From NCBI RefSeq assembly GCF_007671685.1, contig NZ_VCNL01000003.1, positions 222,131 to 286,130 of the forward strand: a DNA stretch of 64,000 nucleotides. Reading direction: 5' to 3'. Positions 1 to 64,000 of this stretch are shown here, in pieces. Source of the stretch: Halorubrum salsamenti. Lineage in GTDB: Archaea > Halobacteriota > Halobacteria > Halobacteriales > Haloferacaceae. The number at the start of each line of letters is the position of its first letter. Within the stretch, counting starts at the first letter, position 1. The notes below the pieces were generated by a model, which was given only the letters and a program-made list of their open reading frames with translations, was not told where the DNA came from and made no database searches. Position numbers and translations under genes: made by a program.

Positions 1-54
1 CGTCCGTCTCGTCCGTCTCGTCCGTCTCGTCCGTCTCGTCCGTCTCGTCCGTCT
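1..54 (-). repeat. six tandem 9-bp repeats coding Asp-Glu-Thr
   Basis: Six consecutive identical 9-mers (cgtccgtct on the plus strand) read DETDET... in the S-layer paralogue frame. The array touches the window edge, so it may be longer. Because 9 is a multiple of 3, copy-number change would lengthen or shorten the Thr-rich stalk without breaking the frame. Confidence 0.9.
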
Positions 55-2221
55 CATCCTCAACCTGCTCGACGAGGATGGCGTCGACTTCTTCGACGTT
101 GGTGCTGCCGACGCGGAAGCGGAGCGTCCCTTCGTTGTCGACTTCACCCTCGGTCGTGTCGAGAGTCGCGTTGAACGTGCCGTCCTCGGAGATCTCCGCG
201 TCGTCATCCGTCAGGATGAACTGCGGAGAGACGCCCGAAGCCGAGCGCAGGCGGACGCTGATCTCCGAGCCCGGAGCGACGTTCGTCGTACCGGTGATCG
301 AGGATTCCTCGTTCACACCGACTTCGACGAAGTCGTCAGCGTTCTCGTTGTCGAAGGTCGCCGAGCGCTCCTCCATCGTGAAGGTGGCCTCGGCAGACGC
401 TTCGTTACCAGCCGCGTAGTACGGGAACGTGTCGCGCGTACCTGCGGCGTCGTCCCAGTTGGGGGTCACGCCGTCGCCCGTACCGAAGCTGTAGCGGTCG
501 TCCTCGTCGGTCACGTATTCGTACGTGACATCGAAGGAGTCACCGTCCGACACCGAGTCGAACGTGCTGTCGTCGCTCGTGTCGGCGACGACGAAGAACT
601 GACCGTCACCGAAGTAGACGGTCGTCTGGTCGAAGTCGAGCTCGGCCGGGTCCTGGTTCGCAGTCGCCGACGTCGCTTCGACGTTGAAGTTCACGCCCTG
701 GGAGTCGTCATCAACGAGTTCAGTGAGGTAGTCACCTTCGACGCCCTCGTTGAGTTCGTTAAGCGGGACACCGGACCGCTGAGCGATGTCGCCTTCGATA
801 CCGTCGGCTTCGACCTGGATGACCAGACGGTCGTCCAGAGCGATGTCTTCGCTCGCAGTAACGTCTTCGAGCAGCGCGCTGACGTCGTCAGACGCGTCAG
901 TGTCGTCAGACGGAGCCGTGTGCGTCGTGACGCCGTCGATCGTCGGCTCGACGAGGTCGAGCGTCGAGATGTCGAGTTCGTCCTCGACGACGAGGTCACC
1001 GTCGCTGTTGACGGTGTACGCGCCGTTACCGCTCGCGATCAGGTCGTACTCGCCAGCCTGAGCCGGCCGCACCAGCTCACTCTGGTCGAGTCCGCTCTCA
1101 TTCGTACGGAAGTCTTCAGCGGTGGTATCACCAGCAGTGATGGAGTCGCCATCTTCATCGGTGAAGGTGGCGCCCTCGTTTGCCGCATCTGTCTTGACGA
1201 TATCATCTGCCGACTGGTAGGCGTTGCTCGAGTTGTTCGTGCCGAGCGTACGCGTGTTAACCTGGAAGGTCACTTCGTCGTCGTCGTCGTCGTCCTCAAC
1301 GTAGACGACGTCGAAGAAGCCGACGTCCTCTCCGCCGATGCTGACGAAGGTGCTGTCGGAGTCCTCGAGTTCGACACTCATGTTCACGACGTCACCGGCC
1401 GCGTCGGTGACGACGGAGTCAGAGAAGCTCGCGTCCGTGTCCTCTTCCTCGAGGGTCACCGAGGCAGTGTCGGACGCTTCCGTGTCGTACACTTCAGCCG
1501 TGAACTCGTACTCGCCGGCGTCGATCGAGGTGTTGCTGAAGTTGGCGATCAGCGCGTCGTCACGGTAGCCGCTAACGATGTACTCATCGTCGTCACTCGC
1601 AGCGGATTGGTCGATAGTGTCGTCACTCGGGTTGTTTGTGCTGTTACCGAACAGTGCTTCGAGTTCCTCGTAGTCGAGGCCGTCAGCACTGATGTTCATA
1701 GCGTAGTTGTTCCGGCGAGAGTCAACGTTGAGCTCGGCCGACTCCTCACCGGTGTCGTAGCTTGCCTCTTCCCAATCGATGCTGATATCTTGAACAGTCA
1801 GCTCGAAGGTATTGTCTCGAACCTCATCGAGCTGCCCGTCCTTGCCGTTAGGCCCACGCAGGAAGTACTCGCCAGATTCGAGATTTTCGGTATCAATCGA
1901 GACATTATTGCCTTCTGCATCGTACTCTGCCTCGAATGTACTCTCAGTGATGTTATCTCCGTCGTACTCATCTACCGTTCTGAGCACGTAGGTCTCGCCA
2001 TCAGTGATACCATCACCTGTCGCATTAACATCCTGTCCCTGATAGACGATACTCGGATTTGTGTTGTCGCCGACTTCGAAGTCGACGTTATCATTCCCTG
2101 TTGCGGCTGCAGCAGAACCGGCGAAGCCGGCAAAGCCGACAGCAGTCATGGAAAGGACCATGATTACGCTGAAGAAGACCGCACCGGCCTTCTTGCGTGT
2201 TGTATTATTGTCGTTTGTCAT
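1..2221 (-). CDS. S-layer glycoprotein paralogue 1 (3' end outside window)
   Basis: Cell-surface glycoprotein of the haloarchaeal S-layer; 740 residues are visible and the C-terminus lies beyond position 1. The start ATG at 2221 opens a signal peptide beginning MTNDNNTTRKKAG and ending in an Ala-rich cleavage region, almost identical to that of the complete paralogue at 3250-5826. Similarity runs through the whole visible part, including shared stretches such as FVSIGGEDVGFFDVV and DDALIANFSNT. Many N-x-S/T sequons and strong acidity fit a glycosylated halophilic surface protein. The last visible residues are six perfect DET repeats, like the Thr/acidic spacer that precedes the membrane anchor in S-layer proteins. 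A PGF-CTERM anchor is expected but not visible. Promoter at about 2385-2398. Confidence 0.9.
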   Translation of the reverse strand, partial: MTNDNNTTRKKAGAVFFSVIMVLSMTAVGFAGFAGSAAAATGNDNVDFEVGDNTNPSIVYQGQDVNATGDGITDGETYVLRTVDEYDGDNITESTFEAEYDAEGNNVSIDTENLESGEYFLRGPNGKDGQLDEVRDNTFELTVQDISIDWEEASYDTGEESAELNVDSRRNNYAMNISADGLDYEELEALFGNSTNNPSDDTIDQSAASDDDEYIVSGYRDDALIANFSNTSIDAGEYEFTAEVYDTEASDTASVTLEEEDTDASFSDSVVTDAAGDVVNMSVELEDSDSTFVSIGGEDVGFFDVVYVEDDDDDDEVTFQVNTRTLGTNNSSNAYQSADDIVKTDAANEGATFTDEDGDSITAGDTTAEDFRTNESGLDQSELVRPAQAGEYDLIASGNGAYTVNSDGDLVVEDELDISTLDLVEPTIDGVTTHTAPSDDTDASDDVSALLEDVTASEDIALDDRLVIQVEADGIEGDIAQRSGVPLNELNEGVEGDYLTELVDDDSQGVNFNVEATSATANQDPAELDFDQTTVYFGDGQFFVVADTSDDSTFDSVSDGDSFDVTYEYVTDEDDRYSFGTGDGVTPNWDDAAGTRDTFPYYAAGNEASAEATFTMEERSATFDNENADDFVEVGVNEESSITGTTNVAPGSEISVRLRSASGVSPQFILTDDDAEISEDGTFNATLDTTEGEVDNEGTLRFRVGSTNVEEVDAILVEQVEDETDETDETDETDETDETD

Positions 2222-2384
2222 TTGTGTTGTGTGTTGTCTGCATCGCGTTGGCAGCTTTCTCGTTGACCGTGGTCCCCCGTTCCGCATCGCACCGACAACC
2301 TCGTCGAGGTCGCAACCAAACCCGGTCTCGGATAGTTACTCCCAGGCTTATGGGGTACTCCACGTCTAACACATGGCGGTCCTG

Positions 2385-2398
2385 ATAAATACTTTGTG
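2385..2398 (-). promoter_or_regulatory. TATA region of S-layer paralogue 1
   Basis: On the minus strand this reads CACAAAGTATTTAT, matching CACAAAGCATTTAT in front of the second S-layer gene. It lies about 165 bp before the ATG at 2221. Transcription is therefore predicted to start near 2361 and to give a leader of roughly 140 nt, unusual in a window where most genes appear leaderless. A long leader is known for highly expressed haloarchaeal S-layer genes. Confidence 0.6.
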
Positions 2399-3249
2399 TC
2401 TATGTTTCTGTGTGTTATTCCATACCAAATACCGCTACAGCCCGTCATACGCCTATTTAGGCTGAAATAATCCAAAACGTGTTATTCAGAGATGTTTTTC
2501 GACCGTCATGAGATCTGATGCACTAATCGCAACGGTTATTAACATCAGTATAACTGGACTAAATGGTCCCCAAAAGGGCGGCGAACGTGTTCTCTTTGGG
2601 TAGGGAATCTCGTTTCGCGTCCCCATCGTTTTTCACTGTGAGCGGTCCGCTGATCGAGGGCGATACGACGCGTCGCGTGTCGGATGCCCCCACTGAAGCC
2701 GTGTGCTTCCTCCGGACGTCGCTGTCGGATACCTCCCACGGCTGAAGCCGTTGGCTTCCTCCTTGTCCCGCTGTATGTGTGACGGCGCCCGTCGTGCCCG
2801 AGCTGCTCGGCACCACGTCCGCACCACGCCGAACACGTCCGACCTCGAGCGCGGGCTCCACTCCGCGAGATCGCGAACGAGACGCACGACGGCAGAGTGA
2901 GACGGGAGAATCCGACGGAGCCGAGCGCAAGCGGGCGTGGGAGCCCCACCGCAACGAGAGAGGCGACTCGGTGGAAGTGGATACCTCGAAACGAATCGGA
3001 GGGACAACGGCCGACGACAGCGTCGTCGAAACCGTCGTATCGGTGCCGCATGAGGGTCGGCGGGCCGACGTACTGTCCCTACCGCTCTCACCCGATCACG
3101 GAGGGCGTGCGAGTGGCGACTGACCGTCACGCGGACACAGGGCCACCGACGAGAGGCCCGAGCGCTGTCGCTGGACGCGTAGTCCGATAAAGAAATACCG
3201 CGAGGGAGTCGGCCCGCGAGGGCCGGTAGTTGCGAGTGTCGCTGCTGCG
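2399..3249. other. intergenic region between the two S-layer genes
   Basis: About 850 bp with no convincing gene. The part up to 2560 is AT-rich (upstream region of paralogue 1). From about 2570 on it is GC-rich; open frames occur on both strands, but all give Arg-rich, low-acid peptides unlike haloarchaeal proteins. It holds the duplicated hairpin at 2679-2762. It could be remains of a mobile element, but no transposase residues were recognised. Confidence 0.6.
2679..2762. repeat. duplicated hairpin, possible IS200/IS605-type end remnant
   Basis: Two direct copies, about 2679-2712 and 2725-2762, share gtcggat..cc..c followed by ctgaagccgt..gcttcctcc. The second copy folds as cacggct-ga-agccgttg. 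Hairpins of the form CCCACGGCTGAAGCCGTGGG followed by CTTCCTCC are common at ends of haloarchaeal IS1341/TnpB-type elements (recalled family knowledge). No tnpA or tnpB frame is nearby, so this is at most a relic. Confidence 0.45.
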
Positions 3250-5826
3250 TTACTCGTTCCGCCGCGTCGCGAGGAGCGCAGCCGCGATGAGGGCGACGAG
3301 CGCCACGATGGCACCGAAGCCGGGCGTCCCGTCGTCGGTTTCACCGTCTCCGCCGTCCTCACCGTCGGTCTCGTTGCCGTCCGTACCGTCTTCACCGTCT
3401 TCGCCGTCCTCGCCGTCTTCCGCTGCCTCGATGGTCAGCGTGCCGGTCTGCTCGTCGTCGTCGGTGGCAACGCCGTGCGTGTAGTCACCGGCGTCGAGTC
3501 CGGACGTGTCCGCGGTGAACTCGACCGTGGTGCTGTTACCGGCACCGAGTGTGACGTCCTGACTGTCGAGCTCGTCGCCGTCAAGCGTGAGCGCGACACT
3601 CTGGGTGCCTTCGCCGTTACCGGTGTTCTCGATCGTCGCCGACACGTCGACCGAGTCACCGGCGGTGGCGGTCGCCTCTTCGGGGCTCAGGTCCGAGACC
3701 TCGAAGGTCGCGGTTTCCTCGACACCCTCAACGAGGATGGCGTCCATTTCTTCGACGTTGGAGCTGCCGACGCGGAAGCGGATCGTTCCCTCGTCGTCGA
3801 CTTCACCCTCGGTCGTGTCGAGGCTCGCGTTGAACGTGCCGTCCTCGGCGATCTCCGCGTCGTCGTCCGTCAGGATGAATCCGGGGGAGACGTCAGACGC
3901 CGAGCGCAGGCGGACGCTCACGTCCGAGCCCGGGGCGACGTTCGTCGTGCCCGAGATGGACGCTTCTTCCCCGACGGGGACCTCGATCTGGTCGTCAGCG
4001 TTCTCGTTGTCGAAGGACGCCGAGCGCTCCTCCAGCGTGAAGGTAGCCTCCGCGGACGCGCTCGTCTCGGGCGCGAAGTACGGGAACGCGTCCTCGATCT
4101 CGCCGTCGTTGTAGTCGCCGCCGGCGGTAGCGAAGCTGTAGCGTTCGTCCTCGTCGGTCTCGTACTCGTAGGTGACTTCGAAGTCGTCACCGTCGGAGAC
4201 GGAGCCGTCGAACGTGTCGTCGTTGCTCGTGTCGGCGACCACGAAGAACTGACCGTCAGCGAAGTAGACGGTCGTCTCCGAGAAGTCGAGGTCGGCCGGG
4301 TCCTGGTTCGCAGTCGCCGACGTGGACTCGACCTCGAAGGTCACGCCTTCTTCATCGTTCTCGACGAGGTCGGTGAGGCCACTGCCGTCAACGCCCTCGT
4401 TGAGGTCGTTGAGGTTCGCACTGGTGGACTGCGCGACGAAGCCCTCGACACCGTCGGCTTCGACCTGGATGACCATGCGGTCGTCCAAGGCGATGTTCTC
4501 GCTCGCGGTGACATCCTCGAGGAGTTCCTCGACGTTGTCGGCTTCGTCAGTGTTGTCAGCCGGAGCCGTGTGGATCGTCACGCCGTCGATCGTCGGCTCG
4601 GTGAGGTCGAGCGTCGCGATGTCCTGCTCGTCGTCAACGGTGAGGTCTCCGTCTTCGTCGACGGCGAACACACCGTCACCGCTCGCGATCAGGTCGTATT
4701 CACCGGGCTGGGCCGGGCGAACCAGTTCGTCGTGCTCGAGTTGGTTCATCCGGAAGTCGGTAAGGTTATCGACCGGGTCACCGTCCTCGTCCTCGTACGA
4801 GGCGTCGGACGGGTTCCGGTCGACGATGTCGTCGTCCGACTGGTAGGCGTCACCGGACTGGTTGGTGCCGAGGACGCGCGTGTTGACCTGGAAGGTCACT
4901 TCGTCGTCGTCGTCGTCGTCTTCCACTTCGACGACGTCGAAGAAGCCGACGTCCTCGCCGCCGATGCTGACGAAGGTGCTGTCGGAGTCTTCGAGTTCGA
5001 CCGACACGTTGACGACATCACCGGCCGCAGCGGTGGTGATCGACTCGCCGAAGCTGGCCTCGATGTCTTCCTCTTCGAGCGTTACCGATGCGGTGTCTTC
5101 GGCTTCCGTGTCCGTCACTTCGGCCGTGAACTCGTACTCACCGGGATCGATGTCGGTGTTGCTGAAGTTGGCGATCAGCGCGTCGTCACGGAAGCCGCGA
5201 ACGATGATCTCGTCGTCATCTTCCGCGGCGTCCTGCGCGATGTCACCGACCGGATCGTTATCGGTGTCCGTTTCGAACAGCGCCTCAAGCTCGTCGTAGT
5301 CGAGGCCGTCAGCACTGACGTTCATGTTGTAGCTGTTCCGGCGGGACTCGACGTTGAGCTCGGCTTCCTCTTCGCCGGTGTCGTAGGTCGCCTCTTCCCA
5401 ATCGATGCTGATATCCTGAACACTCAGCTCGAAGGTGTTATCTCGAGTCTCGTCCAGTTCAGGCCCGCGGAGGTAGTAGTCGTTGGCCTCGAGACCACTC
5501 GTGTCGATCGTGAGGTTTCCATCACTATCCGTTTCGTACTCCGCCTCGAACGTACTTTCCGTGATGTCGTCACCGTCGAATTCATCTACCGACCGGAGCA
5601 CGTAGTTCGTGTCGTCGTTCAGCCCCGTGGCGGTAACGTCCTGTCCTTCATACACGATACCCGGATCCGTCTCTCCGTCGACGACAAAGTCGACGTCAGT
5701 GGGGTCGTTTCCTGGTGTTTGGGCGGCGGCAGCGCCGGCAAAGCCGACAGCAGCCATGGAAACAACCATAATCACGCTGAAGAAGACCGCACCGGCCTTC
5801 TTGCGTGTAGTATTGTCGTTTGTCAT
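3250..5826 (-). CDS. csg: S-layer glycoprotein with PGF-CTERM anchor
   Basis: Complete 858-residue major cell-surface glycoprotein. The ATG at 5826 (MTNDNTTRKKAG) was chosen over an upstream in-frame start because it opens a typical secretion signal ending GAAAAQ and matches the neighbouring paralogue. The mature part is a highly acidic beta-rich ectodomain with N-glycosylation sequons, followed by a low-complexity EDGEDG/TDGNETDG spacer at about residues 800-830. The extreme C-terminus reads TPGFGAIVALVALIAAALLATRRNE in two parts: the PGF motif, a hydrophobic helix, and an Arg-rich end. That is the PGF-CTERM signal processed by archaeosortase ArtA and lipid-anchored in known haloarchaea. Transcribed in the same direction as paralogue 1 and about 1 kb upstream of it, each with its own promoter. 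Confidence 0.95.
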   Translation of the reverse strand: MTNDNTTRKKAGAVFFSVIMVVSMAAVGFAGAAAAQTPGNDPTDVDFVVDGETDPGIVYEGQDVTATGLNDDTNYVLRSVDEFDGDDITESTFEAEYETDSDGNLTIDTSGLEANDYYLRGPELDETRDNTFELSVQDISIDWEEATYDTGEEEAELNVESRRNSYNMNVSADGLDYDELEALFETDTDNDPVGDIAQDAAEDDDEIIVRGFRDDALIANFSNTDIDPGEYEFTAEVTDTEAEDTASVTLEEEDIEASFGESITTAAAGDVVNVSVELEDSDSTFVSIGGEDVGFFDVVEVEDDDDDDEVTFQVNTRVLGTNQSGDAYQSDDDIVDRNPSDASYEDEDGDPVDNLTDFRMNQLEHDELVRPAQPGEYDLIASGDGVFAVDEDGDLTVDDEQDIATLDLTEPTIDGVTIHTAPADNTDEADNVEELLEDVTASENIALDDRMVIQVEADGVEGFVAQSTSANLNDLNEGVDGSGLTDLVENDEEGVTFEVESTSATANQDPADLDFSETTVYFADGQFFVVADTSNDDTFDGSVSDGDDFEVTYEYETDEDERYSFATAGGDYNDGEIEDAFPYFAPETSASAEATFTLEERSASFDNENADDQIEVPVGEEASISGTTNVAPGSDVSVRLRSASDVSPGFILTDDDAEIAEDGTFNASLDTTEGEVDDEGTIRFRVGSSNVEEMDAILVEGVEETATFEVSDLSPEEATATAGDSVDVSATIENTGNGEGTQSVALTLDGDELDSQDVTLGAGNSTTVEFTADTSGLDAGDYTHGVATDDDEQTGTLTIEAAEDGEDGEDGEDGTDGNETDGEDGGDGETDDGTPGFGAIVALVALIAAALLATRRNE

Positions 5827-5994
5827 TGTTTGTAGTTGTGTTCTGTGTCGACCACAGCAGCTTTCCCGTCGTCTTCGAGGGACGCCCGCTCGTCGTCGCC
5901 AACGTGGTCGTGGAGGTGCGGCCGGACTCGACTCTCGGTACTCAGTACTGCAGCCATTTGGGTAGGGGTCGCAATCAGAGAATGAACTATCAGC

Positions 5995-6008
5995 TATAAA
6001 TGCTTTGT
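5995..6008 (-). promoter_or_regulatory. TATA region of the csg gene
   Basis: Minus-strand CACAAAGCATTTATA is shared, with one base change in the CAAAGYATTTAT core, with the promoter of S-layer paralogue 1. The start codon at 5826 lies about 170 bp downstream, predicting a leader of about 145 nt. The shared motif suggests common or switchable control of the two genes. Confidence 0.6.
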
Positions 6009-6422
6009 GGGATATAGAACAGGCAGATTCAATTAACACACACTCGTAAGCGCCTAAGACGCCCGATCTATGGGCGAAAGGAATCGTCGACAACGGCAGT
6101 AAAAGTTTAGATATCCCGAGGTGGGTGGGATGAGTACGGTTCTCGGTCGCCCGTGCGCGACATATTTTGCGGCGAAGTAGTATCGTATGGGGAACGTGGT
6201 ACAGAAGCGATCCGGTCGTCTACTGGGAACGGAAGACTCATCGGGTGTCGGTCGAGCAGAACGGTCTCACTCAACGGACAGCCCGTCGACGATGTGCGAT
6301 TCCACGCGGCCCGCGTGAGACAGGTCGATCGCAGGGGTCGTCCGGATCCAATCTATAATAGATATTCTCAAGAGAACCCCAGGATAATAATGCTCTTATC
6401 GCTCCGAGATGATCGACGCGGT
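6009..6422. other. intergenic region between csg and the RHH gene
   Basis: About 410 bp between divergent genes. An open frame runs into the RHH gene from 6153, but that part lacks acidic composition and conserved features. An AT-rich ctataatagatattc stretch near 6353-6367 is a possible core promoter for the RHH gene. Nothing else was recognised. Confidence 0.5.
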
Positions 6423-6647
6423 ATGCCCAAGATAAGCGTGGAGATCCCGGGTGAGTTGCTCGACGACCTCGACGGCCACGTCGGCGACGACGGGAAGTTC
6501 GTGAATCGCAGCGACGCCGTCCGCGCGTCGATCCGCAAGACGCTCGACGTGCTCGACGAGATCGACGCCCGCCACGATCGGCTCGATGACGAGTCGGGCC
6601 GGGGCGTTGCCGACTCCGACGAGTCCACCGGAGGCGACGATGAGTGA
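6423..6647 (+). CDS. ribbon-helix-helix (CopG/NikR-type) regulator
   Basis: A 74-residue DNA-binding protein. The N-terminal strand KISVEIPGELLDDLD is followed by two helices (FVNRSDAVRASIRKTLDVL), the classic ribbon-helix-helix fold of dimeric repressors. The acidic tail is typical of halophiles. ATG 6423 was chosen because the RHH strand starts immediately; the frame is open upstream but meaningless. It overlaps the transporter gene by 8 bp (ATGAGTGA), so the two are co-transcribed and the regulator may control its own operon. The target is unknown. Confidence 0.85.
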   Translation: MPKISVEIPGELLDDLDGHVGDDGKFVNRSDAVRASIRKTLDVLDEIDARHDRLDDESGRGVADSDESTGGDDE

Positions 6648-7362
6648 GGCGGCGACGCAGGCGGGAGGGGAGGGGCCGTTCGCGGCCGATCCGCTGGACC
6701 GCTCCGCGGTGGCCGCCGTCTCGCTGATCACGCTGTTCGTCGTCGCCTTGGCCACCGCGCAGCTCACCGCCGCGAAGGTGCTCGCGCTCCCGCTCCCGTT
6801 CGCGCTCCCGGTTGTGGGCCCGGAGATCACGCTGCCGGGCGCCGCGCTCGCGTACGCGTTGACGTTCCTCGCGTCCGACTGCTACGCCGAGCTGTACGGG
6901 CGTCGCGCGACGCAGGTGGTCGTCAACGTCGCCTTCCTCGCGAACTTCCTCGTGCTCGCGCTGGTCTGGTCCACCCTCGCCGCTCCGGGCGTGAATCCCG
7001 AGATCGCCGCCGCCTTCGACACGGCTCTCGGCCCCGCGGCCAACGTCGTCGCCGGGAGCCTGCTCGCGTACGTCGTGAGCCAGAACTGGGACGTGTTCGT
7101 CTTCCACGCGATCCGCGACCGCACCGGTCGGGGCATGCTGTGGCTGCGCAACATCGCGTCGACCGCCAGCAGCCAGGCCATCGACACCGCGATCTTCGTC
7201 GGGGTCGCCTTCTACGCCGCCCCTCTCGTCCTCGGCTCCGGGGATCCCCTCGATCCGAGCATCCTCCTCGCGCTCGGGCTCGGTCAGTACCTCCTCAAGC
7301 TCGCGATCGCCGTCCTCGATACGCCGATCGTCTACCTCGTCGTCGGCGTCGTCCGAGAGTAG
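6640..7362 (+). CDS. queuosine/archaeosine precursor transporter (YhhQ/QueT-like)
   Basis: A 240-residue integral membrane protein with about six hydrophobic segments. The signature TFLASDCYAELYGRR matches the conserved SD..tE.YG motif of the COG1738/TIGR00697 family, which imports 7-deazaguanine precursors such as preQ0/preQ1. In archaea such precursors feed archaeosine modification of tRNA position 15. ATG 6640 overlaps the RHH regulator. Family assignment is firm; the exact substrate is inferred. Confidence 0.85.
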   Translation: MSEAATQAGGEGPFAADPLDRSAVAAVSLITLFVVALATAQLTAAKVLALPLPFALPVVGPEITLPGAALAYALTFLASDCYAELYGRRATQVVVNVAFLANFLVLALVWSTLAAPGVNPEIAAAFDTALGPAANVVAGSLLAYVVSQNWDVFVFHAIRDRTGRGMLWLRNIASTASSQAIDTAIFVGVAFYAAPLVLGSGDPLDPSILLALGLGQYLLKLAIAVLDTPIVYLVVGVVRE

Positions 7363-7397
7363 CTTCGGAGCCGAGGCGCTCCGTCCCATCCCTTACT

Positions 7398-8429
7398 TCA
7401 CTTCACAGCGAGCGCCCGCGCGGGCGACGCCGGAAGGTCCGCGGGAACTCGCTCGAACGACTCGCCAGCGTCGCGGGTCCGGTAGAGCCCCTCGTTGTGC
7501 ACCGCCCAGATCGTTCCGTCCGCCCGCCCGCTCGCGAGGACCGCTCGGTAGGTCCCCTCGCCGGCCGGAATCCCCCGGTCGTCGAGGCGCTCGAAGCGGG
7601 GGCCGGAGTCGGACGCCGACCGCCGGTAGAGGTACGCCTCGCCGCGTCGGTGCGCCGCCCCCGCCCCCGAGGCCGCACTCACGATCGCCGTCTCCGGGTC
7701 GCCCGGATCCACCGTCAGCCCCCAGACGTACCCGTGATCGAGCCCCCGGTCGACGATCCGCCACGAGTCGCCGCGGTCGTCGCTCTCCGCGAACCCGTCG
7801 CCCGCGGCCGCGTACACCCGGTCCGGCGCGTCCGGATGCGTCGCGAGCGCGTGGTTGTCGCGCCGGGAGCCCTCGGGCCGGTCGACCCACGTCTCACCGC
7901 CGTCCGGCGTGACGACCAGCGCCCCGGCCTCCACGCCGACGAACCAGCGCTCCGGGTCGGCCGGAGACGGCTCGATCCATCGGACGTGGTGGGTGTCGGG
8001 TCGAGGCGGGAACGACCACTCGGACGCGGATGGGACCCCGGTCAGCCCGCCGACCCGTCCGACGGTCTCGCCGCCGTCCGCCGATCGATACGCCCGGGAC
8101 GGCTCGGTACCGACCCAGACGGTCGCGGGATCGTGCGGGCTCGTCGCGACCGCGGTGACCGCCTCGGGGCCGGATCCGCCGGGACCGAGCGTCTCGGCGG
8201 CGACGCGCTCGAAGGTCTCTCCGCCGTCGGTCGAGCGGAACAGCCCCGCGTCGAACGTCCCGGCGAGCACTCGGGTGTCGGTGAGGTCCGCGGAGGGAGG
8301 TCCCTCCCCGCCCGAAACGACCGAGAGACACTCGACCGCGCGGTCCGCGAGTCGGAGCGAGACCGATCCCGTCTCCGGGTCGACGATCCGGAGCCCGTCG
8401 TCGTAGCCCGCGTAGACGCGCGTGTCCAT
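7398..8429 (-). CDS. BNR/Asp-box repeat beta-propeller protein
   Basis: A 343-residue protein built of repeated S-x-D-x-G-x-T-[WF] Asp-box motifs (STDGGETFERV, SADGGETVGRV, TPDGGETWVDR, SDDRGDSWRIV, TRDAGESFERV), each ending a propeller blade. Such proteins form six- or seven-bladed propellers. There is no signal peptide at MDTRVYAGYDDG, so it is probably cytoplasmic, and no glycosidase or sialidase catalytic set is evident. ATG 8429 is preferred over an upstream in-frame ATG with a basic N-terminus. It converges on the transporter gene with a 35 bp gap. The function is unknown. Confidence 0.8.
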   Translation of the reverse strand: MDTRVYAGYDDGLRIVDPETGSVSLRLADRAVECLSVVSGGEGPPSADLTDTRVLAGTFDAGLFRSTDGGETFERVAAETLGPGGSGPEAVTAVATSPHDPATVWVGTEPSRAYRSADGGETVGRVGGLTGVPSASEWSFPPRPDTHHVRWIEPSPADPERWFVGVEAGALVVTPDGGETWVDRPEGSRRDNHALATHPDAPDRVYAAAGDGFAESDDRGDSWRIVDRGLDHGYVWGLTVDPGDPETAIVSAASGAGAAHRRGEAYLYRRSASDSGPRFERLDDRGIPAGEGTYRAVLASGRADGTIWAVHNEGLYRTRDAGESFERVPADLPASPARALAVK

Positions 8430-8510
8430 GGTCCGAGGTTCGACGCGTGGCGGCAAAAGCCTTCGACGGGCGCAAGAGACTTACCCGGCGCTCCCGTGTG
8501 AAATGTACGC

Positions 8511-9242
8511 ATGGACCTCCGCGTACAGGGGGATATCCCCCCCGACCCGTTTCTCGGTGCCGCCGACCTGTTCGAGACCGAGTGTTCCCTCGACGACCCG
8601 GTCCACGTGAAGGTGCGCGAGGACCCCGACGAGCGGACGTGGGCCGGCCACTACGACGGCTACCACGTCCTGAACGTCTCGAAGCGCGCCGCCACCAGCG
8701 CGATGGCCCGCGAGCTGGCCGTCCACGAGCTCTCGCACATGGCCCGCTACGAGGAGGGCCACGCCTCCCACGTCCAGTCGACCGAGGAAGCGCTGTATCT
8801 GGGGCTCGCCGGCGAGCAGGTGGAGCGTCGAAAGCTCGCGCACTGCTACCAGATCGCGAACCACATGAAGGACATCTACGCCGACGACATCACGCTCTCG
8901 GTCGCGCCCGCGGACAAGCTCCTCGGCTTCCTCGAATCGACTCTCGCGGCCGCCGTCGCCGACCGCCCCGACGTCTCGCGGGACGGCTCCCCACCGGTCA
9001 CGGGCGGCGCGGACCCGGAGATCACCGCGGTCAACGCCGCGTTCGCGCTCGCCTTAGTCGAGCGCCACGACATCGCCGGCACGGACCACCGCATCTACGA
9101 CCTCGCGCGCGCGGCCGCCAGCGACACCGACGCCGTCGACGTCGACGCGTTCAAGCGCCGGTTCCTCGAACTCGGCCCCGACCCCTCCGAGAGCGACTAC
9201 CGGAAGGCGCTGGTCGCGGCCGCTCGGGCGTACGCCGTTTAA
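8511..9242 (+). CDS. HExxH-containing haloarchaeal protein (DUF5781-like)
   Basis: 243 residues, matching from memory the haloarchaeal family DUF5781. At about residues 72-80 it contains AVHELSHMARYEEGHASH. HELSH is an HExxH zinc-metallopeptidase motif with further His/Glu ligand candidates just downstream, suggesting a zincin-like fold. No signal peptide or membrane segment was seen. It stands alone, with element copy A directly after its stop codon. Metallopeptidase activity is an inference; family membership is likely. Confidence 0.75.
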   Translation: MDLRVQGDIPPDPFLGAADLFETECSLDDPVHVKVREDPDERTWAGHYDGYHVLNVSKRAATSAMARELAVHELSHMARYEEGHASHVQSTEEALYLGLAGEQVERRKLAHCYQIANHMKDIYADDITLSVAPADKLLGFLESTLAAAVADRPDVSRDGSPPVTGGADPEITAVNAAFALALVERHDIAGTDHRIYDLARAAASDTDAVDVDAFKRRFLELGPDPSESDYRKALVAAARAYAV

Positions 9243-9675
9243 AGGATAAGCCGCGCCGAGAGCCTGTTTTCGGATCGGGCTTGATGGGCGACGGAGCCGA
9301 CAGACCGCGACGATCGCTTATAAACGAACCGTGCGGTGGCGCGTGCCTTCGAGTGGCCGATAGGCCACGAGGAGCACGCGCGAGGGAATCGCTGGCGCCG
9401 TCGGCGCCAGCGACAGGGCGAGAGCGGAGCTCTCGCTTGCAACCGGACGCAGTCCGGTGACGAGGCTGGGGAGGCGTGAGGGGCGGGGCGGTGCTGTGCG
9501 GGGGGAGACTCAACGGGGCAGTCGCCGGCGGCTGTGCCGCCGGCTGCAAGCGAGCGCTTCGCCCTCGCGGCTGGGGCGTTGGAGGCGTTCACCGCCGATC
9601 CGCGATCAATCACTTATAAGCAACTAACCGAACCGCGAAACCGTCCGCTCTCAAGCCACAAATCGCACCCGTCTC
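9243..9675 (+). repeat. dispersed hairpin element, copy A (most complete)
   Basis: Non-coding 433 bp between convergent genes. Left end: gatcgcttataaacg (9313-9326). Block 2: gtggcgcgtgccttcgag (9336-9353). Block 3: gcacgcgcgagggaatcg (9374-9391). Block 4: tgacgaggctggggaggc (9459-9476), then gcggtgctgtgcgg and gagactcaacggggc (to 9519). Block 5: ggctggggcgttggagg (9569-9585), then ttcaccgc and cacttataag (9611-9620). Between the blocks lie strong hairpins: 9353-9368, 9390-9412, 9418-9436, 9443-9457 and 9524-9544. The same blocks occur near 29.3, 45.8 and 53.7 kb. No open frame is credible. Confidence 0.85.
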
Positions 9676-11070
9676 TTACTCCGCGTCGTTCGGGGCCGCT
9701 TCGGGCTCCCCATCCGACTCCGCCAACTCGCTCTCCTCGATCGACTTGGCCACTTCTTCGGCGTCGAGGACGGTGACCCGTGCGGACATGATCCGGGTGT
9801 TGTCCACGCGTTCGATCCGGATCCGGATCCCGTCGAACTCGATCTCCTCACCCTCCTCGACGAGGCGCCCGGCGCGGTTGAACACGAAGCCGGCGAGCGT
9901 CTCGAACTCCTCGCCCTCGGGGAGGTCGATCCCGAGCATCTCGTTGACCTCGTCGATGTTCACCTCCCCTTGCACGACGGCGACGTTGTCCTCTAAGAAC
10001 TCCACCGGAGCCTCCTCGTCGCCCTCCAGGATCTCGCCGACGATCTCCTCGACCATGTCCTCTAAGGTGATGATCCCCTCGGTGGTCCCGAACTCGTCGA
10101 TGACGGTGACCATCTGGAGGCGGTTCTCCTGCATCTCCGCGAGCAGCTCGTCGGCGTTCTTCGACTCGGGGACGTGCAGCGTCGGCTTCACGACGCGCTC
10201 CAGCGAGGGCTCACCCTCGGAGTAGCGCAGCTCACGCACCAGGTCACGGACGGTCACGACGCCGATGATGTTGTCGAGGTTCCCCTCGTAGACGGGGACG
10301 CGCTCGTGGTCGGCCTGGATGCACTTCTCGATCGCCTCCTCGACGGAGGACTCCTTCGCGACCGCGGTGACGTCGAGACGGGGCGTCATCACCTCCTTGG
10401 CGATGGTGTTGTTAAACCGGAAGATGCGGTCGAGCATCTCGCGCTCCTCCTCCTCGATGACCCCCTCGCGCTCGCCCGTCTCGATGATGTCCTGGATCTC
10501 GTCACGGGTGACGTACGTCGACTCGATGGCGGACGAGCCACCGATGACCTTGTTGACCCCCTTCACGATGTAGTCGAAGAGGACGACGAGCGGGTACAGC
10601 GCGTACTCCGAGAGCTTCAGCGGGCGGGCGATCCGGAGCGCCCACGACTCGGTATTCTCGACGGCGTACGACTTCGGCGCGCTCTCGCCGAAGATCAACA
10701 CGAGCGTCGTGATCCCGAACGTCGTCGCCAGCACCGACTCCCCCCGAGAGAGGTAGATCCCGAACAGCGCGGTCGCGATGGAGGTCATCGCCACGTTGAC
10801 GATGTTGTTGCCGACGAGGATCGTAACCAACAGGCGATGGGGGTTCTGTTTCATGCCGCGGATCGTCTCCGCTCCCGTTACCCCCTCGTCGACGAGGCTG
10901 TCGACGCGGTGTTGCGGCAGGGAGAACATCGCGATCTCCGACGAAGAGAAGAACGCCGACAGCCCGACCAAGATGAGAATCGCGGCGACGCCGAAGGCAG
11001 TCACGACGCCGTTTCCCGGCATCGGTATCTGGAGGAGGTCGGCCACCGGCACGCTAGACGACAAGCCCAT
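9676..11070 (-). CDS. CNNM/CorC-type transporter with DUF21 and CBS pair
   Basis: 464 residues. A DUF21 (CNNM) membrane domain occupies about residues 20-200 with four hydrophobic helices and the small-residue FFSSSEIAMFSL motif. Two CBS domains follow (about 215-340: MTPRLDVTAV, ERVPVYEGNLDNIIGVV), then a CorC/HlyC C-terminal domain (EFLEDNVAVVQGEVNIDEVNE) and an acidic tail. Members export Mg2+ or Na+ or sense cation status; older annotations call them hemolysin-like. The gene is monocistronic, divergent from the glutaredoxin gene and convergent with the HExxH gene across element A. Confidence 0.92.
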   Translation of the reverse strand: MGLSSSVPVADLLQIPMPGNGVVTAFGVAAILILVGLSAFFSSSEIAMFSLPQHRVDSLVDEGVTGAETIRGMKQNPHRLLVTILVGNNIVNVAMTSIATALFGIYLSRGESVLATTFGITTLVLIFGESAPKSYAVENTESWALRIARPLKLSEYALYPLVVLFDYIVKGVNKVIGGSSAIESTYVTRDEIQDIIETGEREGVIEEEEREMLDRIFRFNNTIAKEVMTPRLDVTAVAKESSVEEAIEKCIQADHERVPVYEGNLDNIIGVVTVRDLVRELRYSEGEPSLERVVKPTLHVPESKNADELLAEMQENRLQMVTVIDEFGTTEGIITLEDMVEEIVGEILEGDEEAPVEFLEDNVAVVQGEVNIDEVNEMLGIDLPEGEEFETLAGFVFNRAGRLVEEGEEIEFDGIRIRIERVDNTRIMSARVTVLDAEEVAKSIEESELAESDGEPEAAPNDAE

Positions 11071-11258
11071 ATTCGTTTGTTTTCTGTTGCCCCGCGATTA
11101 AAGCGTTCCCTTCGGGTACCCTCTGTGCGGGCCGAGCATCGGGTACTCTCGGGCGCCCTCCGGCGATCGACGGACATCGAAACGAACGGTTCGAGGCGTC
11201 GCCTCCCCGGAGTACCGCCGTCGACACGATTACCCGTCTCGCCGGCGAACGGCGGGAC

Positions 11259-11519
11259 ATGAGCGACCCACCGATCACCCTGTACCGGCTGCAGGCGTGC
11301 CCCTTCTGCGAGCGCGTCGTCCGCACCCTGAACGAACTCGATCTGGAGTACCGCTCGCGGTACGTCGAGCCGATGCACTCCGAGCGCAACGTCGTCAAGC
11401 GCGTCTCCGGCGCCCGCAGCGTGCCGGCGATCGTCGACCGCGAGACGGGCGTGACGATGTCCGAGAGCGCGAACATCGTGGAGTACCTGAAGGGAACCTA
11501 CGGCGAGGGAGGTGCCTGA
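11259..11519 (+). CDS. glutaredoxin-like thioredoxin-fold protein
   Basis: 86 residues of the glutaredoxin/GST-N fold: TLYRLQACPFCERVVRTLNEL carries the CPFC active site (residues 14-17), with the cis-Pro (SVPAIVD) and the SESANIVEYL glutathione-site-like end. It is expected to reduce disulfides. Haloarchaea use gamma-glutamylcysteine rather than glutathione, which is its likely partner (established biology). One base separates it from the redoxin gene, indicating an operon. Confidence 0.9.
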   Translation: MSDPPITLYRLQACPFCERVVRTLNELDLEYRSRYVEPMHSERNVVKRVSGARSVPAIVDRETGVTMSESANIVEYLKGTYGEGGA

Positions 11520-11520
11520 G

Positions 11521-12030
11521 ATGCCCGACTTCGACGTCGTCTCCCTGCCCGAGACGGACCACGTCGCCGAGGGCGACACGGCGCCCGACTTCACCCGGCC
11601 GCTCGTCGGCGAGGAGTACTGGGAGGACCGCGCACTCGGCGAGGCCGTCGACGGGCCGACCCTCCTGTTGTTCCACCCGATGGACGGCGCCTTTCAGGGG
11701 ACGTACCTCTACAACACCGTCGACGACCACGGCTGGGCCGACGACCTCGAGGTTCTCGGCGTCTCGATCTCGACGCCGTACGCCCACAAGCGCCTGCTCG
11801 CCGAGCGCGGCGACGGCGTCCGGATCTTCTCCGATCCCGGTGCGGACGTGATCGAGGAGTACGGCCTCGCACACGACATCGACGGAATGACCGGGATCAC
11901 CGAGTCGCGGCCGGCCGCCTTCCTTCTCGACGGGGACCGCACCGTCGAATACGCGTGGGTGGCGACCGAACATCCCGAGTTCCCCGACGCCGAGGCCATC
12001 GACGACGCGATCGACCGGCTCGTCGACTGA
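11521..12030 (+). CDS. peroxiredoxin-fold protein without cysteine
   Basis: 169 residues of the AhpC/TSA (peroxiredoxin) fold: GDTAPDFTRPLVG near the N-terminus and FHPMDGAFQGTYLY where family members have FxPxxFTxxC. The peroxidatic Cys position is occupied by a non-cysteine residue, and there is no cysteine anywhere in the protein, so classical peroxidase chemistry is impossible. ATG 11521 was chosen; a GTG at 11512 in the same frame is an alternative. Translationally coupled to the glutaredoxin. It may be a structural or binding partner. Family sure, role unknown. Confidence 0.85.
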   Translation: MPDFDVVSLPETDHVAEGDTAPDFTRPLVGEEYWEDRALGEAVDGPTLLLFHPMDGAFQGTYLYNTVDDHGWADDLEVLGVSISTPYAHKRLLAERGDGVRIFSDPGADVIEEYGLAHDIDGMTGITESRPAAFLLDGDRTVEYAWVATEHPEFPDAEAIDDAIDRLVD

Positions 12031-12118
12031 CTCCGAGGCGGCAGTTGGCGCTCCCGGTCGTCCGCACGCGTTGCCCCCACTCGTCACCCTTTTTCGCGAC
12101 CGCGCCGAACGGGGAGTC

Positions 12119-12718
12119 GTGACACAGGACAGCGACGCCCTCCGACGAGCGGCCGAGGCGGTCGCCGACGGCGACCTCGTGGTCTACCCGACTGAGACGG
12201 TGTACGGGCTCGGCGGCGACGCCCTCGATCCCGCCGCCGTCGAACGGGTGTTCGAGCTGAAGGGCCGGGAGCGCTCGAACCCGCTCTCGCTCGGGGTCCC
12301 GAGTGTCGACGCCGCGCTCCGCTACACCGAGCCCACCGAGTTCGCGGTCGCGTTCGCCCGGGCGTTCCTCCCCGGGCCCGTGACCGTGGTCGTCGAGCGC
12401 GGCGACGCGGTCCCGGACGCGCTCACCGCCGGGCGCGACCGGGTGGGGATCCGCGTGCCGGACCACCCGGTCGCCCGCGACCTGCTCCGAGAGACGGGAC
12501 CGCTCACCGCGACGAGCGCGAACGTCTCCGGGCGCGGAAGCGTCACGCATCCCGACGACCTCGACGACCGGATCCGCGAGGGAGTCGCGACCGTCGTCGA
12601 CGACGGCGAAACGCCCGGCACGGAGAGCACCGTGGTCGACCCCGACACGAGGACGATTCACCGGCGCGGCGCGATGGCCGGCGCGATCGAGGCGTGGCTG
12701 GACGACCCACCGGTGTGA
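12119..12718 (+). CDS. tsaC: L-threonylcarbamoyladenylate synthase (TsaC/Sua5)
   Basis: Makes threonylcarbamoyl-AMP from Thr, bicarbonate and ATP for t6A37 tRNA modification; the KEOPS complex finishes the reaction. 199 residues with the YrdC-fold signatures VVYPTETVYGLGG, KGRERSNPLSL and TATSANVSGRG. The length fits the short single-domain form without the Sua5 C-terminal domain. GTG 12119 was taken as start because the YrdC domain begins within 15 residues; a TTG at 12071 is open but adds a basic extension. Convergent with the next gene. Confidence 0.92.
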   Translation: MTQDSDALRRAAEAVADGDLVVYPTETVYGLGGDALDPAAVERVFELKGRERSNPLSLGVPSVDAALRYTEPTEFAVAFARAFLPGPVTVVVERGDAVPDALTAGRDRVGIRVPDHPVARDLLRETGPLTATSANVSGRGSVTHPDDLDDRIREGVATVVDDGETPGTESTVVDPDTRTIHRRGAMAGAIEAWLDDPPV

Positions 12719-12751
12719 GAGCCGAGCCGAAACCGCAAAAGAACGGCGCCG

Positions 12752-13018
12752 TTAGACCGACAGCTCGCCTTTCGCTTTGATCACGTCGAGCTCCTCGGCG
12801 TCGATCGTGTCGACGTCGAGCCAGTGCGGGACGTACTCGCGCTTGTCGTAGGCCTCGCGCTCGTCTTCGGTGCCGACGGTACACCAGAGCTGGGGCTCGT
12901 CCGGGCCGTGCCAGCCGCCCTGGACGTTAATCCCGAAACACACCAGCTCCTCGCCCTCGTACTCGATCACCGCGTCCCGCCGGATCCCGGGGTCGCCGCG
13001 AATGATGAGGTGTTGCAT
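12752..13018 (-). CDS. small conserved haloarchaeal protein (HAH_0734-like)
   Basis: 88 residues, soluble and acidic: MQHLIIRGDPGIRRDAVIEYEG, then ELVCFGI and QLWCTVGTEDERE. From memory it matches the haloarchaeal family named after HAH_0734, whose function is not known. It lies 93 bp downstream of the ABCE1 gene on the same strand and could be co-transcribed. No catalytic motif was recognised. Confidence 0.7.
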   Translation of the reverse strand: MQHLIIRGDPGIRRDAVIEYEGEELVCFGINVQGGWHGPDEPQLWCTVGTEDEREAYDKREYVPHWLDVDTIDAEELDVIKAKGELSV

Positions 13019-13111
13019 ACTCCGTCGTTTGCGGCTTCCGTGCTTAATCGCTTCGATACCGCCGATCGGTCGGTGCGAAAAGGGGACGGCTGGTCGGAAG
13101 GACGGACAGCG

Positions 13112-14932
13112 TTAGGTCGAGTAGTAGTACTCGCCGTCGCGCTTCTGCTGGCTATCGAGCTGCGAGCCCGGCTTGTTGATCCGGGGGCGGCCCGTCCGCT
13201 CGTCGCGCCGGAAGGTGATGTCGAGGTCGGCGAGGAACTCGTTCATCCCGTCGCGCATCTCCTGGGGCGGAGTCGCGTGCCCGCGCTCGGCCGGCTCGCC
13301 GTCGAACACCATCAGGCGGTCGGCGAGGAGGTCGATCATGTAGATGTCGTGGTCGATCACCATCACGGTCGCGTCGTGGTTCTCCGCGTACCGGCGGATC
13401 GCCGTCGTCGCGCGCACGCGCTGTTCCACGTCGAGGTGCGCGGAGGGTTCGTCGAGGAGGTAGAGGTCGGCGTCCTCGGAGAGACACGCCGCGATGGCGA
13501 CGCGCTGGCGCTCCCCGCCCGACAGGTCCGAGAGGTTCTGCTCCATCACGCGGTCGAGCTGGAGCGGCTGGGCGATCTCCGTGTTCCAGTAGGAACTCCC
13601 GAAGTCGTCGGTGATCGAGGAGAGGAACGCGTCGACGCGCATCGGCTGATCGATCTCGATGTACTGCGGCTTGTACGCGATGTCGAGCGCGAAGTCGAGT
13701 TCTCCCTCGTCCGGCTCCAGCGAGCCCGCGAACAGCTTCGCGAGCGTCGACTTCCCGATCCCGTTCGGGCCGACGACGCCGAGCACCTCGGAGCGGTTGA
13801 TCTCGCCGCCCTCGACGTGAAGTTCGAACTCGCCCTCGCCGTACGACTTCGTGAGCTCGGGGTACTCGATCAGCGTCTCGCTGCGCGAGGCGACCCGCGG
13901 GGCGTGTTCCTCGAAGGTGATCGCCGACGGGCGGATCCGCATGTTCTCGTTGTCGAGGTACCCCTTCAGGTACTCGTTGATCCCGTTGCGGACCGATTTG
14001 GGGTCGGTGATGACCCCGTACGCCCCCGGCTCCCCGTACGCGACGTGGAGGGTGTCGGCGAGGAGGTCGAGGATGGCGAGGTCGTGTTCGACGACGAGCA
14101 TCGAGCGCTCGGCGGCGTCGTCGTCCGCGAGCTCGCGGATGAGCCGGGCGACGACCATCCGCTGGCCGATGTCGAGGTACGGCGTGATCTCGTCGAGGAA
14201 GTAGAAATCGGCGTCGCGGGCGAGACACGCCGCGATGGCGACGCGCTGGAGCTCGCCGCCGGAGATGGAGTCGATCGGCTGGTCCATCACCGGCGCGATG
14301 TTGAGCCGGTCGATGAGGGAGTCGAGCGCGCCGCGCTCGTCGGTGCGCTCCAGCAGCTCGCGGGTGTTACCGTCGAACTGGTTCGGAATCTGGTCGACGT
14401 ACTGCGGCTTGCGCGCGACCGTCACGTCGCCCTCCTTCAGCGATTCCAGGTAGTTCTGCAGGCCGGTGCCGCGGAATCTGTCGAGCACGCGCTCCCAGTC
14501 GCCGTCGGCCTCGTGGTCGCCGAGGTTCGGGACCATCTCGCCGGCGAGCCCGTGGACCGCCGTCGACTTCCCGATCCCGTTCGGACCGAGGATACCGGTG
14601 ACGTTGCCCGGCTCCGGGGTCGGGAGCCCGTACAGCGAGAAGGCGTTGTCGCCGTAGCGGTGGACCGGCTCCTCGTCGAGTTCGGAGGGGAGGTTGATGA
14701 TCTCGATCGCGTCGAACGGGCACTTCTCGACGCAGATCCCGCAGGTCTCGCCGAGGCAGATCTCCTCGGAGATGTGGATCTGGTCCGGGTCGCCCTCGGC
14801 GGCGTCCTCGCCGCGCTTCGTGATGCACTCCTTGCCCGTCCGGTTGGGCGGGCAGTAGTTCATACACTCGTAGTTACACCGGTCGGGCTGGCACCGATCG
14901 AGGTCGACGACGGCGATGCTGTCGTCCGCCAT
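13112..14932 (-). CDS. ribosome recycling ATPase ABCE1/Rli
   Basis: 606 residues. Splits archaeal ribosomes after termination together with aRF1/Pelota. The N-terminal domain holds two [4Fe-4S] Cys clusters (DRCQPDRCNYECMNYC-P and ICLGETCGICVEKCP). Two ABC domains follow, each with Walker A GPNGIGKST and signatures ISGGELQR and LSGGERQR, plus the hinge. ATG 14932 (MADDSIAVVDLDRC) gives the canonical N-terminus; the upstream frame only adds 11 residues. One base separates it from the EMC6-like gene upstream, so the two are co-transcribed. Confidence 0.97.
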   Translation of the reverse strand: MADDSIAVVDLDRCQPDRCNYECMNYCPPNRTGKECITKRGEDAAEGDPDQIHISEEICLGETCGICVEKCPFDAIEIINLPSELDEEPVHRYGDNAFSLYGLPTPEPGNVTGILGPNGIGKSTAVHGLAGEMVPNLGDHEADGDWERVLDRFRGTGLQNYLESLKEGDVTVARKPQYVDQIPNQFDGNTRELLERTDERGALDSLIDRLNIAPVMDQPIDSISGGELQRVAIAACLARDADFYFLDEITPYLDIGQRMVVARLIRELADDDAAERSMLVVEHDLAILDLLADTLHVAYGEPGAYGVITDPKSVRNGINEYLKGYLDNENMRIRPSAITFEEHAPRVASRSETLIEYPELTKSYGEGEFELHVEGGEINRSEVLGVVGPNGIGKSTLAKLFAGSLEPDEGELDFALDIAYKPQYIEIDQPMRVDAFLSSITDDFGSSYWNTEIAQPLQLDRVMEQNLSDLSGGERQRVAIAACLSEDADLYLLDEPSAHLDVEQRVRATTAIRRYAENHDATVMVIDHDIYMIDLLADRLMVFDGEPAERGHATPPQEMRDGMNEFLADLDITFRRDERTGRPRINKPGSQLDSQQKRDGEYYYST

Positions 14933-14933
14933 C

Positions 14934-15242
14934 TCAGGCCACCAGTTGGACGCCGGACGTCGCAAGCACGGTGTAGCTGATGAACCACAGCGTGAACGTC
15001 AGAAACGCCACGTAGAGGTTGTCCTTGACCCCGAAGTCGCCGACGCCGATCGCCTTGTACAGCGGGTACTGGGCGAGTACGAACGCCCCCATCACCAGCA
15101 CGAGGGTGGTGCTAGCGGCGTCGACCGGATCCGTCCCGACGTACGCGGCCGAGACGACACCGGCGGCGATCCCCGCGAGACAGCAGATCGTCGTGACGAC
15201 CACGCTTCGGGTATGGCCCGTTATCCCCGAGTCGTCGCTCAT
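14934..15242 (-). CDS. EMC6-like small membrane protein
   Basis: 102 residues with three hydrophobic helices (VVTTICCLAGIAAGVVSAAY, TTLVLVMGAFVLAQYPLY, NLYVAFLTFTLWFISYTVL). The KDNLYVAF..F.LWFISYT ending resembles archaeal homologues of EMC6, a core subunit of the membrane-protein insertion complex. ATG 15242 was chosen (MSDDSGITG). It is the first gene of the ABCE1 operon. The pairing of a possible insertase subunit with ribosome recycling is suggestive but unproven. Confidence 0.75.
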   Translation of the reverse strand: MSDDSGITGHTRSVVVTTICCLAGIAAGVVSAAYVGTDPVDAASTTLVLVMGAFVLAQYPLYKAIGVGDFGVKDNLYVAFLTFTLWFISYTVLATSGVQLVA

Positions 15243-15603
15243 ACCAGTCGATCCGCGAGCGCACGTGAAAAGCCGTTCGTTCCGCCCGGCGTCCCTTCTT
15301 CGGAACGGCACTCACCGAGACGGACGGTCCGACTCGCGTCGAGCGCCCGAGTCGCGTCGAGCGCCCGAGAGCCCGCCGAGGGTCCGGGTCGCCCTCGAGA
15401 TTGAACTCCGAAGATGGTCGGCCGCGAAGCGCGCGCGAGCGCCATCGCTGACTGACTGGTCAGTCTACAGCCGAGTTATCGGGTTATATTGCCGGTATTT
15501 GCCCCATAAACAGGCAAAAAGCCCCGCATACTGCGATAAAACGCCCGATCGACCGCGGTGACGCATCAACATTTATCATGATGTGCGGTTTCGATTCGTA
15601 ACG
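15243..15603. other. divergent intergenic region with repeats
   Basis: About 360 bp between the EMC6/ABCE1 operon and the wHTH gene, with no credible gene. Two near-identical 18-mers occur side by side (15331-15348 and 15349-15366; gactcgcgtcgagcgccc and gagtcgcgtcgagcgccc). A perfect 7-bp inverted repeat gactgac-tg-gtcagtc lies at 15450-15465. The atttatc at 15571-15577 is a TATA box 27-33 bp before the wHTH start. Confidence 0.65.
15450..15465. promoter_or_regulatory. perfect 7-bp inverted repeat, possible operator
   Basis: GACTGAC-tg-GTCAGTC is a dyad of the size bound by small dimeric HTH regulators. It is centred about 145 bp upstream of the wHTH gene and about 215 bp upstream of the EMC6/ABCE1 operon. 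Its role is inferred only from symmetry. Confidence 0.35.
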
Positions 15604-15885
15604 ATGGAAGGAACCCAAACGGAGGGGCTCGACGACCTCCCGCCGAGCGCCAAGCTCGTCTTCAAGGTGCTCGAGTACAACGGGCCGCTGACTCAGAAGG
15701 GCATCGTCCAAGAGTCGATGCTGTCGGCTCGAACCGTCCGCTACGCGCTCGAACGGTTGGAGGGGATCGGCGTCGTCGACGAGGACGTGTACTTCGCGGA
15801 CGCCCGTCAGAACCTCTACAAGCTCACCGAACCGGCACAGGAACTCACCGGCGACGAGAGCGACGCTTCCTGTACCGCCGACTGA
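15604..15885 (+). CDS. small winged-helix regulator (MarR/TrmB-like)
   Basis: 93 residues: a winged helix spans about 15-80 (PPSAKLVFKVLEYNGPLTQKGIVQE, then LSARTVRYALERLEGIGVVDEDVYF) with a short acidic tail. ATG 15604 is preferred; the TATA at 15571 places it as a leaderless start, while the seven-residue extension upstream would begin too near the TATA. The regulatory target is unknown. Convergent with the next gene (20 bp). Confidence 0.85.
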   Translation: MEGTQTEGLDDLPPSAKLVFKVLEYNGPLTQKGIVQESMLSARTVRYALERLEGIGVVDEDVYFADARQNLYKLTEPAQELTGDESDASCTAD

Positions 15886-15905
15886 CCGTCGCGTCTCCCG
15901 GTCTT

Positions 15906-16235
15906 CTACCGGCCGCTCTCTTTGGACACGTCTCGCGCTCCCCGTGCGGCCTCGGCGACGGTAAGCGCGACAGCGACGAGCAGCGCGAACGTCGCCGCCA
16001 GCACGAATGCCAGCAACACGAACCACACGTCCGGACCGAACAGCGGGTAGTCACGGGTGTCGATCACCGGACCGAGCAGCTCCAGAAACCGGACCGCGTA
16101 CAGGAGGACCGCGAGAACCGTGCCGACGACGAGCCCGACGCGGGCGTTTCGGTAGAACGCAAGCGACTCTAAAAGGACGAGCATCGGCGGTTTGGTCGAG
16201 CGATCACCCGGACTGTCGTCGCTCACGAGCGCCAT
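15906..16235 (-). CDS. small two-helix membrane protein
   Basis: 109 residues with two clear membrane segments (VGLVVGTVLAVLLYAVRFLE and WFVLLAFVLAATFALLVAVAL) and a charged C-terminal tail. ATG 16235 was chosen because the sequence upstream in frame is basic and Cys-rich, unlike haloarchaeal proteins. Family not recognised. Divergent from the dehydrogenase gene. Confidence 0.65.
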   Translation of the reverse strand: MALVSDDSPGDRSTKPPMLVLLESLAFYRNARVGLVVGTVLAVLLYAVRFLELLGPVIDTRDYPLFGPDVWFVLLAFVLAATFALLVAVALTVAEAARGARDVSKESGR

Positions 16236-16394
16236 TACGGGCGCGCGCGCAAAGAGGCATCGAAAGTCGGACGCGAATCGAACGAGAGACGGAGCGAAGC
16301 CGGAGCGGGAACAGACGATCACGATCGAAAATCGGTGTCTCAGAAGCTGAAAACACAAGAAAGCCGTCAAGTGTGGCGGGATAAACGTTCACAT

Positions 16395-17369
16395 ATGGCC
16401 AGAGTCGTGCTGTCGGCGTACCCGATGATCGACCCGGAAACGTACCGCGAGGTCCTCGACGACGCGGCCGACGAGCCCGTCGAGATCGAGGTCGCCGAGT
16501 TGGGATCGACCGAGGACCTGATCGCGGCGGCCGACGGGGCCGACGCGGTGGTGACCGATATCGACACGCCGGTCACCGCCGAGGCGCTCGACGCGTTGGA
16601 CCTCCGGGCGGTGGTCCGGTCGGCGGTCGGCGTGAACAACGTCGACGTCGAGGCCGCCGCCGAGCGCGGCGTCACCGTCACCCGGGTCCCGGATTACTGC
16701 ACCGACGAGGTGGCGACACACTCCGTCTCGCTGCTTCTCGCCTGTCTCCGCTCGCTGAAGGTGTACGACGACGGGGTCGCCGGCGGCGGCTGGAGCTGGG
16801 AGGCCGGGCGGCCGATCCGCCGCGTGAGCGCGTCGACGATCGGGTTCGTCTCGTTCGGTCCGATCGCGCGGCGTGCGGCCGAACAGCTCGCCGGGTTCGA
16901 CGCCGACCTCGTCGCCTACGACCCGTTCGTAGAGGCCGAGGAGATGGCGGAGTACGACGTCGAGAAGGCGGCGTTCGATGAGCTGTTCGACCGCTCCGAC
17001 CACGTCGGCGTCTACGCCCCACTGACGGACGCGACCCGGGGAATGGTCGACGCCGACGCCCTCGGTCGCCTCGACGAGGACTCCGTGGTCGTCAACGTGA
17101 GTCGCGGACCGGTCGTCGACGCCGACGCGCTGCTCGACGCGCTGGAGACGGGAGCGATCAAGAGCGCGGGCCTCGACGTGCTCGCCGAGGAACCCCCCGA
17201 GAACGACCCGCTCGTCGGCCGCGACGACACGGTCGTCACGCCGCACGCGGCGTGGTACAGCGAGGAGGCCCGCGAGGGTCTGAATCGGAGCGGCGCCGCC
17301 GACGTGGCCGCCGTGCTCAACGGCGAGACGCCCGACGGCCGGGTCGATCCGGACGCCGACTGGCTCTGA
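16395..17369 (+). CDS. D-2-hydroxyacid dehydrogenase (CtBP-like)
   Basis: 324 residues of the NAD-dependent D-isomer 2-hydroxyacid dehydrogenase family. The Rossmann loop reads TIGFVSFGPIARRAAEQL (residues about 149-166). Catalytic residues are Arg in NVSRGPVVD, Glu in VLAEEPP and His in TPHAAWYS. The C-terminal binding protein subgroup is suggested by the PDYCTDEVATHSVSLLL motif. It could reduce 2-ketoacids or act in serine biosynthesis; the substrate is not decidable from sequence. ATG 16395 directly precedes ARVVLSAYP. Confidence 0.85.
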   Translation: MARVVLSAYPMIDPETYREVLDDAADEPVEIEVAELGSTEDLIAAADGADAVVTDIDTPVTAEALDALDLRAVVRSAVGVNNVDVEAAAERGVTVTRVPDYCTDEVATHSVSLLLACLRSLKVYDDGVAGGGWSWEAGRPIRRVSASTIGFVSFGPIARRAAEQLAGFDADLVAYDPFVEAEEMAEYDVEKAAFDELFDRSDHVGVYAPLTDATRGMVDADALGRLDEDSVVVNVSRGPVVDADALLDALETGAIKSAGLDVLAEEPPENDPLVGRDDTVVTPHAAWYSEEAREGLNRSGAADVAAVLNGETPDGRVDPDADWL

Positions 17370-17393
17370 GCGGACGAGACCGTGCGCGCCGGC

Positions 17394-18185
17394 TTACAGT
17401 CGGTCGAGCGCGTCGAATCCGTCCTCGTCGCCGGCATCGCCCGACCCGTCTCCGTCGCCGTCCGATCCCGCCTTGGCCGCATCGAGCGCGCCGTCGTCGA
17501 GACCCGCCGCCAGTCCGGGACCGAGGTCGTAGGTGTCGCGGACCGTCTGGGCCAGCACGCCGTCGCGGTCGAAGACGACGTAGACGGCGACGAACTCGTG
17601 CGCGGCCGGTCGGAGGACGAACACCTCCCGGGGGTCGTCGTCCTCGCGCGACTCGTTGACGCGCGCGACGAGGGGTTCGATCGGGAGCCGACCCGCCCGG
17701 AGGTCGGCGAAGGCGTCGCTTCCCGGCGCGTCCGCGAACAGGTACAGCGCGCCGTTCGGCTCGCCGTCGTTCGACCGGGTCGTGATCGAGCCGACCGCCT
17801 CGCCCGCGGAGCGGATCTGGTCCCACGCGTCGACGGCGGCCTCGAACATCCCCTCCACGTCGTCCGCGAAGCGGAAGCGGGTCTCGCGGACGGTCTCGAC
17901 GTCGACGAGGCGGGCCGAGCCGTCGGTCCACGCCAGCGTCGCGTCGACGACGAACCCCGGCTCCAGCGACGCGATCCGGTCGGCGAGGTCTCCCTCGTAC
18001 CCCTCGGCGGCGGCGTACATCGGGTCGAACCGGTCCTCTGCGTCCGGATCGGTCGGGTCGATCGGTCTCTCCGGGTGCTCGACGAGGACGAACTCCTCGG
18101 GGGGGTCGGACGGGCCGGTCCCGTCGATGTCGGGACGGGGGCGGCGGTCGTGGACGCGGAAGCGGCCGCTCGTCGTCGGTTCCAT
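17394..18185 (-). CDS. conserved haloarchaeal protein (DUF6663-like)
   Basis: 263 residues, soluble and acidic, no membrane segment. It starts MEPTTSGRFRVHDRRPRPD (ATG 18185), has a central FDPMYAAAEGYEGDLADRIASLEPG, and ends in a Gly/Asp-rich tail (DGDGDGSGDAGDEDG). From memory it matches the haloarchaeal family DUF6663 of unknown function. A much longer frame continues upstream but overlaps the methyltransferase gene in antisense and is not credible. Confidence 0.7.
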   Translation of the reverse strand: MEPTTSGRFRVHDRRPRPDIDGTGPSDPPEEFVLVEHPERPIDPTDPDAEDRFDPMYAAAEGYEGDLADRIASLEPGFVVDATLAWTDGSARLVDVETVRETRFRFADDVEGMFEAAVDAWDQIRSAGEAVGSITTRSNDGEPNGALYLFADAPGSDAFADLRAGRLPIEPLVARVNESREDDDPREVFVLRPAAHEFVAVYVVFDRDGVLAQTVRDTYDLGPGLAAGLDDGALDAAKAGSDGDGDGSGDAGDEDGFDALDRL

Positions 18186-18308
18186 ACCCGACGGTCGAGC
18201 GGCGGGCGGAAAAGCCGGTCGGAACAGGGGAGCCCACAGAGGGGACAGCGGACATCGACCGCTCAGGATCCGTGTCGTTATGGGGCGGGCGACCCAACCG
18301 AGCGGTAA

Positions 18309-18932
18309 ATGGGGATCCTCGAGGACAAGTCGAACGCCCGCCTGTTCTACAAGTACCTCTCGAAGGTGTACGACCGGGTCAACCGGTTCACCTGGACCGA
18401 GGAGATGCGCACGGAGGCGCTCTCGTGGCTGGAGTTCCTCGACGATCCGAAAGTCCTCGACGTGGGCTGTGGCACCGGGTTCGGTACCGAGGGACTGCTC
18501 GAACACGCCGACGACGTTCACGGCCTCGACCAGAGCGTCCACCAGATGGAGAAGGCGTTCGAGAAGTTCGGGAAACACGACCGCGTGAACTTCTACCGCG
18601 GCGACGCCGAGCGGCTCCCGTTCCGCGACGACACGTTCGATATCGTCTGGTCCTCCGGATCGATCGAGTACTGGCCGAACCCGATCGAGGGGCTCCGAGA
18701 GCTTCGCCGCGTCGCGAAGCCGGGCGGTCAGGTACTCGTCGTCGGCCCCGACTACCCGCACAACCCCGTCCTCCAGCGGGTCGCCGACGCGATCATGCTG
18801 TTCTACGACGAGGAGGAGGCCGACCGGATGTTCGAGGCGGCCGGCTACGAGACGTACGAGCACCACATCCAGCGGGCGAGCCCACAAAGCCCGCGCGCGA
18901 TCACGACGGTCGCGCGGGTCTCCGAGGAGTAG
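18309..18932 (+). CDS. class I SAM-dependent methyltransferase (UbiE/MenG-like)
   Basis: 207 residues. Motif I VLDVGCGTGFGTEGLL (about residue 50), acidic loop LDQSVHQMEKA, motif RGDAERLPFRDDTFDIVWSSGSIEYW and post-motif LRRVAKPGGQVLVVGPDYP are those of UbiE-type C-methyltransferases. The N-terminal FYKYLSKVYDRVN resembles quinone-pathway enzymes, so a role in menaquinone methylation is plausible but unproven. Divergent from the DUF6663-like gene. Confidence 0.85.
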   Translation: MGILEDKSNARLFYKYLSKVYDRVNRFTWTEEMRTEALSWLEFLDDPKVLDVGCGTGFGTEGLLEHADDVHGLDQSVHQMEKAFEKFGKHDRVNFYRGDAERLPFRDDTFDIVWSSGSIEYWPNPIEGLRELRRVAKPGGQVLVVGPDYPHNPVLQRVADAIMLFYDEEEADRMFEAAGYETYEHHIQRASPQSPRAITTVARVSEE

Positions 18933-18969
18933 CGGGCAGCGCTCGAGCGGTTCTTTCTCATCCCGTCCC

Positions 18970-19527
18970 CTACCCCGACTCGACGACCGTCTCTAGCGTC
19001 GCGACGGGCAGGCCATCGACCGAGACGTCGACGGTGACCGTCCGACCGGGTTCGAGGGCCGGAGCGTTCGTGCCCGCGACCCGGAACGACGCTGACCCGC
19101 CGACGCGCAAGTCCTCGTCAGTCGCGGCGTTGAACGCGCCCGTCGGTCCGGGATGGAACCCCGCCGCCGAGAAGAACGGGACCGGCGGCTGACGGGCGAG
19201 CGGCTCGCCGTCGACGCGTACCCGGACCTCTAGCTCGGTCGCGTTGAGCGCGTCGCCACCGCGGTGTGTAACCGTGATCCGATCGTCGGTCGCCGACAGC
19301 GACAGCGAGGCCGTCGGCGCCGGCTCGGGCGGGGCGCCGATCGCCGCGGTCACGACGCCGCCCGCTAGCACGACCGTGATAGCGAGCAGCAGGACACCGG
19401 CGATCGGCGTGAACGCGCGGGCAGACCGATCCGCAGTCGATCGCGGCTCTGTCGGTCGGGTCTCAGTCGGCGATCCGCAGCCAGCGGCCGGATCCCGCGA
19501 CGAATCGGCGTCAGTGTCGGTGGGCAC
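18970..19527 (-). CDS. archaeal type IV pilin-like protein
   Basis: 185 residues if started at GTG 19527. The N-terminal region ends RSARAFTPIAGVLLLAITVVLAGGVV in two parts: a class III signal peptide site before a 20-residue hydrophobic helix, as in haloarchaeal pilins (Pilin_N/DUF1628), followed by a beta-rich ectodomain. PibD would cleave before the helix. The TATA taataag at 19550-19556 lies 26 bp before the GTG, supporting this start as leaderless. It lies 50 bp downstream of the secreted-protein gene on the same strand. Confidence 0.75.
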   Translation of the reverse strand: MPTDTDADSSRDPAAGCGSPTETRPTEPRSTADRSARAFTPIAGVLLLAITVVLAGGVVTAAIGAPPEPAPTASLSLSATDDRITVTHRGGDALNATELEVRVRVDGEPLARQPPVPFFSAAGFHPGPTGAFNAATDEDLRVGGSASFRVAGTNAPALEPGRTVTVDVSVDGLPVATLETVVESG

Positions 19528-19576
19528 GGAGGGGCTGCCGCGGGATCCGTAATAAGCGTCGGGGCCAGCGGCGACG

Positions 19577-20857
19577 CTACTCGCCGTCGATCGGACGCGG
19601 TGTCGCGATGGGGTCGAGGTTGTCGATGAAGAGAGCGCGGGGCTCGTCGACGACGGTGACCCGGTAGGACTCCGCCGGCGAGAGCGTCCGGACCGCACCG
19701 TCCGCGTCGGTGGTGCCGATCGTCCGGCTGTCGCCGTCGCCGACGCTTTTCGTGACGGTAACGTCGCGGACGGGCTCGCCCGTCTCGTCGTCGCGGACGG
19801 TTACCGTTACCGGGCCGCCGGCGTAGCTGCGGTCGACGGTGACGTTGAATCCGTCTCCGCTCTCGGAGACGGACTCGGTGTCGGGGAACGCGCCAAGCGC
19901 AATCCGCTGGTGCTCCACGAACACCTGTTCCGTGCCGCCGCTGACGAAGGTACGGAGGAGCCCGAACTCGTGGGGAACGGTTATCCGCTGGACCGAGCCG
20001 GCGCCGAACGCGTCGGGCTCGCGGAGCGACACCGTTTCAGGGTAGGCTTCGGAGGTGGCATTGATCGCCTCGGTGTTGCTGATCGAGCCGCCCCCGCGGT
20101 CCCAGCGGTCGAGCCGGAAGACCTCGCGGACGTACTCCCCGTCGACGATCGTCGCTAACACGATCGACCGCTCGCTCGACTCGACGTACACGCTGGTGGC
20201 GGGCGTCGCGCCGCGCGCAGCCGAGAGCGCGTAGTCCCGGACGGGACCCTCGTACACCTGTAGCGCGACCTGAAGCTCGTCGAGTCGGGTCGGGGAGCTG
20301 AACCCGTCCGTTTCCTCAGCGAGGGCGTCGATTTCGTCGAGCCGCTCGTCGTACTCGCGGGCGGTCGCAGCGATGCGGACGAGCTCGTCGAGGAGCGCTC
20401 GGTTGGAGAGGTTGCCGGTAGCGTGAGCGTTGAACGCCTCCGCCTGTCGACTGTTGAGCGTCACCTCGGCGCGCTCGACGCGGTTGATCGCAGAGAGGAT
20501 CCGGCGCTGCCGTTCCGCGCTCGTCTCGGCGCCCTCGATCCGCTCGATGACCGCCGCGGTCTCCATGGCCGAGTCGGTCTCGTCGACAGCGAACCCGATC
20601 GACGAGCCGAGGTCTGCGCCGCGTCTCTCGGACCCGAAACGCGTGTCGACGTCGACCGGCGTGGACAGCGTCCGGAAGGTGAGGTTCCCCGTGTCGACCT
20701 GCGGGCGGTCACGATCCTCGTCGACGCCGTCGAGCGCCCCGATAGCGCTCTCGGCGGCCGGGTGGGGGGGCGCCCCCGCGGCCGCCGCCGGCGACACCGC
20801 GCCGGCGATCGGCGCGAGCAGAAGCAGCACCGCGAGGGAGATCGGGAGGGCTCTCAT
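19577..20857 (-). CDS. secreted protein with C-terminal Ig/carboxypeptidase-like domain
   Basis: 426 residues. The ATG at 20857 opens a Sec signal peptide (LPISLAVLLLLAPIAGAV..AAAAGA). An alpha-helical middle part (RQRRILSAINRVERAEVTLNSRQAEAFNAH) is followed by a beta-rich domain; the end (GGPVTVTVRDDETGEPVRDVTVTKSV) looks like a carboxypeptidase-regulatory or Big-like repeat. The C-terminal GPVTVTV..T.DADG pattern is typical of secreted haloarchaeal proteins. It is divergently transcribed from a membrane-anchored HTH protein. From memory it resembles DUF7096; the function is unknown. Confidence 0.75.
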   Translation of the reverse strand: MRALPISLAVLLLLAPIAGAVSPAAAAGAPPHPAAESAIGALDGVDEDRDRPQVDTGNLTFRTLSTPVDVDTRFGSERRGADLGSSIGFAVDETDSAMETAAVIERIEGAETSAERQRRILSAINRVERAEVTLNSRQAEAFNAHATGNLSNRALLDELVRIAATAREYDERLDEIDALAEETDGFSSPTRLDELQVALQVYEGPVRDYALSAARGATPATSVYVESSERSIVLATIVDGEYVREVFRLDRWDRGGGSISNTEAINATSEAYPETVSLREPDAFGAGSVQRITVPHEFGLLRTFVSGGTEQVFVEHQRIALGAFPDTESVSESGDGFNVTVDRSYAGGPVTVTVRDDETGEPVRDVTVTKSVGDGDSRTIGTTDADGAVRTLSPAESYRVTVVDEPRALFIDNLDPIATPRPIDGE

Positions 20858-21011
20858 ATTACCCCGGTTCGCGTCAGGATATAAAAAATCCACCTCAACG
20901 AGCCGGCGCGATCCGTCGGGGTCCGCGATCGACTCGGTTGTTACGGCTCCATCAGCGGCCGAAACGAGCGATGGAAAGCGTTTTGCCCGACGCCTGAGTG
21001 CGGTGATCTGT

Positions 21012-22268
21012 ATGCGGAACGCCCCGTCTCGCGCTCTCCTCGTCGGGCTAGTGACCGTCGCACTCGTCGTGAGCGGCGCCGTGCCCGTGGCGGGAGACGC
21101 GCCCTCGCCCTCGTCTTCGTCCTCCCTCGAGGCCGGCCCGTCCGCCGTTGACCCCTCCGCCGTCGAACAGATCAACGAACCGTTCGACCCGGACACGGCG
21201 ACACGGATCCTGATCGAACCGACACCGGACCGCGACGCCCGGTGGACCGTGTCGGTCAGGTACGCGCTCGCCGACGAGGCCGACCGCGCGGCGTTCGACG
21301 CGACCGGCGACAGGTTCCTCGACGGCGAGGTCGGGCCCGAGGCGACGCTGTTCGAGGGGTTCGCCCGCGAGGCCAACCGGAACGTCGACCGAACGATGCG
21401 GATCGAAGACGTGGACCGCGAGGTGATCGTCCACGACAACCCCTCGTCGTTCGACGTGGCCACCGGCGAGACGACGGCAGTCGGCGAGTTCCGGCTGACG
21501 TTCGTCTGGACCGCGTTCCTCGAAGAGGACGGCGAGAATCTGCGGTTGGGCGACGCGCTGACCACGCCGAACGGCGGGACATGGCTGTTCTCGCTGGAGG
21601 AGGGACAGACGCTCGAAGTGGAGACGCCGGAGGGGTACACCGTCACCGGAACCCCGGGCGCCACGGTCCCGCTGCGCGATAACGCCGTGATCGTCGAGGG
21701 ACCGCGCACCTTCGGCGAGGACGAGCGGTTCGCGGTCGTGTACACGCCCGCCGGCACAGCCGCACCCCCCTGGGCGATGCTCGCCGCCGCGATCGTCGTC
21801 GCCGCGGTGCTCATCGCCGGGAGTATCGCCGGCTATCGGCGAATGGACGGAGATTCCCCCACCGAGGCGGGCGAGAGCGCCGGCGAGGGAGCAGTCGATA
21901 GCGACGGAGGGGAACCGGTCGGGCACGGAGGACGCGACGCCGCGTCCGGCGCCTCCGGCGATCCGGACTCGGAGAGCGACGGAACGGAAGGCGACGCCGC
22001 GGCGGCCGGGGAAGAGAAAAACGAGGACCTCTCGCTGCTGTCCGACGAGGAGCGCGTAGAGCGCCTCCTGGAGAACAACGGCGGGCGGATGCGACAGGCC
22101 GACATCGTCGCGGAGACCGGGTGGTCAGACGCGAAGGTGTCACAGCTGCTCTCCGCGATGGCCGAGTCGGGGCGCGTGGAGAAGCTCCGGCTGGGGCGCG
22201 AGAACCTGATCTCGATCCCGGACGACGAGGGCGATGGCGACGACGGCGACGACGGCTCCGAGACCTGA
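21012..22268 (+). CDS. membrane-anchored winged-helix regulator
   Basis: 418 residues with an outside-in layout: signal peptide (RALLVGLVTVALVVSGAVPVAG), an extracytoplasmic beta-rich domain to about residue 250, one membrane helix (WAMLAAAIVVAAVLIAGSIAGY), an acidic linker, then a cytoplasmic winged helix (LLSDEERVERLLENNGGRMRQADIVAETGWSDAKVSQLL in two parts). This is a one-component transmembrane sensor-regulator; haloarchaeal DUF7345/DUF7343-type architecture (recalled). It stands 154 bp from the divergent secreted-protein gene, which may supply its signal or be its target. Confidence 0.8.
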   Translation: MRNAPSRALLVGLVTVALVVSGAVPVAGDAPSPSSSSSLEAGPSAVDPSAVEQINEPFDPDTATRILIEPTPDRDARWTVSVRYALADEADRAAFDATGDRFLDGEVGPEATLFEGFAREANRNVDRTMRIEDVDREVIVHDNPSSFDVATGETTAVGEFRLTFVWTAFLEEDGENLRLGDALTTPNGGTWLFSLEEGQTLEVETPEGYTVTGTPGATVPLRDNAVIVEGPRTFGEDERFAVVYTPAGTAAPPWAMLAAAIVVAAVLIAGSIAGYRRMDGDSPTEAGESAGEGAVDSDGGEPVGHGGRDAASGASGDPDSESDGTEGDAAAAGEEKNEDLSLLSDEERVERLLENNGGRMRQADIVAETGWSDAKVSQLLSAMAESGRVEKLRLGRENLISIPDDEGDGDDGDDGSET

Positions 22269-22396
22269 GACCGGCGGCGGGATATCGGGAGGCGAAGCGG
22301 GAGGCCGACGCCGAGAGGTCGGGACGGAGCGGAAACCGCGAGTCCGCGGTGAGGTGTTCCGAAAGCTCTTACAGGTCGAACGACGGAGTATCGATC

Positions 22397-23185
22397 ATGA
22401 AAGTTCTGGTGACAGTCAAGGAGGTCGCGGAGCCGGACGACGAATTCGCGATCGAGGGCACCGACATCGCGGCGTCCGACCTCGAGTACGACCTCAACGA
22501 GTGGGACGACTACGCGGTCGAGGCGGCGGTGCAGCTGGCCGAGGCGGGGATCGCGGACGAGGTCGTCGCCGTCACCATCGGGCCGGAGCGCGCCGAGGAG
22601 ACGATTCGGATGGCGCTCGCGAAGGGCGCCGACCGCGCCGTGCGGGTGTGGGACGACGCCCTCGAAGCGGGCTTCGCCGACGTGGCCGCGAAGGTCACGA
22701 CGTTCGAGGCGGTCGTCGAGGCGGAGGAGCCCGACCTCGTACTCGGCGGCGTACAGGCCGCGGACACCGGGTTCGGCGCGACGGGCGTCGCGCTCGCCGA
22801 GCGGATCGGCTTCGAGCACGCCGCCGTCGTCAACGACCTCGAGGTCGATGCCGACGCGGGCGTCGCACACGCCCACCGCGAGCTGGAGGGCGGTATCGAA
22901 GAGCTGACCGACGTGGATCTCCCCGCCGTACTGACGGTCCAGACCGGGCTCAACGAGCCGCGGTACGCGAGCCTCCGAGGCATCCGGCAGGCGCAGCGGA
23001 AGGAGATCGACGCGAAGGACCTGGCCGACCTCGGGCTGTCGGCGGCCGACGTCGAGAGCGCGCTGGCGATCACCTCGATGTACGAGCCGGAGAGCGAGTC
23101 CGACGCCGAGATCATCGAGGGCGACGCGGGGGAGAGCGCGTCGCGCCTGGCCGAAGTCCTCCGCGAGAAGGGGGTGGGCGCGTGA
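22397..23185 (+). CDS. etfB: electron transfer flavoprotein subunit beta
   Basis: 262 residues. Binds AMP and part of FAD and shuttles electrons from acyl-CoA and other dehydrogenases to the quinone pool through ETF:quinone oxidoreductase. The N-terminus KVLVTVKEVAEPDDE and the ETF-beta signature (VLTVQTGLNEPRYASLRGI) are present. The stop shares its A with the ATG of etfA (TGATG), giving strict translational coupling. Confidence 0.95.
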   Translation: MKVLVTVKEVAEPDDEFAIEGTDIAASDLEYDLNEWDDYAVEAAVQLAEAGIADEVVAVTIGPERAEETIRMALAKGADRAVRVWDDALEAGFADVAAKVTTFEAVVEAEEPDLVLGGVQAADTGFGATGVALAERIGFEHAAVVNDLEVDADAGVAHAHRELEGGIEELTDVDLPAVLTVQTGLNEPRYASLRGIRQAQRKEIDAKDLADLGLSAADVESALAITSMYEPESESDAEIIEGDAGESASRLAEVLREKGVGA

Positions 23186-24132
23186 TGTCCGACGTGCTCG
23201 TCGTCTCGGAACACCGACGCGGAGGGCTTCGAGACGTTTCCTACGAGGCGATCACGGCCGGACGCGAACTCGCCGACGCGCAGGGAGGCGACCTCCACGT
23301 TGCGGCGATCAGCGGCGACATCGATCAGTTCGCAGACGATCTGAACCGCGAGGGCGTCGACGCGGTCCACGCGGTCTCGAACGGCGAGGAGTTCGATCAC
23401 AACGTCTACCAGTCGGCGGTCGGGGCGCTGCTCGAGCAGACCGACGCCGGGACCGTCGTGATCCCGAACTCGGTCAACGGGCTGGACTACGCGCCCGCGG
23501 TCGCCGAGGCGCACGGCCTCCCGCTGGTGACGGACGCGATCGGCTTCGCGTACGACGACGGGCTGACCGTCACCCGCGAGATGTACGGCTCGAAGGTGGA
23601 GACGACCGTCGACGTCGACGGCGACCGCCACGTGCTCACGGTCCGCGGCGGCGAGTGGGCGCCCGCGGAGGGCGTCGGCGACGCGCCGGTCGAGTCCCTC
23701 GAGGTCGACCATCCGGAGTCGGGCGCGCGCGTCACGGGCTTCGAGGAGGTCGGCGGCGGCGACGTCGACATCGCGGACGCCGACGTGCTCGTCTCCGTCG
23801 GCCGCGGTATCGAGGATGAAGAGAACCTGGAGCTCGTCGAGGAGCTCGCCGACGCGCTCGGCGCGACGCTCTCCGCGTCGCGGCCGATCGTCGACAACGG
23901 CTGGCTCCCGAAGAACCGGCAGGTCGGACAGAGCGGAAAGGTCGTCACGCCGGACGTGTACATCGCGGTCGGCATCTCCGGCGCGGTCCAGCACGTCGCC
24001 GGGATGAAGGGGTCGGACACGATCGTCGCGATCAACACCGACCCGAACGCGCCCATCTTCGACATCGCCGACTACGGGATCGTCGGCGACCTGTTCGACG
24101 TGGTGCCCGAACTCATCGACGAGTTCGCGTAG
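23185..24132 (+). CDS. etfA: electron transfer flavoprotein subunit alpha
   Basis: 315 residues. The N-terminal ETF domain is followed by the C-terminal FAD-binding domain with VSVGRGIEDEENL, SRPIVDNGWLP, RQVGQSGKVVTPDVYIAVG and the GISGAVQH..GM motif that contacts FAD. ATG 23185 was chosen; a GTG one codon upstream is possible. It forms the heterodimer with EtfB encoded just before. Confidence 0.95.
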   Translation: MSDVLVVSEHRRGGLRDVSYEAITAGRELADAQGGDLHVAAISGDIDQFADDLNREGVDAVHAVSNGEEFDHNVYQSAVGALLEQTDAGTVVIPNSVNGLDYAPAVAEAHGLPLVTDAIGFAYDDGLTVTREMYGSKVETTVDVDGDRHVLTVRGGEWAPAEGVGDAPVESLEVDHPESGARVTGFEEVGGGDVDIADADVLVSVGRGIEDEENLELVEELADALGATLSASRPIVDNGWLPKNRQVGQSGKVVTPDVYIAVGISGAVQHVAGMKGSDTIVAINTDPNAPIFDIADYGIVGDLFDVVPELIDEFA

Positions 24133-24227
24133 GGGAGAAGTAGGGGGAGCGAGAGGAGAGACCAGAGCCGAAGAAGCGAGACGCCGCGGGAGAAACACCT
24201 TTTAAGATCGTCACGGATGTGACGATT

Positions 24228-24482
24228 ATGCCACATATTCGGGGGACGGTCCACGGCGTCGCCTCGATGGTGACCCTCGTGGTCGGGTCGATGTTGACGA
24301 ACACGATCCGCGAGGAGTACGAGCTGTTCGCGCAGGTCGCCGCGACCACGACGCATCTGCTGATCGACGTCGCGGAGCTGCCGGTCTCACGGGAGGTCGC
24401 CGAGGTCGTCGTGCCCGTCGGCGTGCTGATGGGCATCTGGGTGTTCGCCTACGAGCTCCAGCGGCTCTCGCGGAGCGACTGA
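24228..24482 (+). CDS. small two-helix membrane protein
   Basis: 84 residues. [25 protein letters not shown].. and [23 protein letters not shown] give two membrane segments joined by a polar helix. The TATA-like ttttaag at about 24200 lies 26-28 bp before ATG 24228, favouring this leaderless start over a GTG at 24219. Not recognised; the family seems restricted to haloarchaea. It lies between etfBA and rfcS without obvious linkage. Confidence 0.65.
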
Positions 24483-24586
24483 CGCCCGAGAGCCGGGGCG
24501 CGAACCTGCTCGCTTCTGCTCGCCTCCGCTCGCCGACGCGGCCGGGTCTCGGGGCGTTTATCACCCCGCCGATCCTCCGATCCGTC

Positions 24587-26875
24587 ATGAGCGAGGCCGA
24601 CGAGCAGACGGCTGCGACCGCGACCGGCCGGGAGATCTGGATCGAGAAGTACCGGCCGCAGTCGCTCGATGACATCCACGGACAGGAGGAGATCGTCGAG
24701 CGGCTCCAGAGCTACATCGAGCAGGACGACATCCCCCACCTGCTCTTCAGCGGCCCGGCGGGCGTCGGGAAGACCACCGCGGCCACCGCCATCGCTCGAC
24801 AGGTGTACGGCGAGGACAACTGGCGGGGGAACTTCCTCGAACTGAACGCCTCCGACCAGCGCGGCATCGACGTGGTGCGCGACCGGATCAAGGGGTTCGC
24901 GCGCTCGTCGTTCGGCGGCGACTTCCGGATCGTGTTCCTTGATGAGGCGGACTCGTTGTGCGTTCCACCGGGAACCGAGGTTGTGACGGGATATCCGTCG
25001 AAGCCCGAGATAAAACCGATCGAGGAGGTGAGCGCGGAGGGCGAACCGATCCCGTCCGTCGATTTCGAGACCAACGAGATACAGTCCGACAAAGGGAAAC
25101 TCGTCGACTCCGGTACCGCGGATTTCCTCGAAGTGGAGCTGGAGGACGGTCGAACCACGACCGCGAGTCCAACTCACCCGTTCTTCGTGGTCGGCGAAGA
25201 CGGGAGACTCGTAGAGAAGGAACTCAGAGAACTATCGGCGGGAGACGAAATTGCGGACTTCAAGGACGAGATCGGAGTGTCTCAGTGCGAGATCTGTGAG
25301 TCGTGGACGGCGGGACGGTTCTGTTCCATCGAGTGCAAAAATGAGGGCCACAGCCAAGAGACGCGCGGGGAGGGGAATCCGATGCACGGGACCGAATGGT
25401 CCGACGAGCGGCGCGAAAAGATCGTCGAAAAACTCTCTGACGGTCGCTTTGCCGGAAGTAACAACCCGAACTACGGCGGGGATTTCCACGGGATCCACGT
25501 CATGGAGATGGACGAAGAGACGGTCGAACAATTCCGCGAGACGATCAGCGAGATGCGGTCGGGAACGTCGTGGGAGGAGTGGGTCGTCGACGCCGATCCC
25601 GAGGAAGTGAAAGACGATATCGGAACGGCGTCGGCCGAGTGGTGGGCGAGCCTAGACGAGGACGAGAGACAAGCGGTAATCGAAAAGAGCGTCGAGAACT
25701 GTGACTACCCCGTTTGCGACATCAGCGGCGACAATAATCCGATGCGTGATCCGGAAGTCGCACAGAAAGTGTCCGAAGCGCTAAAAGGTCACGAACCGAC
25801 CGGTGGCAACATCAGACACAGCGACGAACTCGGACACCTCGTTCGATCCGACTGGGAGTACGACGTCGCAAAGGCGCTGCAGGAGGCAGGCATCGAGTAC
25901 GAGTACGAACCGGCGTTCGAGCTGTCTGATTCCGTGTATCATCCCGATTTCCTACTCGGAGACACGGTGATCGAGGTCAAAGGCGTAGCCGAGCTGTGGG
26001 GACAGACCGAGAAAGTCGAGGAGTTCCTCGAAACGTATGGAGACGAGTACACCTACGTCGTGGTCGGAGACGGCGCCATGCCTCACCACGAGCACTACGA
26101 GAAAGAGGAGTTCGAACCGGCGGTCGTCACGGACGGCGGACTGCAGAGCGTTCAGACGGTCGCTATCGACAGTATCGAGTACAGCCATCGCGGCAAGGCG
26201 TACAACATCAGCATGGAGGGGACTCCCAACTTCATGCTCGCGAACGGGGTGTTGACGCATAACACTGATGACGCTCAGTCAGCACTCCGCCGTACGATGG
26301 AGCAGTTCTCCGACAACACCCGCTTCATCCTCTCGTGTAACTACTCGTCGAAGATCATCGACCCGATCCAGTCGCGCTGCGCCGTCTTCCGTTTCTCGCC
26401 GCTCTCGGACGAGGCCGTCGCCGCGCAGACCCGCGAGATCGCGGCCGCGGAGGGGATCGAGGTGACCGACGCGGGGGTCGACGCCCTCGTGTACGCCGCC
26501 GACGGCGACATGCGCCGCGCGATCAACTCCCTGCAGGCGGCCGCGACGACCGGCGACGTGGTCGACGAGGAGGCGGTGTACGCGATCACGGCGACCGCGC
26601 GGCCCGAGGAGATCGAGTCGATGGTGACGAACGCGCTGGAGGGCGACTTCTCGCGGGCGCGGGCGACGCTCGATCAGCTCCTCACGGAGACGGGGATGGC
26701 CGGCGGCGACGTGATCGACCAGCTCCACCGTTCCGTCTGGGAGTTCGACCTGAGCGAGCGCGAGGCGGTCGCGCTGATGGAGCGGATCGGGGAGGCCGAC
26801 TACCGGATCGCCGAGGGCGCTAACGAGCAGGTGCAGTTGGAGTCGCTGCTCGCGTCGCTGTCCTTGGAGGAGTAA
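24587..26875 (+). CDS. rfcS: replication factor C small subunit, intein-containing
   Basis: 762-residue precursor. The exteins form a 327-residue RfcS, the small subunit of the clamp loader that opens PCNA at primer-template junctions. Residues 1-124 hold Walker A (GPAGVGKTT, about 55) and the Walker B box DEADSL. An intein starts with Cys125 and ends in His-Asn559, and the sequence resumes as [10 protein letters not shown] with sensor 1 and the C-terminal collar domain. The intein thus splits DEADSL from T, a known RFC insertion point in archaea. A TATA (tttat, 24557-24561) 27 bp before the ATG supports a leaderless start. Confidence 0.97.
24959..26263 (+). mobile_element. RfcS intein with NUMOD3 and PD-(D/E)xK-type endonuclease
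   Basis: 435 residues. Splicing blocks: Cys1 ([11 protein letters not shown], block A), [10 protein letters not shown] (block B with the TxxH-type motif), C-terminal [23 protein letters not shown] in two parts, then VLTHN with the +1 Thr. The insert between is not LAGLIDADG. It has a Cys4 motif (C234-x2-C237-x8-C246-x3-C250), two NUMOD3-like stretches ([19 protein letters not shown] and [20 protein letters not shown]) and a nuclease core with Asp454, Glu463 and Lys465 ([13 protein letters not shown]). It appears complete and active-looking; base composition is lower in GC than the exteins. Confidence 0.9.
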
Positions 26876-26961
26876 TCGTCCGCCCCCCGGGTTTCGGTCG
26901 GATCGAGGGAGCGGCCGTCCCGTGGCGCGCTTTTTAAGCCGTGTGCGTACCGACGGCGAGT

Positions 26962-27480
26962 ATGCTCGTCGTCGTCTCAGACACCCACTCGCGCGAGGAG
27001 ACGAAGCTGCAGGGCCGGACGGCGGAGGCGGTCCGCGAGGCCGACCTCGTCGTCCACGCCGGCGACTTCTACCGCGAGCCGGTACTCGACGCGTTCGAGT
27101 CGACCGCCCGGACCCTCCGGGCCGTCTACGGCAACAACGCCGACGCGGCGATCCGCGACCGGCTGCCCGAAGTGCTGACCGCGGAGTACGCGGGCGTTCG
27201 GTTCACCGTCACGCACCGACACCGCAGCGGCGACACCGGGCTCGTGATGCTCGGCCGAGAGCGCGACGCCGACGCCGTGATCTGCGGACACAGCCACCGC
27301 CCCCGGTTCGACGACAGCGGCGCGCTCCCGATACTGAACCCCGGAAGTCACGCGCAGCCGCGCGGAAACCGGCCAGCACACGCGGAGCTCGAGCCGGTCG
27401 GCGAGGACGAGGGTGCGCTGAACGGACGGCTCGTCACGCCGGCCGGCGAAGTCTTCGAGGAGTTCCGGATCGCGCCGTAG
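26962..27480 (+). CDS. metallophosphoesterase, YfcE/MJ0936 type
   Basis: 172 residues of the calcineurin-like family. Metal-binding motifs in order: VVSDTHS (D-x-H), VVHAGDF (GD), AVYGNNAD (GN; His of GNH replaced by Asn), VTHRHRSG, CGHSHRP (GH-x-H) and LNPGS. Members hydrolyse phosphodiesters in vitro; natural substrates are unclear. ATG 26962 follows a TATA tttttaag at 26931 by about 27 bp, arguing against the upstream start. Confidence 0.85.
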   Translation: MLVVVSDTHSREETKLQGRTAEAVREADLVVHAGDFYREPVLDAFESTARTLRAVYGNNADAAIRDRLPEVLTAEYAGVRFTVTHRHRSGDTGLVMLGRERDADAVICGHSHRPRFDDSGALPILNPGSHAQPRGNRPAHAELEPVGEDEGALNGRLVTPAGEVFEEFRIAP

Positions 27481-27859
27481 TCGGCGTGCCGGCTGGACCG
27501 CTGCGGTCGATCGCCGGAGAAGTGACGCCCGCCGAAGGGGGGAAGTACCGGCGGGCGAACGCGACGCCCCGCCTGTCGGTCACACCGGGAGAGGGAGGGG
27601 AGGAGAGGGAAGTTGTGAGGGAGAGACCCGATCTGTCGGGTGTCGTCTACCGTCACGGCTCGCCGGTCGATGACCGATCGTGGGGGTGAGGGCCGAAGCG
27701 GGGGTCGCATCGACACCTTGCGCCGGTAATAGCTTATAGCTAGCTTATGGACAAAAGCGCGTTTTAGTCATCGGTCGGCGATTGTCGGAGGCGAGGACCG
27801 GAACCGGCCCACGACCGGGCTGCCGAAACGCATAACACCGTGCCGACGGATTCGAGTGT
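27481..27859. other. intergenic region upstream of the phosphate permease operon
   Basis: About 380 bp without a credible gene. Part is GC-rich with Arg-rich shadow frames. At 27730-27750 there is a short AT-rich stretch with two imperfect copies of agcttat (agcttatagctagcttatgg) that may be promoter or regulator sites for the operon starting at 27860. No stem-loop of the dispersed element family is present. Confidence 0.5.
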
Positions 27860-27988
27860 ATGCTCCCGGTCGAACCGTTGTTCGTCGTGATCCTCGTCGC
27901 CCTGCTCGGGTTCTTCTTCTTCGCGTTCCTGCTGGTCCGGCGCACCCTGACGGGGCTCCGCGAAGGGTACGACGACGGACAGCGGTAA
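27860..27988 (+). CDS. 42-residue single-helix membrane peptide before PiT
   Basis: ATG 27860 to TAA 27988. MLPVEPLFVVILVALLGFFF continues into FAFLLVRRTLTGLREGYDDGQR: one membrane helix and a charged tail. It ends one base before the ATG of the phosphate permease, so it is translated from the same mRNA. Small conserved proteins occur at this place in other haloarchaea (possibly DUF7859, from memory). It may be an accessory subunit or regulator of the permease; evidence is context only. Confidence 0.7.
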   Translation: MLPVEPLFVVILVALLGFFFFAFLLVRRTLTGLREGYDDGQR

Positions 27989-27989
27989 C

Positions 27990-29165
27990 ATGGTCGTCGT
28001 AACCGTCGCCACACTCGGCGTCGCCGCCGCCGCCAGTCTCTTCATGGCGTGGTCGATCGGCGCCGGCTCCTCCGGATCGACCCCGTTCGCCCCGGCGGTC
28101 GGCGCCAACGCCATCTCGGTGATGCGAGCGGGGCTCGTCGTCGGGGTGTTGGGCCTGATGGGCGCGATCCTGCAGGGCGCGAACGTGACGGAGGCGGTGG
28201 GGACGGAGCTGATCGGCGGCGTCACCCTCACCGCCGGCGCGGCCATCGTCGCGCTGCTCACCGCGGCCGCGCTCGTCGCGATCGGCGTGTTCGCCGGCTA
28301 CCCCATCGCAACCGCGTTCACCGTCACCGGCGCGGTCGTCGGCGTCGGTCTCGCGATGGGCGGGGACCCGGCGTGGCCGAAGTACTCCGAGATCCTCACG
28401 CTGTGGGTGCTCACCCCGTTCGTCGGCGGCGGCGTCGCCTACGCCGTCGCGCGGCTCCTCATCGGTGAGACGCTCCCGGAACGACCACTCACCGCCGTGC
28501 TCGCCGGCCTCGTCGGCGCGATCGTCGCGAACGTCGGGTTCGCGCTGCTCGGACCGGCGGGCGAGCAGGCCTCGCTGTCGGAGGCTGCCGGCCCCGAACT
28601 CGGGATCGGCGCGATCGGCACGCCCCTGGTCACGGTCGCGGTCGCCACGGTCGTCGCGGTCGGGGTGTACGCCGACATCGGTCGCGACCGCGAGGGCGCT
28701 CAGCGGCGGTTCCTCCTCGCGATGGGCGGGCTCGTCGCGTTCTCGGCCGGTGGCTCGCAGGTGGGGCTCGCGATCGGTCCGCTCGTGCCGATCTTCAGCG
28801 ACGTCGGGGTCCCGCTGTGGGCGCTGCTCGTCGGCGGCGGCGCGGGGCTGCTCGTCGGGTCGTGGACCGGTGCGCCGCGGATGATCAAGGCGATCTCGCA
28901 GGACTACGCCTCGATGGGGCCGCGCCGGTCGATCTCGGCGCTCATCCCGTCGTTCGCGATCGCGCAGATCGCGGTCGCGTTCGGGATCCCCGTCTCCTTC
29001 AACGAGATCATCGTCTCCGCCATCGTCGGCGCCGGCTACGCCGCGGGCGACGCCGGCGTGAGCCGGTCGAAGATGGGATACACGGTGTTCGCGTGGATCG
29101 CGTCGCTCGTCGGGTCGCTGGCGCTCGGGTTCGGCGTGTACACCGCCGTGCAGTTCGTGCTCTAG
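27990..29165 (+). CDS. inorganic phosphate transporter, PiT family
   Basis: 391 residues, about ten membrane helices. It has the two inverted PiT signatures: GSSGSTPFAPAVGANAISV near residue 30 and a second homologous half after residue 240 (GLLVGSWTGAPRMIKAISQDYASM, GYAAGDAGVSRSKMGYTVFAW), a duplication typical of Na+/H+-phosphate symporters. One base follows the stop of the 42-residue peptide. The C-terminal end faces element copy D and the convergent YgfZ-like gene. Confidence 0.85.
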   Translation: MVVVTVATLGVAAAASLFMAWSIGAGSSGSTPFAPAVGANAISVMRAGLVVGVLGLMGAILQGANVTEAVGTELIGGVTLTAGAAIVALLTAAALVAIGVFAGYPIATAFTVTGAVVGVGLAMGGDPAWPKYSEILTLWVLTPFVGGGVAYAVARLLIGETLPERPLTAVLAGLVGAIVANVGFALLGPAGEQASLSEAAGPELGIGAIGTPLVTVAVATVVAVGVYADIGRDREGAQRRFLLAMGGLVAFSAGGSQVGLAIGPLVPIFSDVGVPLWALLVGGGAGLLVGSWTGAPRMIKAISQDYASMGPRRSISALIPSFAIAQIAVAFGIPVSFNEIIVSAIVGAGYAAGDAGVSRSKMGYTVFAWIASLVGSLALGFGVYTAVQFVL

Positions 29166-29427
29166 GTAGTGTGACGAACGGGTAGACCGGTGAATTTCGG
29201 TGTTCGTTTATAAATGGTTGATGCTGGTAGATCGGCGACGAGGACCTCCAAAGCCCCAGCCGTGAGGACGAAGCACGGCTGGGGCTTTGAGTCCCACCCC
29301 TCACAGCACCGCCGGAAGACGTTCCTGCTCGCTTCGCTGCGCGGGCTGCGACTTCCGTGCTCCCGCTCGCTCCCGTCGGTCGCTCGGCGGCACGCGCCGA
29401 CCGCAACAGCGACCGCAGCGAAACGGA
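29166..29427 (-). repeat. dispersed hairpin element, copy D
   Basis: 262 bp non-coding between convergent PiT and YgfZ-like genes, reading in the YgfZ direction. On the minus strand: block 2 tgcggtcggcgcgtgccgcc (complement of 29385-29404), a variable part, gcggtgctgtgaggggtg, gggactcaaa, then a near-perfect 15-bp stem (plus strand 29250-29264 and 29274-29288; aaagccccagccgtg / cacggctggggcttt) and a tail ending tttataaacg (29205-29214). The left half is less conserved than in copy A and begins directly at the upstream stop codon. Confidence 0.75.
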
Positions 29428-30588
29428 CTACTCGTCGCTCGGGTACGTCGGCAGCCGTGCGGACTGCGCGCTGCCCTTGACCGACGGGAACGGGAGGTCA
29501 GCACGCGTCGCCGCGACCTCCTCCCCGTCGACGCGCACGGTGGGGTCGGCGAGGTCGGCGTCGAACCGGACGAACGCCAACGCGATCGGGTCGCCGGCGG
29601 CGGGACCGACCGCCGCGCGGGTCACCTCGCCGACCGCCTCGTCGCCCGCGAAGACGGCCGCACCGGGAGACGGGAGGACCTCGTCGTACCCCTCCGGATC
29701 TGCGTCGCCGTCGATCTCGGCGGTCGCGTCTGCGAGGCCGTCGAGGTCGAGTCCGACGAGTCGGCGGCTCGGTCGCCCCTGGTTCTCGACGCGGGAGACG
29801 ACCTCCTGGCCGACGTAACACCCCTTGTCGAAGTCCAGGGCGTTTCGGAGCCCGAGGACGTTCGGCACCGTTCCCTCCAGTTCGTACTCGAAGAGCGGGG
29901 TGCCGGCCTCCGCGGAGAGCGCGTCCCACGTCCGGTAGCCGAACGGGGCCGCGTTGAGTCCGCGGTTGAGCAGGGTGTCGAGCACCGCCTCCGAGTCCTC
30001 GGCCGCGCAGACGACCTCGTACCCCTCCTCACCGAGGGGCGCGTCGGTCGCGATCACGGTGACGCCGGCGTCGACCATCGATCCGCGGACGAACGAGAGC
30101 GGCTCCTCGGGCGCACCCGGTCCGCCCAGCACCGAGGCGATCTTCTCCGTCGACTTGGGACCGTGGACCCCGAAGACGCCGAGCTCGTCGGAGATGTCGT
30201 CGATCGCCACGTCCTGGATGAACACCTTTCCCGCCCAGTCCTCGGCGACCGCCTCGGCGCGCTCCGGCGGGAGGAAGACGAGCAGTCGCTCGTCGGCGTT
30301 GTACACGTACATGTCCGTCTCGATGCCGCCTTGGGGGTCGAGCAGGAGCGCGTACACGCCCTGACCGTCCTCGTCCGGGACCCGGTTGGAGACGGCGTTG
30401 TCGACGAACTCGACGCGGTCCTCGCCCGTGACGGCGAGCACCCCGTACCCCATCTCGATCGCGCCGACGACGTTGCGGACCGCCTTGCCGACGCGCTCGG
30501 GTTTCCTGTAGTGGTCGACCACCTGACGGCCGCCGCGGTCGCGGTACACCGCACCGTGGGCGCCGTGGGTGTCGGAGACGAGAGTCAT
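29428..30588 (-). CDS. YgfZ/GcvT-like folate-binding protein
   Basis: 386 residues of the aminomethyltransferase superfamily. The YgfZ signature is present as DKGCYVGQEVVSRV at about residue 265; its conserved Cys is needed in bacterial YgfZ (Fe-S cluster maturation with tetrahydrofolate). The glycine-cleavage T-protein catalytic pattern is otherwise only partly kept, so an Fe-S assembly or repair role is preferred over glycine cleavage; no gcvH or gcvP is nearby. ATG 30588 (MTLVSDTHGAHGAVYRD) was chosen over an Arg-rich extension. Confidence 0.85.
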   Translation of the reverse strand: MTLVSDTHGAHGAVYRDRGGRQVVDHYRKPERVGKAVRNVVGAIEMGYGVLAVTGEDRVEFVDNAVSNRVPDEDGQGVYALLLDPQGGIETDMYVYNADERLLVFLPPERAEAVAEDWAGKVFIQDVAIDDISDELGVFGVHGPKSTEKIASVLGGPGAPEEPLSFVRGSMVDAGVTVIATDAPLGEEGYEVVCAAEDSEAVLDTLLNRGLNAAPFGYRTWDALSAEAGTPLFEYELEGTVPNVLGLRNALDFDKGCYVGQEVVSRVENQGRPSRRLVGLDLDGLADATAEIDGDADPEGYDEVLPSPGAAVFAGDEAVGEVTRAAVGPAAGDPIALAFVRFDADLADPTVRVDGEEVAATRADLPFPSVKGSAQSARLPTYPSDE

Positions 30589-30684
30589 ATCTGTAGGGAG
30601 TCGGGGGAGCGGCAAAAGGCCGCTGGCTTCGGCGGACGCGAACGGTCGAGTCCTCTCCTCTCGCACGCGCACCGTGTCGGATCG

Positions 30685-30984
30685 CTACAGTCCGAGCCGG
30701 TCCCGGACGGCGTCGACGAGGGTTCCCGAGCCGTCCTCCATCTGGTCTTCGGGATCGGGGACGACGCGGTCGTGCGGGTACACGCGCACCCGCTCCTCGC
30801 TCTCGACGGTGATGAGCGAGTCCTCCTTCAGCGCCGACAGCGCCTCCTCGACGGCGTCGATGTCGGCGTCGACGGCCGCGCGCAACTCCAGCACCGTCAT
30901 CCCCTCGTCGCCGCGGTCGACGAGCGCGTCCAACAGCGCGACCTCGACGTCCGGCCGGTCGCGGTACTCCGGCTTTGCGGCCAT
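30685..30984 (-). CDS. small wHTH-like protein (DUF6432-like)
   Basis: 99 residues. MAAKPEYRDRPDVEVALLDALVDRG, then MTVLELRAAVDADIDAVEEALSALKEDSLITVE looks like a winged-helix domain, followed by PDPEDQMEDGSGTLVDAVRDRLG. From memory it matches haloarchaeal DUF6432. ATG 30984 is chosen because the upstream extension is basic. Possibly a transcription regulator; target unknown. Confidence 0.75.
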   Translation of the reverse strand: MAAKPEYRDRPDVEVALLDALVDRGDEGMTVLELRAAVDADIDAVEEALSALKEDSLITVESEERVRVYPHDRVVPDPEDQMEDGSGTLVDAVRDRLGL

Positions 30985-31054
30985 GCGCAGTAGTTGGACA
31001 GGATGCGGTTTACGTCTACCGGCGAGAAACGGGTCGCGCCGACCGACGGCACCC

Positions 31055-31576
31055 CTACCGAACGAGCCGCGAACAGGAGCCACAGAGGTTCTCCTCTTTC
31101 ACGTCGACCTCGCGGACGGTCGGCGAGAAGGACATGACGCACTTGCTGTTGTCGCAGTGCTCTAATCCGAGCGTGTGACCGATCTCGTGGACGACCTCCT
31201 TGCGGACGCGGTCGGCGAACACGTCGACAGCGGGTTTGGTGGAGACGCCTCCGTCCGAGGAGGTGCGGAGCCGGTGCGTCGAGATGACGGAGCCGTTGCC
31301 GTTGAGGTACGCGAGCCCGAACACGTAGTTTCGACGGCGGTAGTAGAGATCGCGCGGAGTGATCCCGATGTTCTTCTCGCCGCTGCCGACGCGGCCGACG
31401 GTCTCGATGAGGTCCTCGGCCCGGTACTGTTCGCGGCTCTCGTCGTAGGCCGCCCCGGGGATCGGCTGGTCGTCGTGGACGGTCACGTCGCAGTCGTATA
31501 CCGAACGGAGCGCGGCGGAGGCCTCGCGTTTCACGCGGGGGGTGACCTCCCCGACTGGGACGATGTCCACGAGCAT
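31055..31576 (-). CDS. amzA: archaemetzincin metallopeptidase
   Basis: 173 residues. The extended zinc site HEIGHTLGLEHC at about residues 121-132 (HExxHxxGxxH followed by Cys) and the CMSFSP Met-turn are diagnostic of archaemetzincins, with the second Cys4-like zinc site formed by C-x4-C and C-x2-C (HCDNSKC, LCGSC). ATG 31576 (MLVDIVPVGEVTP) matches the usual family start; an upstream in-frame ATG at 31603 would add nine residues and overlap the promoter. Divergent from UPF0146 with 39 bp between. Confidence 0.92.
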   Translation of the reverse strand: MLVDIVPVGEVTPRVKREASAALRSVYDCDVTVHDDQPIPGAAYDESREQYRAEDLIETVGRVGSGEKNIGITPRDLYYRRRNYVFGLAYLNGNGSVISTHRLRTSSDGGVSTKPAVDVFADRVRKEVVHEIGHTLGLEHCDNSKCVMSFSPTVREVDVKEENLCGSCSRLVR

Positions 31577-31615
31577 GGAACCGCTTATGACCGCCGCAAT
31601 CATAAAGCCCGCGCC

Positions 31616-32116
31616 GTGGTCTCACCCATCCGTCTCGCGCTGGTCGACGAACTCGCGGAACACGACCGCCTCGTCGAACTCGGCGTCGGCGACCGACCGG
31701 CGGTGGCACGAGCGCTCGCGGAGCGGGGGTGCCGCGTCGTCGCCGTCGACATCGATCCCGGAGATCGGACGCTGGCGGCCGCACGCGAGGTCGAAAACGA
31801 GGGAGTCGAGGGCTCGCTCCGCGTCCGGCGGGGGGACGTGCTCGCCCTCGCGAAGGGGACGGGCGACAGCGGGACCAGACCGCTCGCCGACGCTGACGAA
31901 CGGGACGCGATCGACGCGGTGTACGCGTGTAACCTCCCGGCCGAACTCCAGCGGCCGACCGTCGCGCTCGCCGACCGCCTCGACGCCGTCTGCGTGTTCA
32001 CTACCCTCGGGTTCGAGGAGCCGGTCGTCCCGGTCCGGCGGCGCTCCGTCGAAGGGGCCTCGTTGTACGTCGCTCGGGACGATGAGCGCGGGGAGCGGTC
32101 GCCCGGCCCCGAGTGA
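31616..32116 (+). CDS. UPF0146 family protein (Rossmann-like)
   Basis: 166 residues from GTG 31616. Start [24 protein letters not shown], followed by [11 protein letters not shown] and [12 protein letters not shown], fits UPF0146, a small archaeal family with a methyltransferase/Rossmann-like fold but no known activity. The frame is open far upstream in antisense to amzA; GTG 31616 was taken because family similarity begins there and a TATA-like cataaag lies just upstream. 74 bp before the HAD gene. Confidence 0.75.
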
Positions 32117-32190
32117 AGCGTGAGAGTCGGAACGGCGACCGAACCGACGGAAACCCGAACGTTCTTTCCCGTTCCTGTCGGCGTACGGGT

Positions 32191-33054
32191 ATGCAGGTCG
32201 ACGCAGTCGTCCTCGACATCGACGGGGTGTTGGTCGACGTGGCGGACTCCTACCGGCGGGCGATCATCGAGTCCGTCGAACGGGTGTGTGACAAGACGAT
32301 CGATCGCGACGCGGTCCAGTCGTTCAAGGACGCCGGCGGGTTCAACAACGACTGGGAGCTGACGAACGCGGCCGCCCTCTACGTGCTGGCCCGCCGCGAG
32401 GGGCTCGGGATGGACGTGGAGACGTTCACGGACCGGGTCGCCGAGGGCGGCGGCGGGCTCGACGCCGCGAAGGAGGTCGTCGGCGCCCTCCCGCGCGTCG
32501 CGCAGGCGCGAGTCCGCGACCAGTGGGACACCGACCGCCTCCGCGAGACGTTTCAGGCGCTGTACCTCGGCGCGGAGCTGTACCGCGAGCTGGAGGGCGG
32601 CGAGCCGCCGCTGTCGGCTCCGGGATACATCCACGACGAGCCGACCTTAGTCGAGCCGGAGACGATCGCCGACCTCACCGAGCGGTTCGACGTTGGCGTG
32701 TTGACGGGGCGGCCCGCCGCCGAGGCGGAGATCGCTCTGGAGCGCGTCGGCCTCGACGTGCCCGAAGACCGCCGGTTCACGATGGACGACTGGGAGGAGG
32801 GGAAGCCGCACCCGCGGGCGCTCGTCGACCTCGCGGAGCGGTTCGACGCCGACCGCGTCGCCTTCGCCGGCGACACCCTCGACGACGTGCGAACCGCGCG
32901 CAACGCAGACGACGAGGACGCGAGCCGCGTTTACTACGGAATCGGCGTCCTCACCGGCGGCCTGACCGGCGACGAGGGCCGCCGGAAGTACACCGAGATC
33001 GGGGCGGACGCGGTCGTCGAGGACGTGAACGAACTGGTCGAACTGTTGGAGTAG
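32191..33054 (+). CDS. HAD-superfamily hydrolase (TIGR01548-like)
   Basis: 287 residues. HAD motif [18 protein letters not shown] at the N-terminus, motif [10 protein letters not shown], motif III Lys in [10 protein letters not shown], motif [15 protein letters not shown]. The cap region of about 110 residues between motifs I and II matches the TIGR01548 subfamily seen in haloarchaea and cyanobacteria. Phosphatase activity is expected, substrate unknown. ATG 32191 directly precedes motif I. Confidence 0.85.
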
Positions 33055-33058
33055 AAGA

Positions 33059-33134
33059 TGGGCCTTGCCGGATTTGAACCGGCGATCACTCCGTTATGAG
33101 CGGAGGGCTTTGAGCCAGACTAAGCTAAAGGCCC
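33059..33134 (-). tRNA. tRNA with CAT anticodon (Met elongator or Ile2)
   Basis: 76 nt, folds as a full cloverleaf: acceptor GGGCCTT/AAGGCCC with discriminator A (33059), D-arm GCTTAG.., anticodon stem CTCCG/CGGAG with loop CTCATAA, T-arm GCCGG-TTCAAAT-CCGGC. No intron and no encoded CCA. A CAT anticodon may be elongator Met or Ile2 whose C34 is agmatidinylated; the acceptor end is not that of an archaeal initiator (AGCGGG). Sequence alone does not settle which. Confidence 0.92.
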
Positions 33135-33273
33135 GTAATTCGGGGTAAACGGGACGAACCCTTTAGCGTACCGAATCGGCGCGATCGTCGGACAGAACCG
33201 TGACACTGCGGTGGGACGATCGACGACAGCACAGAAGCGACGCCTAACGCTACGAAGTGTAGAAACGGAGAGG

Positions 33274-33383
33274 CGCCGAAGCCAGGACTCGAACCTGGGA
33301 CCGCCTCGTGACTGTGACGTTCGGGGGAGAAATCCGCCGAGCGTCGTAACAGCGAGGCGCTCTACCAACTGAGCTACTTCGGC
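33274..33383 (-). tRNA. tRNA-Asn(GTT) with a 37-nt intron
   Basis: 110 nt precursor, 73 nt mature. Acceptor GCCGAAG/CTTCGGC, discriminator G, anticodon stem CCTCG/CGAGG with spliced loop CTGTTAA (anticodon GTT), T-arm CCAGG-TTCGAGT-CCTGG. The intron (plus coordinates 33310-33346) sits at the canonical 37/38 site. It forms a perfect bulge-helix-bulge: CTGT pairs with ACAG, GACG pairs with CGTC, and three-base bulges TAC and TCA contain the cleavage sites. Confidence 0.93.
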
Positions 33384-33556
33384 TCATCTTCCGATACTCG
33401 ACTCGTTTTGATAGGGCTTTCGTTTCCGCCCGACTCGGGTGCTATCGGTTACCGCGTCACGACATCGCCGGAGCGCCGTTACTCGATCGTCTCCCGGAGC
33501 ACGCCGTTCGCCCCGTGACCGACACGTTTTCGGCCGGACCGCGAGAAGCCGACTCC

Positions 33557-34945
33557 ATGGACGATCTCGAGGAGGTGCTGTCGCGCGTTCGCGACCGGGT
33601 GATACCCGAATCCGCTGAACGCGAGCACCTGCGGGCGGCCGCCGCGACCCTCGCCGACCGGACGCGCGAGGCGATCGCCGACCTCCCTGTCGACGCAGAC
33701 GTGGTCCAAGTGGGGTCGACCGCCCGCGGAACGTGGGTCTCCGGCGACCGCGACATCGATCTGTTCGTGCGGTTCGACGCCGACCTCGACCGCGAACAGT
33801 TGGAGGAATACGGGCTCGCCATCGGCCACGCCGTCCTCCCGGGCGGCCACGAGGAGTACGCCGAACACCCGTACGTGAAAGGCTCGTACGAGGGGTTCGA
33901 CGTGGACCTGGTGCCCTGTCACGACGTGGAGACCGCCGGCGACCTGGTCTCCGCCGTCGACCGGACCCCGTTCCACGACGCGTACCTCTCCGAGCGGCTG
34001 GACGACGACCTCGCCGACGACGTGGTGCTCGCGAAGGCGTTTCTGAAGGGGATCGGCGCGTACGGCAGCGACCTCCGCACCGAGGGGTTCTCGGGGTACC
34101 TGACCGAGCTGCTCGTCTTGGAGCTCGGCGGGTTCGTCCCCCTGGTGGAGTCCGCGCGGAGCTGGCACCCGCCCGTGGAGTTCGATCCCGAGGGGCACGC
34201 CGAGCGGACCTTCGATGACTCTCTCGTCGTGGTCGATCCGACTGACCCGACGCGGAACGTCGCGGCCGTCCTCTCGGCCGCGAACCTCGCGCGGTTCCAA
34301 CACTACGCCCGCGAGCTGCTCGCGGCGCCGAGCGAGGGGCTGTTCGAGCCGACGGAGCCGACTTCCCTCGACTCCGCCGGCGTCCGCGACCACCTCGACC
34401 GACGGGAAACGACCCCGGTGGCCGTCGTGTTCGACGCGCCCGACGTGGTCGACGACCAGCTGTGGCCGCAGCTCCGGCGGTCGCTCGACGGGATCGTTCG
34501 GGGGCTGAACGACCGCGGGTTCGACGTACTTCGCGCGCGCGCCATGACGGACGGGAACGGTCCGGAAGCAGCTAGCGACGGCGCCAAGCGCGCCGCGCTG
34601 TACGCCGAACTGGAGGTCGCAAAGCGGCCGGCCGTGGTGCGCCACGAGGGGCCGCCGGTCGCGGTGCGGAAACACGCCGCGAGCTTCTACGAGTCGTACG
34701 CCAACGACGTGGACCCGGAGACCTACGGCCCGTTCATCGACGACGATCGGTACGTCGTCGAGCGAGAGCGGGAGTTCACGACGGTCCGCGAGTACCTCGA
34801 GAGCGACGCGGCGGGCGACGTGGCGCTCGGCGCGCAGGTGGAGCGAGAGTTCGCCGAGCGCGACGTGTTGGTCGGCGATGCGGTGGCGACGCTCGCGCCC
34901 GCGTTCGGAGTGCCACTCAAGGAGTTCTACGAGCCGCATCCGTGA
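33557..34945 (+). CDS. cca: archaeal CCA-adding tRNA nucleotidyltransferase
   Basis: 462 residues, class I CCA enzyme. Nucleotidyltransferase motif VVQVGSTARGTWVSGDRDIDLFVRF (Gly-Ser and the DxD catalytic carboxylates), then the third carboxylate region EGFDVDLVPC, the central and tail domains, and the C-terminal FGVPLKEFYEP. ATG 33557 was chosen; an in-frame GTG at 33515 would add 14 residues. Adds CCA to tRNA 3' ends, which none of the two adjacent tRNA genes encodes. Confidence 0.95.
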   Translation: MDDLEEVLSRVRDRVIPESAEREHLRAAAATLADRTREAIADLPVDADVVQVGSTARGTWVSGDRDIDLFVRFDADLDREQLEEYGLAIGHAVLPGGHEEYAEHPYVKGSYEGFDVDLVPCHDVETAGDLVSAVDRTPFHDAYLSERLDDDLADDVVLAKAFLKGIGAYGSDLRTEGFSGYLTELLVLELGGFVPLVESARSWHPPVEFDPEGHAERTFDDSLVVVDPTDPTRNVAAVLSAANLARFQHYARELLAAPSEGLFEPTEPTSLDSAGVRDHLDRRETTPVAVVFDAPDVVDDQLWPQLRRSLDGIVRGLNDRGFDVLRARAMTDGNGPEAASDGAKRAALYAELEVAKRPAVVRHEGPPVAVRKHAASFYESYANDVDPETYGPFIDDDRYVVEREREFTTVREYLESDAAGDVALGAQVEREFAERDVLVGDAVATLAPAFGVPLKEFYEPHP

Positions 34946-34982
34946 GTCGGGGGGACGGGAGAGCCGAGGTCAAGGGACCGAG

Positions 34983-35297
34983 CTACCGCGAGAGCCGGTC
35001 CGAGACGAGGTACACGAGCGCGACGATCCCGAGCAGGACGGCGCCGATCGCCGACAGGAACGCCGCGGTCCGCGGGAAGACCAGCCAGAAGGCGACGTAA
35101 AACGAGAACGCGAACGCGAGCAGGCCGACGATCACGATCCCGCGAGTCGGGTTCTGGACGGCCGCGACGAACGCGCGCTGCGGAAGCGAGAGGGCGCCGA
35201 AGTCGACCGGCGCGTCGGAGTCGTCGGAGTCGTCGGGGTCGTCGGGAGCGGTAGGACCCTCGGATGCAACGTCGCCGCGCGAGGCGTCGTCGGTCAC
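34983..35297 (-). CDS. small two-helix membrane protein
   Basis: 104 residues from GTG 35297. The acidic N-terminus (PDDPDDSDDSDAPVDFG) is followed by helices (GIVIVGLLAFAFSFYVAFWLV and AAFLSAIGAVLLGIVALVYLV). The start is uncertain because no ATG lies at a sensible place. It is 52 bp downstream of crcB on the same strand and may share its transcript. Not recognised. Confidence 0.6.
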   Translation of the reverse strand: MTDDASRGDVASEGPTAPDDPDDSDDSDAPVDFGALSLPQRAFVAAVQNPTRGIVIVGLLAFAFSFYVAFWLVFPRTAAFLSAIGAVLLGIVALVYLVSDRLSR

Positions 35298-35349
35298 GCG
35301 AGGCGGTACGATCCGGACCCGCCTGTACCTGTCGTTCTCCGAGCCGCGA

Positions 35350-35706
35350 TCAGGCGAGCGCGCCGCCGAGCGCCGCACCGACGAGGAACGCGGGCAGCGC
35401 GGCCGCCAAATTCGCGGCTGCGAACTCGGTGGCGATTCTCTCCTCACCATCCGTCGCGGTCGAGACCGTCTCGACGGCGAACGAGGAGAACGTCGTGAAT
35501 GCGCCGCAGAATCCGACGGCGCCGAAGAGGGTCGCCCCCGAACCGATCGGTGCGGCGAGGAGCGCGCCCAGCGCGAGGCTTCCGAGCGCGTTGACGACCA
35601 CGACCGAACGGCGACCCTCGACCTTGAGGCCGACCGCATGGCGACCCACGGCACCGGCAGAGCCGCCGAGACCCACGAGGACGGCCGCGATCAGGGGATC
35701 GGTCAC
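35350..35706 (-). CDS. crcB: fluoride channel subunit CrcB (second gene)
   Basis: 118 residues, four membrane helices. Signature GFCGAFTTFSSFAVET is the Phe-box of CrcB/Fluc fluoride channels (GxxGxxTTFSTF). GTG 35706 overlaps the stop of the preceding crcB gene by 4 bp. With the neighbour it should form a heterodimeric dual-topology channel that exports fluoride. Confidence 0.92.
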   Translation of the reverse strand: MTDPLIAAVLVGLGGSAGAVGRHAVGLKVEGRRSVVVVNALGSLALGALLAAPIGSGATLFGAVGFCGAFTTFSSFAVETVSTATDGEERIATEFAAANLAAALPAFLVGAALGGALA

Positions 35707-36050
35707 AGCCGCCCCCCGACGGACAGCCCGGCCGCGGCGGCCGCGAACCCGGCGGCGTAGCTCGCGGCGACGTACGCGGCACCAGCCGCCGTTCCGAGTG
35801 TCACAGCGTCGCCGACGAAGGTGCTGTAGGTGGTGAACGAGGAGAGCGCGCCGGTGCCGACGAACAGTCGCGTCCGGTGGCTCGCGGCGCGCGTGAGCAA
35901 CACGCCGAGCGCGAAGGAGCCGAGAACGTTTACGAGGAGCGTGCCGACGCCGGTCGCGTCGCCGACGGCGACGTCGACCCCGTGTCTGGCGACGGCGCCC
36001 GCGAACCCGCCGAGCGCGATGAGGAGGAACCCCAACGGCGTCCGTTCCAT
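35703..36050 (-). CDS. crcB: fluoride channel subunit CrcB (first gene)
   Basis: 115 residues, four helices. GTGALSSFTTYSTFVGDAV is the Phe-box and LLVNVLGSFALGVLL carries the conserved Asn-x-x-Gly-Ser pore motif. ATG 36050 was selected; the longer frame upstream overlaps the ATPase gene. A pair of non-identical crcB genes encodes opposite-topology subunits in many archaea and bacteria. No fluoride riboswitch was recognised upstream. Confidence 0.92.
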   Translation of the reverse strand: MERTPLGFLLIALGGFAGAVARHGVDVAVGDATGVGTLLVNVLGSFALGVLLTRAASHRTRLFVGTGALSSFTTYSTFVGDAVTLGTAAGAAYVAASYAAGFAAAAAGLSVGGRL

Positions 36051-36069
36051 ACCGAGGCGTCGCCGGCGC

Positions 36070-37236
36070 TCATCTTGGGTCTTCGGTCTCCGCAGCGGCT
36101 CCGGTGGCTGCTTCCGTCCCGCTCGCACGTGGGCTCCCGCCGCCGTGCGGGGTTCGGCGCTCACGGACTCGGACGGTGTGGGCCGTCTCCGTCGCGTCGT
36201 CGACGACGAGCGCCTCGCCGGTCCCGGTCGGGAGTCGCGAGGCGAGGTCGCCGGCGAGGTAGGTCGCCTCCGCCTCGGCGAGCCGGTCGAGATCGCGTTC
36301 GGCGGTGAGTCGATGGGCGACGATCAGGTCCGACTGGGAGACGGCGACGCTCGGCAGCGCGCCGGGGCGCTGCGTCGCACAGACCAGCGAGACGCCGGGC
36401 GCGCGGCCGCGCGTCAGCAGCGTCCGGAGCGCGGGCTCGGCGACGCCGCCGAAGAAGGCGTGCGCCTCGTCGACCAGCAGCCACGGGAGCCGGTCGAGGT
36501 CGCCGTCGATCCGGGCGTCGTAGAGCCCGCGGGCGACCGCCCTGACGACCGCGGCCGCGGCCGCCTCAGGAGCGCCGGCGAGATCGAGAACGGTTGGGGC
36601 CCCATCGCCGACGAGCCGGATGACCGACGGCGCGTCCGCGTCGAACACGCCCCACGACTCGGCGAGACGCAGGTGGTTCGCGACCGCGCGACGGTCCGCA
36701 GCGGGCGCGTCCGCGGCGTCGACGCGGTCGCGGAGCGCCGCGAGAGAGAGCGATTCGTCAGCGCTTCCCGACTCCTCTCCGGCGGCGTCAAGGGCGTCGG
36801 CGACGACGCGCCACAGCAGGCTCCCCGGGCCGCTCGCCGGATCGAGATCGAGCAGGTCCGGCCACGCCTCCGGCGGGATCGCCGCCGGGCGGACCCGCGG
36901 TTCGACCACCCGTCCGCCGCCCGCCCGGAGTCCGCCGAAGACGCCCATCGGGTCGACCACGACCGGCGCGACGCCGCGTGCCTCTGCGAGTCCCTCCGCG
37001 AGGACACCGAGCGTGTACGACTTCCCGGTCCCGCGCTTGCCGAAGACGACGCCGGCGTGCGGGCCGTCGGCGTCCACGCCGACCGGAGCGCCGGCGCTGC
37101 CGTCGCGCGCGAGGAACGCTCCGACCCGGACGGTCGGGGGGCGTTCGCCGTCGGTCTCGTCGTTCGCGCGGGGGGAGGCGTCCCCGCCGGAAGTAGCCTC
37201 GTCGTCAGAATCGGAGTCGCGTCCGAGCACGTGCAT
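36070..37236 (-). CDS. HerA/FtsK-like P-loop ATPase
   Basis: 388 residues. Walker A VVFGKRGTGKSYTLGVLAEG, Walker B LPWLLVDEAHAFFGG and the SLVCATQRP motif place it in the HerA/VirB4 group (DUF87). Haloarchaea often have such stand-alone ATPases besides the canonical HerA-NurA pair; there is no nurA here. ATG 37236 (MHVLGRDSDSDD) was taken because the sequence upstream in frame is Arg-rich. DNA translocation or remodelling is inferred. Confidence 0.85.
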   Translation of the reverse strand: MHVLGRDSDSDDEATSGGDASPRANDETDGERPPTVRVGAFLARDGSAGAPVGVDADGPHAGVVFGKRGTGKSYTLGVLAEGLAEARGVAPVVVDPMGVFGGLRAGGGRVVEPRVRPAAIPPEAWPDLLDLDPASGPGSLLWRVVADALDAAGEESGSADESLSLAALRDRVDAADAPAADRRAVANHLRLAESWGVFDADAPSVIRLVGDGAPTVLDLAGAPEAAAAAVVRAVARGLYDARIDGDLDRLPWLLVDEAHAFFGGVAEPALRTLLTRGRAPGVSLVCATQRPGALPSVAVSQSDLIVAHRLTAERDLDRLAEAEATYLAGDLASRLPTGTGEALVVDDATETAHTVRVRERRTPHGGGSPRASGTEAATGAAAETEDPR

Positions 37237-37325
37237 AGCCGCGGTGGCCGCGGTATCACACAAAAGGGGCGGGGCGGGCGCGGAGGCGCTCGTCCCGCTG
37301 CCCCTTGCCGGAACGCGACGGAGAG

Positions 37326-38672
37326 TCACGACGGCCAGAGGACGCGGGCGGCGATCCGCGGACGGAACAGGCTGGTCGGCTCGCGTTCGAGTCGAAGGAC
37401 CCGGTAGAACGCCTCGGCGACGGTGGCGTCGGTGTGTGCCGTCTCGGTCACTCGATCCACGTAGCGGTTGAACAGTCCGGCTCCGGTCGGCTTCGTTCCC
37501 GTCGTCTCCTCGAACTCGAAGTCGGCGCCCACCGCCGTCTGCCACACGACGTCGAGGTGATCGACCGCCCGATGAAAGAACCGTGATCCGATGTCCTCCG
37601 TCCCGTTCGCGATGGTGTGGTGAAGCTGTAACGCGTCGAGCGCGGCGGCGGACATTCCCTGGCCGTAGATCGGGTTGAAACTCGCGATCGCGTCGCCGGT
37701 CACGACCAACCCGTCGGGAAACCGGTCGAGCTCGTCGTACCGGCGCCACTGACTCGCCGCGAACGGATACCGCTCGATCTCGTCGCTCGTCCACGCTCGC
37801 TCCCGGAGCAGACCCGCGAGGCGATCGAACGGCAGCGAGTCGGCGAACGCGAGAAACCCCGGCCGGTCGGTCGGCGGATGGTCACCGTGCATGCCGAACA
37901 GGGTTACCAGCCAGCGATCACCCTCTATCGGGATCGCCGTCCCGCCGCGCGTGTCCGGCGCGGACGGGGCACACAGATACGCCGACGTATCCTCGCTCGG
38001 CCGGTCGATAGTCACCGTTCCGTACGCGAGATCGACCTCGACGCGTTCCGTTCGCGGCTTTCGGTACCCGTGCTCCGAGAGCCACCTCGGCGTCTTGGAC
38101 GCGCGCCCCGTCGCGTCGACGACGAGGTCGGCTTCGAGCGTCTCCTCGCCTCCGTCCGCCCGCCTGATGGAGAGCCCCTCGACCGCGTCCGCGTCGGCGC
38201 TCGTCTCGTACCCCGTGGCGTGACACTCGTCGCGGACCGTGATCCCGGTCGTCGCGGCGACCTGCTGCCGGGCGATCCGCTCGAACAGCGGCCGGCTCGC
38301 ACAGGGCATCAGCATCTCGGGCTCCGCGGGCGCCAGCACGCCGCCGTTGTCGTAGTAATCCAACTCGCGACAGGCGTCGATAACGAGCCCGCCCGCGGCC
38401 TTCAGCGCTGACTGGTAGCCGTCGAACAAATCTTCGAGAATCACACGGGCCGGCTCAAGCATCACGTGGACGTGATTCGCCTGCGGGACGCCTCGGCGTA
38501 CGACGGAACCGTCCGGTATCGGATCTCGTTCGACGAGCGTGACCCGATCGTACCCGTCGGCGAGCACACGCGCGGCCAACAACCCGGCCATGCTCCCCCC
38601 GACAACGACGGCGTGTGAACCGACAGTACCGACCGCTGTTTCGGCGTACTCAGCGGTTGACTCGAGTACCAT
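37326..38672 (-). CDS. FAD-dependent monooxygenase (PHBH fold)
   Basis: 448 residues. FAD dinucleotide-binding HAVVVGGSMAGLLAARVL, then VTLVERD (ribose-binding Glu), a second FAD motif LVVTGDAIASFNPIYGQGMSAAALD (GD motif), and LVVDATGR. This is the para-hydroxybenzoate hydroxylase/geranylgeranyl-reductase fold. The short PQANHVHVML loop is shared with tetracycline- and polyketide-modifying oxygenases (recalled). The substrate is unknown. Start ATG 38672; divergent from the pilin-like gene. Confidence 0.8.
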   Translation of the reverse strand: MVLESTAEYAETAVGTVGSHAVVVGGSMAGLLAARVLADGYDRVTLVERDPIPDGSVVRRGVPQANHVHVMLEPARVILEDLFDGYQSALKAAGGLVIDACRELDYYDNGGVLAPAEPEMLMPCASRPLFERIARQQVAATTGITVRDECHATGYETSADADAVEGLSIRRADGGEETLEADLVVDATGRASKTPRWLSEHGYRKPRTERVEVDLAYGTVTIDRPSEDTSAYLCAPSAPDTRGGTAIPIEGDRWLVTLFGMHGDHPPTDRPGFLAFADSLPFDRLAGLLRERAWTSDEIERYPFAASQWRRYDELDRFPDGLVVTGDAIASFNPIYGQGMSAAALDALQLHHTIANGTEDIGSRFFHRAVDHLDVVWQTAVGADFEFEETTGTKPTGAGLFNRYVDRVTETAHTDATVAEAFYRVLRLEREPTSLFRPRIAARVLWPS

Positions 38673-38774
38673 CTCCGGTCACGTCGTGTGTGTGAGACAA
38701 GGCGTTTTGTACGTTAGGGTCGGTCCGGCTCCGGAGTCCGACCCTTTATCAGTGATACCGCGGCCACCGGCTAT

Positions 38775-39251
38775 ATGCCGCACTCGAAACGGGACGGACG
38801 CACCGCGAACGACCGATCGTTTCGCTCGGACCGCCGGGCGATCGAGGGGCTTCCGGTCAGGCTGGTCATCGCGCTCGTCGTCGGCGTCGCGAGCCTCAGC
38901 GTGATGATGGGGATGATCGGCGACATCGACGGACTGGCCGCGACGGAGGTCGACGCGCAGCCGCAGCCGGAGGTGACCACGCCGGGCGAGCAGTCGCTCG
39001 ACGTCGCCGTCGTCGATCCGGACGGCTCTCGCGTCGCGGATGCGACGGTGATCGTCCGGAGCGGATCGGCGCAAATAGACGGTGTCGCAACCGGAACGAC
39101 CGATGCCGACGGAACTGCGACCGTCGATGTCGACCCGGAGCTCGGGCCGAACCAGCCGGACGGGACGCTCACCGTCGAGGTGAAACCGCCGGCGGAAGGT
39201 GACTACGTCGACGAGCGCGGAAACACCGAAGTGCTGGTGGTTGCGGAGTGA
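38775..39251 (+). CDS. single-pass membrane protein with Ig-like C-domain
   Basis: 158 residues. After a basic N-terminus (RSFRSDRRAIEGLPVRL) comes one membrane helix (VIALVVGVASLSVMMGMIG), then a beta domain with the carboxypeptidase-regulatory pattern (LDVAVVDPDGSRVADATVIV, TTDADGTATV). The layout resembles haloarchaeal pilin-like or DUF7382-type proteins (recalled). The stop codon abuts the stop of the convergent PCMT-like gene with no gap. Confidence 0.7.
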   Translation: MPHSKRDGRTANDRSFRSDRRAIEGLPVRLVIALVVGVASLSVMMGMIGDIDGLAATEVDAQPQPEVTTPGEQSLDVAVVDPDGSRVADATVIVRSGSAQIDGVATGTTDADGTATVDVDPELGPNQPDGTLTVEVKPPAEGDYVDERGNTEVLVVAE

Positions 39252-40055
39252 TCAGAGCCGGTCGTCCCAATCGATCCAGTTCTGCTCCCAGCCGTGGCGC
39301 GCGAAGTGTCCTTGCTCGGCGCGCTCGGCGTCCTCGCGGCGCGTGCGGTTCCGCTCGACGCCGCGCTGCTCGCCGTCGGCGAGCATCGGCTGGAGCCGCG
39401 CCGGGCCGGCCGTCTCGACCGTCCGGAATCCCGTCGGGGCGGTATCGTCGTCCGTTGCGTCGTCGGACGCGTTCCCCGACGGGTCGGGCTCGATCGCGGC
39501 GATCGTCTGGACCGCCGTCCCGCGAGGGTAGACGATACGGCCGTCGTCAGCGAGCTGCTCGCGGAGCGCGCGGGGCGGCTCGACGACCCCGGCTTCGAGG
39601 AGGACCCGATCGTACGGGGCGTACTCGGGGAGCCCGTTCGCCCCGTCGCGCCGGTCGACGAGGACGGCGTCGTATCCGGCCGTCGAGAGGTTCGATCGGG
39701 CGATCGCGACCGCCTCGCGGTCGATGTCGACCGCGTGGACGTGCCGCGCCCCCGCGATCTCGGCGAGCAGCGCGACCGAGTAGCCGACGCCCGCGCCCAC
39801 CACGAGCACCTCGTCGCCCTCGCCGGCGTCGAGTGCGGAGATCAGCCGCACGACGGTCGCGGGCGCGAGCGACCGGTCCCCGTTCCCGCCGCTCCCGCCC
39901 CTCCACCCGGTCTCGTCCACGGCCGTCGAGGCATCGTCAACGAACGGGTCCCGGGAGACGCGCTGGAGCGCCGCCAGTACGGGCTCGTCCAGCGTCTCGC
40001 CGATCTGGTGTTCGAGCCCCTCGATCATGTCGGCCCGAAGCGACGCCTCGTCCAT
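39252..40055 (-). CDS. divergent PCMT-like methyltransferase
   Basis: 267 residues. It follows the protein-L-isoaspartate methyltransferase plan (EVLVVGAGVGYSVALLAEIAG as motif I, VHAVDIDREAVAIAR as motif II) but lacks the catalytic-site segment GHDQTIS.PH found in its neighbour; here the equivalent place reads SLAPATVVRLISALD. The C-terminal part (QGHFARHGWEQNWIDWD) is unlike Pcm. It probably binds SAM but acts on another substrate or is regulatory. It lies 85 bp downstream of pcm on the same strand. Confidence 0.75.
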   Translation of the reverse strand: MDEASLRADMIEGLEHQIGETLDEPVLAALQRVSRDPFVDDASTAVDETGWRGGSGGNGDRSLAPATVVRLISALDAGEGDEVLVVGAGVGYSVALLAEIAGARHVHAVDIDREAVAIARSNLSTAGYDAVLVDRRDGANGLPEYAPYDRVLLEAGVVEPPRALREQLADDGRIVYPRGTAVQTIAAIEPDPSGNASDDATDDDTAPTGFRTVETAGPARLQPMLADGEQRGVERNRTRREDAERAEQGHFARHGWEQNWIDWDDRL

Positions 40056-40140
40056 AACCGGACTCGGTGCTCGGTCCTCTAAAAGCGCTCGCTCGTCGTC
40101 GCACTGTTCATCATCGCGTCGGTCACCACCGCACCGCCCC

Positions 40141-40773
40141 TCATTGCATCGGAACGAACCGGACGCCGCCGTGGTCCTCCCGGTCGACGCTCTCCTCTCC
40201 GACCGTCAGGCGGACGAGCCGCTGTGTGCCGGCGCGACCGACCGGTCCGACAACTCGACCGCCCGACCGCACGCGGTCGACGATCTGATCGGGGATCCCG
40301 TCAGCCGGCGCGCAGGTCAGGTACGCGGCGTCGAAGCGCGCCTCGTCGGGGAACGCCGTTCGCCCGTCACCGGCCCGAACGGTCACGTCGTATCCGAGCC
40401 GCTGGAGCCGCTCGCGGGCCGCCTCGGCCAGCTCCGGGACGTACTCGACGCTGTAAACGTTTCCCGGACCGACGATCTCGGCGACGACGGCGGCGTGGTA
40501 GCCGCACCCAGTGCCGACCTCGAACACCCTGTCGCCGGGTCCGACGTCGAGTAGATCGGTCATGACCGCCACCATGTGCGGCGCGCTGATCGTCTGATCG
40601 TGGCCGATCGGGAGCGGTCGGTCGGCGTACGCGCGCGACCCGTGGCGCTCCGGGACGAACTCGTGTCGCGGCACCGACTCGATCGCCGCGAGCGTCCGCT
40701 CGTCGACGTCGAGCCGGCGACGGAGGCCGGCGACGAGCTCGCGGCGTGCCGCCTCGTGATCAGCGTCGTCCAT
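40141..40773 (-). CDS. pcm: protein-L-isoaspartate O-methyltransferase
   Basis: 210 residues. Repairs deamidated Asp/Asn by methylating L-isoaspartyl residues. Active-site LPIGHDQTISAPHMVAVMTDLL, motif I DRVFEVGTGCGYHAAVV and SVEYVPELAEAAR are all present. ATG 40773 (MDDADHEAARRE) was chosen over an upstream in-frame start. Sits at the head of a run with the PCMT-like gene downstream and two Hsp20 genes upstream on the same strand. Confidence 0.93.
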   Translation of the reverse strand: MDDADHEAARRELVAGLRRRLDVDERTLAAIESVPRHEFVPERHGSRAYADRPLPIGHDQTISAPHMVAVMTDLLDVGPGDRVFEVGTGCGYHAAVVAEIVGPGNVYSVEYVPELAEAARERLQRLGYDVTVRAGDGRTAFPDEARFDAAYLTCAPADGIPDQIVDRVRSGGRVVGPVGRAGTQRLVRLTVGEESVDREDHGGVRFVPMQ

Positions 40774-40853
40774 GGGTCGACTTAGCACGCGTCGCGTGGA
40801 GAAGCTGTCGGCGTGGAGGAACACGATCCGGGGGTGAAAGACCGAAATCGGGA

Positions 40854-41282
40854 CTATGCCACGTCGATCCGGTGGCCGCGGTCCGCCTCGTCGACGACCT
40901 TCGGGAGCGTGACCGTGAGCACGCCGTGACGGTACGTCGCGCTCGCGCCGTCGTCGACGACGCGTCCCGGGAGATCGACGGAGCGAGTGATCGACTCGTG
41001 GCGCCGCTCGCGTCGGAGGTACCGTCGGTCGGCGGCCTCTCGCTCCCCGTCCTCGCGTTCCGCCTCGCGCTCGGCGGTGATGGTGAGCCGCCCCTCCGTC
41101 GCCCGTACGTCGATGTCCTCGCGGCCGTATCCGGGGAGGTCGGCCATGACGACGAACTCGTCGTCGTACTCGGCCACGTCGATGTCGGTGGTCCGCAGGT
41201 CACGCCCCCACGCGCGGTCGCCGCCGAAGGAGGTGCGGCCGAGGAACTGCTCGATCTCGTCGAAGGGGTTGGTTCTGTTCAT
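40854..41282 (-). CDS. Hsp20/alpha-crystallin small heat-shock protein
   Basis: 142 residues. The alpha-crystallin domain covers about 35-140: DIDVAEYDDEFVVMADLPGY, LTITAEREAE, YRHGVLTVTLPK. The usual C-terminal I-x-I anchor appears as HRIDV. ATG 41282 (MNRTNPFDEIEQFLG) was chosen. It lies 117 bp downstream of a second hsp20 gene and is expected to hold unfolding proteins. Confidence 0.92.
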   Translation of the reverse strand: MNRTNPFDEIEQFLGRTSFGGDRAWGRDLRTTDIDVAEYDDEFVVMADLPGYGREDIDVRATEGRLTITAEREAEREDGEREAADRRYLRRERRHESITRSVDLPGRVVDDGASATYRHGVLTVTLPKVVDEADRGHRIDVA

Positions 41283-41399
41283 GATGATCACCCGTAGGGA
41301 CGCTCTCTGTGGTATTAAAGACGACAGGATAGCTGATAGCTCGGGTCAGTCGGCTGGGGAGGTGCGAAACGGAGCAGAGAGAGCCCGATAGCCGGCCGG

Positions 41400-41933
41400 T
41401 CAGTTCACGTCGATGGTGTGGCCGGCGGAATCCGACGACGACCGCTTGGGGAGCGTGACGGTGAGCACGCCGTCGTCGTACGAGGCGGTCGCATCGGCGC
41501 GATCGACCGGTTCGGGGATCGGAATCCGGCGCGACACCGCGCGGCGACGGCGCTCGCGGCGGTGGTAGCGAACGTCCGCGTCGTCGCCGACCTCGGAGCC
41601 GTCGTCGTCCGTGTCGTCGCTCTCGTCTCCAGCCGCGTCGTCGTCGTCGTCAGCAGCCACCTCCGCGTCCCGCGTCTCCTCGCGGGTGGCCGCGATCGAG
41701 AGCGCGTCGTCGTGAAGCTCCACTTCGATCTCGTCGTGGTCGAACCCGGGGAGGTCGGCGAGTACGGTGATCGCCTCGTCGTCCTCGATCACGTCGACGG
41801 CGACGTCGCGGGCGCCCGGGAACCCGGGGACGCCGGGCCCCGGCGCGTCGAGCGTGCCGCCGAGCTCCTCGAACTCCTGTCCCATCCGTTCGAGCAGGTC
41901 CTCTATCTCGGTGAAGGGATCGCGTCGCGTCAT
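41400..41933 (-). CDS. Hsp20 protein with a long Asp-rich loop
   Basis: 177 residues. Same domain order as the neighbour (DVAVDVIEDDEAITVLADLPGF; ALSIAATREE; YDDGVLTVTLPKR; HTIDVN) but between the beta strands at about residues 88-120 there is a loop rich in Asp (AADDDDDAAGDESDDTDDDGSE). Alpha-crystallin proteins dimerise through this loop, so the insertion may change assembly or adapt it to high salt. ATG 41933 (MTRRDPFTEIEDLLE). Confidence 0.9.
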   Translation of the reverse strand: MTRRDPFTEIEDLLERMGQEFEELGGTLDAPGPGVPGFPGARDVAVDVIEDDEAITVLADLPGFDHDEIEVELHDDALSIAATREETRDAEVAADDDDDAAGDESDDTDDDGSEVGDDADVRYHRRERRRRAVSRRIPIPEPVDRADATASYDDGVLTVTLPKRSSSDSAGHTIDVN

Positions 41934-42028
41934 ACAGGTCAGGATTCGGGACGGAGAGACTTGAACGTACGGGCGACGGTCGGTGAGCGGGGAGAAAGCG
42001 ACAGGGATGACCGCGAGAGGCGCGGATC

Positions 42029-43537
42029 TCAGAGGAACGGCCGCCAGTAGTACGGGCTCACGAAACCCTCGATGACGGCGGCGACCGCGATCAACACGCC
42101 GAGACCCATCAGCACCCAGAACGCGCGTTCGAGCGCGTCGGCGAACGCCTCGCGGGACAGGCGGCCGCGGAACGCCCGCCACGAGACGATCCCGAGGTGG
42201 ATCCCCAGCGCGCCGGAGATGAACAGCGCGGGGATTTCGAGGATACCGTGCGGGACGACGAACGCGAGCAGCGCGGCGAGGTTCTCCTCTAACGCCGCGG
42301 TGGCGCCGAGCGCGAGCCCGTTGAACGCGATCGACGAGATCGCGGGGAGCACGAGCGCGACGCCGCCGAACGAGGTCGCGATCGCGACCGACCAGTTGTT
42401 CCCGAAGAAGTTGAGTGCGGCCGCCGGCGGGAGGTGACCGACCAGCCGCGACTCGATAGACGTGGTGACCGCGCCGACGAAGGGGTCGACGGCGAGCCAC
42501 CCGACCGCGCCGAACCCGACGCCGACGAGGATCGCGATCGCGTGCAGGCCGGGAGTTCGCCGGACGAACCCGACCATCTCTCCCCAGCCGCGGCGGACGC
42601 CCCCGACGAACTGGTCGCGGAGGCGGGCGTCGACCGGCTCGACGGGGGCGACCGCGCCGCGGTGGTCGCCGTACAGGACGGTCTTCAGTAGGTCCAGCGC
42701 GGGGGCGGCGACGACCGCGCTGGCGAGCGCGACGGCGGCTCCGCCCCCGAGGAACGCGAGCGCGGACGCGACCGAGGAGATCGCCACGAGCACGCCGACG
42801 GCGACGACGAGGTACGCGAGTGCGTCGACCGGGTTCGACCGGATAAACCCGCCGGCGCCCTCGACGGCGCCGACCACGCCCGTCTCGTCGACGACGACCG
42901 CGGCCGGCGCGAACGCGAACACCGCGCGGACGAGAAGCAGGACGACGAGCCCGACGAGCAGCGCGAAGAGCGCGACCGCCGCGCCGAGGAAGGGGTTGAC
43001 CAGGAACGCGCCGCCGATCGCGAGCCCGGCGAGCAGCGACACGCCGATCCACAGCAGAAGCTCGGCGACGTAGAGCCCGAGGAACGTGAGCCAGCGCTCC
43101 CGCACGCCGGCGATCCCGGCGGCGAGCCCGCGGCCGCCGCGAACGCGGCCCGCGACCGCCGACATCTGTCCGGCGGAGACCGCGGCGTACGTGAGAATCG
43201 CCAAGAGGAGCGTCGCGGCCGTGCCGACGGTCAGGAGGAGGAGCGCGGTCGGCGACGCGAGTGGTTCGAGCGCGGGAGCCACGCTTTCGGTCCACGCCTG
43301 GACGGCCTCGGGGTCCTGCGCGTCGGGCGGCGTCAGGTCCAGCTCGGCGAGCGCTCGGCGCGCGTCGGCGAGCCGACCGGTCAGCTCGTAGTGGAGGTAC
43401 GTCCCGGCGAGCGCGACGAAGAGGCCCATCCGGGCGATAACGGGGACGGCCGTGCCGAGGAGGTAAAACGGGAGCAGGTCGGCGGGGCGCCGCCGGAGGG
43501 TCGACGCGGTGGCGGAGACGGCGGATGACAGGTCCAT
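42029..43537 (-). CDS. SpoIIM/DUF95-family polytopic membrane protein
   Basis: 502 residues, about ten to twelve helices. The C-terminal third (HLPPAAALNFFGNNWSVAI, then LEENLAALLAFVVPHGILEIPALFISGALG) carries the stage II sporulation protein M signature. The N-terminal half (STLRRRPADLLPFYLLG, LTYAAVSAGQMSAVAGRVRGG) is an additional membrane module of the kind fused to it in haloarchaea. Archaea do not sporulate; the role is unknown, possibly in envelope remodelling. TATA-like AAGTGTGTG upstream on the minus strand is weak. Confidence 0.8.
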   Translation of the reverse strand: MDLSSAVSATASTLRRRPADLLPFYLLGTAVPVIARMGLFVALAGTYLHYELTGRLADARRALAELDLTPPDAQDPEAVQAWTESVAPALEPLASPTALLLLTVGTAATLLLAILTYAAVSAGQMSAVAGRVRGGRGLAAGIAGVRERWLTFLGLYVAELLLWIGVSLLAGLAIGGAFLVNPFLGAAVALFALLVGLVVLLLVRAVFAFAPAAVVVDETGVVGAVEGAGGFIRSNPVDALAYLVVAVGVLVAISSVASALAFLGGGAAVALASAVVAAPALDLLKTVLYGDHRGAVAPVEPVDARLRDQFVGGVRRGWGEMVGFVRRTPGLHAIAILVGVGFGAVGWLAVDPFVGAVTTSIESRLVGHLPPAAALNFFGNNWSVAIATSFGGVALVLPAISSIAFNGLALGATAALEENLAALLAFVVPHGILEIPALFISGALGIHLGIVSWRAFRGRLSREAFADALERAFWVLMGLGVLIAVAAVIEGFVSPYYWRPFL

Positions 43538-43845
43538 GCGGACCGGTTCGACCGTCACACACTTAAAAACCAGAGCGGTCTTGGCGTTCACTCCGAACCG
43601 CGGTCGGTCGGATCGTCCGCATCGCGGTGCGGAACGTCTGCTCGGCCATGACCGGCCACGCGAGCGAGAACACGCGCGCCCAGACGCGCCGCCGCCGCGA
43701 GGAGTCCATGCGTCACCGCGGAGGAACGGACGGGATTTCACCGTATCGGGGTCGGAGTGACCCGCCGGTCGCGGATCGTTCACCGCCCCGGACGGGGATC
43801 CCTCGCCGCCCGAACGTTGAAACGTGTGAACGACACACACAGACC
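43538..43845. other. divergent intergenic region
   Basis: About 308 bp between the SpoIIM-like gene and the gamma-glutamylcyclotransferase gene. The plus-strand sequence cacttaaaaacc near 43559-43570 is a minus-strand TATA-like box (TTTTTAAG) about 25 bp before the SpoIIM start. The remainder is GC-rich with no credible gene or repeat. Confidence 0.5.
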
Positions 43846-44298
43846 ATGGACGTCTTCGTGTACGGAACGCTCACCGAACCGGAACGAGTCGCGGAGGTGC
43901 TCGACTCGTACGTGTACGTCGGGCCGGCGACGCTGTTCGGACTCCACCTCGTCGAGGGGCGGTATCCGACGCTCGCGCCGGGCGGCGAGACGGGCGGGCG
44001 GCTCCTTCGAACCGAGGAGATGGACACGCTCGACGAGTACGAGCACGTCGATTCGGGGCTGTACCGGCGGATGGCGGTCCCGCTCGACGCGCCCGACGGC
44101 CACCCGAATGAGGCGGCGGTGTACGTCGGGGACCCCGACCGGCTCGAGGCAGACGCGACGTGGTCAGACGAGGGCGACAGCGGTGGGATCGAGAGCGGCG
44201 GTGGCGAGGGAGACCACGACGGCGGCGATCAGGGGTTCGCCGAGCGGGTCGAGCGATACCTCGAACGAGAGGATATCCGGGTGCGCCTGACCCCCTGA
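43846..44298 (+). CDS. gamma-glutamylcyclotransferase-like protein
   Basis: 150 residues. MDVFVYGTLTEPERVAEVLD carries the Y-G-T-L motif of the GGCT/AIG2 fold, with the glutamate general base in LLRTEEMDTLDEYEHVD. A Gly/Glu/Asp-rich insert (GGIESGGGEGDHDGGDQG) precedes the last helix. In haloarchaea it might act on gamma-glutamylcysteine or related peptides; the substrate is unproven. ATG 43846. Confidence 0.85.
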   Translation: MDVFVYGTLTEPERVAEVLDSYVYVGPATLFGLHLVEGRYPTLAPGGETGGRLLRTEEMDTLDEYEHVDSGLYRRMAVPLDAPDGHPNEAAVYVGDPDRLEADATWSDEGDSGGIESGGGEGDHDGGDQGFAERVERYLEREDIRVRLTP

Positions 44299-44534
44299 GA
44301 TCCCGTCTGACGGAGGGATGACGGCGCTCCAGTCGTGCGGTTTCACTTTCACTCCGCTAGCCCCACCTTTTTGTATTCGGCACGCTTCGATCCACTCGCA
44401 CGTCACACGCGTGCATTCCCCCTTTAAAACGGCGAGCCCGCGGCTCGGTCTCTGTGCGGTCTCGGGTCGCCTCGTCCGACGCCGAAGCGGAACGGACCGG
44501 AACCGATTAGCGGCCGGCGCGGCGACGCCCACGT

Positions 44535-45746
44535 ATGATCAGCCTCTCCGACGTTCGCGAGGCGCGCGAGCGCGTCGGCGCCGCCGCCCGGCACACGCCC
44601 TTAGAGCGGTCGCGGAGCTTCTCCGAGATGAGCGGCGCGGACCTCCACCTCAAGCTGGAGAACTTCCAGCGCACCGGTGCGTTCAAGATCCGCGGGGCGA
44701 TGAACCGGATCGCCACGCTCTCCGACGCCGAGCGCGAGGCCGGCGTGGTCACCGCGAGCGCGGGCAACCACGCGCAGGGGGTCGCCCTGGCGGCCGACCG
44801 CGCGGGCGTCGACGCCACCGTCGTGATGCCGAAGTTCGCGCCCGTCTCGAAGGTGAAGGCCACCCGCGGGTACGGCGCCAGCGTCCGGCTGCAGGGCGTC
44901 GACTACGACGAGGCGCAGGCGTACGCCCACGAGCTGGAACGGGAGGAGGGCCGGACCTACGTCCACGCGTTCGACGACCCCGTGGTGATGGCCGGGCAGG
45001 GGACGATCGGCCTGGAGATCGTCGACGACTGTCCCGACCTCGACACGGTCGTCGTCCCGATCGGCGGCGGCGGGCTCATCTCGGGCGTCGCGGTCGCGAT
45101 CAAAGAGCAACTCCCGGACGTGCGGGTCGTCGGCGTGCAGGCCGAGGGCGCGGCCTCGGCCGCGAAGTCGCTGCAGGCGGGCGAGGTCCGCGAGATCGAT
45201 AGCGTCGACACGATCGCCGACGGGATCGCCACCCGGTCGATCGGCGAGCAGACCTTCGACGTGATGTCGGCGTACGTCGACGAGGTCGTCACGGTCGACG
45301 ACCGCGAGATCGCCCTCGCGCTCACGCTCCTCTTGGAGCGCGCGAAGACGCTCGTCGAGGGGGCCGGCGCGGTCGCGCTCGCGGCCGTGCTCTCGGAGGC
45401 GTTCGAGTACGAGGAGGACGAGACGATCGTCGCCGCGCTCTGCGGCGGCAACATCGACCTCAACCGCCTCGGCACCGTAGTCCGGCGCGGACTCGTCCAG
45501 ATGGGCCGATACCTCAAGATCACCATCGACCTGAAGGACCGGCCCGGAGAGCTGGAGCGCGTCTCCAGCATCGTCGCCCGCACCGGCGCGAACGTGTACG
45601 CGGTCCACCACGACCGCACCTCGCGGGACGTGGCCGTCAACGCCGCGGAACTCGAACTGGAACTGGAGACCGACGACGCCGAACACGCCGCCGACATCAT
45701 CGACGCCCTCGAAGCCGACGGCTACGAGGTCGAAGTGCTCTCGTGA
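44535..45746 (+). CDS. ilvA: threonine ammonia-lyase (threonine deaminase)
   Basis: 403 residues, PLP enzyme of isoleucine biosynthesis (or catabolic in some species). PLP lysine in LENFQRTGAFKIRGAMN, the glycine-rich phosphate loop in VVPIGGGGLISGVAVAIK, Ser/Asn motif TASAGNHAQGVALAA. The C-terminal region (about 330-403; YLKITIDLKDRPGELERVSS) is an ACT domain for feedback control, a single copy rather than the two of the E. coli biosynthetic enzyme. A TATA-like tttaaaa sits near 44425. Element copy B follows the stop. Confidence 0.92.
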   Translation: MISLSDVREARERVGAAARHTPLERSRSFSEMSGADLHLKLENFQRTGAFKIRGAMNRIATLSDAEREAGVVTASAGNHAQGVALAADRAGVDATVVMPKFAPVSKVKATRGYGASVRLQGVDYDEAQAYAHELEREEGRTYVHAFDDPVVMAGQGTIGLEIVDDCPDLDTVVVPIGGGGLISGVAVAIKEQLPDVRVVGVQAEGAASAAKSLQAGEVREIDSVDTIADGIATRSIGEQTFDVMSAYVDEVVTVDDREIALALTLLLERAKTLVEGAGAVALAAVLSEAFEYEEDETIVAALCGGNIDLNRLGTVVRRGLVQMGRYLKITIDLKDRPGELERVSSIVARTGANVYAVHHDRTSRDVAVNAAELELELETDDAEHAADIIDALEADGYEVEVLS

Positions 45747-45954
45747 ACGCAGACGAGTACTTGTAAGCAGATGTGCGGTCGGCGCGCGCCGCCGAGCGGC
45801 CTGATAAGGGGCGAGGTACACGCGCGAGGGAGTCGGAGCGACTCGACTGCGCCGTTCCGACGAGGCTGGGGCGTTGGAGACCTTCACCGCAGGGTCGTCG
45901 ATCGCTTATAAATAACCGAACGCAAAACCCCCCCGCATATCGACGGTGAAGCCG
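45747..45954 (+). repeat. dispersed hairpin element, copy B (short form)
   Basis: 208 bp between convergent ilvA and a zinc-ribbon gene. Left motif cgagtacttgtaagcag (45754-45770), block 2 tgcggtcggcgcgcgccgcc (45774-45793), block 3 cacgcgcgagggagtcg (45819-45835), hairpin gagtcg-gag-cgactc (45830-45844), then gacgaggctgggg fused directly to cgttggag..ttcaccgc (45859-45890) and right end cgatcgcttataaataacc (45899-45917). The middle present in copies A and C is missing, as if lost between two ggctgggg repeats. Confidence 0.85.
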
Positions 45955-46092
45955 CTACTCGTCGTCGAAGTCCTCCTCGCTGGCCGGGGTCGTACAGACC
46001 GGACAGCCGCTGTCGAGGATCGTCTCCCGCATCTCGTCGTTGACCTCGATCGTCTGCGTGCAGTCCGAGCAGGTGAATTGAACGGTGGGCAC
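45955..46092 (-). CDS. mini zinc-ribbon protein (DUF7560-like)
   Basis: 45 residues from GTG 46092. Two CxxC knuckles, FTCSDCTQ and GCPVCTTP, on a short acidic chain ending EEDFDDE form a zinc ribbon. A close relative is encoded at 54719-54871. From memory this is the haloarchaeal DUF7560 family. Such proteins often serve as small regulators or protein-interaction modules; function unknown. It is convergent with ilvA across element B. Confidence 0.8.
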   Translation of the reverse strand: MPTVQFTCSDCTQTIEVNDEMRETILDSGCPVCTTPASEEDFDDE

Positions 46093-46226
46093 GCTTTCTC
46101 TCGTTGTCGGAGACGGCGTCGGGCGATATAAATGACCGGCTTCCGTTTCGGGACCCGGGAATCCGGCGTCCGGATCCCGAAATACCTCGGCGTTCGCCTC
46201 CAGGAGACCGCCCGCCACCGGCCCCC

Positions 46227-46982
46227 TCAGTCCGTCCGCGGGACCGCGTACGCCCCCAGCGCGAGGAACGCGAGCGCGAGGACCGAGAGCACCGCCAGAT
46301 CGCCGACCCACGGCCCGGGCTCGTAGATGATCGACCGCGTCCCGCGCGCGAAGTACGTCAGCGGCGAGGCCGCGACCGCCGGGAGGAACCACTCGGGCAG
46401 CAGCTCGGGCGAGACGAACGTCTCCGAGAGGAACAGCAGGGGGAGCGCGACCGTGTTGCTCGCCGCGATCACGCCGTCCTGCGAGTCCGCGAGCGCGCCG
46501 AGCAGCGCCCCGAGCCCGCAGAAGAGCGCGACGGCGACGACGATGAAGACCGGAAGCGCCGCGAGCGCCGGCGAGACGACGGGCTCCGCGTCGGTCACCG
46601 CCAGTACGAGCCCGAGGATGAGCAGGCTCGCCGCGCCGATGATCGCGACGTTGACCAGCGTGTGCGCGACCAGCCACTCGCCCCGCGAGAGCGGCGTCGT
46701 CGCCAGCTTCTCGAACCGGCCGCCGTCGCGGTGGCGAGCGATCTCGGATCCGACCCGCGACAGCGGCGTAAAGAGGACGACGACCGCGAGGTAGCCGGGG
46801 ATGTAGTAGCCGGCGGGCTCCGCGAACAGCCCGCCGCCGGTCGGCTGCGTCTGGACCAGCGCGCCGAAGATGACCACGAGGATCACGGGGAAAAAGAAGG
46901 TGAAGAACACCGCCGTCCGCCGCCGGAGGAACGACCGCGCCGCCGCGCTCGCCTCCGTCGCGATCCGCCCGACCCGGCTCAT
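46227..46982 (-). CDS. ABC-2 type transporter permease
   Basis: 251 residues, six helices, DrrB-like: FFTFFFPVILVVIFGALVQT, LSRVGSEIARHRDGGRFEKLATTPLSRGEWL (conserved ABC-2 coupling loop, here in two parts) and LFLSETFVSPELLPEWFLPA. It overlaps the ATPase gene upstream by 4 bp, giving a two-gene exporter. The exported substrate (drug, lipid, polysaccharide) cannot be inferred. Confidence 0.9.
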   Translation of the reverse strand: MSRVGRIATEASAAARSFLRRRTAVFFTFFFPVILVVIFGALVQTQPTGGGLFAEPAGYYIPGYLAVVVLFTPLSRVGSEIARHRDGGRFEKLATTPLSRGEWLVAHTLVNVAIIGAASLLILGLVLAVTDAEPVVSPALAALPVFIVVAVALFCGLGALLGALADSQDGVIAASNTVALPLLFLSETFVSPELLPEWFLPAVAASPLTYFARGTRSIIYEPGPWVGDLAVLSVLALAFLALGAYAVPRTD

Positions 46983-48076
46983 CGGTCACCCCCGTCGGAG
47001 GGGACTGCATCGGCCGTCCCCGACCGCGGCGAGTACTCCTCTCCCGTGAGCCGGAGGTACACGTCCTCCAGCGACGGCTCCGACCACGCGAGCGACTCGA
47101 ATTCGACCCCGGCCGCGTCGAGCGCGTCGACGGCGTCCCCGATCTCCTCCGGCCGAACGCCTCCGATCCGGAGGCCTTTGCGGGTGGACTCGACGGCGGG
47201 CGCGGCCTCGTTCCCGGACGCCTCCTCTCTCCCTCCCGCCGACTCGTCCGTGAGCTTCCTTCGGAGCGCCTCCCGGACCGCCTCGACGTCGGCCTCGTCA
47301 GCCGGGCCGTCGAGTGCGACGTCCAAGCGCGGCTCGCCCCCGTGCTCGGCGATGAGCTCGGCGGGGGCGCCGACGGCGACGACCGCGCCGTCCCGGAGGA
47401 GCGCGACGCGGTCGGCGAGGCGCTCGACCTCGTCCATCGCGTGGCTCGTGAGGAAGACGGTGGTGCCGTCGCCCGCGAGCCGCTCGATCAGGCGGTGGAT
47501 CGAGCGCCGGCCGGCCGGGTCGATCCCCGTGGTCGGCTCGTCGAGGAAGAGGAGGTCGGGGTCGTTGACGATGGCGGTCGCGACGCAGGTCCGACGCTTC
47601 TGGCCGCCCGAGAGCCTCTCGTACCACGCGTCCGCGTCGTCGGCCATCCCCACGTCCCGCAGGACGGACTCGGTGTCGCGCGCCGCGTCGTACAGCCCGC
47701 CGTAGTAGTCGACCAGCTCCGACGCCGTGAGCCGTTCCGGCGGGTCGAACGACTGCGGGAGCAGCCCGATCCGCTGGGGGTCGACCTCGCGCGGCGGGGC
47801 GCCGAACACCCGCAGGTCGCCCTCGGCCTCCGTCGTCCCCGTCAGCGCGCGGACGAGCGTCGTCTTCCCCGCGCCGTTGGGGCCGATGAGCCCGAACACC
47901 TCGCCTGGCTCGACCCGGAGGTCGACGCCGTCGAGCGCGACGACCTCGCCGTACGACTTGCGGACGCCCTCGCCGACGACGACCGGGTCGGTGGCGGTGT
48001 CGGCACCGGCGGCGGCGCCGCGGTCCGGCTCCCCGTTCTCGGCCGCGGACGCCGACGCGGCCGCAGTCTCGTTCAT
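46979..48076 (-). CDS. ABC-2 type transporter ATP-binding protein
   Basis: 365 residues, DrrA-like. Walker A GLIGPNGAGKTTLVRAL, signature LSGGQKRRTCVA, Walker B DLLFLDEPTTGIDP, switch VFLTSHAMDEVERLADRVA. After the ATPase core a variable region with an acidic/Ser-rich insertion (residues about 260-300) is followed by a regulatory C-terminus. Divergent from folCP. ATG 48076. Confidence 0.92.
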   Translation of the reverse strand: MNETAAASASAAENGEPDRGAAAGADTATDPVVVGEGVRKSYGEVVALDGVDLRVEPGEVFGLIGPNGAGKTTLVRALTGTTEAEGDLRVFGAPPREVDPQRIGLLPQSFDPPERLTASELVDYYGGLYDAARDTESVLRDVGMADDADAWYERLSGGQKRRTCVATAIVNDPDLLFLDEPTTGIDPAGRRSIHRLIERLAGDGTTVFLTSHAMDEVERLADRVALLRDGAVVAVGAPAELIAEHGGEPRLDVALDGPADEADVEAVREALRRKLTDESAGGREEASGNEAAPAVESTRKGLRIGGVRPEEIGDAVDALDAAGVEFESLAWSEPSLEDVYLRLTGEEYSPRSGTADAVPSDGGDR

Positions 48077-48204
48077 GTGAACGTGTCGGGATGCCGCGCG
48101 CGTAAGGGTTGCTCTTCCGACTGGGGCGGGACGGGAAATCGAGAGAGGGCCGATACCGTTCCCGGTCCGTTACGCCTAAGCGACGGCGAGCCGACCCACG
48201 GCGT

Positions 48205-50850
48205 ATGCACTACCACGAGGCGGCGGCGTTCCTCTTCGACCTCCGCCGTTTCTCGGTGAAGCCGGGGACCGAGCGCGTGGCGGCCCTCCTCGATCACCTC
48301 GGGAATCCGGAGGAGGACGTGTCGTTCGTGCAGGTCGCCGGCTCGAACGGGAAGGGGAGCACCGCGCGCATGACCGAGTCGATCCTGCGCGAGGCCGGCC
48401 TTTCCGTCGGCCTCTACACCTCCCCGCACCTCTCCGCGCTCGCCGAGCGGGTCCGGGTCGACGGGCTGGCGATGACGGAGGACGCGATCGCCGACTTCGT
48501 CGCGGAGGTGAAGCCGTGGCTCGTCGAGCGCGCCGCCGCCGGCGAACCGCTCACCTTCTTCGAGGTCGTCACGGCGATGGCGGTCCACGACTTCGCGCGC
48601 CGCGAGGTCGACGTGGCCGTCTTGGAGGTCGGGCTCGGCGGCGAGTACGACGCCACCAGCGCGGTCGACCCCGTCGCGACCGCGGTCACCAACGTCTCGC
48701 TCGAACACACCGCGGTCCTCGGCGACACGATCGAGGAGATCGCCCGCACCAAAGCGCGAATCGCGGACGGGGGCGCGCCCCTCGTCACCGCCTGCGAGGG
48801 CGAGGCCCTGTCGGTCGTCCGCGAGGTCGCCGACGACGCGGGCGCCCCGGTCGCGACGGTCGCGGGGGCCGGGCGAGACGGGGACGAGGAGGAAAACGCC
48901 GACGGAGACCACGCCCTCTCCGTCGCCTATGAGGGGCGCGTCAGCCCGACCGACGCCGAGGTGACGCTATCCGGCGAGGTGGCCGGGAGCTACCGGATCC
49001 CCCTCGTCGGCGACCATCAGGCGACGAACGCGGGGATCGCGGTGGCGCTCGCCCGGCGCACCGCGAGGGCGGTGGGCGTCGATCCCCTCCCCGACGCCGC
49101 GGTCAGCGGCGGGCTCGCTCGGGCGACGTGGCCCGGCCGGTTCGAGGTGGTCGACACCGCCCCGCTGACGGTGCTCGACGGCGCGCACAACCCGGCGGCG
49201 TGTCGGACGCTCGCCGGCACGCTCGCCGAGTACGACTACGACGACCTCCACCTCGTGTACGGCGCCATGCACGACAAGGACCACGCGGGTGCCGCGAGCG
49301 CGCTCCCCGCGACCGCCTCGGCGGTCACCTGTCGCCCGGACCTCGACCGCGCGGAGGACCCGGAGGTGTTGGCCGCCGCGCTTCGGAACGCGGGCGTCGA
49401 CGACGTGACCGCCGGCGAGGACGTGGCCGCCGCCCTCGACGACGCGATCGGGCGCGCCGACCCCGACGACTGCGTGCTGCTCGCCGGCTCGCTGTTCGCG
49501 GTCGCGGAGGCGCGCGCGGCGCGCATGCGGACCGTGACGCCGCGGTCGGTCGGCGGCGGGAACGACCCGGCCGCGAACGCGGCACGCGCGCTCGACGCCG
49601 GCGGAGTTCCGCCAGGAGGCGAATCCGGCGCGGACCGACGCCGACGCGAGGGGATCGACCACCGCGTGCTCTCCCTCCGGCTCCGCGGCGACCGGGCGGA
49701 AGGCCTCGCGGCCGCCCTCCGCGAGGTCGGCGGCGACGCCGCGATCGGCGGGCTCGGCGCCGGCGAGGGGCGCGTCCCCGGCGGCGAGCGCGTGCCCGTC
49801 ACGCTCGCGGGGACGGCGGCGGAGTACCGCGAGCTGCTCTCCCGGCTCCGCGAGCGCGAGGACGCGGGGTTCGCGGGGGTCGCGGACGACATCGCCGACC
49901 GGCTCGGGATCGACGAGGGTTCGCGGGACTCCCCCGCTCCCGCCGACTCTGCCCCTGCCGACTCCGCCCCAGACGACTACCCCTGGACCGACGGCACCGC
50001 GGTCATGGGCGTGCTCAACGTCACCCCGGACTCCTTCCACGACGGGGGGCGACACGCGGCCCTCGACGACGCGGCCGCGGGCGTCGAGCGGATGGTCGAT
50101 GCGGGCGTCGACATCGTGGACGTGGGCGGGGAGTCGACCCGGCCGGGCGCCGAGCCCGTACCGGTCGACGAGGAGATCGATCGGGTCGTCCCGACCATCG
50201 AAGCGATCCGGTCGGTGTCCGCGGTCGCCGACGGCGACGTGCTGGTCTCGGTCGACACGCGGAAGCCGGCCGTCGCGGAGGCGGCGCTGGAGGCCGGCGC
50301 GGACGTCATCAACGACGTGACCGGGCTGGCGGACCCGGAGATGCGCGAGGTCGTCGCCGACGCCGGCTGCCCGGTCGTGGTGATGCACAGCCTCGACGCC
50401 CCCGTCGACCCGACGAACGATCCCGAGTACGACGACGCCGTCGACGACGTGATCGCGGCGCTCCGCGAGCGGCTCGCGCTGGCCGAGACAGCCGGAATCG
50501 ACCGGGAGAAGGTGATCGTCGACCCCGGGATCGGCTTCGGCAAGTCGGCCGCCGAGGCGTTCGAGCTGATCGACCGCGCCGGAGAGTTCGCCGCGCTCGA
50601 CTGCCCGGTGCTGATCGGCCACTCCCACAAGTCGATGTACGGCGCAGTCGATCGGGGGCCGGAGGACCGCGAGCACGCCACCGTCGCCGCGACCGCCCTC
50701 GCCGCCGACCGCGGCGCCGACATCGTTCGAGTCCACGACGTCGCCGAGAACCGCGCCGCGGTCGACGTGGCCGCCGCGGTGAACGGCTCCCTTCGCGAGG
50801 GCGTGGAGGAGTCCGACGACGACACCGGGGGGAGCGAACCCGACGAATGA
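48205..50850 (+). CDS. folCP: bifunctional folylpolyglutamate/dihydrofolate synthase - dihydropteroate synthase
   Basis: 881 residues joining two folate enzymes. Residues 1-430 are FolC: Mur-ligase P-loop VAGSNGKGSTARM, LTFFEVVTAMA, VLDGAHNPAA. Residues 430-600 are a linker domain (VLSLRLRGDRAEGLAAALREVGG and a Pro/Asp-rich stretch). Residues about 602-865 are DHPS (FolP): MGVLNVTPDSFHDGG, VGGESTRPGA, VSVDTRKPAVAEAAL, DPGIGFGKS, IGHSHKSMYG. FolP joins pterin and p-aminobenzoate; FolC adds glutamate. The fusion is known from haloarchaea. ATG 48205. Confidence 0.95.
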   Translation: MHYHEAAAFLFDLRRFSVKPGTERVAALLDHLGNPEEDVSFVQVAGSNGKGSTARMTESILREAGLSVGLYTSPHLSALAERVRVDGLAMTEDAIADFVAEVKPWLVERAAAGEPLTFFEVVTAMAVHDFARREVDVAVLEVGLGGEYDATSAVDPVATAVTNVSLEHTAVLGDTIEEIARTKARIADGGAPLVTACEGEALSVVREVADDAGAPVATVAGAGRDGDEEENADGDHALSVAYEGRVSPTDAEVTLSGEVAGSYRIPLVGDHQATNAGIAVALARRTARAVGVDPLPDAAVSGGLARATWPGRFEVVDTAPLTVLDGAHNPAACRTLAGTLAEYDYDDLHLVYGAMHDKDHAGAASALPATASAVTCRPDLDRAEDPEVLAAALRNAGVDDVTAGEDVAAALDDAIGRADPDDCVLLAGSLFAVAEARAARMRTVTPRSVGGGNDPAANAARALDAGGVPPGGESGADRRRREGIDHRVLSLRLRGDRAEGLAAALREVGGDAAIGGLGAGEGRVPGGERVPVTLAGTAAEYRELLSRLREREDAGFAGVADDIADRLGIDEGSRDSPAPADSAPADSAPDDYPWTDGTAVMGVLNVTPDSFHDGGRHAALDDAAAGVERMVDAGVDIVDVGGESTRPGAEPVPVDEEIDRVVPTIEAIRSVSAVADGDVLVSVDTRKPAVAEAALEAGADVINDVTGLADPEMREVVADAGCPVVVMHSLDAPVDPTNDPEYDDAVDDVIAALRERLALAETAGIDREKVIVDPGIGFGKSAAEAFELIDRAGEFAALDCPVLIGHSHKSMYGAVDRGPEDREHATVAATALAADRGADIVRVHDVAENRAAVDVAAAVNGSLREGVEESDDDTGGSEPDE

Positions 50851-50886
50851 CGGCAGCGTTTTGCGTCGCGACCCCCTCGCGCCGGT

Positions 50887-52323
50887 ATGGCCCGGCGTCT
50901 GCTGCTCGGCTGTAGCGCGGTCGGGAACACGCTCGTCGAGCACACCCGCGAGTCGCGCGGCGAGCTCATCGCGATCACCGACGACACCGGATGGGCCTCG
51001 ACCCTGCGCGACCGCAACGTCGCCACCGTGGAGGCCGATCCGACCGATCCCACGACGTACCCCGACAGCGCCGCGGTCGTGCTGGTCGCGAGCGACGACC
51101 CGGAGCGGAACGTCGCCGCCGCGGAGGCCGCGCGGCGCCGCTACCCGGACGCGATGATCGTCGCGCACGTCGGCACGAACCCGACCGCGGCCCAGCAGGA
51201 CGCGGTGGAGGCGGTCGCCGACCGCGTCGTCGACCCCGTCGAGGCCATCGTCTCGCGGGTCCGCGAGGCGGTCGGCGTCGACGCCGACGAGGAGCCGGTC
51301 CGGCTGTTGCGGGCCCTCCGGAACCTCTCCGGACCCCTGCTCGTCGTCGCGCACGACAACCCCGACCCCGACGCCATCGCGAGCGCGCTCGGGCTGGAGC
51401 GGATCGCCGAGTCGGTCGGCGTCGCCGCGGACGCCTGTTACGGCGGCGAGATCGCCCACCAAGAGAACCGCGCGATGGTGAACCTGTTGGACCTCTCGTT
51501 GCGGACCTTCGACGAGGTCGACCTCGACGACTACGACGGGATCGCGCTCGTGGACCACTCGCGCGCCGGGATCAACGACAGCCTCCCGGAAGGACATCCG
51601 GTCACGATCGTCGTCGACCACCACCCGCCGCGGGGCCCCGTCGCCGGGGAGTTCGTCGATATCCGCCCGGACGCCGGGGCGACGAGCACGCTGATCGAGG
51701 AGTACCTCTCGCGGCTCGGTATCGATCCGGACCAGGCCCTCGCGACCTCGCTCCTGTACGGGATCCGGATCGACACGAAGGACTTCACGCGGTCCACCTC
51801 GATCCCGGACTTCGAGGCGGCCGCGTCGCTGTCGGCCTACGCCGACGAGTCGACGCTCGAACGCGTCGAGAGCCCGAGCGTGAGCCCGGAGACGCTCCGC
51901 GTGCTCGCCCGCGCTATCGAGGGGCGGGACGTGCGCGGTTCGACCGTCGCCTCCTGCGTCGGCGAGATCGGCGACCGCGACGCCCTCGCGCAGGCGGCCG
52001 ATCGCCTCCTCGATCTGGACGGGATCGCGGTGACGTTCGTGTTCGGCTACACGGACGGAGTCGTCTACGGCTCCGCGCGGGCCCGCGGCGCGGACCTCGA
52101 CGTGGGCGAACTGCTCCGCGACGCGCTGGACCCGGTCGGCTCCGCCGGTGGGCACGCGACCATGGCCGGCGCGCAGGTCCCGCTCGGAATCCTCCAAGAG
52201 GTGTCCGACGAGGAGTCGCTCGAAGACGTCGTCGAGGCGTTCGTCGCCGGGCGCTTCTTCGAGGCGCTCGACGACGCCCCCTCACCGCCGACGGGGGGAG
52301 TACCGGAGTTCCCGACCGACTGA
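50887..52323 (+). CDS. RCK_N-like plus DHH phosphoesterase
   Basis: 478 residues. N-terminal 1-120 is a TrkA_N/Rossmann-like module (MARRLLLGCSAVGNTLVEH...). Then a DHH domain: LLVVAHDNPDPDAIASALG (DNPD motif), ALVDHSRAG, TIVVDHHPP (DHH), and a DHHA1 domain with GSAGGHATMAGAQ. RecJ-like exonuclease, nanoRNase or c-di-AMP phosphodiesterase are the known activities of such DHH-DHHA1 proteins; the sequence does not choose. It lies 36 bp downstream of folCP. Confidence 0.85.
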   Translation: MARRLLLGCSAVGNTLVEHTRESRGELIAITDDTGWASTLRDRNVATVEADPTDPTTYPDSAAVVLVASDDPERNVAAAEAARRRYPDAMIVAHVGTNPTAAQQDAVEAVADRVVDPVEAIVSRVREAVGVDADEEPVRLLRALRNLSGPLLVVAHDNPDPDAIASALGLERIAESVGVAADACYGGEIAHQENRAMVNLLDLSLRTFDEVDLDDYDGIALVDHSRAGINDSLPEGHPVTIVVDHHPPRGPVAGEFVDIRPDAGATSTLIEEYLSRLGIDPDQALATSLLYGIRIDTKDFTRSTSIPDFEAAASLSAYADESTLERVESPSVSPETLRVLARAIEGRDVRGSTVASCVGEIGDRDALAQAADRLLDLDGIAVTFVFGYTDGVVYGSARARGADLDVGELLRDALDPVGSAGGHATMAGAQVPLGILQEVSDEESLEDVVEAFVAGRFFEALDDAPSPPTGGVPEFPTD

Positions 52324-52338
52324 GAGCGTTCGCTCTCG
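52322..52338. terminator. perfect hairpin after the DHH gene
   Basis: gagagcg-tt-cgctctc overlaps the stop codon of the DHH gene and forms a 7-bp stem. It might be a terminator or processing signal, but no T run follows. Confidence is low since archaeal terminators are mostly U-tracts. Confidence 0.35.
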
Positions 52339-52340
52339 GC

Positions 52341-52416
52341 TCCCGGAACTTTCCGCGGTCCCGGATCCCGGAATTTTTCGCGGTCCCGGATCCCGGGATT
52401 TTTCCGCGGTCCCGCC
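52341..52416. repeat. three tandem 25-bp repeats upstream of trxB
   Basis: Units 52341-52365, 52366-52390 and 52391-about 52416: tcccggaactttccgcgg then tcccgga, with minor changes (gaatttttcgcgg; gggatttttccgcgg). Each contains the palindrome-like ccgcgg core and a T tract. The array lies 75-150 bp before the trxB start and between it and the DHH gene, so it may be an operator array or transcription terminator. Confidence 0.85.
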
Positions 52417-52490
52417 ACCCATCCCTCGCTCTCCCGCCATCCGCGTCCGAGGGCGCAACCTACATACTTCGCGACGGCGAACTGGTACGT

Positions 52491-53561
52491 ATGACCGACG
52501 ACATTGTCGAACACCGTCGACTGATCATCGCCGGCACCGGGATCGCGGGGCTCTCCGCGGGAATTTACGCCGCGCGCTCGAACAACGATCCCCTGCTCAT
52601 CGAGGGCGACGAGCCGGGCGGCCAGCTCACGCTCACCACCGACGTGGAGAACTATCCCGGCTTCCCCGAGGGGATCTCCGGGCCGGAGCTGATCAACGAC
52701 ATGAAAGCGCAGGCGACGAAGTTCGGCGCCGAGACCCGCAACGGGGTCATCGAGGACGTCTCCAAAGAGCCCGCGGGCCACTTCCGCGTCGAGCTCTCCG
52801 ACGGCGACGTGTACACCGCCGACGGCTTCATCGCCGCCTCTGGCGCCAGCGCCCGCACGCTCGGCGTCCCGGGCGAGGACGAGCTGATGGGGTACGGGCT
52901 CTCGACGTGCGCGACCTGCGACGGCGCGTTCTTCCGCGGCGAGGACATGCTCGTCGTCGGCGGCGGCGACGCCGCGATGGAAGAGGCGAACTTCCTGACG
53001 AAGTTCGCGGACACCGTCTACATCGCCCACCGCCGCGAGGAGTTCCGCGCCGAGGACGTGTGGATCGAGCGCACGATGGAGAAGGTGGAGGACGGCGAGA
53101 TCGAGCTCCTCCTCAACACCGAGCTCACCGAGATCCACGGCACCCCCGAGGACGGGATCGACCACGTCAGTCTGGTCGAACACCCGGACGGGCACCCGAA
53201 GGAGAAGCTCGATGACCCGGCGACCGCCGACGAGGTCGACGAGTACGACTTCGACGTGGGCGCCGTCTTCTTCGCCATCGGCCACACGCCGAACACGGAC
53301 TTCCTCGAGGGGACCGGGATCGAGACCGACGACGACGGCTACCTCATCACCGAGGGCGGCCGCGGCGGGAACCAGACCGCGACCGGCGTCGAGGGGCTGT
53401 TCGGCGCCGGCGACGTGGTCGACTTCCACTACCAGCAGGCGGCCACGGCCAGCGGGATGGGCGTGAAGGCCGCGCTCGACGTCGACGAGTACCTCACCGA
53501 GCGCGAGCGCGCCGGCGAGCTGTACGAGCCCGAAGTCGACGCGGCGGCCGCGGACGACTGA
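52491..53561 (+). CDS. trxB: thioredoxin reductase (NAD(P)H-dependent disulfide reductase)
   Basis: 356 residues. FAD motif LIIAGTGIAGLSAGIYAARS, redox site CATC at Cys140 and Cys143, NAD(P)H motif MLVVGGGDAAMEEANFL and FAD-contact GLFGAGDVVDFHYQQ. Two-domain low-molecular-weight type. The NADPH-binding basic residues (HRREEF) support NADPH use. A tacata-like TATA near 52461 sits 27 bp before ATG 52491, so leaderless. Supplies electrons to thioredoxins and possibly glutaredoxin. Confidence 0.93.
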   Translation: MTDDIVEHRRLIIAGTGIAGLSAGIYAARSNNDPLLIEGDEPGGQLTLTTDVENYPGFPEGISGPELINDMKAQATKFGAETRNGVIEDVSKEPAGHFRVELSDGDVYTADGFIAASGASARTLGVPGEDELMGYGLSTCATCDGAFFRGEDMLVVGGGDAAMEEANFLTKFADTVYIAHRREEFRAEDVWIERTMEKVEDGEIELLLNTELTEIHGTPEDGIDHVSLVEHPDGHPKEKLDDPATADEVDEYDFDVGAVFFAIGHTPNTDFLEGTGIETDDDGYLITEGGRGGNQTATGVEGLFGAGDVVDFHYQQAATASGMGVKAALDVDEYLTERERAGELYEPEVDAAAADD

Positions 53562-54125
53562 GCGGCGACCGAACGACGAGCGTCTTTTTAAGTAACCGCG
53601 CCGCGGCGGAGCCGCCGAGCGACGGCGATATCGACTGTTTATAAAGCGATCTGCCGTCGGCGCGCGCCTCCGAGCGGTCGCCACTGGCGACCGCGAGTAG
53701 TGAGGGACCGAAGGTCCCTCTGACAGCCGGCGGCGAAGCCGCCGGCGAGAGCGCGTGCGAGGGAGTCAGTCGTCCGGAGCGAAGCGGAGGACGGCTGACG
53801 AGGTTGGGGAGGTGTGAGGTGCGGTTGCTGTGCGGTGCGGGGTGGGACTCAAAGGGGCGGCCGGCGAGGCGGGCGCAGGTGACGTAAGCACTGCAGGGAG
53901 CGAGCAGCACGAGCGACCGAAGCGCGCAGCGAGCGTGCGTCCGCCTCGCCGGCTGGGGCTTTGACGGTGTTCCCTGTCGATCTGTCGTCAGGTACTTATA
54001 AGCGAGCGGCTGGGCTTTGGAAGTGTTCACCACGGGATCGCCGCGATCGTTGTAAGCAGCAACGAGGACGGTGCAAACGTTAATCGACGATCTGCGAACG
54101 GCTATTTATAAGCGGTCGACGACTC
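53562..54125 (+). repeat. dispersed hairpin element, copy C (compound)
   Basis: 564 bp between convergent trxB and the PPOX gene. Left end tcgactgtttataaagcg (53631-53648), block 2 gccgtcggcgcgcgcctcc (53653-53671), hairpins 53674-53694, 53704-53718 and 53726-53746, block 3 gcgtgcgagggagtcag (53753-53768), stem 53765-53798, block 4 tgacgaggttggggaggtg (53796-53814) and gggactcaaaggggc (53844-53858), long stem gccggcgaggcgg/ccgcctcgccggc (53860-53872/53940-53952), block 5 ggctggggctttg (53951-53963), right end acttataagcg. A second partial tail follows at 54008-54060 (ggctgggctttgg to gttgtaagcag) and a third tttataagcg at 54104-54113. Confidence 0.85.
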
Positions 54126-54593
54126 CTACTCATCGTCGCGGTCGACGACGACCGTACGGCCGGTGAGCCGCTCGGGCTCGAACCGGTACAGCTCGATGTC
54201 GAGGTCTTTCTTCCCGTCGGCCCAGATCTCGAACAGGGGCCGTTGCGTCTTGCCGTACTGCGCGATCGTCTCGGGCGTGAGGTCGTCGAGATCGACCCGA
54301 TGGAGGGCGCCGACGCCGACGACGCTCGCGTACTCCTCGCGGCTCCCCTCGCCGCCCTCCTCGTACACCACGATCCGGGCCTGCGGGTCGGACGCGAGGA
54401 ACTCTCGCTTCTCGCTGTCGGGCGTCGACACGAGCCGGAGGAAGGCGGTCCGCGACTCCTCGTCGAATCCGTACGAGATCGGGATCGCGTACGGGGTCTC
54501 GTCGCGCGCGAGGGACAGCACCCCGGTCTCGTGCCGGGACAGGAGCGCGTCGACCTCCGCGTCGGACATCTCGACCTCGCTTCTCGTCGCCAT
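54126..54593 (-). CDS. pyridoxamine 5'-phosphate oxidase-family flavoprotein
   Basis: 155 residues with the split-barrel fold: VDALLSRHETGVLSLARDETPYAIPISYGFDEESRTAFLRLV in two parts is the PPOX/HugZ-like FMN-binding start, followed by EEYASVVGVGALHRVDLDDL. Such proteins bind FMN, heme or F420. ATG 54593 (MATRSEVEMSDAEVD) was chosen. No pdxH-specific residues were identified, so vitamin B6 synthesis is not implied. Confidence 0.82.
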   Translation of the reverse strand: MATRSEVEMSDAEVDALLSRHETGVLSLARDETPYAIPISYGFDEESRTAFLRLVSTPDSEKREFLASDPQARIVVYEEGGEGSREEYASVVGVGALHRVDLDDLTPETIAQYGKTQRPLFEIWADGKKDLDIELYRFEPERLTGRTVVVDRDDE

Positions 54594-54718
54594 ACGCGAT
54601 CCTCTGGGTACGAGGGGATAAAGGACACGAGACTGAGCGAGGGGGAACCGACGGCTGTCGGTGGCGGAGGCCCGCGACGGGACCCGGGAATTGGGCGGAC
54701 CGAGGGAGACGACAACCG

Positions 54719-54871
54719 CTACGCGGTCTGAGGGTCCGCGATGTCGCCCTCGGTAACGGGGGCGCCGCAGACGACACAGCCCGTTTCGAGCAGCGTCGCC
54801 CGCATCGCGTCGTCCACCTCGATCGACCGGCGACACTCCGGACAGACGAAGGTGTGCGTCCGTGGGCTCAT
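54719..54871 (-). CDS. mini zinc-ribbon protein (DUF7560-like), second copy
   Basis: 50 residues, ATG 54871. FVCPECRRSIEVDDAMRATLL, then GCVVCGAPVTEGD: two CxxC knuckles spaced as in the 45-residue relative at 45955-46092, with the shared E-V-D/N-D-x-M-R core. It lies 125 bp upstream of the PPOX gene on the same strand and 107 bp downstream of the Bat regulator stop. Confidence 0.8.
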   Translation of the reverse strand: MSPRTHTFVCPECRRSIEVDDAMRATLLETGCVVCGAPVTEGDIADPQTA

Positions 54872-54978
54872 GGTGAAGAGTACGACACGGATCCACATGA
54901 AGGATGGATCGGATTCCTGAGGGTTCGGAATCCGGCGGGCCGGGACCCCCGAAGGTCGCGAGCGACGAGGAGGGGAGT

Positions 54979-55614
54979 TCAGTCGAGCAGCGTCGAGAGC
55001 AGCTTCCGCTGTGCGGCCGCCATGTGCTCCGAGAACGTCGACCGGTCGATGCCGAGCGACTCGGCGACCTCGCCGGCGTTGGCCCCCTTCGGGTGGTCGA
55101 AGTAGCCCGCGTCGTAGGCGGCGGTGAGCACCTCGCGCTGGCGCTCGGTCAGTTCGCTCCGGTCGACGGTGACCAGGTCCGACTCCTCGGGCGTCGACGA
55201 CGACTGGAGTAACCGCAACACCTGCATGTCGGAGCAGGACTCTCGGAACTCGTCGAGCACGGAGCGGAGCGTCGGCAGGTCGGTCGCGTGAAAGGTGACG
55301 ACCAGCCGCCCGTCTCGGATGGTGGTCTCCGAGGTGGGGACGCCGTGTCGGTCGAGCACCGCGAACGGCGACGCCTCGGCGCTGGGGGTCTCGAACCGGT
55401 AGGCCGCCTTGGCGCCGTAGTCGAACACGACCTCGACTCCCTCAGGGGCCGGGAGGTCCGCGTCGGCGATGAACTCGAAGACGACGGTCCCCGGATCGCT
55501 GTCCGACGCGCTGCGCGCGACGTTGTAGATCGGTGTCGACCCGTCGACCACGCCGTCAAACGGGGACGGCGACGTCGTCGGGAGCGAGACCTCCGCTCTG
55601 ATTCCGGATCCCAT
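54979..55614 (-). CDS. Bat-like regulator with C-terminal HTH_10
   Basis: 211 residues. The C-terminal HTH reads LTERQREVLTAAYDAGYFDHP, then ANAGEVAESLGIDRSTFSEHM, typical of the bacterio-opsin activator (HTH_10) domain of haloarchaea. The N-terminal 130 residues are the BAT-associated GAF/HTH-linked sensory domain (VVFEFIADADLPAPEGVEV). No opsin gene is close, so the target is unknown. ATG 55614 (MGSGIRAEVS). Confidence 0.85.
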   Translation of the reverse strand: MGSGIRAEVSLPTTSPSPFDGVVDGSTPIYNVARSASDSDPGTVVFEFIADADLPAPEGVEVVFDYGAKAAYRFETPSAEASPFAVLDRHGVPTSETTIRDGRLVVTFHATDLPTLRSVLDEFRESCSDMQVLRLLQSSSTPEESDLVTVDRSELTERQREVLTAAYDAGYFDHPKGANAGEVAESLGIDRSTFSEHMAAAQRKLLSTLLD

Positions 55615-55797
55615 CTGCGTGTCCGTTCGTGTCCGCCCCCGGGCAAAACGTTGACGCCGTCCGCGCGTCCGCGTCGTCGCCGCTCGCTGGCGCTCGCTGG
55701 TCGACGCTTGCTCGGCGGCGCCAATCGGTTCGCCCTTATAAAACACCCCCCATATGTAGGGCCGGTGTTGGGGTGGACGGAGCCACAACCTACATCC

Positions 55798-56187
55798 ATG
55801 AAGCGAAACGCGCCGCGGGCGACCGGACCGACGACCGCGACGGAAGGCGACGAAACGCTCGATGACACGTTCGACGCGCTCGCCGACCCCGACTGCCGGG
55901 CGATCCTCGGGGCCGCCGACACGGCGATGACGACGAGCGAGCTGGCCGACGCGTGCGACATCGCGCTCTCGACCGCCTACCGCAAGGTCGAACGACTCAG
56001 CGAGACTCCCCTACTGGTCGAAGGCGTCCGCTTCGACGCCGACGGGGACCACGCGGCGGAGTACACGCGGGGCGCGACCGACGCAACCATCGAGCTCGGT
56101 GACGGCGGTATCACGTTGACCGTCGACGACTCCGCGGCCGACTCGGTGAGCGCCGCGTTCGACACCACCGGCGTCTCGGCCGACTGA
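55798..56187 (+). CDS. ArsR-like winged-helix regulator
   Basis: 129 residues. FDALADPDCRAILGAADTAMTTSELADACDIALSTAYRKVE in two parts is an ArsR/TrmB-type winged helix; the C-terminal half (DATIELGDGGITLTVDDS) is beta-rich and may sense a ligand. ATG 55798. The gene is divergent from the Bat regulator with 183 bp between; a cttataaaa TATA lies at about 55735-55743. The PAS kinase gene starts 121 bp downstream. Confidence 0.8.
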   Translation: MKRNAPRATGPTTATEGDETLDDTFDALADPDCRAILGAADTAMTTSELADACDIALSTAYRKVERLSETPLLVEGVRFDADGDHAAEYTRGATDATIELGDGGITLTVDDSAADSVSAAFDTTGVSAD

Positions 56188-56308
56188 GCGCGCGTCTCGG
56201 GCGCTGATTACGCCGTCTGCGACGACCGACCGGGAGCGTAGCCGTGAGATTTCTCTCGTGATAATCGGGCGAGTAGCCTTATCAACCGCCTCGGATAGCG
56301 GTAACCAT

Positions 56309-58081
56309 ATGGCCGAGTCGCCGGATCCCGCCGTTCTTCTGGATCTCGCGGGGGACAAGATCGCCGTTCTCGACGAAGACGGGATCTACCGGCATCTCAA
56401 CGCGTCCGTCGCCGACTTGCTCGGGTTTCGATCGGACGAACTCGTCGGGACGGACGCCCTCGCGCGAGCGCATCCCGACGACGAGGAGCGGCTCCGGAAC
56501 ACGTTCGCGCGGATCGTCGCCGAAGAGTCGGCAGTCAGCGAGTCGCTGGAGTACCGGTACCGCACCGCCGACGACGAGTGGGTGTGGCTCCGGACGACGG
56601 TCCATCCGCCCGGACAGACGGGGATCGACGGCTACGTGGTGACTTCGCGGGACATCACGGCCGAGGTCGAGTCCCGGCGCCGGCTGGAGACGATCGCGTC
56701 GGTGTCGTCCGACGTGTTCTGGATGTTCTCCGCCGAGTGGGACGAGCTCCTGTTCGTCAACGACGCCGCCGAGGAGATATTCGGCGTGTCGCCGGACGCG
56801 CTCGAACGCCGGCCCACGAAGTTCCTCGACGCGGTCCACCCCGACGATCGCCCGTACGTCGAGCGGGCCATGGGGCGGCTCTCGAACGGGGAGTCGACGC
56901 TGATCGACTACCGGCTCGGGTCCGCCGACGGGGTCACGAAGTGGGTCCGCGTGCCCGGCGAGCCGGTGAGCGAGAACGGTGAGGTCGTCGCAGTCGCCGG
57001 GTTCGCGCGCGACGTCACCGACGAGTACCGCCGCGAGCGACAGCTCGCCGTGATGGACAACCTCCTGCGACACACGATCCGAAACGACATGAACATCGTC
57101 GACGGGACCGCGGAGCGCATCGTCGACTCCGTCGCCGCGTCGGACGCGTTCGAGCCGGAGGCGCGGGGCGACGACGCGGACGGCGAGAGCGAGGACGGCG
57201 GCGGTCAGATCGATCCCGACGCCCTCGCCGAACTCGGCGCGGACGTACGGGAGCACGCGGAGACGATCCGCCGGATCGCCTCCGACCTGCTGACGACCGC
57301 GGAGAAACAGCGCGGCGTGATCGACCTGCTGCGACAGCGCGAGTCGCCCCGGACGGTCGAGGTCGCGCCCGTGGTCGAGGAGGCGCTCGGCATGGTCGTC
57401 GACGACTGCGACGAGCCGATCGACATCACCTATCGCGACCCCGTCGAGGACGGAGATCCGGCGGAGAGCGCGCACGGAGACGAGACCGAGAACGGAGGCT
57501 GGCTGACCGACGAGGGAACGGCGAGCGGGGAGCCGAAAGGGGACGACGGCTCGACGCTCCCGCGGGTGTCGGTCTCGTACCCGCCGGACGCGAGGGCGTT
57601 CACGCACCCGGAGATCGACTACGCGATCGCGGAGCTGGTCGAGAACGCCCTCGAACACGCGGAGACGACGCCGCGAATCCGGATCGACGTGCGCGCGACG
57701 GGCGATGCGGTCGAGGTGTCGATCCGCGACAACTGCCCGCCGATCCCGGTCGAGGAGCGGTACGTCATCACCGATCGGTGGGAGATGGACGACCTCCGTC
57801 ACACCGGGGGAATGGGGTTATGGCTCGTGTACTGGGTCGCCAACCGGTCTGGCGGCGGGGTGACCTTCGACACCCACGCCGACGGGAACGTCGTGACGCT
57901 CTCCGTCCCGAACGCGAAGTGCGACGCGACCGACGAGGACTCCCTCGGGACGAGCCCGTCGAACCGCCCGACGACCGCCGGGATTGGAGGAGCGGACGCG
58001 CGGATGCGAACGGACGGGTCCGCGCCTTCAGGCTCCGAAGACTGCGGGTCGGACCGGGAAGGTCGCGACGACGCGGAGTGA
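56309..58081 (+). CDS. PAS-domain sensor histidine kinase
   Basis: 590 residues, cytoplasmic. Two PAS domains (about 10-125 and 125-245), then the H-box RHTIRNDMNIVDG with His255, an acidic insertion (residues 290-315), and an HATPase domain: EIDYAIAELVENALEHAE (N box), VSIRDNCPPIPVEER (G1), HTGGMGLWLVYWV (G2). It lacks membrane helices, so it senses internal signals (redox, light or ligands). It follows an ArsR-like regulator in the same direction. ATG 56309. Confidence 0.92.
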   Translation: MAESPDPAVLLDLAGDKIAVLDEDGIYRHLNASVADLLGFRSDELVGTDALARAHPDDEERLRNTFARIVAEESAVSESLEYRYRTADDEWVWLRTTVHPPGQTGIDGYVVTSRDITAEVESRRRLETIASVSSDVFWMFSAEWDELLFVNDAAEEIFGVSPDALERRPTKFLDAVHPDDRPYVERAMGRLSNGESTLIDYRLGSADGVTKWVRVPGEPVSENGEVVAVAGFARDVTDEYRRERQLAVMDNLLRHTIRNDMNIVDGTAERIVDSVAASDAFEPEARGDDADGESEDGGGQIDPDALAELGADVREHAETIRRIASDLLTTAEKQRGVIDLLRQRESPRTVEVAPVVEEALGMVVDDCDEPIDITYRDPVEDGDPAESAHGDETENGGWLTDEGTASGEPKGDDGSTLPRVSVSYPPDARAFTHPEIDYAIAELVENALEHAETTPRIRIDVRATGDAVEVSIRDNCPPIPVEERYVITDRWEMDDLRHTGGMGLWLVYWVANRSGGGVTFDTHADGNVVTLSVPNAKCDATDEDSLGTSPSNRPTTAGIGGADARMRTDGSAPSGSEDCGSDREGRDDAE

Positions 58082-58263
58082 ACGGGAGAACCAAGTCGCT
58101 CCGCGGGGCGAGAGCCGAAGCGTCGAATTACGGGACCAAACGTGGCATCACCTCCTCGGTCCTCGAACGAGACGGTATCGATACGATCGATCGTTCATTA
58201 ATATTCAGGGAATGAGAACGCTCCCGCCGATCTTAAGCCGTCGGTGCGTATAGCCACGTACCG

Positions 58264-60378
58264 ATGGGTACGCTCAACGAGATGTTCGACCCGGACCGGG
58301 TCGCCGTCGTCGGCGCGACCTCCCGAGAGGGAGCCGTCGGTCGCGCCGTCACGTCGAATCTGCTCGACGACTTCGACGGCGACACCGTTCCCGTCAACCC
58401 GAACTACGACGAGGTGCTCGGGACGCCCTGCGTCGACGAGGTGGCCGACGCGGACGCCGACGTCGCCGTGGTCGTCGTACCGCCGTCGATCGTGTTGGAC
58501 GCGATCGAGGCGTGCGGCGAGGCGGGCGTCCGGAACGTCGTCGTTATCACCGCCGGGTTCGGCGAGACGGGAGAGGACGGGGCGGCGAGGGAACGGCGCC
58601 TCGCGGAGATAGCCGACGAGTACGACCTGAACCTCGTCGGCCCCAACAGCCTGGGGATCATGTCGACGCCCTCGGGCATGAACGCGACGTTCGGCCCGGA
58701 GAACGCGCTCCCGGGCGGGCTCTCCTTCATGAGCCAGTCCGGCGCGTTCGTCACCGCGGTCCTCGACTGGGCCAACGACAACGGGATCGGCTTCAAGGAC
58801 GTGGTCTCGCTCGGCAACAAGGCGGTCTTGGACGAGACCGACTTCGTCGACCACTGGGGAGACGACGAGGAGACCGACGTGATCATCGGCTACCTCGAGG
58901 GGATCGAGGACGGCCGCAAGTTCATCGATACCGCCCGCGAGACGACCCAGGACACCCCGATCGTCGCCGTGAAATCCGGCCGGACGAGCGCGGGCGCGCA
59001 GGCGGCCTCCTCGCACACCGGCACCCTCGCCGGCTCCGACAAGGCGTACGAGGCCGGCCTCGACCAGGCGGGCGTCATCCGCGCCGAGTCCGTCGACGAG
59101 CTGTTCGACTCGGCCGGCATCCTCGGGAGCCAGCCGCTCCCCGACACCGACAGCGTCGCGATCGTCACCAACGCCGGCGGCCCCGGCGTGATGGCGACCG
59201 ACGCCGTCGGCGACGCCGACCTCGACATGGCGTCGTTCACCGGGGAGACGAGCGATGCGCTCGCCGAATCGATGCCCGACGAGGCGAACATCCACAACCC
59301 GGTCGACGTGATCGGCGACGCCGACGTGGAGCGGTTCCGCGAGGCGCTGGAGATCACCGTCGCCGACGACAACGTCGGGGCCGCCCTCGTGCTGGCCGCG
59401 CCGACCGCGACGATCGACTTCGACGAACTCGCGGACGCGATCACGGACGTGAGCGACGAGATGGACGCCCCCGTCGCCGCCTGCCTGATGGGCGGCGACC
59501 GGACCCGCGGGCCGAAACAGCAGCTGCAGGCGAAGGGGATCCCCTGTTACTTCGATCCCGCCCGCGGGATCGAGAGCCTCGCGACGCTGTCGCGGTACCG
59601 CGACATCAAGGAGCGCGAGTACGCCGACCCGATGTCGTTCGACGTCGACCGCGAGCGCGCCCGCGAGATCCTCGGAACGGTCCGCGACCGCGACGACAAC
59701 CGACTCGGCGTCGAGGCGATGGAACTGCTCGACGCGTACGGCATCCCCACGCCCGACGGCGAGATCGTCGACACGCCCGAGCGCGCCGCCGAGGTCGCCG
59801 CCGGCATCGACGGCGACGTGGTGATGAAGATCGTCTCGCCCGACATCCTCCACAAGTCCGACATCGGCGGCGTCGCCGTCGGCGTCGAGGAGGCCGAGGT
59901 GGCGGACACCTACGAGGACCTGATCACCCGCGCGCGCAACTACCAGCCGGACGCGACCGTCCTCGGCGTACAGGTGCAAGAGATGGTCGATCTCGACGAC
60001 GGCGTCGAGACGATCGTCGGCATGAACCGCGACCCGCAGTTCGGTCCGCTGCTGATGTTCGGGCTCGGCGGTATCTTCGTGGAGGTGATGGAGGACACCA
60101 CCTTCCGCGTCGCGCCCGTCTCGGAGCCGGAGGCCCGCGAGATGACCGAGGAGATCCAGTCGGCGCCGCTGCTGCGCGGCGCTCGGGGGCGCGATCCGGT
60201 CGACGTCGACGCCGTGATCGAGACGATCGGTCGGCTCTCGCAGCTGGTCACCGACTTCCCGGCCATCCTCGAACTCGACATCAACCCGCTCGTCGCACTG
60301 CCCGACGCCGACGGCGGCACGAACGCCGCCGCCGTCGACGTGAGACTTACGGTTGACCCGGAGGAACTCGACCTATGA
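58264..60378 (+). CDS. acd: acetate-CoA ligase (ADP-forming), fused alpha-beta
   Basis: 704 residues. Converts acetyl-CoA, ADP and phosphate to acetate, CoA and ATP, the archaeal route of acetate formation. CoA-binding domain VAVVGATSREGAVGRAV, then SHTGTLAG with the phosphorylated His251, and the C-terminal ATP-grasp subunit beta (GDVVMKIVSPDILHKSDIGG). A TATA-like ttaag at 58231 lies about 30 bp before ATG 58264. The gene overlaps the BioD-like gene by 4 bp. Confidence 0.93.
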   Translation: MGTLNEMFDPDRVAVVGATSREGAVGRAVTSNLLDDFDGDTVPVNPNYDEVLGTPCVDEVADADADVAVVVVPPSIVLDAIEACGEAGVRNVVVITAGFGETGEDGAARERRLAEIADEYDLNLVGPNSLGIMSTPSGMNATFGPENALPGGLSFMSQSGAFVTAVLDWANDNGIGFKDVVSLGNKAVLDETDFVDHWGDDEETDVIIGYLEGIEDGRKFIDTARETTQDTPIVAVKSGRTSAGAQAASSHTGTLAGSDKAYEAGLDQAGVIRAESVDELFDSAGILGSQPLPDTDSVAIVTNAGGPGVMATDAVGDADLDMASFTGETSDALAESMPDEANIHNPVDVIGDADVERFREALEITVADDNVGAALVLAAPTATIDFDELADAITDVSDEMDAPVAACLMGGDRTRGPKQQLQAKGIPCYFDPARGIESLATLSRYRDIKEREYADPMSFDVDRERAREILGTVRDRDDNRLGVEAMELLDAYGIPTPDGEIVDTPERAAEVAAGIDGDVVMKIVSPDILHKSDIGGVAVGVEEAEVADTYEDLITRARNYQPDATVLGVQVQEMVDLDDGVETIVGMNRDPQFGPLLMFGLGGIFVEVMEDTTFRVAPVSEPEAREMTEEIQSAPLLRGARGRDPVDVDAVIETIGRLSQLVTDFPAILELDINPLVALPDADGGTNAAAVDVRLTVDPEELDL

Positions 60379-61436
60379 CAGACACACCCACGACACTCGT
60401 CACCGCGACCGGAGAAGGCGCCGGAAAGACAGCGATCACCGTCGCGCTCGCGCGGCTCGCCGCCGACCGCGACCGCAGCGTCGGCTACATGAAGCCGAAG
60501 GGGACTCGGCTGCAGTCGAACGTCGGCAAGACGCTCGATCAGGACCCGATGCTCGCCCGCGAGGTGCTCGATCTGGACGCCGAGATGCACCAGATGGAGC
60601 CCGTCGTCTACTCCCCGACGTTCGTCGAGGGCGCGATCCGCGGCACCGAGGACGCCGACGCGCTCCGCGACCGGATCCGCGAGGAGTACGAAGAGCTCGC
60701 CGCCGACCGCGACCACATGTTCGTCGAGGGGGGCGGCCGCTGGACCACCGGCGGCGTCGTCGACCTCACCGACGTGGACGTGGCGGAACTGCTCGACGCG
60801 CGGGTCGTGCTCGTCGCCGGCTACGACTCCCCGAACGACCTCGACGACGTGCTCGCGGCCGCCGACGCGTTCGGCGACCGCCTCGCCGGCGTCGTGTTCA
60901 ACAAGGTGTCCGACGACGCGTTCGAGTCGCTCGATCAGGACGGGATCCCGTTCCTCGAATCGAAGGGAATCACCGTGTTCGGGGCCATCCCGTCCGAGAA
61001 GGAGCTGGCCGGCGTCACCGTCGGGGAGCTCGCGGACGAGCTCGGCGCCGAGCTCCTCACCGACGCCCCGACCGACGGCTTCGTCGAGCGCTTCCTCGTG
61101 GGCGCGATGGGCGGCGACGAGGCGCTCCGCTACTTCCGGCGCGCCCGCGACGCCGCCGTCATCACCGGCGGCGACCGCGCCGACGTGCAGACCGCGGCGC
61201 TCGAGGCCTCCGGCGTGGCGTGCCTCGTGTTGACCGGCGGTCACCGTCCCTCGGGCGCCGTGCTCGGGAAGGCGGCCGACGCCGGTAAGCCCGTCCTCGC
61301 GGTGAACACCGACACGGTCACCGCGATCGACCGCGCCGAGGGGATCGTCCGCGGCGGTCGCACCCGCGACGCGCGCACCGTCGACAGGATGGCGGAGCTG
61401 CTCGACGCGCACGTCGACGTGGACGCGCTGGTCTGA
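60375..61436 (+). CDS. BioD-like / phosphotransacetylase N-domain protein with DRTGG domain
   Basis: 353 residues. N-terminal P-loop NTPase of the BioD-like kind (TLVTATGEGAGKTAITVALAR; switch VEGGGRW), then a DRTGG domain (ALRYFRRARDAAVITGGDRAD). This matches the N-terminal domain of some phosphate acetyltransferases without the Pta catalytic part. Overlap with acd suggests a regulator or chaperone of acetate metabolism. Biotin synthesis is unlikely since no other bio gene is near. Confidence 0.8.
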   Translation: MTDTPTTLVTATGEGAGKTAITVALARLAADRDRSVGYMKPKGTRLQSNVGKTLDQDPMLAREVLDLDAEMHQMEPVVYSPTFVEGAIRGTEDADALRDRIREEYEELAADRDHMFVEGGGRWTTGGVVDLTDVDVAELLDARVVLVAGYDSPNDLDDVLAAADAFGDRLAGVVFNKVSDDAFESLDQDGIPFLESKGITVFGAIPSEKELAGVTVGELADELGAELLTDAPTDGFVERFLVGAMGGDEALRYFRRARDAAVITGGDRADVQTAALEASGVACLVLTGGHRPSGAVLGKAADAGKPVLAVNTDTVTAIDRAEGIVRGGRTRDARTVDRMAELLDAHVDVDALV

Positions 61437-61535
61437 GGCGGATTACGGTGTGAATCCGGAACCGCCTCGCTTCCGTCCCCCGCCGCGGGCGAACGTCTGA
61501 CATACTGTTTTCAGGGAGGACGACGTAGGGCGCGT

Positions 61536-62537
61536 ATGACCAGTCTCTCGGAGGCGTACGGCGGACGGGGACGCTCCGAGGTCGACCCGCGACGGCTGTA
61601 CCTGGGCGTGGGCTCGTTCGTCGCCGGGACGCTGCTCCTCGTCGCCGGAATCTTCGTGGCCGCGGAGGTCGTCCTCCCGAGCGGCTACAACTCCGGTGAG
61701 GCGCGGCAGCTCGGCGGCGTGCTCGGCGGCGTGGGCGTCCCCCTCGTGTTGCTCGGCGTGATGACCGTCCTCCCGGCGGACCGCAACACCCGCGTCGCCG
61801 CGGTCGTCGGGGCGGGCGTGATGTGTCTCGGCGTCGCGCTGTTCGCGTACGCGTATCCTAACCACTGGGTCGGCGGGCCACGCCCCGAACTCACGGATCT
61901 CACGCTGCCGACCGCGGGGCTGTACTTCGTCGGCGCCGCGACGACGCTGTGGAGCGTGTTCGTCGGCGTCGCCAACTTCAAGACCCGGAACGACCCCGGC
62001 GGGACCGTCACGATGGAGGTGACTCACAAGGGCGAGACGAAGGTGATCGAGGTCGACCGCGCCGAACTCAAGCGCGGCGGCGGCGTCGGCCTGCTCGGCG
62101 GCACTCCCGACGGCGACGTGGAGACGCAGACGAACCGGCGCGACGGGAGCGGCTCCGGGTCCGGCTCCCCCTCGGGCTCCGGATCGGGTTCGTCCGGGAC
62201 CTCCGGCTCCCCCGGCTCGACCGGATCGTCTCTCCCGACCGGGTCGGCGGACGGATCGAAGCCCGCCGGCGTGAGCGACGGCGGCGCGAGCGCGACGGAC
62301 ATCCGCTCTCCGCTCGACGGGAACGGCAATGACGGCTCCGACGGCCCGTCCGGACCGAGCGGCTCGGTCGCTCCCGGCGCCTCGCCCGCCGCACGCGACG
62401 GCCCGGGAGACACCTACTGCGGGAATTGCGCGCAGTTCGACTACGTCCGCACGGAGCAGGGGATGCAGCCGTACTGCGGCCATCACGACGAGCTGATGGA
62501 CGACATGGACGCCTGCGAGGAGTGGACGCCGCGGTGA
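61536..62537 (+). CDS. membrane protein with C-terminal Cys/His zinc-ribbon-like end
   Basis: 333 residues. Four helices in the first 150 residues (LYLGVGSFVAGTLLLVAGIFV, VPLVLLGVMTVLPA, AAVVGAGVMCLGVALFAYAYP, LYFVGAATTLWSVFVGVANF), then a long Ser/Gly/Pro-rich linker (GSGSGSPSGSGSGSSG) and a C-terminal TYCGNCAQFDYV, MQPYCGHHD, CEEWTP cluster that could bind metal. From memory resembles DUF7139. ATG 61536. Confidence 0.75.
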   Translation: MTSLSEAYGGRGRSEVDPRRLYLGVGSFVAGTLLLVAGIFVAAEVVLPSGYNSGEARQLGGVLGGVGVPLVLLGVMTVLPADRNTRVAAVVGAGVMCLGVALFAYAYPNHWVGGPRPELTDLTLPTAGLYFVGAATTLWSVFVGVANFKTRNDPGGTVTMEVTHKGETKVIEVDRAELKRGGGVGLLGGTPDGDVETQTNRRDGSGSGSGSPSGSGSGSSGTSGSPGSTGSSLPTGSADGSKPAGVSDGGASATDIRSPLDGNGNDGSDGPSGPSGSVAPGASPAARDGPGDTYCGNCAQFDYVRTEQGMQPYCGHHDELMDDMDACEEWTPR

Positions 62538-62569
62538 GCGAGTTGGGGACGAGCGCTGTCTTATTATTT

Positions 62570-63679
62570 TTAAGCCGGGTCCGCCGACGGGAGCTGTGAC
62601 TCCGCGACCGCGAACGCGAGCGTGCTCAACACGGCGGTGAGCGTCCCGGCCGCGAGCGCCATCGCGAGATCGGGGAGCCCGAGCGAGGTCACGCCCGGGG
62701 CCGCCGGCAGAAAGAACCCGGAGACGGCGTACAGCACGACGGCGATCGAGAGCACGTAGAACGGCGCGTTGAGGTACCGCCACCGGAACCGACTCGCGAG
62801 GTACTCGTCGGTGATCTGGCCGAGGCTGGAGGTGATCCCGGCGACCGCGAGCCACTGGACGAAGCCGTGGACGAACGCCGCGAGCGCGACGCCGGCGGTG
62901 ACGCCTCCCCCGCGGACGCCGCGGACGGTTTCGACCGTCTCCATCCCCTGTACCCCGCCGACGACGATCAGCGCGAGCGCGACGACGTAGGTGACGAGCG
63001 TCACCCGCCCCGTGTAGAGCACGTTGCGCACGGAGGCGGCCGCGCCGTCGACCGTGTCTTCGAGGCCGAGCCCGCGGAACAGCGAGTAGAGCCCGAGGAG
63101 CCCGGAGAGGATCCCGAGGACGGCCGCGCCCGCGACGTCGAACAGGTTGGCGACGACGACGAGCGGGTATATCAGGAGGAGCACGCCGAGCGGCACCAGG
63201 ATCGTACCGCGGGTCTCCGGGTCCGCGAGCACCTGCTTGATCGTGTAGTAGAGCGACTCGAGGTCCTGGGCCTGCCGGACGACCACCCGGCGCATCCCGT
63301 CGATCGGCATCCGTGAGCGGATCACCGGGAGGACCGACTCGTCCTGCGCGCCGTCGGTGATGACGACCGCGGAGACCTCCTCTCCGGTCGACAGCTCCGC
63401 GAGCACCCGGTCGACCTCTTGGCCCACCGCGCGATTCGCCCGCACGTCGGAGCCGTCGACGCCGGTGACCGCCGCGACTTCGACCGCCTCGCCGCCGGCC
63501 GCCAGCTCGTCGTAGACGTTAACGCCCTGAAAGAGGACGTTCACGTCGGAGTCCTCCGGGTCGGCGGTCGCGAGCGCGACCGCGGCCTCGGTGACCTCGT
63601 CGGCGCCGATGACGGGGGTGGGGATCCCCGTCTTCCGACCGAGGTCGTCGTCGAGGTCGACGCAGAGGACGAGTAGCAT
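62570..63679 (-). CDS. DUF373-family membrane protein
   Basis: 369 residues. The cytoplasmic N-terminus (LLVLCVDLDDDLGRKTGIPTPVIG, VVITDGAQDESVLPVIRSRM in part) has a Toprim/Rossmann-like Asp pattern. Six helices follow (residues about 155-365). DUF373 is found across archaea with unknown function. It starts at ATG 63679, converges on the DUF7139-like gene with a 32 bp gap. Confidence 0.85.
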   Translation of the reverse strand: MLLVLCVDLDDDLGRKTGIPTPVIGADEVTEAAVALATADPEDSDVNVLFQGVNVYDELAAGGEAVEVAAVTGVDGSDVRANRAVGQEVDRVLAELSTGEEVSAVVITDGAQDESVLPVIRSRMPIDGMRRVVVRQAQDLESLYYTIKQVLADPETRGTILVPLGVLLLIYPLVVVANLFDVAGAAVLGILSGLLGLYSLFRGLGLEDTVDGAAASVRNVLYTGRVTLVTYVVALALIVVGGVQGMETVETVRGVRGGGVTAGVALAAFVHGFVQWLAVAGITSSLGQITDEYLASRFRWRYLNAPFYVLSIAVVLYAVSGFFLPAAPGVTSLGLPDLAMALAAGTLTAVLSTLAFAVAESQLPSADPA

Positions 63680-63774
63680 TACGCGACGCTAGGCGAGGGG
63701 TCGGCATATGTTTTCGGCTCGGGCCGGCGGCGCGCGGAGGTGTTTTTAAATCGCGGCTCCCCGATCGCGTCTCC

Positions 63775-64000
63775 TCAGTCGTCTTCCGACGCGGGCTCGT
63801 GCTCGATCCCGTTCAACATCCGGCGGACGTTCTCGCCGTCGCCGAACGAGGTCGGGTACGCGGCCAGCGGGACGACGTAGTCGTCGCCGGCCTCGACCGC
63901 CTCGGCGACGTGGAACTCGAGCTCGACGCTCACGCCGGTACCAGCGATCTCCCCCTCGGCCGTGTACACCGTCACCGACGCGTCGGTGCCGAGGACGTCA
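63775..64000 (-). CDS. small protein, 5' end beyond the window
   Basis: 75 residues visible; the reading frame continues past 64000 (DVLGTDASVTVYTAEGE at the edge), so the internal GTG at 63975 is probably not the start. Features: beta-rich EIAGTGVSVELEFHVAEA, a VPLAAYPTSFGDGENVRRML middle and an acidic tail ASEDD. No family was recognised. The TATA-like ttttaaa at 63742-63749 lies downstream and belongs to no evident start. Confidence 0.55.
   Translation of the reverse strand, partial: DVLGTDASVTVYTAEGEIAGTGVSVELEFHVAEAVEAGDDYVVPLAAYPTSFGDGENVRRMLNGIEHEPASEDD

Follow-up and report, generated by a model that had tools for sequence, protein, structure and literature searches.

Structured interspersed repeats in bacteria and haloarchaea

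The BOX elements of Streptococcus pneumoniae are small, interspersed, structured repeats of modular build and variable length, which are enriched between convergent genes, turn over slowly, with many sites common to strains, and occur almost only in the pneumococcus and S. mitis, with relatives in S. suis (PMC3049150). The haloarchaeal element described here is likewise interspersed, chromosomal and modular, with extensive secondary structure, an enrichment in convergent gaps and a slow turnover; unlike BOX, it has a 433-bp unit with inverted-repeat ends, a covarying core (P1-P4) and a distribution over several haloarchaeal families, the two being compared by description and not by sequence. 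In Haloquadratum walsbyi, SMRs of about 80-110 bp have terminal inverted repeats unlike those of known transposons, are inserted in other mobile elements and are mobilised in an enigmatic way, with neither target duplication nor transposase, and one large plasmid is free of them (PMC3119063). The element shares with SMRs the haloarchaeal host, the inverted-repeat ends, the lack of target duplication and transposase and the absence, or near absence, from plasmids, but the Halorubrum unit is 433 bp long, intergenic and built around a conserved multi-stem core.

The MITEs ERIC, NEMIS/Correia and bcr1 are noncoding, intergenic, high-copy repeats with inverted-repeat ends and structured transcripts (PMC10969869, PMC3733652). 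The Halorubrum repeat resembles them in copy number, intergenic location, inverted-repeat ends and lack of coding capacity, whereas no parent insertion sequence or target duplication was seen for it. REP elements and PATEs are palindrome-rich extragenic repeats associated with Y1 transposases, PATEs being without terminal inverted repeats (PMC3733652, PMC3119063); the Halorubrum repeat is also palindrome-rich and extragenic, but has terminal inverted repeats and occurs in Y1-free genomes. Finally, the omega-RNAs (Rfam RF02656/RF02657) of IS200/IS605 are structured RNAs of haloarchaea, including Halorubrum lacusprofundi (PMC12558985). They share with the present element the tie between a structured RNA and mobile elements in haloarchaea, but differ in that the copies studied here have no Rfam match, copy A not even below the threshold, and do not need a Y1 transposase.

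A repeat family of Halorubrum chromosomes

The window, a 64,000-nt stretch of the Halorubrum salsamenti genome, contains four copies (A-D) of one interspersed repeat family of Halorubrum chromosomes. A covariance model (R1), for which an alignment of 38 copies was the input, counts 116 copies in the 3.67-Mb genome studied here; a relative with a single contig has 151, and two genomes of one genus in another family have 77 and 34. In a sample of 39 genomes searched by plain BLAST, a 291-nt query around copy A had matches in 23 of 23 genomes of the same genus and almost none outside it. Across the order, model matches were obtained in 97 of 243 genomes, the single weak ones possibly by chance, and several haloarchaeal genomes in this search had no match. 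Weaker versions of the family are present in other haloarchaeal families, and a block pattern scan had matches on contigs of Halorubrum, Haloparvum and Halorussus. Across the genus, each genome has between 6 and 117 copies of the exact block, compared with 0 matches for its reversed control in the same genomes, and a 28-nt block pattern gave two matches against 0 expected.

An Rfam search of the window returned two tRNAs only, with none of copies A-D above the gathering score and, below the threshold, only chance-level matches for copy A. In the open-access literature, subscription literature being outside the search, we found no paper describing the repeat, and the family is apparently undescribed so far. 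It provides haloarchaea with a very abundant structured repeat family, with more than 100 natural variants per genome, and would be an addition to Rfam and to the repeat annotation of a class of archaea.

Architecture of the element and of the copies in the window

From 5′ to 3′, the core consists of a TATA-like box, P1, P2, GAGGGA, P3, GAGGnTGGGGAGGnGTGAGG, a G-rich spacer, P4, a 3′ module and a second TATA-like box. P1 pairs GCGCGTGC with GCACGCGC, leaving one bulged C, and its GA...GA face each other in a GA/GA internal loop. P3 usually starts with GTC and ends with GAC, and the P4 region is organised as GGGACTCAAAG-GGG-CAG, P4 and CTG-GGG-CTTTG, with the GGG tracts facing each other. The 3′ module is short, hairpin-like and often present in tandem repeats, and optional extra hairpins are found within P2, after P3 or within P4.

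Copy A (9314-9625, plus strand) is a core-type copy that is bounded by its 5′ and 3′ TATA-like boxes, lacks terminal inverted repeats and is matched by R1 at 9331-9481 (73.7 bits). Its features, all on the plus strand, begin with the 5′ TATA-like box cttataaac (9317-9325), such a box lying at -21 to -17 from P1 in most copies. P1 (9339-9381, with GCGCGTGC at 9339-9346, GCACGCGC at 9374-9381 and the bulged C at 9347) encloses the P2 hairpin gtggcc-gata-ggccac (9353-9368) and is followed by the conserved block GAGGGA (9382-9387), whose columns are invariant in the 38-copy alignment, and by the P3 stem (9388-9414). Between P3 and block 3, copy A and some other copies have two extra hairpins (9418-9457), which in copy A lie at 9418-9436 and 9443-9457 and are insertions missing from many copies. 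Conserved block 3 (GACGAGGCTGGGGAGGCGTGAGG), located by pattern scans, spans 9459-9481, and P4 (9511-9581) comprises CAACG/CGTTG, the facing GGG tracts (9516-9518 and 9574-9576), CAG/CTG and an inner hairpin (9524-9544). The 3′ module (ggaggcgttcaccgccgatc..., 9582-9621) ends with the TATA-like cttataag.

Copy C (53636-54010, plus strand; model match 53652-53819) is also of the core type and lacks inverted-repeat ends; it has two extra hairpins in P2, a long P4 and, downstream, more 3′ modules, to about 54115. Copy D (29206-29340, minus strand) is 5′-truncated and retains only the 3′ half (spacer, P4, 3′ module and TATA-like box), with no model match to the 5′ core. In copy B (45774-45920, plus strand; model match 45774-45880), the 5′ core is fused to the 3′ module through a deletion at GGCTGGGG, a sequence common to block 3 and the 3′ module, which forms the joint. 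All five hairpins that the original prediction had placed in copy A were found in position, and the stems it had quoted for copies C and D exist in the sequence, D being read on the minus strand. The stem gagtcg-gag-cgactc, which it had aligned with those of the other copies, is by contrast not the P3 of the family; in copy B, a deletion derivative, the P3 equivalent is GTCGGA...TCCGAC.

Variants of the 3′ end were seen elsewhere. In a distant copy (L231, genome G227), a perfect 58-bp tandem array contains the 3′ module three times or more, and copies of genus g17 (L216, L221, L232 and L244) retain the 5′ core and block 3 but have another conserved end, ...cggcaatAGCTAGCTt, in place of the usual 3′ end.

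Pairing in the stems is preserved by evolution

It had been proposed that the stems differ between copies and yet pair at the same block positions. The 38-copy alignment was anchored on block 3, and pairing was itself the condition for placing P1; in it, 91% of the cells are paired, compared with 78% when partners are shuffled, and 114 cells carry a double change against 33 expected, a value reached in 0 of 500 shuffles; the pairing signal is lost when partners are slid along the alignment. We also applied an R-scape-like, tree-aware G-test made for this analysis (45 copies, with substitutions placed anew along the branches of a FastTree tree, and 40 null sets), in which 6 of 5460 column pairs were significant at E<0.05, all six inside the proposed helices (P1b 2, P2 1, P3 2 and P4 1). 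CAAAG/CTTTG is found 79 times and CGAAG/CTTCG 18 times, mixed forms being rare, and in some copies the otherwise fixed GTC/GAC is changed to GCC/GGC. In other genera, the same stems have 73 double-change cells against 21, in an alignment fitted to the model. The tree-aware test, the shuffle test and the set from other genera thus agree on selection for a structure, and the covariation is strong evidence that pairing is preserved by evolution.

The fold is backed by this covariation, beyond folding energy alone. By energy, copy A (264 nt) has a fold z of -5.6 and copy C (312 nt) of -4.5 relative to dinucleotide shuffles, whereas 200-nt control windows have a mean z of -0.8 in element-free intergenic sequence and -0.2 in coding sequence, so that matched intergenic sequence on average shows no comparable folding. 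However, a few of these windows do fold, which makes energy alone weak evidence, and the minus strand folds equally well; folding energy was therefore rejected as the sole proof of structure.

The plus strand folds on its own

In P3 and P4, G-U-type pairs on the plus strand outnumber A-C mismatches by 67 to 13 (p 6e-10), with 34:6 in P3 and 33:7 in P4. Loops had been predicted to be often G-N-A or similar; those of P2 are GNA in 26 cases and the complement TNC in 5 (p 2e-4). This wobble and loop asymmetry indicates that the plus strand folds on its own, as RNA or single-stranded DNA, and would not be expected of a duplex cruciform. The original prediction had read the covariation as selection on an RNA or cruciform structure; that reading is supported and becomes sharper, in that the asymmetry favours a single-strand fold of RNA (or single-stranded DNA) over a double-stranded cruciform.

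Full-length units and the probable spread of the family

The genome contains five copies of exactly 433 bp that share 98-99.8% identity; they are bounded by the inverted repeats CGGGAGT...ACTCCCG and lie at unrelated sites, with no target-site duplication visible at any of these five copies. The longest open frame of the unit has 106 codons, too short for a transposase. By a strict rule, the CGGGAGT...ACTCCCG ends are present on 10 of 217 copies, in several species; on the copies of other species their distance from P1 hardly varies, and genomes G014, G003 and G129 contain many full-length units. One site of the near-identical unit is occupied by a different copy in G003, which implies that gene conversion contributes, and gene conversion could mimic transposition. 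The 433-bp units appear to spread or homogenise like BOX, ERIC and SMR repeats.

Element sites also coincide with rearrangement breakpoints: locus C is a breakpoint in several species, and the two flanks of L189 lie apart in G003, each adjoining an element. The family would explain some genome rearrangement breakpoints.

The presence of more than 100 copies, the precise 433-bp units, the inverted-repeat ends, the covariation, the strand asymmetry, the bias towards convergent gaps and the lack of a long frame together point to a mobile repeat. We put at roughly 55% the probability that the family, a counterpart of BOX, ERIC and SMRs, is made up of transposase-free chromosomal repeats interspersed in haloarchaea, with a plus strand that would be folded, presumably as RNA. 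Such an RNA would be transcribed from the element or read through it, and its fold may be kept because the spread or persistence of the element requires it; an agent of spread is postulated, and a dedicated host function is not assumed. The family makes it possible to test if a selfish repeat maintains an RNA fold in order to spread. Against this reading stand several observations. No transposase-bearing insertion sequence with these ends and no autonomous partner was found in 1.7 Mb of locus sequence, plasmids and viral contigs, nor was a target-site duplication seen at the near-identical copies; the core is shared by different families, and locus A has the element in each of the 7 species compared, long-lived for a parasite; a mobile element would not usually be so scarce on plasmids; and the TATA-like box stands too near P1.

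No clean empty site was found at the compared loci. L115 was rejected as an empty site, as a remnant remains there, and the other absences lie in unrelated intergenic sequence. The gap at locus C (53561-54126) is a breakpoint: several relatives have its right-hand gene at another place, and in five of these the element beside the left gene has the opposite orientation.

Persistence at locus A and the possibility of a host RNA

At locus A, all seven of the seven species carry the element at the same site and in the same orientation, and yet the sequences of P2, P3 and P4 all differ among these orthologues; other orthologous sets show the same stem turnover at fixed sites. This turnover likely proceeds through exchange or homogenisation among copies together with compensatory point changes. 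In G014, the copy A orthologue (L248, 2834-4393) has about 1 kb extra just past the TATA-like box.

In three near-complete genomes, every exact block among the matches listed lies on the main contig, and in G182 this bias has a p of about 5e-4 to 2e-5, depending on the size assumed for the contig. A plasmid collection gave two matches, one of them in a convergent gap. Carriage by viruses or plasmids was rejected, with no credible match in phage and viral collections and only one or two plasmid copies.

This fixed position and orientation in seven species, the chromosome bias, the deep covariation, the invariant unpaired blocks and the facing GGG tracts would also suit multi-copy host non-coding RNA genes, whose unpaired conserved blocks bind a protein or a ligand or form a G-quadruplex to the benefit of the host. 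However, exact blocks range from 6 to 117 across one genus, many copies are truncated or fused (B and D among them), near-identical units with inverted-repeat ends are dispersed, and several genomes of the order have no match. Since the stems lie inside a high-copy, homogenising family bounded by inverted repeats, a conserved structure does not by itself imply an RNA gene of the host. The promoter spacing is likewise improper for P1: the TATA-like box lies about 17 nt upstream of P1, and an ordinary archaeal transcript starts about 26 nt downstream of its TATA box, so that the 5′ strand of P1 would be cut off. A promoter-driven RNA starting at P1 was therefore rejected, and we regard host RNA genes as unlikely. 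Full-length forms could use another TATA-like box, which a minority of the copies have about 34 nt farther upstream.

More speculatively, the core may be a functional RNA with interchangeable hairpin cassettes and four G-tracts (in block 3, at the spacer end and on both sides of P4) able to form a K+-stabilised G-quadruplex, which is either domesticated by the host or spreads in an RNA-dependent manner; we give this a low probability. If it were true, the family would be among the largest structured RNA locus families on an archaeal chromosome, with more than 100 loci per genome, and its G-quadruplex would be stabilised by the high-K+ cytoplasm.

RNA or DNA structure

A structure acting in DNA would consist either of single-stranded hairpins recognised by a Y1-type transposase (REP, PATE or IS200-like) or of cruciforms bound by a chromosome protein. 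GNA triloops and the GCGAAGC loop are very stable in DNA, and both are frequent here, the latter as a recurrent loop; the inverted-repeat ends and the coincidence with rearrangement breakpoints point in the same direction. However, no Y1 transposase (PF01797) was found in the element-rich genomes G002, G004 and G005, each with 30-48 BLAST matches to the element, and no reverse transcriptase in the 24 genomes searched, both of which weigh against a DNA-level role, while the wobble asymmetry argues against a duplex cruciform and leaves single-stranded DNA unaffected. Y1 transposase and reverse transcriptase were rejected as drivers, being absent where copies are plentiful, and we consider a DNA-level structure improbable. 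The lack of a reverse transcriptase, together with the Y1-free, element-rich genomes, favours RNA, which is thus the favoured, not proven, form of the folded plus strand over a cruciform.

Placement between convergent genes

All four copies in the window lie in convergent gene gaps. Among 150 copies, 72 are in convergent gaps (48%) and 17 in divergent ones, whereas the 290 element-free gaps include 17 convergent (6%) and 124 divergent ones (p 1e-24), these counts coming from a home-made gene caller and from a sample biased to intact blocks. Among copies in co-directional gaps, neither orientation prevails (31 to 30). Of the 16 copies examined in genus g17, only 3 are in convergent gaps and 8 in divergent ones (a small sample, with the same gene caller). 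In the pneumococcus, BOX, RUP and IS elements show the same convergent bias, which has been taken as tolerance of parasites or insertions. A gene-end device between convergent genes (a bidirectional terminator, an RNA-stability element or a supercoil insulator) would account for this placement, including that of the one plasmid copy, but is very doubtful and was rejected as a general rule, as half of the copies lie elsewhere, the bias is missing in genus g17 and repeats of the BOX type share it. Even spacing along the chromosome was also rejected, the spacing being random (CV 1.08 vs 0.99), as was a chromosomal strand bias, with 63 of 149 copies on the plus strand.

Elsewhere in the window, long direct repeats at 57-2211 and 3716-5819, 80-88% identical, represent a tandem duplication of a minus-strand gene, and two tRNAs lie on the minus strand at 33059-33134 and 33274-33383, the second of which spans 110 nt and probably contains an intron.

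Follow-up and report, generated by a model that had tools for sequence, protein, structure and literature searches.

The intergenic region at positions 53951-54118 of the window, by which we mean the whole stretch of 64,000 nucleotides that was analysed, is bordered by trxB and by a - strand ORF with its 3' end close to 54130. The locus represents a single copy of a non-coding element that is dispersed in intergenic DNA and composed of a 5' module, a core hairpin and a TATA-bearing tail, and the tail is here present twice. Taken together, the data make it rather probable that a dispersed element received its double tail by recombination or gene conversion and that its core is selected as one strand. 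By ectopic recombination or gene conversion, another element of this genome would have donated part of the core and one tail; the right breakpoint would fall within the shared GGCTGGG(G)CTTTGG stretch, and the old local tail would have stayed behind as the distal unit, as the mosaic of similarities described below suggests. The element would act like an enlarged intergenic repeat of the REP/BIME type, spread and homogenised. The hairpin repeat family is widespread and apparently undescribed so far, and the tandem tails provide a within-genome record of repeat growth and recombination.

A dispersed element with two tails

The upstream gene, a thioredoxin-reductase-like ORF on the + strand ending at 53561, was assigned to trxB by reading its sequence alone. 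Downstream of it, the preliminary description had reported right ends in tandem, which the letters confirm: ggctggggctttg at 53951 and tacttataagcg at 53993-54004 are followed by ggctgggctttgg from 54008 and ttgtaagc at 54050-54057, forming two tail units whose starts are 57 bp apart (Table 1). These units are 65% identical over 57 nt, their likeness residing mainly in the first ~26 nt, and Tandem Repeats Finder returned 0 rows for the pair in the window, the units being too diverged. The occurrence of GGCTGGGGCTTTG is beyond chance, with 6 sites found per window at two mismatches or fewer against 0.68 expected; at one mismatch or fewer, the whole genome holds 124 sites against 36 for the pattern read backwards. 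At least 8 close pairs of this motif were seen among the matches listed for the own genome. The third tttataagcg of the preliminary description is present, at 54105-54114 rather than 54104, in flanking DNA that aligns with that of the relatives G014 and G017, and it is not a third tail.

Table 1. Features of the element and related stretches in the window. R1 is the covariance model of the core, and its E-values are rough.
Feature	Position	Strand	Basis
Left TATA-like box TTTATAAA	53638..53645	+	sequence; precedes the structured element by ~20 nt
5' module: GGCGCGCGCC, variable hairpins, GACGAGGTTGGGGAGGTGTGAGG	53659..53819	+	sequence, RNA fold
Core hairpin	53841..53976	+	model R1, 135.2 bits, E 2.6e-25 (this copy is among those used to build R1)
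Tail unit 1 (proximal): 3' arm ggctggggctttg, spacer, TTATAAGCGAGC	53951..54007	+	
Tail unit 2 (distal): ggctgggctttgg ... ttgtaagc	54008..54057	+	
TTTATAAGCG in flanking DNA	54105..54114	+	aligns with relatives G014 and G017
Degenerate core copy, most of loop lost	29236..29298	-	R1, 43 bits, E 1.2e-6
Degenerate core copy	9502..9594	+	R1, 48.6 bits, E 9.1e-8

When 53700-54300 was used as query, at least 51 matches were obtained in the own genome, itself included, and 30 loci were fetched and read, yielding 31 copies. The plan of most copies comprises a TATA-like box on the left, a 5' module, the core and a tail with TTATAA, for an element length of ~350-450 bp and a core of 134 nt. The 5' module starts with GGCGCGYGCC, continues with variable hairpins and ends with GAGGYTGGGGAGGYGTGAGG, and the core extends from GGTGGGACTCAAAGGGGC to CTTTGG. 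A left AT-box of some kind is present in 25 of the 31 copies, and TTATAA was found on the left, within 35 nt upstream, in 20 of them and on the right in 25. The core is a long mismatched hairpin, CAAAG-GGG-CAGCC ... GGCTG-GGG-CTTTG, and the 3' module of ~57 bp is made of the 3' arm of this hairpin and the TTATAA-bearing tail; in the window, the first 26 nt of tail unit 1 overlap the core.

Several other arrangements were observed on reading these loci. By eye, a larger unit encloses L002, L003, L005, L019, L022, L023, L026, L027 and L028, whose termini read like GATCGATAGCGGGAGTGGGT and, for the majority of these copies, ACTCCCGCTATCGATC; this unit may be a composite or hitch-hiking MITE. In the core of L022, the hairpin loop has the opposite orientation to that of the other copies, as recombination between the hairpin arms would give. 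In the flanks of L008 and L020, CTGTTGAAATYCTATTCTTCAG or a close form adjoins the element and represents another repeat or an IS end. In the copy at 29236-29298 of the window and in L135 (genome G026), CCC takes the place of the 5'-side GGG of the internal loop, so that the arms pair perfectly. Elsewhere in the window, 57-5850 contains two blocks ~3.6 kb apart, several pieces of which resemble each other at 73-88%; a tandem gene duplication is the probable cause.

Structure, distribution and gene context

RNAalifold was applied to an alignment of 28 of the 31 own copies (A1), from which L015 (loop lost), L022 (loop inverted) and L030 (3' side lost) were dropped. It gave 38 pairs, of which 17 vary on both sides. 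Counted on the alignment, 97.2% of cells are paired and the covariation score is 0.333 against 0.155 (sd 0.008) in shuffled alignments, the pairs having been chosen by the RNA folding program itself; none of 500 shuffles reached as high a score and slid versions did not exceed 0.047. For a second alignment (A2), 49 loci from outside the genus were searched, L158 and L160-L164 being left out as partial or weak matches. The structure is kept in 59 matches, with 94.1% of cells paired, 32 pairs changed on both sides and a covariation score of 0.575 against 0.173 when shuffled (slid versions at most 0.072), in an alignment that was fitted to the model and is biased toward structure and G-U pairs. 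When pairs with G-U as their commonest state are omitted, G-U cells outnumber A-C cells by 29 to 9 in A1 and by 85 to 16 in A2, an excess that points to the + strand. The RNA fold of 53655-53990 has a z of -4.9 on the + strand and of -3.4 on the - strand. These results favour a core hairpin that would be selected on one strand (+), whether in the form of RNA or of single-stranded DNA; similar covariation is expected from either form, and either may apply.

Among the 52 genomes of the genus, R1 matches were found in 50, the own genome included, and two have none; 26 genomes hold at least 60 matches each, out of no more than 64 scored candidates per genome, and nine hold 14 or fewer, the two without any among them. 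In the sample of the class, R1 matches 147 of the 194 genomes, and 55 of the 65 genera sampled are represented, with weaker scores outside the genus (125 of 172 genomes). Among 72,556 plasmid records, four match, in five places. Loci were read from 11 genomes (G037 being the only one from the genus) and from 30 low-copy genomes (two from the genus), and the consensus outside the genus, drawn by eye, is GGTGGGACTGAAAGGGGC ... GGGGCTTTC. Scanning genome contigs for GGTGGGACTSAAAGGGGC recovered at least 117 stretches; among the 80 listed, 79 are haloarchaeal by name and one is named as a Bacteroidales MAG. The occurrences with enough flank, again at least 117, divide into 58 of a CAAAG type and 59 of a GAAAG type, and the 3' motif is present in 53 and 41 of these, respectively. 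The TATA-bearing tail seems to be a trait of the CAAAG type, since TTATAA follows the 3' motif within 60 nt in 21 of those 53 and in none of the 41. The 5' module motif GGYTGGGGA is found within 130 nt upstream of 53/58 CAAAG-type cores versus 10/59 GAAAG-type cores. Outside the genus, 10 of the 49 loci hold a second R1 match, nine of them head to head; the tenth, L112, was called on the same strand, a call in which R1 may have misjudged a near-palindrome. At loci of genome G172 such as L108 and L118, the head-to-head cores are ~250-370 bp apart, start to start, and a stretch resembling the 5' module lies between the paired cores of L108 and L118 (by eye).

The only Rfam match in 53500-54700 has an E-value of 0.54 and scores 20 bits where the gathering threshold is 55, and five loci with relatives gave none at E<=1; neither this part of the window nor these loci belong to a curated structured-RNA family by that comparison. 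The element family was not found in the literature searched, supplements aside, and a literature search by sequence string returned no archaeal paper, judging by titles.

Gene neighbours were called with a home-made codon score and are approximate; by these calls, the element sits between genes. In the Halorubrum sets, divergent pairs account for 5 of the 54 cases with both neighbours called, and co-directional neighbours are sense to the element in 12 cases and antisense in 20. The two remaining sets are mostly from other genera but include five Halorubrum loci; there, 8 of 52 cases are divergent, and co-directional neighbours are sense in 25 cases versus antisense in 5. Neither a constant neighbour nor a master gene was noticed at the 30 low-copy loci when ORF lists were read by eye; L140 and L160 have a neighbour ORF in common, but both are from one genus.

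Origin of the doubled tail

A joined-flank search was run over the 52 genomes; the loci of ten relatives were examined, and in six of them trxB is found together with the downstream ORF. In this group, G037 presents an empty gap of ~50 bp containing CTTATAAA, and the element is present with a single tail in G014, G017, G024, G027 and G036, without most of the core in G017. Empty and single-ended versions of the locus therefore both exist, and the tandem ends are not common to all orthologs. In the single-tail relatives, the genes on either side show 90-95% identity.

The window copy was compared in 40-nt bins with these orthologs and with own paralogs, in one alignment, and appears as a mosaic. 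The G014 ortholog is 85, 82 and 95% identical in bins 53565, 53605 and 53765 and 82% in bin 54085, which covers the right flank; in bin 53645, G024 (90%) is nearer than G014 (82%), whereas nothing compared exceeds 20-40% in bins 53685 and 53725. For the core, identity in bins 53885 and 53925 is 100 and 98% to the paralog L003 versus 72 and 65% to G014, and bin 53965, in the proximal tail, is 80% identical to L006 versus 48-60% to the five orthologs. No ortholog aligns well in bins 54005 and 54045 (2-15%), where the similarity of the distal unit to the single tail of relatives at the trxB locus was judged by eye. The G036 ortholog is 98, 95, 88 and 90% identical in bins 53805 to 53925 (to 53964), so part of the core may have been inherited vertically, which is the strongest argument against conversion. 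A donor with the exact combination of core and tail was not found. With an ortholog-like distal tail beside a paralog-like core and proximal tail, ectopic recombination is the best reading.

Extra tail units are found in other copies as well. One or two of them, at 54-60 bp, were detected in 10 of the 31 own copies when 5 mismatches in 18 were allowed, of which some may be chance, since the same search matched 3/31 stretches when reversed and 1/31 in the next 260 nt. In G037, 7 of 10 copies have extra tails, with up to five units, in a search at 4 mismatches in 14 that was run without control. Neighbouring units in that genome share 93-100% identity at five of the six loci measured and 64% at the sixth, a count that leaves out L343 (93 bp spacing) and the degenerate last units of L105, L116, L127, L346 and L348; L105 carries an array of a 57-bp unit in 4.6 copies. 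Tail units of G037 are 96% identical within loci versus 72% between loci, and the 3' module is prone to local tandem duplication in that genome. The corresponding values in the own genome are 63% versus 65%, so local duplication is not visible there. Duplication of the 3' module, one of two options offered by the preliminary description, is thus recurrent.

The target site was examined by querying 11 own loci, trxB and ten others, the ten against twelve relatives, and nine gave a gap. Gaps were picked by a short distance between flank matches; 31 were fetched and 20 counted, which with trxB in G037 makes 21. The uncounted gaps are occupied or hold remnants of the element, except L205 (L016 in G024), which has neither element nor TTATAA but other sequence instead and was left out of the count. 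TTATAA is present in two of the 21 core-less gaps, trxB in G037 and L014 in G002, and three further G037 gaps contain weaker TATA-like strings. TTATAA as a general insertion target was rejected, being missing from the 19 other unoccupied gaps; the TA-rich target that had been proposed fails as a rule and fits the empty trxB gap of G037. Few gaps but many own copies have TTATAA, so it mostly arrives with the element. Comparing occupied with unoccupied gaps by eye revealed no target-site duplication. The own loci L011, L016 and L030 appear occupied in G037 too (L030 by eye).

A double tail could also have arisen without copying from another element. Slippage in the own lineage, by which the 3' module would have been duplicated locally and then diverged, is exactly what G037 displays at its five near-identical loci and in the L105 array, and yet the window units are only 65% identical although the flanking genes of the single-tail relatives remain at 90-95%, and the proximal unit is nearer to paralogs than to orthologs. 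Local duplication alone is insufficient to explain the tails of the window, and we regard simple slippage as unlikely. The preliminary description had alternatively proposed a nested insertion; a second element would then have entered into or beside the first at a TA-rich target, and one of the two would later have lost a part. The existence of empty and occupied versions of the trxB locus, the CTTATAAA in the G037 gap and the TTATAA on both sides of own copies would agree with such an event; however, only a single 5' module and a single core are present, TTATAA is missing from nearly all unoccupied orthologous gaps, no target-site duplication was seen, and a second unit at 54-60 bp at many loci is hardly expected from independent nesting. 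A nested second element thus appears very improbable.

A broader alternative, to which we give an appreciable but less than even chance, is that the family consists of structured RNA genes or 3'-UTR structures with a host function and that the tail duplications are neutral. The covariation and the G-U excess on one strand, the TATA-like box ~20 nt upstream, the presence in 147 of 194 genomes of the class, the scarcity of divergent gene pairs and the sense excess in the two sets from mostly other genera are all in its favour. However, hairpins in single-stranded DNA would give like covariation, presence and absence differ among relatives, the Halorubrum sets display no sense bias, and no constant neighbour was noticed at the 30 low-copy loci. 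Somewhat more speculatively, the family may be a pan-haloarchaeal multi-copy structured RNA, with a core of ~134 nt and ~350 nt including the 5' module, which would have expanded in Halorubrum, where its own TATA boxes would drive it, and in which copying of the 57-bp arm-plus-tail would alter the 3' end and could offer alternative partners to the single 5' arm. If RNA, the family would be a large uncharacterised archaeal class; if single-stranded DNA, it would point to some mobiliser not yet known. Ectopic recombination between dispersed copies remains the reading that we prefer for the tails.

Comparison with known systems

Conserved, unassigned sRNAs of Halobacteria have been reported from halite (PMC7002113), and, going by the part of that paper covered, a transcript of the element family may be among them. 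The covered part of the table of RepRanger includes no haloarchaeon among its archaea (PMC12306157).

According to the parts of the papers covered, PATEs are the nearest haloarchaeal elements: they are non-coding, palindromic, without target duplication and of high copy number in haloarchaea (PMC3119063), and they were described from Haloquadratum and Halorubrum, with terminal-only forms of 52 bp (PMC3119063, PMC10544981), similar in size to the 57-bp tail unit. The comparison was made with PATEs as described in those parts. PATEs carry near-terminal palindromes akin to those of IS605-type transposons. The present element could be such a PATE, a decayed IS200/IS605 element that a Y1 transposase would mobilise in trans: it is non-coding, rich in hairpins, of high copy number and hosted by a haloarchaeon, it is too short for a transposase at ~350-450 bp, and no target duplication was seen by eye. 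The own genome holds one Y1 and 20 TnpB-type matches, and two of 13 transposase loci carry a copy or remnant of the element, recovered by blastn with E down to 5.7e-22, at ~1.1-1.4 kb from TnpB, namely the 5' end of the element at L068 and a degenerate copy at L069. Against this, R1 had no credible match at these 13 loci (12 of the 20 TnpB and the Y1; best E 0.017), and none was found among 50,697 phage records. A relation of the core to IS605 was not found by R1 at the own-genome transposase loci, and a phage origin was rejected on the phage records. The copies or remnants near two TnpB loci speak somewhat for membership in the PATEs, which nevertheless seems unlikely. No mobiliser of the element was found. 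At 2700-2960 of L069, a hairpin ending CCGCGCCTAAAGGCGCGG ... TTCTCCCTGCTC adjoins CTTTATAACG of the degenerate copy, ~1.1 kb from the TnpB match; presumably it is an IS1341-type end beside the TATA box of the element.

MITEs have the terminal inverted repeats of a known transposon and a target duplication. A likeness to them is seen by eye in own copies such as L002, L003, L005, L026 and L027, which lie inside the larger unit with the long inverted ends GATCGATAGCGGGAGTGGGT ... ACTCCCGCTATCGATC, whereas other own copies do not have such ends and no target duplication was seen.

The REP, BIME and REPIN repeats of bacteria are associated with RAYT, a solo Y1, and with a GTAG-type tag. RAYT was not found in the own genome, where the only PF01797 match is followed, ~0.9 kb downstream and in the same orientation, by a PF07282 match. 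The present element is far longer than these repeats, with a 134-nt core and ~350 nt for the whole. In arrangement, REP/BIME repeats are nonetheless the nearest known system: both are dispersed intergenic palindromes with tens of copies per genome and few between divergent genes, and the head-to-head pairs of nine of the 49 non-Halorubrum loci may recall the alternating orientation of REP units.
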